Positions 1 through 34,094 of a stretch of 34,094 bases of DNA are shown piece by piece (position 1 is the stretch's first letter; each line of letters opens with the position of its first letter). The DNA comes from Sulfurimonas sp. (GTDB lineage Bacteria; Campylobacterota; Campylobacteria; Campylobacterales; Sulfurimonadaceae): the NCBI GenBank assembly GCA_027013295.1, contig JALUXP010000116.1, positions 1-34,094 on the forward strand. The letters are read 5' to 3'. Both the position numbers and the translations under genes were made by a program. The notes under the pieces are model-generated. The model was not told the origin of the DNA. It saw only the letters and a program-made list of their open reading frames with translations, and did not search any database.

Positions 1-2
1 CA

Positions 3-1709
3 AAAAAACAAGAGGATCGGTTATTGTTAGAATATATCCCCAAAGTAAGTGAGATGCTAGGCTTTAGCAATCAACAAAAAATGGTCTCAAAAGTACTCCA
101 TGCTCAGTGGCGTATCAGTAATTTTACTCAAATATTTGTAAAAAAGATGGTGCGACCTTACATCGAAGAGCCTCGTTATATCAAAAAGTTTAGACATAAC
201 CGCTTACAAAAAGGCATCTATGAAGTTGAGGGAAGGCTCTATGCTTCTTACCAGCTTGATGCACTACCAATAACTACTCTACTCGAGATTTTACTCTCAA
301 GAGAAGACAAATTTTACCATTTTGATGCTGGCTTTTTAAATCAATTTACTTACACAAAAATTCCACATCCACTCAGTCCAAAAATCTACACCTTACTCAA
401 GCAACTCTTAGAAAAAAAACATATTTATAACTTTTTAAAACTTTTCTATGATGCAGGCATCCTCTCGGAACTTTTTGCAAATTTCAGAAAGGTGATGCAC
501 TTACCGCAGTTTGATGGCTACCACACTTATCCTGTCGATATTCACTCCCTTAAGTGCATTGAAGCTCTTGAAAATATCCAAGATCCTTTTATCCGAAATT
601 TATTTGATATGATGAATGCTGAGGAACAATTACTTTTAAAGATTGTTGTCTTATTTCACGATACTGGCAAAGGTCGTAAACAAGACCATAGCGAAGTAGG
701 TGCAAGACTCATCGTTCCTTTTGTAAAAAGATTGAAACTCTCACAAGAGTTTATAGACAGAGCTGTACTACTCATCAAAAACCATATAGAGATGAGCAAT
801 ACTGCCTTTAAACAAAATATACACAATGAAAAAACTCTTTACAAATTTATGTCCAAAATAAAAGATGAGAAAAATCTTAATCTGCTTTATATCCTAACTT
901 ATGCAGATATCAATGGCATAGGTGGCGATATCTATAACTTCTTTAACTCTAAATTACTTTATGACTTGTACAAAAGTGCCTTAGAAGTTTCTCAAAATAG
1001 CGATAGAATTACCGATGCAAAAAAAAGACTCATCATAGAAAAACGGGTCAAAAACAATCTTGCTTTTTCAACACTCACTCGAATCCTTCAAAAGAAAGTA
1101 TTGAGCGTAGAATCAAACCTTTTTTATTTTCAACATACTCCACTCGATATTATCAATATTGCTCAAATTGCTAAAGAGACAAAAGAGTATCAATTTAAAG
1201 TTTACAATGATAATGCTCTAAGCATTGAGATATATAGAAAAGTTCCACTCAATGTTGGTTTTTTACTTGCAACACTCAGTCATCTTGATGTTGGAAGTAT
1301 GGAGATATTTACCCTTTTTGATGGTATCAAATACTTTAAAATTGATTTTAAACAAAATGTTGAGGGGAGTGAACTTGTAGAGGTTCAAGATATCATCGAT
1401 GCTGCTTTTGATATGGATAGAAAGGTCAATGTTAAAAAGATAGATATCAAAAAAAACGAGATAGATATAGACTGTGAACACTCTCTTACCCATGCAGAGA
1501 TCAGTGTCCATACGAAAAATCAAATTGGTTTGCTTGCTTATATGATGGATTGTTTTGAACAATTGGAGATCAATATAGTCACAGCAAAAATACATTCCAA
1601 CAAACACAAGGTACGCGATATCTTTTTAATGGACAAAACAAACGATATATGCAATAATGTCACAAAAATCTATACTATGTTGACAAATACAGATAAAGAG
1701 GGAAAATAA
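3..1709 (+). CDS. glnD: [Protein-PII] uridylyltransferase / uridylyl-removing enzyme, 3' part (5' end outside window)
   Basis: The frame is open from base 3 with no stop upstream. The TTG at 24 sits inside sequence that still reads as protein, so the gene is cut by the window edge rather than starting there. About 568 codons are present, against a usual GlnD length of 830-900. The missing N-terminal part should hold the nucleotidyltransferase site. Visible are the linker typical of GlnD (HTYPVDIHSL, near base 530), an HD phosphohydrolase core (FHDTGKG near 655, then H and D ligands) and a C-terminal ACT domain from about base 1490. GlnD adds UMP to PII under nitrogen limitation and removes it when glutamine is high. 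The stop lies one base before glmS, so the two are probably cotranscribed. Identification is by motif and overall similarity; the uridylyltransferase half cannot be checked here. Confidence 0.88.
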   Translation, partial: KKQEDRLLLEYIPKVSEMLGFSNQQKMVSKVLHAQWRISNFTQIFVKKMVRPYIEEPRYIKKFRHNRLQKGIYEVEGRLYASYQLDALPITTLLEILLSREDKFYHFDAGFLNQFTYTKIPHPLSPKIYTLLKQLLEKKHIYNFLKLFYDAGILSELFANFRKVMHLPQFDGYHTYPVDIHSLKCIEALENIQDPFIRNLFDMMNAEEQLLLKIVVLFHDTGKGRKQDHSEVGARLIVPFVKRLKLSQEFIDRAVLLIKNHIEMSNTAFKQNIHNEKTLYKFMSKIKDEKNLNLLYILTYADINGIGGDIYNFFNSKLLYDLYKSALEVSQNSDRITDAKKRLIIEKRVKNNLAFSTLTRILQKKVLSVESNLFYFQHTPLDIINIAQIAKETKEYQFKVYNDNALSIEIYRKVPLNVGFLLATLSHLDVGSMEIFTLFDGIKYFKIDFKQNVEGSELVEVQDIIDAAFDMDRKVNVKKIDIKKNEIDIDCEHSLTHAEISVHTKNQIGLLAYMMDCFEQLEINIVTAKIHSNKHKVRDIFLMDKTNDICNNVTKIYTMLTNTDKEGK

Positions 1710-1710
1710 T

Positions 1711-3525
1711 ATGTGCGGAATCGTTGGATACTTAGGTAAAAACAATACAAAGGAGATCTTACTCTCAGGACTCAAAGAGTTAGAATACCGTGGTTATGAC
1801 TCCGCAGGGATCGCTGTTTTACAAGATAACAATTTCGCAAACTATAAGGCTGTTGGCAAACTCGTAAATCTTGAAGAGAAAACAAAAGATTTTATCACAG
1901 ATGGTTTTGCCGTAGGGATTGGTCATACAAGATGGGCGACCCATGGAAAACCCACAGAGCTCAATGCACATCCGCACCTTGGTGAGTCAAGCTATGTCGT
2001 TCATAATGGTATCATAGAAAATTATGCCCAACTAAAAAAAGAGCTTCAGGAAGATGGTGTTACCTTTTTGAGCCAGACAGATACAGAGGTGATAGTGCAT
2101 CAGTTTGAGAAAAACTTAAAAAACATTTCAAATGCTTTTGAGGCCTTTGAAAAAACGATCTCAGAGTTACAAGGGGCTTATGCTATGCTCATAGTCACTA
2201 AAAGCCTTCCAGATACTATTTTTTTTGCAAAAAATGGCTCACCAATGCTCGTTGGTGTCAATGAGAATGATGAAAAGTTTTTTGCATCTTCTGACTCACC
2301 ACTTATAGGTCTTGCAAAAGAGGTCAACTACTTTGATGATGGGGACTATGGGTATGTTACTCAAGATGCACTAGAGATTTTTAACAAAGCAGGGAAAAAA
2401 GTAGAAGCACATTTTGTAACTCTTGCAACTGATAAACTCTCAGCACAAAAAGATGGGTATAGATTTTTTATGGAAAAAGAGATCTATGAACAAAGTGATG
2501 TGATAGCAGACACCATACTTGGGCGACTAGGTGAGGATGAAATCATCTTTGATGAACTTGATAGCTCTTTGTTTGATGGTATCCATGAGATTAAACTTTG
2601 TGCATGTGGCACCTCTTACCATTCAGCTCTCTGTGCTTCATACATGTTTGAACGATACTCAAAAGTACGATGCTCAGTAGAGGTAGCAAGCGAATTTAGA
2701 TACAGAGAACCACTCATGAGCAAAGATACCCTCTTCGTAGTGATCTCCCAAAGTGGTGAAACTGCTGATACCTTAGAGACTTTAAAAATGGCAAAAAATG
2801 CTGGCTTAAAAACACTTGTTATCTGCAATGTTGACAACTCCTCTATGGTGCGTTTAGCAGATGCCTGCATTCTTACTCGTGCAGGTATAGAAAAGGGAGT
2901 AGCATCGACAAAAGCCTTTGCCACACAAGTAACTGTATTTTGGATGCTGAGTCTTTATGTAGCGAAACGAAACAAAGCTTTCACTACAAAAGAACTCCAA
3001 GACCAGATTCACCTTTTGCGTGAGGTCCCCGCTTCTGTTATAGTAACAGATGCGATGCATGAACGCATTAAACGCTTGTCAAAACGCTACCTTCATGGTC
3101 ATGGATTTTTCTTTATAGGTCGTGATCTGTTCTTCCCTTTAGCACTTGAGGGTGCCCTCAAGCTTAAAGAGATCTCCTATCTTCATGCAGAGGGCTACCC
3201 AAGTGGTGAGATGAAACATGGTCCCATAGCCTTAGCTGATCCAGAACTTTTTACCATAGCCTTACTACCACAGCATCTCCTCTACGAAAAATCAAAAAGT
3301 AATGTAGAGGAACTTAGTGCAAGAGATAGCACCATCTGTGCCATCAGCCCTCTACCATTTGACAAAGCAGATGACTTTATCCCTATCAACTCTTGCAAAG
3401 ATTATATGCTTGAATTTTTCGAGATGATGGTAGTGGTGCAACTTCTCTCTCTTGAGATATCTGTGCGACTTGGAAATGATGTGGATATGCCTAGAAACTT
3501 AGCAAAAAGTGTTACAGTAGAATAA
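1711..3525 (+). CDS. glmS: Glutamine-fructose-6-phosphate aminotransferase (isomerizing)
   Basis: Makes glucosamine-6-phosphate from fructose-6-phosphate and glutamine in the cytoplasm, the first step toward UDP-GlcNAc for peptidoglycan and lipid A. The 604 residues match the family length. The protein starts MCGIVGYLG, so after Met removal Cys2 is the N-terminal nucleophile of the class II glutaminase domain. GHTRWATHGKP (about residues 71-81) is the conserved glutaminase loop. Two SIS sugar-isomerase domains follow (CGTSYHSA, SQSGETADT, then EGALKLKEIS and EGYPSGEMKHGP). The end, PRNLAKSVTVE, is the standard GlmS C-terminus. It starts one base after glnD. No glmS ribozyme is expected or seen upstream, because glnD coding sequence abuts it. 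Confidence 0.97.
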   Translation: MCGIVGYLGKNNTKEILLSGLKELEYRGYDSAGIAVLQDNNFANYKAVGKLVNLEEKTKDFITDGFAVGIGHTRWATHGKPTELNAHPHLGESSYVVHNGIIENYAQLKKELQEDGVTFLSQTDTEVIVHQFEKNLKNISNAFEAFEKTISELQGAYAMLIVTKSLPDTIFFAKNGSPMLVGVNENDEKFFASSDSPLIGLAKEVNYFDDGDYGYVTQDALEIFNKAGKKVEAHFVTLATDKLSAQKDGYRFFMEKEIYEQSDVIADTILGRLGEDEIIFDELDSSLFDGIHEIKLCACGTSYHSALCASYMFERYSKVRCSVEVASEFRYREPLMSKDTLFVVISQSGETADTLETLKMAKNAGLKTLVICNVDNSSMVRLADACILTRAGIEKGVASTKAFATQVTVFWMLSLYVAKRNKAFTTKELQDQIHLLREVPASVIVTDAMHERIKRLSKRYLHGHGFFFIGRDLFFPLALEGALKLKEISYLHAEGYPSGEMKHGPIALADPELFTIALLPQHLLYEKSKSNVEELSARDSTICAISPLPFDKADDFIPINSCKDYMLEFFEMMVVVQLLSLEISVRLGNDVDMPRNLAKSVTVE

Positions 3526-3573
3526 TATTTAATATATCTCACAATTTTTACTTTCTTTTTATTTTTTATTAGA

Positions 3574-3579
3574 TATTAT
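3574..3579 (+). promoter_or_regulatory. Possible -10 box for the diguanylate cyclase gene
   Basis: TATTAT lies 30 bases before the ATG at 3609 in a very T-rich stretch, as is common for Campylobacterota sigma-70 promoters, which often lack a -35 box. The 83-base gap after glmS holds no convincing terminator hairpin. Readthrough from glmS cannot be excluded. Confidence 0.35.
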
Positions 3580-3608
3580 TAACGAAAATAATTTTAAAGT
3601 GAATCCTC

Positions 3609-5474
3609 ATGCGAACAAAATTTAAACTTTTAGGTATTGTTACCCTTATGCTCCTTGGTTTAGCTGTAGCTACCATCATCAATGTTTCTCTCAATTTTAG
3701 AGATTACAGCATCAATAGTGCCATTGATAAAGCGAAGACAACAGCAACGATTGTAAAAGATGGATTAACTGCACACATGGTAAATGGAATCATGGATAAA
3801 AGACAATATTTCCTTGAACAAATTTCAGCTAATAATGATGAGGTAAAATCTCTGTGGCTTGTTCGTGGCAAAAAAGTTATCGACCAATATGGAAAGGGTT
3901 TTAACGACGAAACGATGCGAGATGCTATCGACACTAAAGTGATTGCTTCTGGTAAAATGTACAAGAAGATTACAGAAAAAGCTGGCGAAGCTATACTTAG
4001 AGTTACCATCCCCTACATAGCAACTATCAGTGCTGGTAATCCAAATTGCCTCTCTTGTCATGATGTAAAGCGTGGTGATACACTTGGAGCGATTAGTATG
4101 GAATTTGACATCAGTTCTATGCGTAACACAGGGCTCGTTACTATACTCAAGATACTAGGAATCAATCTTTTATTTATTATTGTTGCACTCTTTTTGATCA
4201 ACTACTATATAACTCCGTTTCTCCAGTTTTTCTCAAATCTACAAGATGGGATTACAAAAGCCTACAAAGGTGATTTTACTCATGAATTTAACTCAAAGGT
4301 TGGTGGAGAAGCTGGAGAAGTTGTCTCTCAGATAAATACGCTCTTTCATAAGATGCATGAAGCATTTGGAGAGATTAGAGTCAATCTAGCAACTTTTGTA
4401 ACAGACAGGTCAAACTCTGATGATCCCCTGTATGAAGCAAAAATAGTTATTAATGAACTCTCAGATATCTATAAGTTTAAAAAAACAATAGAGCTTGATG
4501 AAAATAAAAATGTTGTCTATTCGAGGATCAAAGATGTCCTCATCTCTAAGTTTAAACTCACACACTTTGTTATATATGAGATTAATAATAAACATAATAA
4601 AAGAAATCTCATATATATTTCTGATGCTCAACTTAAGAGTATTTGTGACGAAAAACTTGTCGATGATGATGCTCAAAAATGTCGTGCACACAGAACAGGA
4701 TCCAATGTCATCTCTACTGAGTTTCAAGAACTCTGTAAAACATGTACTGCAGATGATTTGCACTATATATGTTTACCATTTACCATCAACGAAGATGCAT
4801 CTATCTTAGTCTCCATAACCTCTAAAGACAAAGCTGATATTGCAAAATTTACTTCATGTATCCCTAGTATAAAAAATTATCTCGAAGCAGCAAAGCCAGT
4901 GATAGAATCACGCATACTTATGGAGAAACTCCATGATACTTCCCTCCGTGATGGAATGACAAATCTTTATAACCGTCGCTTCCTAGAAGGATTTATCGAC
5001 CAGATTATGAGTCAAGCAGAGCGTGAAAAAGAGACTTACCATGTGATGATGATAGATATAGACTTCTTTAAAATGGTCAATGATACCTATGGTCATGATG
5101 TAGGAGATACTGTCATAGTAGCTCTTTCTAAAATCTTAAAAGAAAGTATAAGAGAAGCAGATCTAGCCATTCGTTACGGTGGAGAAGAGTTTGTGATCAT
5201 GCTACATCATGCAACAGACAAAGGAGCTCTGCAAGTTGCAAATAACATCCATTCCTCTTTTGCAAAACTTGTTTTTAATGTAGGAGCTAATGAAAAACTA
5301 CAAAAAACTATTAGCATAGGTATGGCAAAATTTCCTGTAGATGGAGATACCATCTGGAAATGTATCAAATATGCGGATACCGCCCTTTATGAAGCAAAAA
5401 ATACTGGTAGAAATAAAATAGTTTTGTTTAAACAAGAGATGTTTGAAAATAATGAAGGCAACACAGACTACTAA
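3609..5474 (+). CDS. Membrane diguanylate cyclase with periplasmic CXXCH (heme-type) sensor domain and cytoplasmic Cys-rich module
   Basis: Probable c-di-GMP synthase responding to a periplasmic signal. Domains in order: an N-terminal membrane helix (about residues 6-28); a periplasmic domain of about 145 residues holding CLSCH (147-151), a covalent c-heme motif as in DUF3365/Tll0287-type sensors; a second helix (about 178-200); a HAMP-like linker; a middle module (about 280-435) with C346, C358, C376, C379 and C388; and a C-terminal GGDEF domain. GGEEF is at 524-528, and READ (515-518) sits five residues before it, matching the RxxD product-inhibition site, so the cyclase should be active and feedback-inhibited. 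No EAL domain is present. Heme attachment is inferred from the motif and its place outside the membrane. The signal (redox, NO or O2) is unknown. The gene stands alone and converges with the sensor kinase gene. Confidence 0.85.
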   Translation: MRTKFKLLGIVTLMLLGLAVATIINVSLNFRDYSINSAIDKAKTTATIVKDGLTAHMVNGIMDKRQYFLEQISANNDEVKSLWLVRGKKVIDQYGKGFNDETMRDAIDTKVIASGKMYKKITEKAGEAILRVTIPYIATISAGNPNCLSCHDVKRGDTLGAISMEFDISSMRNTGLVTILKILGINLLFIIVALFLINYYITPFLQFFSNLQDGITKAYKGDFTHEFNSKVGGEAGEVVSQINTLFHKMHEAFGEIRVNLATFVTDRSNSDDPLYEAKIVINELSDIYKFKKTIELDENKNVVYSRIKDVLISKFKLTHFVIYEINNKHNKRNLIYISDAQLKSICDEKLVDDDAQKCRAHRTGSNVISTEFQELCKTCTADDLHYICLPFTINEDASILVSITSKDKADIAKFTSCIPSIKNYLEAAKPVIESRILMEKLHDTSLRDGMTNLYNRRFLEGFIDQIMSQAEREKETYHVMMIDIDFFKMVNDTYGHDVGDTVIVALSKILKESIREADLAIRYGGEEFVIMLHHATDKGALQVANNIHSSFAKLVFNVGANEKLQKTISIGMAKFPVDGDTIWKCIKYADTALYEAKNTGRNKIVLFKQEMFENNEGNTDY

Positions 5475-5531
5475 GCTGTTTTGTCTCACCAAATTTTCGC
5501 AGTTATCCTCTAATCAAGCTTGACAGAATTT

Positions 5532-6827
5532 TTAAATAATAGGTAATACGCAAGATAATTTAGAATTGATTTGTAAGGATGCAACTGTTCCGTTTATCCC
5601 ATCTTGTCTATTTTTAATACTTATGTTTGCTCCAAGAGCATCTGCACCATTTTTTGCTAGGAAAAGACCAAGCCCCACACCGCTTTTATTGCCTTGTCTA
5701 TTAAATGGAGCAAAGAGATCGGTTGTTTCATCTATCCCACAACCTTCATCAATCACTTGGATTAATAAACCAACATCATCTTGGTGACTTTCTATATAGA
5801 CATTTTTTTCTTTTGGAGTAAATTTAAGGGCATTTTGTAAAAAGTTTTGAATGATTTGGTTGAGTAGATCAACTTGAAGTGTAGCCATAAAAGCTTTTGG
5901 TTGAAAATCTATGTGGAGTTTTTTGCCCTCATTGGTCGCAAGTAATTTAAAATCATCTGCTTTTTTATTTAAAAATGCTATCACATCTATCTCTTCTGGT
6001 TTATGGAGTTGTGCACCCTCTTGTCTTCCTATGTTTAAGATATTTGAGACGACTACATTCATCTCATCTACTGTACGGTTTGTTACCTCTAGTGCCTCTA
6101 TATAAGCCTCAGCATCTCTCTTTTTTATGAGGGTAACTTGGTTTTTGAGTTTGATGACTGCAAGGGGGGTTTTAAGCTCATGTGCTGTCCCTATAAAAAG
6201 TTCTTTTTGGTACTTTACATAGTTGTGAATACGAGCAATAAGGTGATTAATAGTCTCTCCTAAAGACTCAAACTCCTGAGGAAGTTCTTCTATGATTACT
6301 GGTTTGATAAGGTGTTCATTCATATTTGAGAGTTTTTTTGTGAGTGTATTAATGGGGATTACCAGCATCTTAGAAAGTGTAACTGCATAGATGATGACCA
6401 AACCAAAACCAACTATATTTATCATGATGATATAGCGGAGGATTTTACTTAGAAGTTTTTTTGTTGGAGTTATCTCTTTTGAAACTTTGAGATAACTTAG
6501 ATTATCTAAATTAAAAGGATAGATAAGTGTTAAAAATGTATGCTCATTTTTTGTGCCTTCATATAGATCTACACCAGTTTGTTCATGTTGCAGATAAATT
6601 ACTTCTACACTTAGATTGAGGTACGCACTTGAGTCTTCAACAAAAAGTTCAGTAATAGATTTATTGTTAGCAATATTTTTTGCATACACCATTAACTCTT
6701 CTCTTTTCTCATCATAGATTGATTTTTCAACATAGAAGTACAAAAAGGAGGAGAAGATGAAGATAAGCATCGCAGATGCTATGATGAGTTGGATTATAAA
6801 ATTTCTTCGGATTGAGTTAGAAAACAT
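5532..6827 (-). CDS. Two-component sensor histidine kinase
   Basis: Membrane kinase of 431 residues. Helices at about 11-33 and 130-152 flank a short periplasmic domain of roughly 95 residues with no recognised sensor fold. Then come a HAMP-like linker, the H box FIGTAHELKTPL with phospho-acceptor His216, an N box (NFLQNALKFTP), and the G1 (DEGCGID) and G2 (GVGLGLFLAK) ATP-binding motifs. All catalytic elements are intact. It lies downstream of the CosR/HsrA-type regulator on the same strand, 130 bases away, with its own strong -10 box and a hairpin in between. It is therefore the obvious candidate partner, but it may be expressed separately. Pairing is inferred from position only. Confidence 0.92.
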   Translation of the reverse strand: MFSNSIRRNFIIQLIIASAMLIFIFSSFLYFYVEKSIYDEKREELMVYAKNIANNKSITELFVEDSSAYLNLSVEVIYLQHEQTGVDLYEGTKNEHTFLTLIYPFNLDNLSYLKVSKEITPTKKLLSKILRYIIMINIVGFGLVIIYAVTLSKMLVIPINTLTKKLSNMNEHLIKPVIIEELPQEFESLGETINHLIARIHNYVKYQKELFIGTAHELKTPLAVIKLKNQVTLIKKRDAEAYIEALEVTNRTVDEMNVVVSNILNIGRQEGAQLHKPEEIDVIAFLNKKADDFKLLATNEGKKLHIDFQPKAFMATLQVDLLNQIIQNFLQNALKFTPKEKNVYIESHQDDVGLLIQVIDEGCGIDETTDLFAPFNRQGNKSGVGLGLFLAKNGADALGANISIKNRQDGINGTVASLQINSKLSCVLPII

Positions 6828-6849
6828 AAATAAAATTGCCTTTTATAAA

Positions 6850-6855
6850 ATTATA
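6850..6855 (-). promoter_or_regulatory. Extended -10 promoter of the histidine kinase gene
   Basis: On the minus strand the bases read TTGCTATAAT, a perfect TATAAT with the upstream TG of an extended -10. Transcription would start about 16 bases before the ATG at 6827. A purine-rich AAAAGG serves as ribosome binding site. This suggests the kinase can be transcribed apart from the response regulator. Confidence 0.6.
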
Positions 6856-6920
6856 GCAAGATTTCATAAGGTTTTAACAAGTTAGAATTGTGGATTTGAG
6901 GTATAAGTGGATGAAATAAG

Positions 6921-6944
6921 GTCAAAGAGTTATTACTCTTCGAC
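6921..6944 (-). terminator. Hairpin after the response regulator gene, possible terminator
   Basis: Arms GTCGAAGAGT and ACTCTTTGAC (minus-strand reading, one G-U pair) enclose a four-base loop 14 bases past the regulator stop. It is followed by CTTATTT, a short T-rich tail. The tail is weak for a textbook intrinsic terminator, so it may act as an attenuator or 3'-end stabiliser. Confidence 0.45.
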
Positions 6945-6957
6945 TTTTAAAGGTAGA

Positions 6958-7629
6958 TTAAACCTCTTTTGGAAAACAAAAACGGTAACCACGACGACGA
7001 ACAGTCTCAATAGTAGTAATGTTCAATGGTTTGTCCATTTTTTGTCGAATCTGGTTAATAGCAACTTCTATGACATTTGGAGTAACAAGTTCTGGTTCTT
7101 CCCAGATAGCATCAAGAAGTTGTTCTTTGGAGACGATTTGGTCACGGTGACGAGCTAAGTGAGTCAATACTTCAAAAGGTTTCCCTTTAAGTTCGATATC
7201 TTGCTCTTTATAAGTGATCTTTTCCTCTTCAGGGTTGATTATCAAATCTTCAATTTCGATGATGTTACTTCCACCGAATCTTAAACGAGCCTCAAGACGA
7301 GCAGCTAAAACATCAAAGTCAAATGGTTTGCGGATATAGTCATCAGCCCCAGCTTTAAGTGCTTCTATCTCACTCTCATTATCATCTCTTGCTGAAAGAA
7401 CAACTACTACTGTTTTTGGAGTATTAGTTTTTATATCACCAATGATATCTACAGAGTTTCCATCTGGAAGCATCCAGTCCATCAATACTAAGTCGTAGTT
7501 ACGAATATCAAGATAGTATTCACCATCTTTTAGAGTCTCTGTAACATCGCTTTGGTAGCCAAACTCTTTGAGTCCTTCGGCAAGCATTTTATTTAAAGTA
7601 ACTTCGTCTTCAATAATTAATATACGCAT
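6958..7629 (-). CDS. cosR: OmpR-family response regulator, CosR/HsrA orthologue with a complete receiver site
   Basis: DNA-binding regulator of 223 residues. The receiver domain (1-115) has E7/D8, Asp51 (LMDWMLPDG), S79 and K101, so the phosphorylation pocket is complete. The C-terminal winged helix (about 125-220) holds long stretches I recognise as nearly identical to H. pylori HsrA (HP1043) and C. jejuni CosR, for example KGKPFEVLTHLARHRDQIVS. In those pathogens the protein is an essential orphan regulator of redox and homeostatic genes and lacks a normal phospho-acceptor. Upstream folB and plsY repeat the C. jejuni gene order, supporting orthology. Its own promoter lies in the 103-base gap before it. 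The neighbouring histidine kinase may be its partner. The regulon cannot be read from here. Confidence 0.92.
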   Translation of the reverse strand: MRILIIEDEVTLNKMLAEGLKEFGYQSDVTETLKDGEYYLDIRNYDLVLMDWMLPDGNSVDIIGDIKTNTPKTVVVVLSARDDNESEIEALKAGADDYIRKPFDFDVLAARLEARLRFGGSNIIEIEDLIINPEEEKITYKEQDIELKGKPFEVLTHLARHRDQIVSKEQLLDAIWEEPELVTPNVIEVAINQIRQKMDKPLNITTIETVRRRGYRFCFPKEV

Positions 7630-7664
7630 ACTATATTTTTCCTATAAGTGATTATTTTGGCGGA

Positions 7665-7670
7665 ATTATA
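7665..7670 (-). promoter_or_regulatory. Extended -10 promoter of the CosR-type regulator
   Basis: On the minus strand TGATATAAT gives a perfect TATAAT with an upstream TG. TTTAAG lies 17 bases further up as a weak -35. The predicted start is about 30 bases before the ATG at 7629, with TAGGAAAA as ribosome binding site. The AT-rich 60 bases upstream could hold operator sites; HsrA/CosR proteins are known to control their own genes. Confidence 0.6.
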
Positions 7671-7732
7671 TCATAGTTTTAGGTAAACTTAAAGTTTTTT
7701 TCAATTCTTTTTAATAAATTTTTAACTCTAAA

Positions 7733-8062
7733 TTAAGATAAGCAAATAAATGTATCACTCAAAGAAACAGTACAGTTGTCTAAAATAGAGGGTTTAGAGA
7801 GTTTTATGGTGTAAGAATTGATGAGAGGAAACTCTTTGATAATTTCTGATTTTAAACTTAAAATTGCATCTTCTAAAAGCTTAAATTTATTATCTATCAT
7901 GGAATTTTGAATCAAATCAACTATATCTACATAGTTTATAAACATATCTTCATAGATATATTCACATGAAAAATTAACGATTAAGTCTTGTGGTGTAGTT
8001 CTCTCAAAATCTAAAATCCCAATGATGCACTGAAATTTTAAATCTTCTATATAAATAGTCAT
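7733..8062 (-). CDS. folB: Dihydroneopterin aldolase-like protein
   Basis: Folate pathway enzyme that cleaves dihydroneopterin to 6-hydroxymethyl-dihydropterin and glycolaldehyde. At 109 residues it is slightly short for FolB (115-122). It keeps the N-terminal pattern with the active-site Glu region (IGILDFERTTPQ, about residues 14-25) and the C-terminal KLSKPSIL segment carrying the catalytic Lys. The middle of the protein is diverged. It starts 8 bases after plsY and is probably in one operon with it. The next enzyme of the pathway, FolK, is encoded elsewhere in the window (26532). Confidence 0.8.
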   Translation of the reverse strand: MTIYIEDLKFQCIIGILDFERTTPQDLIVNFSCEYIYEDMFINYVDIVDLIQNSMIDNKFKLLEDAILSLKSEIIKEFPLINSYTIKLSKPSILDNCTVSLSDTFICLS

Positions 8063-8070
8063 AATAATGC

Positions 8071-8685
8071 CTAAACTACTCTTTTTTCTTTCCCTTTTAG
8101 TAAGCGGATGATATTTGGTATATGTTTATAAAAAAGAATAAATGCTATGAGCAGTACAGGTGCATGTGCCATCTCAGGTTTAAGTACAAAACTGGCAATA
8201 ACAAGTGCAAGAAGTGCAGTAAGCGATGAGAGTGAAGAGATGCGAATAAATTTTGCTCCAAGTGCCCATACGATAAGAGATATAAGTGTTTCTATTGGAA
8301 GCATAAACATCATAACACCCATCCCAGTTGCAACACCTTTGCCCCCTTCAAATCCAAGATAAGGAGAGAAGCAATGCCCAACAACAGCAAGAACAGCGAT
8401 GCCCCATAAGGTTGCTTCGCTAACTCCAGCAAAGTATGCTATTGCCAATACCAATATACCTTTAAGTGCATCAAGTGCTAAAGTTGCTACACCAAGTTTT
8501 TTTGCAAGTGCTGGATTCGTTTCTTTGACAACACGAAGTACATTTGTAGCTCCGATGCTACCACTCCCATTTTTTTTAATATCTACACCTGCAAACTTTT
8601 TTGCAAGTAAAAGACCAAAGGGGATACCACCAACTAAGTAAGCGAGTATAAAAAATTCTACATTTATATTGTTTAAAAATTCCAT
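8071..8685 (-). CDS. plsY: Glycerol-3-phosphate acyltransferase (acyl-phosphate dependent)
   Basis: Integral membrane enzyme that moves the acyl chain from acyl-phosphate to glycerol-3-phosphate, the first step of phospholipid synthesis. The 204 residues fit the family. The three conserved cytoplasmic motifs are visible: GSGSIGATNVLR (about 41-52), GGKGVATGMG (about 114-123) and HIPNIIRLLKGKE near the C-terminus. Several hydrophobic helices lie between them. It leads the plsY-folB pair and has a TATAAT box about 35 bases upstream. Confidence 0.95.
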   Translation of the reverse strand: MEFLNNINVEFFILAYLVGGIPFGLLLAKKFAGVDIKKNGSGSIGATNVLRVVKETNPALAKKLGVATLALDALKGILVLAIAYFAGVSEATLWGIAVLAVVGHCFSPYLGFEGGKGVATGMGVMMFMLPIETLISLIVWALGAKFIRISSLSSLTALLALVIASFVLKPEMAHAPVLLIAFILFYKHIPNIIRLLKGKEKRVV

Positions 8686-8719
8686 TTTTATGTAAGTTCC
8701 TATTTAAAAAAGTATTGGC

Positions 8720-8725
8720 ATTATA
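8720..8725 (-). promoter_or_regulatory. -10 box for plsY-folB
   Basis: The minus strand reads AGTATAATGCC, a perfect TATAAT placed 34 bases before the plsY ATG. A TAGGAAC ribosome binding site follows. It lies in the 70-base gap between the cytochrome c and plsY genes. No clear -35 box is seen. Confidence 0.5.
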
Positions 8726-8755
8726 CTTTATAAATGATTACAAATCTATAAAACT

Positions 8756-9130
8756 CTAATAGTGTTTCGTAAGAAGGTACTTTGCAATAGCTTGTAAGTC
8801 ATCTTTACTGATAGTGTCTTTTTGTGAAGGCATATAACCAAATCTAGCTATTGTCTCCTGTGGAAAGAGCATTTTTTTAGGATCTGGGTTGAGTACGAAA
8901 TCAACCATAAAATCTATTTGCTCTTGTTCCCCTTGGATATGTGCTTTTATTTTTGTTGCTATACCCCACATTGGCGGTGCTGTCATACGCTCTAGTTTCT
9001 CTTTAGATACTTTGCCTGTAAGATGGCAAGCCCCACAAGTATTATCTACCATCTCTTGTAATTTATCTTCAGCAAAAACCTGTGCTGATAAAGTTAGTAT
9101 TACCAAAATCCCAACAGTAAAAAATTTCAT
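8756..9130 (-). CDS. Small periplasmic monoheme cytochrome c
   Basis: Electron carrier of 124 residues. Residues 1-20 form a Sec signal peptide ending VFA-ED, so it is exported. CGACH (32-36) binds heme c, and a Met in the GYMPSQ segment (near residue 100) is a plausible sixth ligand as in class I cytochromes c. The mature protein is about 104 residues, the size of soluble electron shuttles in this phylum. It is transcribed alone, divergently from nadA. A ribosome site AGGGGAAG precedes the ATG. A CRP/FNR-type site upstream suggests control by respiratory conditions. The electron donor and acceptor cannot be deduced. Confidence 0.88.
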   Translation of the reverse strand: MKFFTVGILVILTLSAQVFAEDKLQEMVDNTCGACHLTGKVSKEKLERMTAPPMWGIATKIKAHIQGEQEQIDFMVDFVLNPDPKKMLFPQETIARFGYMPSQKDTISKDDLQAIAKYLLTKHY

Positions 9131-9160
9131 TTCTTCCCCTTATAATTTGTATTTATGAAA

Positions 9161-9166
9161 ATTATA
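9161..9166 (-). promoter_or_regulatory. -10 box of the cytochrome c gene
   Basis: The minus strand reads CATTATAATTTTC, containing a perfect TATAAT 31 bases before the ATG at 9130. If the hexamer spans -12 to -7, transcription starts near 9154. Confidence 0.6.
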
Positions 9167-9188
9167 ATGAAAATTTATCTGATTATCT

Positions 9189-9202
9189 TTGACCTTAATC
9201 AA
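9189..9202. promoter_or_regulatory. FNR/CRP-family binding site between cytochrome c and nadA
   Basis: TTGAC-CTTA-ATCAA matches nine of ten defined bases of the FNR consensus TTGAT-N4-ATCAA. Its centre (9195.5) is at -41.5 relative to the predicted cytochrome c start at 9154, the classic class II activator position. Relative to the nadA start (about 9252) it is near -56. This supports activation of the cytochrome gene by a CRP/FNR-family protein. That regulator is not encoded in the window. Confidence 0.6.
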
Positions 9203-9239
9203 GAAACTGAATTAAGTTTTAATAATAATGAATTATTGA

Positions 9240-9245
9240 TATAAT
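9240..9245 (+). promoter_or_regulatory. Extended -10 promoter of nadA-nadC
   Basis: TTGATATAATG gives a perfect TATAAT with an upstream TG. The predicted start is about 39 bases before the nadA TTG at 9291, with AAGGA as ribosome binding site. Confidence 0.6.
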
Positions 9246-9290
9246 GTCGTACTAAATAAAATAGTAGATTTTTTTGACAAGGATAGTTTT

Positions 9291-10289
9291 TTGCAATTTA
9301 CAAATAAAGAATTAATACAAAAGATAGATGCATACAAAAAAAAGTTAAGTGTAACTGTGGTTGCACACTTTTATCAAAGAGATGAAGTTTTTGAGATGGG
9401 TGATATTACGGGAGATTCGCTTGAACTTGCCATGAAGACAAAGGCTGATAAAGCAGAGTTTGTTGTGTTCTGTGGTGTAGGGTTTATGGGTCAAAGTGTA
9501 AAGGTTCTTTCTCCAAACAAACGGGTCGTAATGCCAAAACTTGCATGCTGTGCTATGGCCTCTATGATAGACTCTCTGCAGTTTAATGACTCTCTCAAAA
9601 TTTTAAACGCTGCAGGGATAGCTAATGAAGATATCTTACCCATTACATATATAAATTCTGATGTTGGTGTCAAGGCGAGGGTAGGGGAGATGGGCGGAGT
9701 TGTATGCACAAGTTCCAATGCTAAAAAAATCATTACGATAGCTTTAGAAGAGGGTAAGAAAATTCTTTTCGTTCCAGACAGATGTTTAGGTCAGAACATA
9801 GCAAATCAGATGGGACTTAAATCTTGTATTATTGGTGATGGTAGTGATCTCAAACAAAGCGATATTATCTGTTTTGATGGTTTTTGTTCAGTGCATCAGC
9901 TTTTTTGCGTAGATGATATAGAGTTTTATCGTAAAAAATTCCCAGGCATTCTCATAGCAACACACCCAGAGTGTGATCCTGCCATCTGTGATGCTTCGGA
10001 TTTTGTTGGTTCAACTTCTCAGCTTATCAAGTATATTACAGAACTTCCAGAAGATCAAAAAGTAGCAGTTGGTACAGAATTTAATATGGTAAACCGTCTT
10101 CGCCCTAAAAATACCTATATTCTTAGTTCAACAAAGCCAGAATGTCCAACTATGAATGAGACAACTTTAAATGATCTTTATTTAGCTTTAAAATCTATTG
10201 ATGAGGGTGAACCACTCAACGAAATTCATATAGATAAAAATACTCAAAAATGGGCTAAAGTAGCCCTAGAAAGGATGTTAGCATTATGA
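9291..10289 (+). CDS. nadA: Quinolinate synthase
   Basis: Condenses iminoaspartate with dihydroxyacetone phosphate to quinolinate in de novo NAD synthesis, using an oxygen-sensitive [4Fe-4S] cluster. The 332 residues fit the shorter NadA type. The three likely cluster cysteines are C87 (PKLACCAMA), C199 (DGFCSVH) and C285 (KPECPTMN). HFYQRDEV near residue 26 and VGTEFNMVNRL near 260 are typical substrate-site segments. The start is TTG with AAGGA upstream; no better ATG lies before the conserved region. The last four bases overlap nadC (ATGA), so the two are translationally coupled. Confidence 0.95.
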   Translation: MQFTNKELIQKIDAYKKKLSVTVVAHFYQRDEVFEMGDITGDSLELAMKTKADKAEFVVFCGVGFMGQSVKVLSPNKRVVMPKLACCAMASMIDSLQFNDSLKILNAAGIANEDILPITYINSDVGVKARVGEMGGVVCTSSNAKKIITIALEEGKKILFVPDRCLGQNIANQMGLKSCIIGDGSDLKQSDIICFDGFCSVHQLFCVDDIEFYRKKFPGILIATHPECDPAICDASDFVGSTSQLIKYITELPEDQKVAVGTEFNMVNRLRPKNTYILSSTKPECPTMNETTLNDLYLALKSIDEGEPLNEIHIDKNTQKWAKVALERMLAL

Positions 10290-11101
10290 TAAAAGAATTT
10301 GTAAAAAGTACCTTAGCCGAGGATGTCGGTCGTGGAGATTTATATGCATTGGTTGAGGAGGCTGTAGAAGTAAAAGCAGATATTATTGCGAGGTGTGATG
10401 GTATCCTTGCTGGGCAGATTTATGCAGATGCTCTTGGAGACTTAGAAGGTTTTGAAATAGTATGGGGGAAAAAAGATGGTGAGCATTTTTCTCAAGGGGA
10501 TATCTTGGCAATCATCCATACTGATTCACATACTATCTTAAAAAATGAAAGAACCTTGCTCAATATGATCTTACATGCAAGTTCTATAGCTACCCTAACA
10601 AATAGCTATGCATCCCTCATAAAGCCTTATGGTATCAAACTCCTAGATACAAGAAAGACAAGGCCACAACTTCGTTTATTTGAAAAGTATGCAAGTAGAG
10701 TTGGTGGTGCTCTAAACCATAGAATGGGACTTGATGATTGCCTTATGATAAAAGATACCCATCTTAAAACTATTGAAAACTTAAATGAGTATGTAAAAAG
10801 AGCAAGAACAAAAATCCCTTTTACAACAAATATAGAAGTCGAAGCTGAGAGTTTAAAGATCGCGATACTCGCTTTTGAAGCAGGAGTAGATATCGTAATG
10901 TGTGATAACATGTCGCCTGATGAGGTAGAAGAAGTGGTAGCGTATCGTAATGAAAATTTTGCACATATTACTCTTGAAGCAAGTGGTAATATCTCCTTAG
11001 AGACTATAGAATCTTATGCAAAAACAGGGATAGACGCTATCAGTAGTGGTTCGATAATACACCAAGCTAACTGGATAGATATCTCAATGAAAATAAAATA
11101 A
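10286..11101 (+). CDS. nadC: Nicotinate-nucleotide pyrophosphorylase (carboxylating)
   Basis: Converts quinolinate and PRPP to nicotinate mononucleotide, the step after NadA. The 271 residues match the family. Recognisable segments are LAEDVGRGD at the N-terminus, KNERTLLNMILHASSIAT, LLDTRKTRPQLR (PRPP and quinolinate binding), HRMGLDDCLMIKDTH and the C-terminal GNISLETIESYAKTGIDAIS barrel motif. It overlaps nadA by four bases. After its stop the flhB leader with the duplicated 72-bp unit begins; the first mini-ORF there lies in the same frame just past the nadC stop. Confidence 0.95.
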   Translation: MIKEFVKSTLAEDVGRGDLYALVEEAVEVKADIIARCDGILAGQIYADALGDLEGFEIVWGKKDGEHFSQGDILAIIHTDSHTILKNERTLLNMILHASSIATLTNSYASLIKPYGIKLLDTRKTRPQLRLFEKYASRVGGALNHRMGLDDCLMIKDTHLKTIENLNEYVKRARTKIPFTTNIEVEAESLKIAILAFEAGVDIVMCDNMSPDEVEEVVAYRNENFAHITLEASGNISLETIESYAKTGIDAISSGSIIHQANWIDISMKIK

Positions 11102-11106
11102 ATTTT

Positions 11107-11178
11107 TATGGCACTAAAGAAAAATCTAAGTATAGATTTTTGTGAATTCTTCTAGGAGATATAAATGGCAGATGATGC
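11107..11178 (+). repeat. 72-bp direct repeat, copy 1
   Basis: Identical over all 72 bases to copy 2 at 11245, at a distance of 138 bases. Each copy holds a 15-codon reading frame (MALKKNLSIDFCEFF, stop TAG), a 9-bp inverted repeat, the ribosome site TAGGAG and the first codons of a downstream frame beginning MADDA. In copy 1 this downstream frame is the 42-codon mini-ORF. Similarity continues imperfectly for about 15 more bases. Confidence 0.97.
11120..11141. promoter_or_regulatory. AT-rich perfect inverted repeat in repeat copy 1
   Basis: Arms AAAAATCTA and TAGATTTTT surround the loop AGTA, giving a 9-bp perfect stem. It could be an RNA hairpin (attenuator or weak terminator) or a DNA operator. 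The sequence does not decide between them. Confidence 0.6.
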
Positions 11179-11293
11179 CCAAATAACAGAAGATATTATT
11201 TTTCCAACAAAAAAGGAACTAGTCCCTTTTTCTACGCTAGCCGCTATGGCACTAAAGAAAAATCTAAGTATAGATTTTTGTGAATTCTTCTAG
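11165..11293 (+). CDS. 42-codon mini-ORF in the flhB leader, possible leader peptide or decayed flhB 5' duplicate
   Basis: The frame starts MADDAQITED with the same ribosome site (TAGGAG) as flhB, whose protein starts MADDAEKTEE. It looks like a diverged copy of the flhB beginning that ends in the repeated 15 residues MALKKNLSIDFCEFF. Its TAG stop (11291-11293) forms the first bases of the flhB ribosome site. A ribosome finishing here would be placed to start flhB. A terminator-like hairpin lies inside the frame (11210-11231). No protein family is recognised. It may be a leader peptide, a non-functional by-product of duplication, or untranslated. Confidence 0.3.
   Translation: MADDAQITEDIIFPTKKELVPFSTLAAMALKKNLSIDFCEFF
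11210..11231 (+). terminator. Terminator-like hairpin inside the flhB leader
   Basis: Arms AAAAAGG and CCTTTTT enclose eight bases; two further pairs are possible inside after an A-C mismatch. The T-run is part of the 3' arm, as in many compact bidirectional terminators. It could end nadA-nadC transcripts or attenuate flhB. The stem has only two strong pairs, so strength is uncertain. Confidence 0.4.
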
Positions 11294-11316
11294 GAGATAT
11301 AAATGGCAGATGATGC
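11245..11316 (+). repeat. 72-bp direct repeat, copy 2
   Basis: Second copy of the unit at 11107, identical across 72 bases. Here it encodes the last 15 residues of the 42-codon frame, then the flhB ribosome site and the first flhB codons. Confidence 0.97.
11258..11279. promoter_or_regulatory. AT-rich perfect inverted repeat in repeat copy 2
   Basis: Same 9-bp palindromic arms and AGTA loop as at 11120. This copy lies 24 bases before the flhB start codon, where a hairpin or a bound repressor could influence flhB expression. Confidence 0.6.
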
Positions 11317-12361
11317 AGAAAAAACAGAAGAACCCACCTCCAAAAAGATAGAGGATGCCCGTAAGGAAGGGAATGTTCCAAAATCCCAAGATGCTTCTGG
11401 CGTTGTAACCCTCTTTGTGGCGATTTTGGCACTTTTGCTTCTTTTCCCTTTTATGTCTTCGCATATGATTTTTTTATTTAAATATTATTTTAGTATCTTA
11501 GGTGATGGTATAGATAAGGAGATGCTCTTTGGTTTGACTTTTGTAACTATGCGGGAATTCCTTCTCATCGTATTACCCCTTGCTCTTTCTGTAGCTATAG
11601 CAGGTGTAGTAGCAGCTATAGCACAATTTGGTTTTTTGTTTACTGTTGATGCTATAGCACCAAAGTTCAGTAAGCTAAACCCTATAAAGGGGATGAAAAA
11701 CTTATTTAGCCTGAAAAAAATGGTTGAGGGTGTTAAGGTGACTTTCAAAAGCTTCACTACGCTTGGTGTTGGTTTTTTGTTTTTTTTCTATTTTATTATG
11801 GAACTTCCGACCGTTGCACTTTTTGGTCTAGGTGATCAGCTTGATTGGTTACAGGAGAAAGTTTTAACTATCGCTTTAGTGATGCTCTTCATCATTTTTG
11901 TTTTTGCTATTATTGATGTGATTATCGTGAGAAAACAGTATTTTGATGGTTTAAAAATGTCTAAACAAGAGATAAAAGATGAGATGAAAAATATGGAAGG
12001 GGATCCTCTCATCAAAGGTAAGATCCGACAAATCCAAATGGAAGCTTCAAGAAAAAGGATGATGGCAGATGTCCCAGATGCAGATGTTGTCATAACAAAC
12101 CCTACCCACTATGCAGTAGCACTAAAATATGAGGAAGCTAAAGGAGAAGCCCCTATAGTAATCGCAAAAGGTAAAGACAATATCGCACAACAAATCAAAA
12201 AAATTGCTCGAGAAAATAGTGTTCAAATCGTACAAAATCCACCCCTAGCACGAAGTCTTTATGCCGAAGTTGATATTGACAAAGCGATACCTGACTCTCT
12301 TTTCAAAGCTGTCGCCGAGGTTTTAGCCTATGTTTATCAAACAAACAAACAAAAAAGCTAG
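11303..12361 (+). CDS. flhB: Flagellar type III export apparatus protein FlhB
   Basis: Inner-membrane component of the flagellar export gate that switches export from hook to filament substrates. The 352 residues match the family. The N-terminus has the conserved EEPTSKKIEDARKEGNVPKS segment. Four hydrophobic segments follow (about 32-62, 85-115, 150-175, 185-208). The cytoplasmic domain holds the self-cleavage motif NPTH (266-269) in VVITNPTHYAVAL. All expected elements are present. The ATG at 11303 has a good TAGGAG site, and its first codons lie inside the second 72-bp repeat. It is separated from the other flagellar genes of the window by about 14 kb. Confidence 0.97.
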   Translation: MADDAEKTEEPTSKKIEDARKEGNVPKSQDASGVVTLFVAILALLLLFPFMSSHMIFLFKYYFSILGDGIDKEMLFGLTFVTMREFLLIVLPLALSVAIAGVVAAIAQFGFLFTVDAIAPKFSKLNPIKGMKNLFSLKKMVEGVKVTFKSFTTLGVGFLFFFYFIMELPTVALFGLGDQLDWLQEKVLTIALVMLFIIFVFAIIDVIIVRKQYFDGLKMSKQEIKDEMKNMEGDPLIKGKIRQIQMEASRKRMMADVPDADVVITNPTHYAVALKYEEAKGEAPIVIAKGKDNIAQQIKKIARENSVQIVQNPPLARSLYAEVDIDKAIPDSLFKAVAEVLAYVYQTNKQKS

Positions 12362-12367
12362 TATAAT
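12362..12367 (+). promoter_or_regulatory. Possible internal -10 box before the DHH-like gene
   Basis: AGTATAATTGC, a perfect TATAAT, starts on the base after the flhB stop codon. It would start transcripts about 17 bases before the TTG at 12391. No -35 match is seen, and readthrough from flhB is equally possible. Confidence 0.4.
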
Positions 12368-12390
12368 TGCGAAAAATATAAGAAGAGAGA

Positions 12391-13062
12391 TTGTTATTAA
12401 ATCAACAAGAGATTGACAAAGCCAAACACATAGTGATTGTTCTGCCAGATAATTTTAGTATCGATTACCTGTGTAGTGCAAATGCACTTTACACATATCT
12501 ATTGCAGTTACATAAAAAAGTCTCGCTGTATACTTCTAAAGTAGATTTTTCATCTAATCTTGCATTTCTACCATGGGTAGACAAAGTAAAAAGTATTTAT
12601 CCATCTTCAAGTGATTATGAGATACATATTTTTAGTTCATTAAAATTATTTGAGTATATGCAAGTAAATAATATTGCTTTAAATATAAAGATGGCGACAT
12701 CCTTGTATGCTGGTTTACTTGATTATTCGGGGGGCTTTAGTCGAGGCATTAATGGTACAATATTTGCTATGGCAAAGGTACTTATAGAAAATAAAGCTGA
12801 TGTTCTTAGCTGTAATGCAAATTTACTCTATTATCAATCTTTAGCAAGTCTAAGGTTGAAATCTATCTTGTTGGCAAAGATGCAACTTCAAGAAAATGCA
12901 ACAAAAGCAGTCTTTGAGTTAGAAGATGAAGATCTGGGCAAAAGTGGAGCTTGCATAGATGATGCAAAGGCAGTTTTCGCTGATGCTTTAGGTTTACCAA
13001 CAGTTGAAATAGCTGTCTTAAGATATAAAAATGAAGAAATAATGAAAGAGGCGATAAGTTGA
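12391..13062 (+). CDS. DHH-like protein without catalytic motifs (unknown function)
   Basis: A 223-residue soluble protein. The layout recalls the N-terminal domain of NrnA/RecJ-type DHH phosphoesterases. HIVIVLPDNFSIDYLCSANAL stands where HVRPDGDALGSALAL would be, a LAFLPWVDKV segment resembles the ENLRFLPG region, and LLDYSGGFSRG recalls the later TDTGGFR motif. The DxD and DHH metal ligands that define the family are not seen, and the C-terminal DHHA1 substrate domain is missing. It may be a degenerate or repurposed member. The start is TTG preceded by the purine-rich AGAAGAGAGA. Its TGA stop overlaps the TTG of the M23 peptidase gene, so the two are coupled. Function is unknown; a link to envelope work is only suggested by the neighbour. 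Confidence 0.6.
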   Translation: MLLNQQEIDKAKHIVIVLPDNFSIDYLCSANALYTYLLQLHKKVSLYTSKVDFSSNLAFLPWVDKVKSIYPSSSDYEIHIFSSLKLFEYMQVNNIALNIKMATSLYAGLLDYSGGFSRGINGTIFAMAKVLIENKADVLSCNANLLYYQSLASLRLKSILLAKMQLQENATKAVFELEDEDLGKSGACIDDAKAVFADALGLPTVEIAVLRYKNEEIMKEAIS

Positions 13063-14432
13063 GAAGAAGAAGAGAGAGTGGTTCATCATTTGGTATATTG
13101 TTTGTGCTTTTGTTACTGGCTGGTGGAGCATACTACCTATATCAATCCCCAATGTTTGAAAGAATAGCACCAAATGTAATCCTTGATACAAATGGTTATT
13201 GGAATTTTAAAAAACCATTAAAACTCAACATCGAAGATACAAGTGGAATAAAAGCATATAAAGTTATTCTTAAGACAAATGCAAAAGAGACAGTGCTTTA
13301 CTCTGAAATGCCTATGACAAGAAGTGCATCTATTCATATCCTTGTTGATCCACCTAGAGCTACTTACTCCAACAAAGATAAAGAGATTAAAATCATTGTT
13401 CTAGCCCAAGATGCAAGTAAATGGAATTTTTTAAATGGAAATCAAACTATCAAAGAGTTTAATCTTAAAATAGATAAGAAAAAACCAGAATTAATTACAA
13501 TTGCACACTCCTATAAGATAAACAAAGGTGGTTCTGCTGTTGTTATCTTTAAGGTGTCAGATGAAAATTTAAAAGAGATTTATATAGATACAAGCTTTGG
13601 GAAAAAATTTAAACCACAACCCTTTTACAAAGAGGGTTACTTTATCTCTCTTCTTGCTTGGCCTGTGAAAGAAGATGCCTTCCGTGCAACGGTTGTAGCA
13701 AAGGATTATGCTGGGAATGTTTCTAAAAGTTATATCCCCCTTTACCTTAAACAAAAAAACTATAAAATATCAAAGATAAAAATCTCTGATAGATTTTTAA
13801 AAGGTAAAATTGCTGAGTTGGCAGACAAGTTTCTTGAGGATGAAGAGATAACAAATCCACTTGAACAGTTTAAGTTTGTCAATGAAGATGTTCGAGCAAA
13901 AAATGAAAAACTTATCCACGACATAACATCAAAAGTTCCAGGTGGTATGATCTCAACCTTCAATATCAAAAAAATGAAACCTCTTAAAGGTGCTATGGTC
14001 GTTGCAACTTTTGGGGATCATAGAAAATATTTTTATAAAGGAAAATATTTAAGTGAGTCATATCACCTAGGTTTAGACTTGGCTTCTACCGCACAAGCTG
14101 AGATTAGACCACAAAATAGTGGAGATGTTGTTTTTTCTGACTTTAATGGGCTCTATGGTAATATGCCAATACTTTATCATGGTTTAGGACTTTATACTCT
14201 CTATGGACACTGCTCAAGTGTAAGCGTTAGTGAGGGTGATTTTGTCAATGCAAATCAGATAATAGCAAGAACTGGCAAAACAGGTTATGCTATGGGTGAT
14301 CACTTGCATTTTGGTGTCCTTGTTCAAGGTGTAGAAGTTCGTCCAGCGGAATGGATGGATCAAACATGGATAGATTTGAATATTAAGAAAATTATAAATG
14401 AAGCAAAAGCTATCATTAAAAAGAACCAATAA
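13059..14432 (+). CDS. Membrane-anchored M23 (LytM-type) peptidoglycan endopeptidase
   Basis: Probable cell-wall hydrolase of 457 residues. A basic N-terminus (MRRRR) and a single helix (about 11-28) anchor it in the inner membrane facing the periplasm. A long middle part rich in beta-type sequence (30-300) precedes the C-terminal M23 domain. The zinc and catalytic set is intact: H336-x3-D340 (YHLGLDLA), H384 (YGHCSS) and H415-L-H417 (DHLHFGV). The start is TTG overlapping the previous stop (TTGA). In this phylum such enzymes trim peptide cross-links and shape the cell. The following lpxC gene is also an envelope gene. Which named homologue (Csd/Pgp family) it matches cannot be settled by eye. 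Confidence 0.9.
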   Translation: MRRRRESGSSFGILFVLLLLAGGAYYLYQSPMFERIAPNVILDTNGYWNFKKPLKLNIEDTSGIKAYKVILKTNAKETVLYSEMPMTRSASIHILVDPPRATYSNKDKEIKIIVLAQDASKWNFLNGNQTIKEFNLKIDKKKPELITIAHSYKINKGGSAVVIFKVSDENLKEIYIDTSFGKKFKPQPFYKEGYFISLLAWPVKEDAFRATVVAKDYAGNVSKSYIPLYLKQKNYKISKIKISDRFLKGKIAELADKFLEDEEITNPLEQFKFVNEDVRAKNEKLIHDITSKVPGGMISTFNIKKMKPLKGAMVVATFGDHRKYFYKGKYLSESYHLGLDLASTAQAEIRPQNSGDVVFSDFNGLYGNMPILYHGLGLYTLYGHCSSVSVSEGDFVNANQIIARTGKTGYAMGDHLHFGVLVQGVEVRPAEWMDQTWIDLNIKKIINEAKAIIKKNQ

Positions 14433-14466
14433 ATGATTTACCTCATTTGCTTAGGAGATAAATAAA

Positions 14467-15351
14467 ATGTACCAAACAACTATTAAAAAATCTGTTGAAC
14501 TCGTGGGAATAGGACTTCATAAAGGCTCACCAGTAAAACTTAGGTTAGAGCCATTAGAATCCAACAGTGGCATTGTATTTTACCGTAGCGATGTTGATGT
14601 TTCTATCCCTCTCATCCCAGCTAATGTGGTCGATACAAAAATGGCAACAGTGATCGGCAAAGATGGTTATGTCATATCTACGATAGAGCATCTACTTTCT
14701 GCGGTATATGCGTATGGTATAGATAATCTAAAAGTTATAGTAGATGCTGATGAGGTGCCAGTGATGGATGGGAGTAGTGCAAGTTTTTGTATGCTCTTAG
14801 ATGAAGCACAAGTGAGCGAGTTAGATACACCTAAAAAAGTGATGCGTATCAAAAAAGAGGTGATGATACAAGAGGGTGAGAAGTATGTAAAACTTTCCCC
14901 TTCACCTGACTTAAAATATGATTTTACTATTAAGTTTGAACACCCAGTCATTAAGCAACAAGATTTTTCTTTGCAGTTTACAAAACAAGCTTACAAAGAG
15001 GAGATATCTCGTGCGAGAACATTTGGTTTCTTACATGAAGTGCAGTATCTTCGCTCAAAAGGTTTAGCACTTGGTGGTTCACTAGAAAATGCAGTTGTTC
15101 TTGATGAAAAAAAGGTTCTCAATCCAGAAGGTTTGCGTTATTCAAATGAATTTGTAAGACATAAGATATTGGATGCTATAGGTGATATGAGTCTTATTGG
15201 GATGAATTTTATAGGGAACTATGAAGCTTTGGCTGGGAGTCATGATTTAAATCACAAGCTTACACTAAAGCTTCTCAAAAACACAGACAATTATGAAGTT
15301 GTTGAATTGGTTGGAGCAAAAACTGCGGAGTTAGAAAAGGCATATGCATAA
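14467..15351 (+). CDS. lpxC: UDP-3-O-acyl-N-acetylglucosamine deacetylase
   Basis: Zinc enzyme for the committed step of lipid A synthesis. The 294 residues match the family. Zinc ligands are His75 (STIEHLLSA), His232 and Asp236 ([11 protein letters not shown]); the catalytic His259 lies in [18 protein letters not shown] (99-107) is another family motif. The ATG has the strong site TAGGAG. The gene overlaps the next by 8 bases. The neighbour order lpxC-TsaB-like-thrB is shared with H. pylori as far as I recall. Confidence 0.97.
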
Positions 15352-15805
15352 AAAAGTAGATATAGTAGTTGTTGCTTTATCAACCCCAATACTTCTAGGG
15401 GTATATGAAGATAATAAGCTCATAGATAGTATAGAAACAGATGAAAAGTCTTCGGAAGCTTTACCCCTGATTTTTGAAGTTTTGTTGGCTAAATATGAGA
15501 TAAAAAATCTTTTTTATGCAAATGGTCCTGGAAGTTTTATGGCTATAAAAGTATCCTATGTTTTTTTAAAATCTTTATCTATTTTAACTAATATCCCACT
15601 CTATGCAAGAGATGCTTTTTATTTCAACAAAAATCAACCCATAAAAGCGATAGCAAAGTTGTACTTTGTTAAACTTACGACTAAAATAGAAACTCAAAAA
15701 CTAGAAAATGCACCAATATGCAGTTTTAAGCTTCATGATGTGCTTGAGTATGATGAGTTTACAAAAGAATCAACCCCCATTTATGGTATTGGGGCAGTTG
15801 GATAG
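15344..15805 (+). CDS. TsaB-like protein, short form
   Basis: Related to TsaB, the non-catalytic partner of TsaD in making t6A37 on tRNA. The segment [21 protein letters not shown] (about residues 59-79) matches the GPGSFTGLRIG...KGLA motif of TsaB, and the N-terminal strand pattern fits the ASKHA fold. It has only 153 residues against the usual 220-230. The usual DTS near the N-terminus reads ALS and the second lobe is very short. Small diverged TsaB-like genes in this place are, to my knowledge, usual for Campylobacterota, so this is not obviously a pseudogene. It overlaps lpxC by 8 bases and lies 8 bases before thrB. Confidence 0.7.
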
Positions 15806-15813
15806 GAAGAAGA

Positions 15814-16695
15814 TTGAATATTAGTGTACCAGCAACATCTGCTAACCTTGGTCCAGGTTTTGACTCTTTGGGTTTAGCGTTAAACCTTCGCAACAGAGTA
15901 GAGTTTCATCCATCGAAGTTTTTTAGTGTAGCCATCAAGGGTGAAGGTGAGAATAATCCTCGTTTAAAGGGAAATAATCTTTTTATAAGTATCTTTAATG
16001 ACCACTACAAAAGATTAACAGATAAATCACAAAATTTTAAATTTACATTTTATAACCAAATTCCGATGTCACGAGGTCTAGGTTCATCATCTGCTGTTAT
16101 TGTTAGTGCGATAGCATCAGCACATGAAGCAGCCGGAATCAGAGTTTCAAAAAGGAGAATCCTCAATCACGCACTTGTTTATGAATCTCATCCAGACAAC
16201 ATTACACCTGCTGTCATGGGTGGATTTAATGCGGCAACAGTTGAAAAAAATAAGGTTTTTTCTCAAAAAAAACATCTGCCAGAATATATAAAAGCAATAG
16301 TCGTTATCCCAAACAAACAGATGAATACTTCTAAATCAAGAACAGTTTTACCGAAGTCTTATTCTAAAGACAATGCTGTTTATAACCTTTCACATTCAGC
16401 ACTGAGTGTCGCTGCATTTTTCAATGAAGATTGGGAGATGCTAAAGCTTGCTTCGCATGATAGATTTCATCAAAAAGCGAGGATGAAAACCTTGCCAGAG
16501 CTTTTTACAGTGCAAAAAGTAGCGTATGAGAGTGGTGTGTTAATGAGTACACTCTCAGGAAGTGGTTCAACCTTTTTCAATATGGCATACGATGAAGATA
16601 CTGCGATGATTTCTAACAAGTTAAAGCAGAAATTTCCAGATTTTGTAGTTAAAATATTGGATTTTGACAATAATGGTCTAATAATAGAGCGTTAG
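15814..16695 (+). CDS. thrB: Homoserine kinase
   Basis: GHMP-family kinase that phosphorylates homoserine for threonine synthesis. The 293 residues fit. The N-terminus [19 protein letters not shown] is the standard opening, the ATP loop [12 protein letters not shown] lies near 83-94, and the C-terminal LSGSGSTFF motif near 245 completes the active site. The start is TTG with AGGAAGAAG just upstream; there is no alternative before the conserved opening. Its neighbours have unrelated pathways, a conserved mixed operon in this phylum. Confidence 0.95.
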
Positions 16696-16724
16696 CCTAT
16701 TAATAAAAGTAAGTTTTAGATATA

Positions 16725-16982
16725 ATGGCAAAAAAATTTCATCGTATAACTAGAATGTGTATCTCATGTCGAGATAAACAATCTCAAAGTGAACTCCTAA
16801 GACTCAGATGTAGCGAAGGCTCATTGGAGAGATATAGTGGAGTTGGAAGAACTTTTTATTTGTGTGGTAGTTGTTTAAAAGATGAAAAAAAACTAACACG
16901 CTCACTAATGCGCCAGTGTAAAAGTGGCGATAAAGATAGACTAATGAATAAACTAAAGGAGATCATCACTGATGATAGATAA
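16725..16982 (+). CDS. ylxR: YlxR (DUF448) family RNA-binding protein with two CxxC pairs
   Basis: Small basic protein of 85 residues. [19 protein letters not shown] is the YlxR signature near the N-terminus. A second pair, YLCGSC (about 46-51), follows, so four cysteines could form a metal site. Members lie with infB and nusA in many bacteria and are thought to act on RNA. The gene sits directly before infB and overlaps it by 11 bases. No clear ribosome site precedes the ATG; the preceding bases read TATAATG, so the start codon falls within a TATAAT-like string. Translation may depend on readthrough from thrB. Confidence 0.88.
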
Positions 16983-19569
16983 AGTTAGAGTACATGAAGT
17001 TGCACTAGAGATGGGTATTGCTTCAAAAGAAGTTATAAATAAAGCAACAGAGATGGGTATAGAAGTAAAATCTGCTCAAAGTACCGTAAGCATGGAACAG
17101 GCTGAAAAAATAATGAATTACATTATGAATGGTGAACTAGCAACACCTAAGGCTGATAAAAAACCTGCAAAAACTTCTAAGAAAGAAGAAGCTCCTAAAG
17201 AAGAAGTTCAAGCTATAGATGAAACAAAAGTAGAAGTTGCTAAAGTCGAAACTGAAGCTCCTAAAGAAGAAATTAAAAAAGATGAAGTGACTGAAGTTGA
17301 AAAACCAGTTGCAAAGCAACAAGAAGTGCCAACACCTGTTGTGGGAAAATCTAAAGCAACTGCTGGCATAAAAACTGTTCAAGTACCTAAGCTGAAAAAA
17401 TCTGGTTTAAAGATAGTTAAAAAGAGAAAACCAAAAGTAGAAGAAAACTACAACCTCCCAACCAAGCAAGCCTCAGTCTCTTCCTATGGAAAGATGAGTG
17501 CTGAAGTTTTAGAAGAACTTGCTTCAAAGAAAAAGAGTAAACAAAGAAAAGAGACTACTAAGAAGCAAGGACAAGGTCAAAGAATAGATATCTTTGGTGG
17601 TTCCATGAGTGATGTATCTATGGACATGAGCGACCAAGTAACGCTTTTAGATTTAAACTCAACTGAAAGAGCCCCTCTTCCTGTAGAAGAACCAAGAAAG
17701 CCTCGAGCTCCTAGACCAGCTGGTAGAAATGCAAATAAAAAACAAGCACCAAGAGGAAGAAGAGTCTCTCGTGATAAGCGTAAAAAATATGTTAAAGCAA
17801 CCCAAGAAGAAGAGATTGTAACTTATGTAGAGATTCCTGAGGATATTCGTGTATATGAGTTTGCTGAGAAACTTAAGCGACCAATATCAGATATTATCAA
17901 AGTGCTTTTCGATCTTGGTATGATGATGACTAAAAATGACTTTTTAGGCAATGATGAGATAGAGATTTTATCTGAAGAGTTTGATGTAGAAGTAACTATT
18001 GTCGATCCTAAAGATGAGTTTACGCAAAAAGTAGAAGATATTGAAGAAGATCCAGAAGCGACTGAGAGACCACCTGTTATTACGATCATGGGGCATGTTG
18101 ATCACGGTAAAACTTCACTTTTAGATGCTATCCGTAATGCAAAAGTAGCAGATGGCGAGTCTGGTGGAATCACACAACATATTGGTGCATATACTATTGA
18201 ACAAAACAAAAAAGCGATCACCTTTATAGATACACCAGGTCATGCAGCTTTCTCTCACATGAGACAGCGTGGTGCAGACATAACAGATATTATTGTTATT
18301 GTTGTTGCAGCAGATGATGGTGTAAAACCTCAAACAAAAGAGGTTATTAAACTTGCAAAAGAATCTAAAAAGCCAGTTATCGTTGCACTTAATAAAATGG
18401 ATAAAGAAACAGCACAGCCAGATTTAGTAAAAGGTCAAATGGCTGAGTTAGATATGAATCCTGCTGATTGGGGTGGGGAAGTAGAGTTTATCCCTGTATC
18501 CGCGAAAAGTGGTATGGGACTTGATGACTTGCTAGAAAACATTCTTTTAACTGCAGAAGTGCTTGAACTTAAAGCCAATGAGAAAGCAATGGCTAAAGCA
18601 TCTGTTGTTGAAGCTTCACTAGAAAAAGGTCGTGGACCAGTTGCAACGGTAATCGTACAAAATGGTACGCTTAAGGTTGGCGACTATGTCGTGTGTGGAT
18701 CTTCGTATGGTCGTATTAAAGCACTTATAGATGAAAACAATAAGCAGATTAAACATATTGGACCGAGTCATACAGCACAAGTAGCAGGTTTAAGCGAAGT
18801 TCCATCTTCTGGCGAAACTTTGAGTGTAATGGCTAGTGACAAAGAAGCAAAAGAATATGCAATGAAAAGACATGAATATGATAGACATAAAGAGCTTTCA
18901 CATTCAACTAAATCAACGCTAGAAGATATGACTTCAATGATAGCAGAAGGTAAACTAAAATCTCTTAAAATTGTTCTGAAAACTGATGTTCACGGTACAC
19001 TCGAAGCACTAAGATCTTCGCTCAATGAGCTTAGAAATGAAGAGGTTAAGGTTAATGTTATATCAGCTGGTGTTGGTGGTATAACTGAAAATGATGTAGA
19101 ACTTGCAAGTGCAAGTGAAAACTGTATACTCCTTGGTTTCAATATCCGTCCAACTGGTTCTGTAAAAGCCCTTGCAAAACAAAGAGGTATAGAGATTAGA
19201 AACTACTCTATTATCTATCAACTTCTTGATGATGTGACTGGTATGCTTACAGGTATGATGGCTCCAAAATACAATGAAGAAAATACTGGTCAAGCAGATG
19301 TTAAAGATACTTTCAAAATACCAAAAGGTATGATAGCTGGTTGTACAGTGGTCGATGGTAAGCTTATCCGTGGTGGACTTGTTCGCGTTATCCGTGATGG
19401 TGTAGTTATCCATGAAGGTGAACTTACATCACTTAAACGCTTCAAAGATGATGTCCAAGAGGTTGGAAATGGTTACGAGTGTGGTGTTGGTATCAAAGGT
19501 TATGATGATGTTATCGTTGGTGATGTTATAGAAACATTTAAGCGTGTTGAGCAAAAAATAACACTCTAA
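16972..19569 (+). CDS. infB: Translation initiation factor IF-2
   Basis: GTPase that brings initiator tRNA to the 30S subunit. The 865 residues comprise an IF2_N helix module (about 1-50), a long Lys/Glu-rich low-complexity linker with a basic RGRR-type patch (about 50-275), a second IF2_N module (about 280-345), the G domain from about 365, and the C-terminal barrels and tRNA-binding domain. G motifs are GHVDHGKTS (about 371), DTPGHAAF and NKMDK. AAGGAG lies 11 bases before the ATG. It heads the ribosome-biogenesis trio with rbfA and rimP, each 2 bases from the next. Confidence 0.98.
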
Positions 19570-19571
19570 CG

Positions 19572-19922
19572 ATGACAGAAGCTGCAATAAAAATAAAGCG
19601 TACAGAATCAATTCTTGTCGAGTTGATTCCTGAAGCCCTCTCTACTCTTAATGATAAACGACTTCATGAGATTGGTATTATAGAAGTTATTTGTTCCAAA
19701 GGGAGAAGTGACGCAAAAGTTTACATTGACCCATCCTTTTATACTGAGGATGAAAAAAAAATCTATCTCAAACAACTACGAAAGGCAAGACCAATTGTAG
19801 AAGATTATTGTATGAAAGATCAAGGTTGGTTTAAGTGTCCAAAACTTGCATTTATTTTTGATGAACAGCTTAAAAAAACACAAACCATAGAAGAACTTTT
19901 TAAAAAAATTGCCAAGGACTAA
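19572..19922 (+). CDS. rbfA: Ribosome-binding factor A
   Basis: KH-type protein that helps mature the 5' end of 16S rRNA in the 30S subunit. The 116 residues are typical. The C-terminal RKARPIVEDYC...KCPKLAFIFDEQLKKTQTIEELF stretch matches the LRP.L.F..D family pattern, with unusual Cys residues. No ribosome site is evident; it starts 2 bases after the infB stop and is probably translationally coupled. The infB-rbfA-rimP order supports the call. Confidence 0.9.
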   Translation: MTEAAIKIKRTESILVELIPEALSTLNDKRLHEIGIIEVICSKGRSDAKVYIDPSFYTEDEKKIYLKQLRKARPIVEDYCMKDQGWFKCPKLAFIFDEQLKKTQTIEELFKKIAKD

Positions 19923-19924
19923 TC

Positions 19925-20371
19925 ATGAGTTTAGAATCTGATATAAAATCATTAGTAAAATCAGTTAATATGGAACTTTATGATATCTCAACAGTAAGTG
20001 AGTTTGAAGAAACTATCTACCGCATAAGTGTACTCTCTTCTGAGATAGTTGACGATAAACGCTCCTCTGTAGGGCTTGATGAGTGTGCAAATCTTAGTCG
20101 TATGATATCGCCACTTTTAGATGTTACACCTCCAGTTTCTGGTGATTATCGTCTCGAAGTTGGGAGTGCTGGTATAGAGAGAAAATTAAATACTTTGAAG
20201 CAATTCTCTCTCTCCATTGGTGAAAAGTTATCCCTTGTATTAGAAGGTAAGATAAAAGTAAAAGCTACTCTTCTCAAAGTAAAAGATAGCAAAATATTTT
20301 TAGATGATGAAGAATACAAAGAGATAGATTATTCACAAATACTTAAAGCAAAAACATATTTTGAATGGTAA
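19925..20371 (+). CDS. rimP: Ribosome maturation factor RimP
   Basis: Assists assembly of the 30S subunit. The 148 residues hold the RimP pattern: an N-terminal alpha/beta domain with GLDECANLSRMISPLLD (about 48-64), then DYRLEVGSAGIERKL (about 74-88), equivalent to the YxLEVSSPGLDRPL motif, and a C-terminal SH3-like part. It overlaps ribD by 7 bases. Confidence 0.92.
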   Translation: MSLESDIKSLVKSVNMELYDISTVSEFEETIYRISVLSSEIVDDKRSSVGLDECANLSRMISPLLDVTPPVSGDYRLEVGSAGIERKLNTLKQFSLSIGEKLSLVLEGKIKVKATLLKVKDSKIFLDDEEYKEIDYSQILKAKTYFEW

Positions 20372-21384
20372 CTTTAGGCGATAATTCATTTTATATGAAA
20401 CTTGCTCTTGATGCGGCATGGAAGTATCAGGGTCTTACCTATCCTAATCCTGCTGTTGGTTGTTGTCTTGTAGGATCTCATGGTGAGATTCTCAGTGTAC
20501 AAGCACATCAAAAAGCTGGTTTTGCACATGCCGAAGTCTTAGCTTTACAATCAGCATACTATAAACTTACGGGCGATGCTTTTATATTAGACTTAAGTGT
20601 GTCCAGTGATATTCATGATTATCTTATAGCACATCATAAGGGTATCTTTAGGCAATGTTCACTTTATACAACACTTGAACCTTGTTCTCATATTGGCAAA
20701 ACACCCTCTTGTGCTACCCTTGTATCTAAACTTGCTATCTCAAAAGTATATGTAGGAAGTGAAGATTTTAATCCTAAGGCTTCAAAAGGAAATGCTCTCT
20801 TGAGTGCATCAGGTGTTCAGGTTGAATGTGGGGTGCTAAAAGATGAGTGCGATGCACTTCTTGAGCCATTTAAAAAATTTCAAACTAAAAATTTTGTATT
20901 TTTCAAATGGGCACAGAGACTTAATGGTACTTTAGACAAGGGAATAATCACTTCAAAATCTTCTAGAAAACTTGTGCATCAAATGCGTGGTGTTTGTGAT
21001 CTGATGGTTGTTGGGGGTGAGACAGTAAGAGAGGATAGACCAAGGCTTGATGCAAGACTTGCAAATGCTAAAGCTCCTGATGTCTTTATATATTCACGCG
21101 AAAAAGAGTTTGACCAAACTATCCCTCTTTTTCATGTACAGGAACGAAAAGTCATCATCTCAGATAACTTTGATGCCTTAAGTGGGTATAAAAATATCAT
21201 GATTGAGGGTGGGTCTCAGATGTACAAACTCACTCGTGATATTACGGATATCTATCTTGTTTTTATTGCTCCAAAATTTGGTGGAAAAACAGGAATGCAA
21301 GAGATTGAAGATGAGTTTGAGATTTTAAATCTATATCAAGAGACGCAAGATATAATTATGTGGACAAAAAGGTTAAATAAATAA
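20365..21384 (+). CDS. ribD: Bifunctional riboflavin biosynthesis deaminase/reductase with an insertion in the deaminase domain
   Basis: Carries out deamination and reduction of the pyrimidine intermediate in riboflavin synthesis. The N-terminal deaminase domain has TYPNPAVGCCLVG, the zinc-site His55-Ala-Glu57, and EPCSHIGKTPSC with C107 and C116. The C-terminal reductase domain (about 145-339) starts FVFFKWAQRLNG and holds VVGGETVREDRPRLDARL. Between HAE and the PC motif are about 50 residues, roughly 25 more than in E. coli RibD. The ATG at 20365 overlaps rimP; an ATG at 20395 is an alternative start. The last base of its stop is the first of the next ATG (TAATG). No FMN riboswitch is present. 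Confidence 0.93.
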   Translation: MVTLGDNSFYMKLALDAAWKYQGLTYPNPAVGCCLVGSHGEILSVQAHQKAGFAHAEVLALQSAYYKLTGDAFILDLSVSSDIHDYLIAHHKGIFRQCSLYTTLEPCSHIGKTPSCATLVSKLAISKVYVGSEDFNPKASKGNALLSASGVQVECGVLKDECDALLEPFKKFQTKNFVFFKWAQRLNGTLDKGIITSKSSRKLVHQMRGVCDLMVVGGETVREDRPRLDARLANAKAPDVFIYSREKEFDQTIPLFHVQERKVIISDNFDALSGYKNIMIEGGSQMYKLTRDITDIYLVFIAPKFGGKTGMQEIEDEFEILNLYQETQDIIMWTKRLNK

Positions 21385-22094
21385 TGAAAAAACAAGAAAA
21401 AATAGTATCGATGTTTGATAATATAGCACCAACTTACGATACTGCTAATCGTGTTATGAGTATGGGTGTTGATAAGTCATGGAGAAGAAAAGCTTGTGAC
21501 TTAGCATATGAATTTAGTGGTGCAGATACACTTGATAAAATCGTTGATATAGCCTGTGGTACTGGTGATATGATGGAATTTTGGAAAAATAGAGCCGAGG
21601 TAAATGGTATAGCTATCGGTGAGATAGTTGGTGTAGATCCCTCAGTTGGTATGGTAGATGTGGCACGAAAGAAATATCCCTTATTTAATTATCATATAGC
21701 ATCAGCTACTGATATCCCCCTTGAAGATGCTTCAGCAGATATCCTGAGTATCACCTACGGTATTCGCAATGTTGTCCAAAGAGAAGATGCACTCAAAGAG
21801 TTTAATCGTGTACTGAAAAAAGATGGTTTAGTTGTCATCTTGGAGTTTATGAAAAATGAAAACCCATCATCTCTTGGAAAAATTATGAATTTTTACACAA
21901 ATAAGATTTTGCCTAAAGTGGGTGGCTTTATCTCTAAAAATCTTGAAGCTTATGAGTATCTACCAAACTCTATAGAGAGTTTCTCAACTGTTGAAAATAT
22001 GCAAAATGAACTTATGGAAGCTGGTTTTGAGATGCTCTATACAAAAAGTTTTTCCATGGATATCTCTACACTCTTAATCGCTAAAAAATTATAG
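21384..22094 (+). CDS. ubiE: Menaquinone/ubiquinone C-methyltransferase
   Basis: SAM-dependent methyltransferase for the ring methylation that finishes quinone synthesis. The 236 residues fit UbiE/MenG. Visible are MFDNIAPTYDTANRVMSMGVDKSWRR at the N-terminus (split here into known segments FDNIAPTYD and DKSWRR), the SAM motif VDIACGTGDMMEF (about 53-65), SITYGIRNV and LVILEF. Campylobacterota use menaquinone, so menaquinone is the likely product. The probable futalosine-pathway deaminase at 24737 supports this. It shares one base with ribD and ends 9 bases before xseA. Confidence 0.92.
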   Translation: MKKQEKIVSMFDNIAPTYDTANRVMSMGVDKSWRRKACDLAYEFSGADTLDKIVDIACGTGDMMEFWKNRAEVNGIAIGEIVGVDPSVGMVDVARKKYPLFNYHIASATDIPLEDASADILSITYGIRNVVQREDALKEFNRVLKKDGLVVILEFMKNENPSSLGKIMNFYTNKILPKVGGFISKNLEAYEYLPNSIESFSTVENMQNELMEAGFEMLYTKSFSMDISTLLIAKKL

Positions 22095-22103
22095 ATACAA
22101 TAT

Positions 22104-23291
22104 ATGCAGACGCTTAGTGTATCATCTCTCAATGAACAGATAAAGACACTCTTAGAAACAAGTTTTACCCGTGTTTTTGTTGAGGGTGAGCTTTCTCGCA
22201 TCACTTATCACAATAGTGGACATATTTATTTTACACTCAAAGATAGTGCATCAGCTATTAGTGCAGTGATGTTTAGAGGGAATGCTTCAAAGTTAAAGTT
22301 TACTTTAGAAGAGGGGATGAAAGTTATCCTTGATGGTGCTATTACTCTTTACAAACCTCGTGGAACATACCAAATAAACTGTTTTACTATTGAACCAGCT
22401 GGACAAGGGGCACTCGCTCTGGCTTATGAACAGCTCAAACAAAAACTGCAAGCTCAAGGTTATTTTGCTAAGGAACTTAAAAAACAACTTCCAAGATTTC
22501 CAAGAAAAATAGCTCTTGTTACTTCTGCCACAGGAGCAGCTCTCCAAGATATGCTTAAAGTTGCACAAAATAGATACCGAGATATTGAGATAGATATCTA
22601 TGATGCTTTAGTTCAAGGAGAGAGTGCATCTAGTTCCATAGTTGAAGCTATACAACTCGCAGATACAAAAGCTTATGACATCATCATAGTTGGGCGTGGT
22701 GGTGGAAGCATAGAAGACTTATGGGCATTTAACGAGGAGATAGTGGCAGATGCCATCTACAATGCATCTACCCCAATCATCTCTGCTGTTGGGCACGAGA
22801 TAGATAGTGTGATAAGTGATTTTGTAGCGGATCTAAGAGCTCCAACTCCAAGTGCAGCGATGCAAATGTGTCTGCCAGATACAAATGAGTTATTGCAATA
22901 TTTAGACACAATCTCAAATCAGTTTGCTACACATACTGCACAAAAGTTACAGGCAAAATTGCAAGAGATAGAGCATCTAAAAAGTCTTTACGCCCAAAAT
23001 TCTATAGATACTAAAATAACACAAAAACTCCAAGAGATACAATCTTTGAAACAAAATTATTCCTATGTTGTTGATAATTTACTTAAAGTTGCACAAAATC
23101 AAGTTCAAAGCTTAAGAAAAATGCTAGAATCATCCCATCCAAAATTTAAAGTAAAAAAAGGCTTTGCACAGGTATCACAAAACTCTCAAGTGATAAGTAT
23201 AGAGAGTTTAGATGTTGATGATGAGTTTGAGTTGATGAGCGACACTCTCAAGCTAAGTGCTAAAGTTCTTAAAAAGGAAAATATACTATGA
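22104..23291 (+). CDS. xseA: Exodeoxyribonuclease VII large subunit
   Basis: Large subunit of the nuclease that degrades single-stranded DNA from both ends. The 395 residues include the N-terminal OB-fold (about 1-100, with FVEGELSRITYHNSGHIYF-type sequence), the catalytic core with PRKIALVTSATGAALQDML and the signature GRGGGSIEDLWAFNEE (about 198-213), then a coiled-coil region (about 270-345) and a short C-terminal part (FKVKKGFAQV). No xseB (small subunit) gene is visible in the window. It overlaps the FmdE-family gene by 4 bases. Confidence 0.95.
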   Translation: MQTLSVSSLNEQIKTLLETSFTRVFVEGELSRITYHNSGHIYFTLKDSASAISAVMFRGNASKLKFTLEEGMKVILDGAITLYKPRGTYQINCFTIEPAGQGALALAYEQLKQKLQAQGYFAKELKKQLPRFPRKIALVTSATGAALQDMLKVAQNRYRDIEIDIYDALVQGESASSSIVEAIQLADTKAYDIIIVGRGGGSIEDLWAFNEEIVADAIYNASTPIISAVGHEIDSVISDFVADLRAPTPSAAMQMCLPDTNELLQYLDTISNQFATHTAQKLQAKLQEIEHLKSLYAQNSIDTKITQKLQEIQSLKQNYSYVVDNLLKVAQNQVQSLRKMLESSHPKFKVKKGFAQVSQNSQVISIESLDVDDEFELMSDTLKLSAKVLKKENIL

Positions 23292-23887
23292 GTTATCCAA
23301 GTTTTTTTGATGATGTAGAAGTTATCAAAGTAGTAGATCCTCTCTCAAATGTTCTCGGTGCTTTTGAGATGGGTCTATATGAATTTAATTATATTGATGT
23401 TGTAAAGTCAGCTGGACATTCTTGCCCAACAGTATCTGGGGCATACCTCATGACAAAAGAGGCACTCAAAGCACTCTATGGTGATAAACCTGCAATGCGT
23501 GGGGATATAAAAGTAGAATTTAAAGAGGACCTAGAAGATGGTGTTGCTGGAGTTATTGGTAATGTTGTCTCACAGATTACAGGTGCTACAGATAAAAGTG
23601 GTTTTAAAGGTTTAGCAGGTAAATTTGCAAGACACTCTTTGATGGATTTTAATGCCTCTATAGCTTCGAGTGCAAAATTTACGAGTATAAGTTTAGGTAA
23701 AAGCGTAGAGGTGGTTTATGACCCTAACTCCGTGATGCCAAGCCCAGAGATGCAACCACTCATGCAAAAGATGATGAGTGGACAAGCAGAGCCTTCAGAG
23801 ATAAAAGAGTTTGGTACACTGTGGCAAGATAGAGTAAAGCGTATCTTTGAGAACACCTCTTCGGTGATTACTTTAATACCAAACTAG
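23288..23887 (+). CDS. FmdE-family protein, function unknown
   Basis: A 199-residue soluble protein. AGHSCPTVSGAYLMTKEAL (about residues 42-60) matches the GHxCPG...G motif of the FmdE domain, named after a subunit found with formylmethanofuran dehydrogenase. Here it is a stand-alone gene with no methanogen-type partner, and the Cys-rich zinc ribbon seen in some longer FmdE proteins is absent. The His-x-Cys pair could bind a metal. It overlaps xseA by 4 bases and its 3' end overlaps the convergent sppA gene by 20 bases. Actual role unknown. Confidence 0.7.
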   Translation: MSYPSFFDDVEVIKVVDPLSNVLGAFEMGLYEFNYIDVVKSAGHSCPTVSGAYLMTKEALKALYGDKPAMRGDIKVEFKEDLEDGVAGVIGNVVSQITGATDKSGFKGLAGKFARHSLMDFNASIASSAKFTSISLGKSVEVVYDPNSVMPSPEMQPLMQKMMSGQAEPSEIKEFGTLWQDRVKRIFENTSSVITLIPN

Positions 23888-24737
23888 GAAAATAAGTATA
23901 AAGAGCTACTGCACTTGATGCAGTAAGCTTTTTCATCAGTTTATCAAATTTATCCTCTTTGTTCCAGACTGGTGTATTTATATGTGCAAGTTCTTCAACC
24001 CTTTTTTTTGCATCGAAAATAACACCGAGTTTGTCAACTAAACCAACCTCTTTAGCTTGTGCGGCTGTAAATATATGTGCATCAGCATATTTATTACGCT
24101 CTTTAATATCAAGACCCCTTGCATCAGCTACATCTTTTGTAAACATATCGTAAGTGCCATAGAGAACTTTATTGAGTTCTTTTATTTCATAACCTTTCCA
24201 AGCTCGAACAGGTGTCCCAATCTCTTTATATTTACCTGCATGAACACCTTGGGTTTTGATGCCTATTTTACTCATAAGTTTACTCAGATCAGCACTCTGC
24301 ATAATAACACCGATGCTCCCTATCATGCTTCCTGGATTTGCGATGATTTCATCTGCCCAGATACTTGCATAATAGCTTCCACTTGCCATAGTTCCACTAG
24401 CATAAGCGACTACAGGTTTATGCTCTTTTAATCTTTTAATAGCATAAGATACCTCTACAGAGGGGGATACCGCTCCACCACCAGAACTTACATTGAGCAA
24501 GACACCTTTGATATGCTCATTTGTAGTTGCATCCTCAATCTGTGCTAAGACTTCACTAACATCCATTATTGGTCCAAATAATTTAATCTCTGTAAGATTA
24601 TTTTCTTTAAAGTCGTTTTGGGAATTTGGTGAAAAAATTAAGAAGAGAATGAGTAAAAATATCATCGCCTTGAAATGATTTTGTATGTAGCCTAGAGTGG
24701 CAGTAATAGGTGAGAATAGTTTTTTTAAAAATTGCAT
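23868..24737 (-). CDS. sppA: Signal peptide peptidase SppA (protease IV, short type)
   Basis: Inner-membrane serine protease that degrades cleaved signal peptides. The 289 residues fit the single-domain bacterial SppA. A membrane helix lies at about 23-37, followed by the periplasmic ClpP-like domain: NVSSGGGAV (82-90), the nucleophile Ser121 in SGTMASGSYYA, and the general base Lys, probably K171 in GKYKEIG. All key parts are present. It overlaps the upstream deaminase gene by one base. Campylobacter jejuni has, as I recall, the same pair next to aroQ-folK-flhF. Confidence 0.93.
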   Translation of the reverse strand: MQFLKKLFSPITATLGYIQNHFKAMIFLLILFLIFSPNSQNDFKENNLTEIKLFGPIMDVSEVLAQIEDATTNEHIKGVLLNVSSGGGAVSPSVEVSYAIKRLKEHKPVVAYASGTMASGSYYASIWADEIIANPGSMIGSIGVIMQSADLSKLMSKIGIKTQGVHAGKYKEIGTPVRAWKGYEIKELNKVLYGTYDMFTKDVADARGLDIKERNKYADAHIFTAAQAKEVGLVDKLGVIFDAKKRVEELAHINTPVWNKEDKFDKLMKKLTASSAVALYTYFPSLVLK

Positions 24738-25951
24738 TAGATCTCCTTTGATCCGTTGATATAAACATTAGAGATATTATACCTATGAAGTATTAAATGA
24801 ATAGCTAACTCATCATTGGGTTCTTTTTCTAAGTCAAGGATGATGAAATCAGCATTTTTCCCCTCTTTTATCTCACCAGTATTAAGTCCAAGTGCATCTG
24901 CAGCTCCTTTTGTGACACTATGTATGAGAGATTTTGCAAAAAGAAGAAGTGGAGCACTTGGATGCATGAAAAGAGAGAGCTTCATCTCTTCAAATAGGTC
25001 GAGTGCATAGTTTGAACTAAGCCCATCAGTCGCAAGAATCCAAGGGATGTTTTTATCGTTAAGATCTTTGATGTTGAGAGTAGGGTTTCCTAAGAGTCTA
25101 TTAGATATTGGGCAGTGGATAATTGTATGTTTATGCCTAGCAATAGTTTCTCTCTCCTCTTCATTAGTTTGCACTGCATGAGTTAAAAGAGTAGGTACAT
25201 CATCAAAAAAACTTAAAAATTCTTGTGCATCACATACGCAATGCTCTTGTTTGAGTAGCTCTTTAAAAAAAGTTTTAAAATCTCCTTGGCTTGAGTCAAG
25301 CCACTCACGCTCCGCCTTGCTTTCCATAAAGTGTGCTGTGAGTTTTAAGCCTTCATTCTTAACTATATTTATCGCTTTTTTTATCAAAACTGGGTGAACA
25401 GAATAGGGTGAATGCACAGCAACAGCTGGGAAAAATCCCTCTCTGGAGATCTCTTTTGAGGCATCTAAACGGGAGAGAAAGTCAGCAAAAAGTGCATCTG
25501 CCATCGTTGCCTGACTTCCGATAACTTCATTAAAATAGACAACATTTTGTTTAGCCTTTTGACAAACATCTAAATCCATCCCATGTGAGCTTATAGCTCC
25601 AAAAGTTGTAATACCATTTTGAAGCATAGCATCAACCGCTTTTTCCATCGACTGAGTCGCTTCACCCTCCATCAGCTCTTCACGGTTTTTTATCACACTA
25701 TAAAGCCATGGCATAAAATCACCATAACTTAGTGCAGTTTTGTTGGCACTAAATTCTATGTGGACATGAGCGTTGATAAGTCCACTCATAAGTAGGGAAT
25801 GCTCTCTTAGATGCTCTACTCGTGCATCTGGATAGAGTGTTGTTAGTGCATCAAGAGAGTCTATCTTTTGTATAGTTTTATCATAGGCGACCGCTTGATT
25901 TTTGAGGAGTGTATCTCCTACTAGGATATAATTAGGGGCGATTATTTTCAT
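24737..25951 (-). CDS. mqnX: Amidohydrolase, probable aminodeoxyfutalosine deaminase
   Basis: Metal-dependent deaminase of 404 residues. Metal ligands of the amidohydrolase fold are visible: H62-V-H64 (NAHVHIEFS), His207 (TAHFMES), His258 (LLTHAV) and Asp309 (ATDGLSSN). The protein resembles H. pylori HP0267, which deaminates aminodeoxyfutalosine in the futalosine route to menaquinone; the substrate call rests on that resemblance and on the lineage. The fold is also used by S-adenosylhomocysteine and methylthioadenosine deaminases, so substrate is less certain than class. It is transcribed ahead of sppA and has an extended -10 promoter upstream. Confidence 0.78.
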   Translation of the reverse strand: MKIIAPNYILVGDTLLKNQAVAYDKTIQKIDSLDALTTLYPDARVEHLREHSLLMSGLINAHVHIEFSANKTALSYGDFMPWLYSVIKNREELMEGEATQSMEKAVDAMLQNGITTFGAISSHGMDLDVCQKAKQNVVYFNEVIGSQATMADALFADFLSRLDASKEISREGFFPAVAVHSPYSVHPVLIKKAINIVKNEGLKLTAHFMESKAEREWLDSSQGDFKTFFKELLKQEHCVCDAQEFLSFFDDVPTLLTHAVQTNEEERETIARHKHTIIHCPISNRLLGNPTLNIKDLNDKNIPWILATDGLSSNYALDLFEEMKLSLFMHPSAPLLLFAKSLIHSVTKGAADALGLNTGEIKEGKNADFIILDLEKEPNDELAIHLILHRYNISNVYINGSKEI

Positions 25952-25969
25952 TGAAATTCTTTTTCAGAA

Positions 25970-25975
25970 ATTATA
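25970..25975 (-). promoter_or_regulatory. Extended -10 promoter of the deaminase-sppA pair
   Basis: The minus strand reads TTTGATATAATTTC, a perfect TATAAT with upstream TG, 19 bases before the ATG at 25951. It lies in the 104-base divergent gap shared with the aroQ promoter. Confidence 0.6.
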
Positions 25976-26027
25976 TCAAATTTTTTTGTTATGGAGATGC
26001 ATAATGGGGATTTAATATATGATTAGA

Positions 26028-26033
26028 TAAAAT
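26028..26033 (+). promoter_or_regulatory. Likely -10 box of the aroQ-flagellar operon
   Basis: GATAAAATAAG carries TAAAAT, one mismatch from consensus, 22 bases before the aroQ ATG. AAAAAAAGG serves as ribosome site. It is the only good promoter candidate upstream of the ten-gene block. Confidence 0.45.
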
Positions 26034-26055
26034 AAGCTTTAAAAAAAGGTAAACA

Positions 26056-26529
26056 ATGAAAATAGTAGTTATTCAAGGTCCAAACCTAAATATGCTTGGA
26101 GTTCGTGAGCAACAAATTTATGGTCCAATGAAATTAGAGCAGATTCATGCCCAAATGCAAGAGTATGCAACACAAAATGGTATAGAGATTGAATTTTTTC
26201 AAACTAACCTTGAAGGTGAGATAGTTGATAAGCTTCAAGAATGCTATGGTGATGCAGATGGTATCATTATTAATGCTGCAGCATACACACATACATCTAT
26301 TGCTATTCGTGATGCAATCGCTGCTGTTGCGATTCCAACTATTGAAGTTCATATCTCTAACATTCACCGTCGTGAAGAGTTTAGAAAAGAAAATATGATT
26401 GCACCTGTATGTACATCATCGGTTGTTGGTTTTGGTCCATTTGGTTACCACCTTGCAATGACTGGTATGCTTCAGATTATGACAGAGATACAAGCGGCAC
26501 AAGAAGCACAAGCGGCAGATCAAGCGTAG
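26056..26529 (+). CDS. aroQ: Type II 3-dehydroquinate dehydratase
   Basis: Third step of the shikimate pathway. The 157 residues hold the family blocks [17 protein letters not shown] (5-21), [16 protein letters not shown] (near 76-91) and the catalytic His in [13 protein letters not shown] (near 103-115). The last dozen residues form an Ala/Gln-rich tail ([10 protein letters not shown]) beyond the usual end. It opens a probable operon continuing to mnmA, ending 2 bases before folK. Confidence 0.95.
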
Positions 26530-26531
26530 TA

Positions 26532-27017
26532 ATGTACCTCAAGCACAGCCTAAGTGATGACTTAGTAAGATACAAAGGTTTGTGCTTTTCCTATAAGACT
26601 ACTCAAAAAAGTTCTTTACGCTATAGAGTAGTTGTAGGCATAGGTGGAAATATAGGAGATGTGAAACGAAGGTTCATGCATCTTTTTTATTATTTAAAAA
26701 AACAAAAGCAAGTTGAGCTATTGCAAACATCATCACTACTACAAAATCCCCCTTTTGGATTTTTAGAACAAGATGATTTTTTTAATGGCTTACTTGTCTT
26801 GCAAACATCAAAACAACCTAGGCATTTTTTAGATTATTTGCATAGAGTCGAAAAGAAGTTTGCTAGAAAAAGAAGTTTTGCGAATGCCCCAAGGAGTTTG
26901 GATTTGGATATTATATTTTTTGACAACAGAGTTATCAATACTCCAAGATTACAAATTCCCCATAAAGAGTGGTCAAAGAGACAAAGCGTAGTTATCCCAC
27001 TTATGGACTTAGTGTAA
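26532..27017 (+). CDS. folK: Hydroxymethyl-dihydropterin pyrophosphokinase
   Basis: Transfers pyrophosphate from ATP to the pterin in folate synthesis. GIGGNIGDVKRRF (about 37-49) and RSLDLDIIFFDNRVINTPRLQIPH (shown here as RSLDLDIIFFD and LQIPH) are the FolK blocks, giving 161 residues. The frame is open further up to 26409 but inside aroQ. I chose the ATG at 26532, two bases after the aroQ stop. Even so, about 33 residues precede the usual family start. It lies one base before flhF. Confidence 0.9.
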   Translation: MYLKHSLSDDLVRYKGLCFSYKTTQKSSLRYRVVVGIGGNIGDVKRRFMHLFYYLKKQKQVELLQTSSLLQNPPFGFLEQDDFFNGLLVLQTSKQPRHFLDYLHRVEKKFARKRSFANAPRSLDLDIIFFDNRVINTPRLQIPHKEWSKRQSVVIPLMDLV

Positions 27018-27018
27018 A

Positions 27019-28296
27019 ATGAAAGTATTGACATTTACAGGTAAAAGTCCCTCAGAAGCTTTAAAAAATGCACGAATGGAGATAGGTGATGAGGGTATGC
27101 TCATCGAAACTCGTGAGATTCAGAAAAAAGCACTAGGCAAAGAGCCTCTTTATGAGATAGTTGTTGGTGTAGATGAAGAAGATGTTAGAAAACATAATGC
27201 TAACAATTTGTATGAGAAACCCTTACAAAATCAAAAACCAATTAAGCAAGAGAGCAAGGATGTCCTTTACAATATCTCAAATGCTGCTGCACAGATTTCG
27301 GAGATAGCAGATGTAACAAGCCCTATGTTTGAGTATTCAAAAGTAAAAACTCAAGTCAAACAAAGTGAGCCAAAAGAACTTAAAGAGATAAAATCTCAGA
27401 TAACTAAACTAGGTGATAAAGTAAATCTTATCCAAAATATGTTTTGGGATGAAAAATCTCCAGAGATAGAAACTCAAATCCCTCCTGAATTTGCAGAGAT
27501 ATATCGCCTTGCCTCACAAAGCGGTATGGATAGTGAGCATCTCAATGATATTATGCGTTTAACACTTACACACATGCCACTACAGATGCGTGAAAATTCC
27601 ATTACTGTAAAAAGATATTTTCAAACACTTCTTCGTAAGATGATCCCTATCCGACTAGAAAGTATGCCGGGTATTGGTGCAAAAAAGGTGATTATGCTTG
27701 TTGGACCAACAGGTGTAGGAAAAACAACAAGCATTGCAAAACTTGCAGCAAGATACTCTTATCTTATGGAAAAAAAATATAAAGTCGGTTTAGTCGTTTT
27801 AGATACATATCGAATAGGGGCAGTGGAACAACTAATGCAATATGCTCGCATGATGAAGCTTGGGATTGAGACTGTTGTTGACCCTCCAGAGTTTGCTACC
27901 GCACTAGATGCACTTAAATATTGTGATTATATTTTGATCGATACTATGGGATCAAGTCCTTACGATAAAGGTAAAATCGAGAAGATATATGAATGTTTAA
28001 ATGCTAATGAAACAGAATTTAATGTAGATGTCGTACTTACTATGCCAAGTTCTATCAAATATGATGATATGAAAGTAACTTATAAAAACTTTTCAAATTT
28101 AGGTATAGATACTTTAATGTTTACAAAACTTGATGAAACAAAAGGGTATGGAAATATATTTTCTCTTGCGTATGAAACAAAAAAACCGATAAGTTATTTT
28201 TCTGTAGGTCAAGAAGTTCCAGAAGACTTAGTCTGTGCAACAAGTGAGTTTCTCATCGAATGCTTACTCCATGGGTTCAATAGGAGCAAGATATGA
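27019..28296 (+). CDS. flhF: Flagellar GTPase FlhF
   Basis: SRP-type GTPase that places the flagellum at the pole. The 425 residues have an N-terminal basic B domain (KVLTFTGKSPSEAL at the start, a variable region to about 140), an N domain of helices and the G domain with P-loop LVGPTGVGKTTSIAKLA (about 226-242), DTYRIGAVEQL, DTMGSS and TKLDETKG. In Campylobacter and Helicobacter FlhF is also needed to express sigma-54-dependent flagellar genes. It overlaps flhG by 4 bases. Confidence 0.97.
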   Translation: MKVLTFTGKSPSEALKNARMEIGDEGMLIETREIQKKALGKEPLYEIVVGVDEEDVRKHNANNLYEKPLQNQKPIKQESKDVLYNISNAAAQISEIADVTSPMFEYSKVKTQVKQSEPKELKEIKSQITKLGDKVNLIQNMFWDEKSPEIETQIPPEFAEIYRLASQSGMDSEHLNDIMRLTLTHMPLQMRENSITVKRYFQTLLRKMIPIRLESMPGIGAKKVIMLVGPTGVGKTTSIAKLAARYSYLMEKKYKVGLVVLDTYRIGAVEQLMQYARMMKLGIETVVDPPEFATALDALKYCDYILIDTMGSSPYDKGKIEKIYECLNANETEFNVDVVLTMPSSIKYDDMKVTYKNFSNLGIDTLMFTKLDETKGYGNIFSLAYETKKPISYFSVGQEVPEDLVCATSEFLIECLLHGFNRSKI

Positions 28297-29168
28297 GTTC
28301 TCATCAGGCAAAAAAACTTGAAGAATTAGTAGCAAAAAAAAGTAAAAACAGATCAAGAAATACTCGCTTTATTGCGATAACTAGTGGCAAAGGAGGCGTT
28401 GGGAAAAGTACAATTAGTTCAAACCTTGCGTACCTTCTTTCTCAAAGTGGTCTCAATGTTGGTATATTTGATGCAGATATAGGTCTTGCAAACTTAGATG
28501 TTATTTTTAATGTTAAGATTAAAAAAAATATCTTGCATGTTCTCAAAGGGGAAGCAACAGTTTCAGATATCCTCGTTCCTGTAACAAGAAATTTGATTTT
28601 AATCCCTGGTGAGAGTGGTGATGAGATACTGAAGTATGCAGATCGTGCACTTTTTGAGCGTTTTATGCAAGAAGCAGAAATTCTTGATAAACTTGATGTG
28701 ATGATCATAGATACTGGAGCTGGAATAGGTGAACATATACAGATGTTTTTAAATGCGGCAGATGATGTTATAGTGGTTACCGTACCAGATCCCGCTGCTA
28801 TTACTGATGCATATGCAACGATTAAGACCATCTCAAGTGTAAGAGATGATATCGGGATGATACTAAATCAAGTAAAAAATGAAAAAGAAGCTATTGCGAT
28901 ATATAAAAAAATTAAACAAGTCGCTTTAGCAAATATTGGAAAAAAATTAAATTTAGAATATTATGGAAAGGTAAATTCTGATATAAAAGTTTCTTCATCT
29001 ATTAAAAAAAGAGAGATTTTTTGTGCGACATATCCAAATTCTATACCCCATCAAGATGTTGTTGCTATTGCAAATAAAATCATTACCAAATTGGAACGAG
29101 ATGTGCTAGTTTCTGCTAGTGAAAGTGGCTTAAGTGGACTATTTAAACGTCTTGTTCAGCACTTCTAA
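28293..29168 (+). CDS. flhG: MinD-like ATPase FlhG (FleN/YlxH)
   Basis: ParA/MinD-family ATPase that limits flagellar number and stimulates FlhF. The 291 residues have a deviant Walker A motif SGKGGVGKST (31-40), DADIGLANLDV and DTGAGIG switch segments, and a C-terminal amphipathic tail (ESGLSGLFKRLVQHF) like a membrane-targeting sequence. The N-terminal HQAKKLEEL resembles the DQAxxLR activator motif used to switch on FlhF. It follows flhF with a 4-base overlap, the standard pair. Confidence 0.95.
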   Translation: MSSHQAKKLEELVAKKSKNRSRNTRFIAITSGKGGVGKSTISSNLAYLLSQSGLNVGIFDADIGLANLDVIFNVKIKKNILHVLKGEATVSDILVPVTRNLILIPGESGDEILKYADRALFERFMQEAEILDKLDVMIIDTGAGIGEHIQMFLNAADDVIVVTVPDPAAITDAYATIKTISSVRDDIGMILNQVKNEKEAIAIYKKIKQVALANIGKKLNLEYYGKVNSDIKVSSSIKKREIFCATYPNSIPHQDVVAIANKIITKLERDVLVSASESGLSGLFKRLVQHF

Positions 29169-29189
29169 AGTACTTAAAATGGGGTCTGC

Positions 29190-29528
29190 ATGCTAGGGGA
29201 AAATTTCGTTTATTTTTTTACTGTTCAGGGATTTTTTGTTGGCATAGTTTTTGGCATACTAAAGTCTTTTGATGCCGAGGGTTTGCTTCTCTATACTTTT
29301 TTTATTACAGCATTCTTTTACCTTTTCTCTCATGTTATTATTGCTTTTTATTTTAGAACTATTGTTATGAAAACTTATGGATTTCCAAGAGAAATTCATG
29401 AAAAGCATTTAGATAAGATAGTAAAAGAGATCAATAAAAGAGAAAACTTAATAGATGCTGCTGCAAAAGTAACTGATGAAGCAATTCAAGCAAATAAAGA
29501 ACACCTTTCAGGAGAAAAAAGTGCTTGA
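29190..29528 (+). CDS. Small two-helix membrane protein between flhG and fliA
   Basis: A 112-residue protein with two hydrophobic segments (about 5-23 and 30-55) and a charged cytoplasmic tail rich in Lys and Glu (60-112). Small membrane proteins occur in this exact place in H. pylori (HP1033) and C. jejuni (Cj0062c), as I recall. No domain or function is recognised. It overlaps fliA by 8 bases. Conserved position in a flagellar block suggests a motility-related role, but that is inference. Confidence 0.75.
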   Translation: MLGENFVYFFTVQGFFVGIVFGILKSFDAEGLLLYTFFITAFFYLFSHVIIAFYFRTIVMKTYGFPREIHEKHLDKIVKEINKRENLIDAAAKVTDEAIQANKEHLSGEKSA

Positions 29529-30213
29529 TTGTTACACTCAAGATCTTAAACATAAGGAAGATGAACTAGCTATTCAGTACCTTCCAGCAGTAAAAGCGAT
29601 GTCTTTTAGACTTAAAGAAAGACTGCCGAGTTCTATAGACTATATGGATCTATCAGCTATAGGAACAGAAGAGTTGATTAAGCTAGCTAGAAGATATGAC
29701 GAAACGCTCAATGACTCTTTTTGGGGTTATGCAAAAAAGCGTGTATATGGAGCGATGCTTGATTATCTCCGTTCTTTAGATATTTTATCTCGTGCAAGTC
29801 GAAAACTTGTCAAGGCTATTGACTATGCCATAGAAGAGTATAGAGTAGTTCATGATGAAGAGCCTACAGATAAAGAATTGGCTACAATATTGGATGAAGA
29901 TATAGTTAAAGTGCATGATGCAAGAGTTGCTTCAAGTATATACACAGTAATGCCTCTTCATGATCAACTTCATGTTGGTGATGAAGGAGCAACTTTAGTT
30001 CGTATAGAAAAAGAAGAATTAGTAGATGTGATAAAAAAAGTTTTAGGCAGTTATACTCAAAGGGAACAGATGATAATACAACTTTATTATTTTGAAGAAT
30101 TAACCTTAAAAGAGATAAGTGAGGTTTTAAATATAACTGAATCAAGAATATCACAAATCCATAAATCTGTATTGCAAAAAATAAAAAACAGTATAGGCGT
30201 AAATAATGGCTGA
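29521..30213 (+). CDS. fliA: Flagellar sigma factor 28
   Basis: Sigma factor for late flagellar genes. I chose the GTG at 29521, which has AGGAG 6 bases upstream, giving 230 residues. The longer frame from 29476 lies mostly inside the previous gene. Region 2 starts QYLPAVKAMSFRLKERLPS and includes DLSAIGTEELIKLARRYD and FWGYAKKRVYGAMLDYLRSLD. Region 4 has the helix-turn-helix LTLKEISEVLNITESRISQIHK near the end (about 190-212). It overlaps fliM by 8 bases. FlgM, its anti-sigma factor, is not in the window. Confidence 0.95.
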   Translation: MLDCYTQDLKHKEDELAIQYLPAVKAMSFRLKERLPSSIDYMDLSAIGTEELIKLARRYDETLNDSFWGYAKKRVYGAMLDYLRSLDILSRASRKLVKAIDYAIEEYRVVHDEEPTDKELATILDEDIVKVHDARVASSIYTVMPLHDQLHVGDEGATLVRIEKEELVDVIKKVLGSYTQREQMIIQLYYFEELTLKEISEVLNITESRISQIHKSVLQKIKNSIGVNNG

Positions 30214-31300
30214 TATACTTTCACAAGAGGAGATTGATTCTTTACTCGATGTCTTAGAAGATGAAGGTGGAGAGATTGCTGAGTCAACAGAGAATTTTTC
30301 ACAACCTCAAAAACAGGCAACACTTTATGATTTTAAGAGACCAAATAGAGTTTCAAAAGAGCAGCTTCGTGCCTTTCGAGGTGTTCATGATAAGATGGCT
30401 CGTTCCTTGGCATCACAGATATCCTCTATTATGCGTTCTATTGTAGAGATACAACTTCATTCAGTTGACCAAATGACTTATGGTGAGTTTTTGATGTCTT
30501 TGCCAAATCCTACAAGTTTTAATGTTTTTTCCATTAAACCATTAGAAGGAAGTGGAGTTATTGAGATCAACCCAACCATTGCATTTCCTATGCTTGACCG
30601 TCTTCTTGGTGGAAAAGGTGAACCTTTTGATGCCTCTCGTGAATTTTCAGATATAGAGCTTTCTTTATTTGAAACAATTTTACGCGTAATGATGAGTACC
30701 CTTAAAGAAGCTTGGGGACCGGTAATGGAGGTTTATCCAAATATAGAGTCAAAAGAATCTAGCCCAAATGTTGTTCAGATAGTTGCTCAAAATGAAATCG
30801 TTGTAATGGTGGTGATGGAGATAATTATTGGGCATAGTTCTGGTATGATGAATATATGTTATCCTGTTATTGCCTTAGAACCTATCCTTCCAAAATTGGC
30901 TTCGCGTGATTTGATGCTCAATGAAACAAGTTCTAAAAAAAGTAGAAATACTGAGCTTCAAGTGCTTTTAGGTGGAGCTAAAGTGAACTTGGAAGCAAAT
31001 TTAGGTGATGTGGAACTTACTTTACGAGATGTTTTAGATTTGCAAGTTGGTGATGCTATTCGACTTTCAGCTGCTGCAGATGATATTGTGACTGTTTGTG
31101 TAGATGGAAAAGAGAGATTTCGTGGTGAAATTGGTCTTAGAAGATTTAGAAAATCTATTCAAATTACAGAGATAATAGATACTGAAAAAGATGCTGTAAA
31201 ACGCGCATTAGAGAGCTTTGAATACAAACGACATGAAAAAATTTCAGGAGTTGCTGATATAATTAACGATAAACCATTGGAAAATGAGCTTAAGGAATAA
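30206..31300 (+). CDS. fliM: Flagellar motor switch protein FliM
   Basis: C-ring protein that receives CheY-P. The N-terminal ILSQEEIDSLLDVLE (about 4-18) is the CheY-binding helix. The middle CheC-like domain (about 45-230) has RVSKEQLRAFRGVHDKMARSLASQISS-type sequence and the PMLDRLLGG block, and the C-terminal SpoA domain (about 250-325) has VNLEANLGDVELTLRDVLDLQVGD. The 364 residues match the family. It overlaps fliA by 8 bases and ends 2 bases before fliY. Confidence 0.97.
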   Translation: MADILSQEEIDSLLDVLEDEGGEIAESTENFSQPQKQATLYDFKRPNRVSKEQLRAFRGVHDKMARSLASQISSIMRSIVEIQLHSVDQMTYGEFLMSLPNPTSFNVFSIKPLEGSGVIEINPTIAFPMLDRLLGGKGEPFDASREFSDIELSLFETILRVMMSTLKEAWGPVMEVYPNIESKESSPNVVQIVAQNEIVVMVVMEIIIGHSSGMMNICYPVIALEPILPKLASRDLMLNETSSKKSRNTELQVLLGGAKVNLEANLGDVELTLRDVLDLQVGDAIRLSAAADDIVTVCVDGKERFRGEIGLRRFRKSIQITEIIDTEKDAVKRALESFEYKRHEKISGVADIINDKPLENELKE

Positions 31301-31302
31301 AA

Positions 31303-32163
31303 ATGAGTGATTTTATAAAACTTCTTGAAAATGAGATAATTACAAATATAGAAACAATGGTAGGGGTAGCTCCAAGTTTAACCTTGAAAGAGGAACAAGA
31401 ATTAAATATGATGGCAAGTATTATTCCCCCTATTGTCCTTATGAAGATGAGTGTTTCTGGAGCAGTAGAAGCAAAAGCCATGGTTGCTGTTCCTCCAAAT
31501 CTAGCTGCGGCATTGTCAGATTTGATGATGGGTGAAGAGTTAGTGAGTAGGGATGATATTAACGATGATGATGTTGATGGTGCAAAAGAAGCTTTTAACA
31601 CAATTTTTGGAACAATTAATACTGTTTTATCATCGCAAAAAGAGATGCCTATAGTTTCATTTAAATTTGAGAGTATAGAATTTGTTAATAATGACTCAGA
31701 AGTTGCCCTTGATGAGTATTCAATAATGTATAAGTATGATTTTAAGATAGACTCATTAAATTCACTTTTTATGTTTATAATAGATGAAAAACTGGAAAAT
31801 GCACTTTCTGGTAAAGTTGAGTCAGGGAGTGATAAAGCTCTTGAAGTTGATAGTTTAGATAACAGCACAATGAACCATCCAACTTTAAGTGCTCTTGAGA
31901 TGAATAATATATCTTTAATTATGGATGTTAAACTCCCTGTAAGAGTACGAATAGGCAAGAAAAAAATGCTTCTCAAAGATGTCTTGAATATGGATATAGG
32001 TTCAGTTATAGAACTCAATCAATTAGCAAATGATCCTTTGGAAATACTTGTAGACAACCATGTGATTGCACAAGGTGAAGTTGTGATTGTCGATGGTAAC
32101 TTTGGTATTCAAGTGACATCTATAGGTACAAAACGCGAAAGGTTAGCACAGCTAAAAAATTAG
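31303..32163 (+). CDS. fliY: Flagellar motor switch protein FliY
   Basis: FliN-type C-ring protein with an extra N-terminal domain. The C-terminal SpoA domain is clear: LIMDVKLPVRVRIGKKKMLLKDVLNMDIGSVIELNQ (seen as MDVKLPVRVRIG and LLKDVLNMDIGSVIEL), with NDPLEILVDNHVIAQGEVVIVDGNFGIQV following. The N-terminal 190 residues are diverged and recall the CheC-like domain of FliY. Length (286) fits H. pylori and C. jejuni FliY better than FliN (about 100-130). It lies directly after fliM. Confidence 0.92.
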   Translation: MSDFIKLLENEIITNIETMVGVAPSLTLKEEQELNMMASIIPPIVLMKMSVSGAVEAKAMVAVPPNLAAALSDLMMGEELVSRDDINDDDVDGAKEAFNTIFGTINTVLSSQKEMPIVSFKFESIEFVNNDSEVALDEYSIMYKYDFKIDSLNSLFMFIIDEKLENALSGKVESGSDKALEVDSLDNSTMNHPTLSALEMNNISLIMDVKLPVRVRIGKKKMLLKDVLNMDIGSVIELNQLANDPLEILVDNHVIAQGEVVIVDGNFGIQVTSIGTKRERLAQLKN

Positions 32164-32164
32164 T

Positions 32165-32914
32165 ATGAAAAAAGAAAATCTAAGTAAAAAATATATTAAA
32201 GATATAAAATCAGCAGATGTTTGGAGCGTTTTTAAGATTTTGGCTGATTTTGTAAAAGGGTTTGATGAACTCGGTGATTTGGGACCATCAGTTACCATTT
32301 TTGGAAGTGCTAGAACTAATGAAAACGATACATATTATAAAAAAGCTGTAAAACTTTCTTCCATGCTAGCTAATCGTGGTTTTAATGTTATGACAGGTGG
32401 TGGACCTGGCATAATGGAAGCTGCAAATCGTGGTGCAAGTGAACACAAAGAAGTAGAATCTATAGGTTTAAATATTGATTTACCCTTTGAACAAATTCCC
32501 AATCCTTATACAACAATAGAATTAGATTTTGATTACTTCTTTTCTCGAAAAGTAATGTTAGTGAAGTATTCTATTGCTTATGTTATTTTCCCGGGTGGTT
32601 TTGGTACATTAGATGAACTATTTGAAGCTATGACTTTAATCCAAACTAGAAAAGTAACAGGAGTCAAAGTCTTTGTTGTTGGGATTGAATTTTATCAACC
32701 TCTTATCGATTTTTTAAGCTCATCTCTTGTTGGTAATGGGATGATAGATGAAGAAGATCTTGAAATAATACAATTAACAGATGATTTAGACTTGATTGCA
32801 GATGAGATTGAAAAATCCCTGACTAACCAGATAGATATTTTAAAAGATGTTGGATTAAGTGATACAAAATATTTTAAATCTTTACAAAAATTTTTTAGTG
32901 GCAACGATGAGTAA
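32165..32914 (+). CDS. LOG family protein (TIGR00730), probable nucleoside-5'-monophosphate phosphoribohydrolase
   Basis: Rossmann-like enzyme of 249 residues that in characterised members cleaves the base from (cytokinin-type) nucleotide monophosphates. Key motifs are GGGPGIMEAANRGA (about 79-92) and PGGFGTLDELFEAMT (about 142-156), with an Arg-Lys (SRKVM) between them. All catalytic elements are present. The older name lysine decarboxylase is misleading. It sits between fliY and mnmA, one base after fliY and overlapping mnmA by 8 bases. Its substrate here is unknown and no link to motility follows from position alone. Confidence 0.88.
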   Translation: MKKENLSKKYIKDIKSADVWSVFKILADFVKGFDELGDLGPSVTIFGSARTNENDTYYKKAVKLSSMLANRGFNVMTGGGPGIMEAANRGASEHKEVESIGLNIDLPFEQIPNPYTTIELDFDYFFSRKVMLVKYSIAYVIFPGGFGTLDELFEAMTLIQTRKVTGVKVFVVGIEFYQPLIDFLSSSLVGNGMIDEEDLEIIQLTDDLDLIADEIEKSLTNQIDILKDVGLSDTKYFKSLQKFFSGNDE

Positions 32915-33938
32915 GAAAGTTCTCGTAGGGATGAGCGGAGGTGTTGACTCTACTATAAGTGCATTACTTCTTAAGGAGGAGGGGTATGAAGTTGAAGGGC
33001 TTTATATGAAACTTCATACTAAACCTGGTTATCATGAGATACATTTAGCCCGTGCACAAAAAGCCGCAGATTTTGTAGGTATGAAACTCCATGTCCTTGA
33101 TTTGCAAAAAGTATTTAATGAAAAAGTATTTCAACCTTTTATAGATACTTATGAAGAGGGTCGTACTCCTAATCCCTGTGCCTTATGCAATAAAAGTCTT
33201 AAATTTGGTGAGATGATAAAGTTTGCAGATAAAATAGGAGCAGATTACTTAGCAACAGGACACTATATAGATACGGATGGTGAGTATTTTTATGAAGCCC
33301 TTGATGATACAAAAGATCAAAGTTATTTTTTATTTTATGTAGATAAAAATGTACTCAAAAGATTGATTTTTCCTTTGGGTCAGCGAAAAAAAAGCGATAT
33401 TAAGCAATTTGCTGCTTCTATTAAAGGCCTTGAATCCTTTGCAAGTCAGAGTGAATCAAGCGAGATTTGTTTTGTAGAAACTACATACACAGACTTGCTC
33501 AAAGATTATGTATCAGTTGACAATCCTGGTGAGGTTTTAGATACACAAGGAAATGTAGTGGGTGAACATAAGGGTTACATGCACTACACAATAGGCAAAA
33601 GAAAAGGATTTACTGTGCGAGGTGCACATGACCCTCATTATGTCATAAATATAGATGTAAAAAACAACCAAATAACTGTGGGTAAAAAAGAGGAGCTTTC
33701 TTGTAAGTCTGTAGTGCTAGAAAATTTAAATATGTTCAATAATGAAACAGAGTTTGATACAAGTATTAAGCTCAGATACAGAACACATGCAGTTCCATGT
33801 TCTGTTTTAATAAAAAATAATCAAGCTTATGTAACATTACATGAAGATGTCTTTGGTGTTGCTTCGGGACAGGCAGGTGTCTTTTACGATGGAAATAAGC
33901 TCATTGGTGGGGGCTGGATTGCTAGTGCATCAAAGTAG
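32907..33938 (+). CDS. mnmA: tRNA 2-thiouridylase MnmA
   Basis: Adds sulfur to U34 of Lys, Glu and Gln tRNAs. The start at 32907 gives 343 residues; the frame extends to 32859 inside the previous gene, but MSKKVLVGMSGGVDST fits the family opening. The PP-loop is GMSGGVDST (8-16). NPCALCNK holds the catalytic Cys94 and SSEICFVE the persulfide Cys188. GKRKGF near residue 230 starts the C-terminal domains. An extra Cys91 stands where many homologues have Asp. It ends the operon; a probable rRNA leader follows. Confidence 0.96.
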   Translation: MSKKVLVGMSGGVDSTISALLLKEEGYEVEGLYMKLHTKPGYHEIHLARAQKAADFVGMKLHVLDLQKVFNEKVFQPFIDTYEEGRTPNPCALCNKSLKFGEMIKFADKIGADYLATGHYIDTDGEYFYEALDDTKDQSYFLFYVDKNVLKRLIFPLGQRKKSDIKQFAASIKGLESFASQSESSEICFVETTYTDLLKDYVSVDNPGEVLDTQGNVVGEHKGYMHYTIGKRKGFTVRGAHDPHYVINIDVKNNQITVGKKEELSCKSVVLENLNMFNNETEFDTSIKLRYRTHAVPCSVLIKNNQAYVTLHEDVFGVASGQAGVFYDGNKLIGGGWIASASK

Positions 33939-34019
33939 TTTTTAAGTAACAAATATAACAATAATATAAACTTCCAAAATTCCCCCAATACATTAAGAAA
34001 CAATAAAGCAACAATTCCC

Positions 34020-34025
34020 TATAAT
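34020..34025 (+). promoter_or_regulatory. -10 box of a promoter reading out of the window (probable rRNA operon)
   Basis: CCCTATAATTCCC holds a perfect TATAAT 82 bases after the mnmA stop. The flanks are C-rich, unusual for this AT-rich genome. The 80 bases upstream are AT-rich and could serve as an UP-type element. No gene starts within the remaining bases. Confidence 0.55.
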
Positions 34026-34040
34026 TCCCATCCACAAACA

Positions 34041-34094
34041 AAGAGACCTAATGTTTAGGAGCCTCGCTAACTGTTTGAGATCATTGAAAACTAA
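34041..34094 (+). other. Probable 16S rRNA operon leader, cut by the window end
   Basis: The last 54 bases are non-coding. They hold a small hairpin (CCTAA-TGT-TTAGG, 34047-34059) followed by TCATTGAAAACTAA (34081-34094). That last string resembles the TTTGAAAACT-type element found shortly before 16S rRNA genes in many bacteria, where boxB/boxA-like antitermination signals lie. No 16S sequence itself is inside the window, so the call is an inference. Confidence 0.45.

Follow-up and report, generated by a model that had tools for sequence, protein, structure and literature searches.

A dispersed three-hairpin repeat in a tandem, translatable leader cassette upstream of flhB in Sulfurimonas

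The region between nadC and flhB in the 34,094-nt stretch of Sulfurimonas sp. DNA analysed here (the window) is probably what is left of a tandem array, namely 1.5 units of an flhB-specific cassette, in which a REP-like repeat lying in the nadC-flhB junction stays readable and so preserves translational coupling, while recombination keeps the units identical. One unit would consist of a copy of the start of flhB, a dispersed, GTAG-tagged repeat of three hairpins and a Shine-Dalgarno (SD) tail (TTCTTCTAGGAGAT).

The nadC-flhB junction

The two flanking genes, both on the forward strand, match NCBIfam equivalogs: nadC (10286-11101) TIGR00078 and flhB (11303-12361, ATG at 11303) TIGR00328. A first-pass annotation, made from the letters of the window, had reported two identical 72-bp units between them, 138 apart, and this is exact: 11107-11178 equals 11245-11316, with 138 nt from start to start, and the extended match around this identity is 97% over 87 nt. 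The pair constitutes the only direct repeats of at least 30 nt in the 34-kb window. Unit 1 (11107-11178, forward) combines the 3' portion of an incomplete element copy with an SD sequence and a copy of the flhB start; unit 2 (11245-11316, forward) extends into flhB.

Read in the forward direction, the nadC stop codon is followed by 6 nt, a 15-codon frame, a TAG within TAGGAG, a 42-codon frame, a second TAG within TAGGAG, and flhB. The first frame, mini-ORF MALKKNLSIDFCEFF (11108-11155), runs from the ATG at 11108-11110 to the TAG at 11153-11155, which lies in SD 1 (TAGGAG, 11153-11158); the same single mini-ORF frame is also found in the closest relative (G084, locus L217). The next ATG, at 11165, opens the flhB-start copy (11165-11193), which covers 28-29 nt from the ATG and is identical or nearly identical to the genome's own flhB in most cassette-bearing relatives. 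It also opens the 42-codon leader frame (11165-11293), whose TAG (11291-11293), 12 nt upstream of the flhB ATG, overlaps SD 2 (TAGGAG, 11291-11296), the putative ribosome site of flhB. This frame had been said to resemble the start of FlhB, which is correct for its first ~10 codons, derived from flhB, and incorrect for the remainder.

A dispersed repeat with three hairpins

The spacer between the two units matches other sites in its own genome, one of them between tRNA genes, and 38 of the 60 genus genomes searched also contain matches. Some 200 candidate copies share one plan, namely hairpin P1, linker CTACGCTA, hairpin P2, linker ACTAAAGC and hairpin P3, which together make up a constant unit of ~70-84 nt. 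P1 has 8 bp, with a variable stem and a loop of the AACNNGTC or GTAA type, and P2 has 3 bp and a GCTNN loop. The full copy in the window (11201-11285, forward; model R1, 66 bits, E 2e-16) has P1 at 11209-11232, where a stem of 11209-11216 and 11225-11232 closes the loop AACTAGTC, and after it CTAC, which is the GTAG tag on the opposite strand; P2 at 11240-11250 (GCC-GCTAT-GGC), which covaries among the flhB copies (AGC/GCT, ATC/GAT); and P3 at 11258-11279, with a stem of 9 bp and the loop AGTA (all three forward). What had been taken for decayed FlhB in the spacer is actually hairpin 1 and the linker of this repeat, and the unit, described earlier as a mini-ORF duplicate, is instead a cassette based on it.

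Covariation of the stems is strong. Stem cells are paired in 94% of cases, compared to 33-48% when slid, and 111 cells show double changes vs. 31 in shuffles; covariation among the flhB copies alone (25 vs. 9) indicates that the structure is retained there too. An exact GTAG precedes P1 on the opposite strand in 115 of 189 copies (61%), and GAAG or GCAG replaces it in 30 more. Using a covariance model, we found 21 copies in the genome of the window (E < 0.01) and the repeat in 47 of the 200 Campylobacterales genomes tested, belonging to 17 of 70 genera, with at least 22 copies in several of them. Named records carrying it include Sulfurimonas, Sulfuricurvum, Sulfurospirillum and other Campylobacterales. 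No curated family in Rfam 15 matched the repeat, and the open literature, subscription papers being outside our coverage, yielded no description of such repeats or of an flhB leader in Campylobacterota.

The copies are mainly intergenic, occur in either orientation near unrelated genes and often start where the preceding gene ends, at its stop codon; relatives have no copy at several intergenic sites that are occupied in the genome of the window. Target-site duplication was rejected as a general property, because direct repeats longer than 11 nt flank the flhB copies alone, and none beyond chance was found at the other single copies tested; one possible flanking pair of 13-15 nt (C10/C11) lies at a contig break. 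Transposition of the RAYT/REP kind was likewise discarded: Y1 genes occur in 24 of 60 genomes of the genus, yet none of 30 such loci carries a copy within 1.5 kb, and a search of the window's own genome gave no Y1 transposase match. Nor does the repeat appear to be an autonomous element, as the inverted pair in L098 encloses dnaA and dnaN only. The two copies in question (L098:2011, reverse strand, and L098:4696, forward strand) lie on either side of dnaA-dnaN, close to where the replication origin is likely to be.

Several other arrangements of the repeat were seen. In the window's own genome it occurs three times in tandem with a period of 90 (G000:C108:1856-2119; L328, L329 and L331), and the same copy is present at two contig breaks (G000:C10:8491-8574 and C11:23-106; L326 and L327), which are probably the edges of a tandem array that the assembler did not cross. 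About 30 copies in reverse orientation carry an extension, AAATGAAGGGTTTCCTTCATTTTATGAAATAAAATTAAGGA, upstream of unrelated genes (L021, L028, L033, L039, L041, L119, L157 and others), including dnaK, glmS, trxB and a flgD-like gene as judged by the first residues. The extension holds a mini-ORF, MKGFLHFMK and a stop, directly before the SD, and has two possible, mutually exclusive hairpins, one of which covers the SD. In L240 (genome G046, upstream of flhB), L223 and L050 the element is a variant that has an additional hairpin, GGAGAATGCCATTGGTTAGCATTCC, inserted between ACT and AAAG, and the repeat core is present on three IMG/VR contigs labelled viral (L183, L184 and L185), which represent candidate viruses.

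The flhB cassette across the genus

FlhB was identified in 124 of 135 genus genomes. Among 120 distinct Sulfurimonas-group loci classified by the region upstream of flhB, 81 show no trace of the repeat, 9 have an SD tail only, and the other 30 carry one full element or more. Near relatives are without the cassette, and the closest keeps a single tail (L217). Where present, the cassette has the order flhB-start copy, hairpin element, SD, flhB; at empty sites, the distance from the nadC stop to the flhB ATG is mostly 8-30 nt. The flhB-start copy (~28 nt) has a mean identity of 95% to the flhB of its own genome vs. 84% to the flhB of other cassette genomes, and therefore arises locally or is homogenised.

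The number of units varies from a remnant only (closest relative) through 1 and 1.5 (window) to 2.5 (G113), and in the window, as in some other genomes, an additional incomplete unit lies to the left. This difference in copy number between relatives bears out the earlier proposal that recent duplication lies behind the identity of the units. In G113 the 2.5 units of 140 bp are 100% identical, and their 46-codon frames end with TAATG on the next start. In the closest relative, whose FlhB is 95% identical, the TAG of the single tail is mutated and the next in-frame stop is a TAA just before the ATG, and in L240 the leader at flhB is 36 nt longer, with the extra hairpin in frame.

Presence and absence of the cassette change frequently. 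The presence label requires 27 changes on a rough tree built from 153 columns of nadC-tail and flhB DNA (25.6 when shuffled), where gain and loss by deletion between repeats look alike, and near neighbours at 97-99% identity are discordant (L011/L280 and L321/L022). Since close relatives exist without it, the flhB cassette is dispensable.

Leader frames and their stops

The first-pass annotation had also described short frames that each end on the TAGGAG ribosome site of the next; these are seen in the window, and the frames stay open across species. Of 29 leaders, 22 have, in the frame set by the flhB-start copy, a first stop that overlaps the flhB ATG or is at most 13 nt upstream of it, vs. 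0 of 29 in each other frame. The leaders are related and so do not amount to 29 independent cases, and part of the openness in this test comes with the codons of the flhB-start copy. With the flhB-derived codons removed, the counts for the three frames are 23 of 29, 0 and 1. The mark of a coupled leader, a stop codon placed on or close to the SD or the start codon of the main gene, is thus found across species, but coupling is not universal among the leaders because the stop lies 25-120 nt upstream of flhB in 7 of the 29.

In the window and two relatives, L005 and L007, a -1 shift before P1 is offset by a +1 shift in the P3 loop, which restores the same TAG. Change at the first, second and third codon positions is 0.219, 0.210 and 0.179 in the element codons and 0.098, 0.029 and 0.267 in flhB; unlike flhB, the element codons have no third-position excess (p 0.78). 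Open frames and stop positions are therefore retained and the peptide is not, so that what seems to be kept is the translation of the leader rather than its product.

Possible origin and function

According to the cassette-array reading, each leader frame would hand ribosomes on from nadC, so that flhB would still be translationally coupled after the insertion, and the leader peptide would be a by-product. The identity of the units would result from recombination or slippage between repeats, and the same process would add and remove units. From the order of stops and ribosome sites we infer that the leader couples nadC to flhB, and it is possible that it controls flhB as well.

Active control of flhB by the leader, as proposed in the first-pass annotation, appears rather unlikely to us; the level of flhB translation would then follow leader translation or a signal by way of the hairpins and SD pairing. 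Such control would agree with the structure retained at the flhB copies, with the stop codon at the SD and with the predicted fold of the window, where the regions of SD 1 and SD 2 are mutually complementary and fully paired; but this fold is predicted for one sequence, the same repeat stands beside unrelated genes in both orientations, and 81 of the 120 flhB loci, near relatives among them, have no trace of it. The scattered presence and absence, the remnants at 9 loci and the divergence of the spacer from flhB might be expected of a decaying duplicated repeat without any effect, an explanation that we regard as improbable in view of the compensating frameshifts and of frames that stay open as far as the ribosome site and stop there (22 of 29 leaders vs. 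0 of 29).

The conserved 42-codon length in many genomes could hint at a functional small protein. This is very hard to reconcile with the lack of third-position excess (p 0.78), with the window, L005 and L007 reading most of the leader in another frame, and with the failure of the 42-residue frame to match anything in an NCBIfam search; a conserved micropeptide in particular was rejected for its lack of a codon signature. An assembly artefact is scarcely credible, for although the genome is a draft of 134 contigs, the region lies on one contig between flanks that are unique, and cassettes are also found in the single-contig genomes G011, G054, G121 and G134.

The array may be, though we consider this doubtful, a contingency locus. 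Unit number (0, 0.5, 1, 1.5 and 2.5 between species) would shift by recombination between the identical repeats, and each unit, being a coupled cistron that has hairpins and an SD complementary to itself, would step the amount of FlhB, leading to flagellar output that differs among cells of one population. The junction illustrates in detail how a hairpin repeat of the dispersed kind can come to lie where an operon gene starts and leave the gene unbroken, by means of a start copy and translatability. The analysis further draws attention to a structured repeat across Campylobacterales outside the Rfam families, and to a fast-changing tandem array before a flagellar export gene, the effect of which on motility is open to testing.

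Comparison with known systems

GTAG REPs are short stem-loops with an unpaired GTAG tag and covarying stems, intergenic, often located after stop codons or near the 3' ends of ORFs and found in tandem clusters, and they have been reported in all proteobacterial divisions, epsilon included (Di Nocera 2013, PMC3733652). P1, with 8 bp, conforms to their palindrome of 6-9 bp with unpaired GTAG at one end. Here, however, the hairpin with the GTAG tag belongs to a constant unit that also includes P2, the ACTAAAGC linker and P3 and that, at ~70-84 nt, exceeds the 20-40 bp of GTAG REPs, and a RAYT (Y1) transposase gene flanked by the repeat was not found at any of the 30 Y1 loci in this genus.

Rickettsia palindromic elements are palindromic repeats with an open frame that are tolerated by staying in frame (reviewed in PMC2229807), and the flhB copies are similar in being palindromic, open and tolerated at a gene. 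In contrast to those elements, which lie inside the protein, no insertion is read through inside FlhB; the host gene is whole and the repeat gives rise to separate leader frames upstream. With translationally coupled, or bicistronic, leaders the junction shares a short frame that terminates on the SD or on the start of the main gene. It differs from them in its make-up, which is a dispersed repeat joined to a copy of the start of flhB itself, and in the variable number of tandem units.
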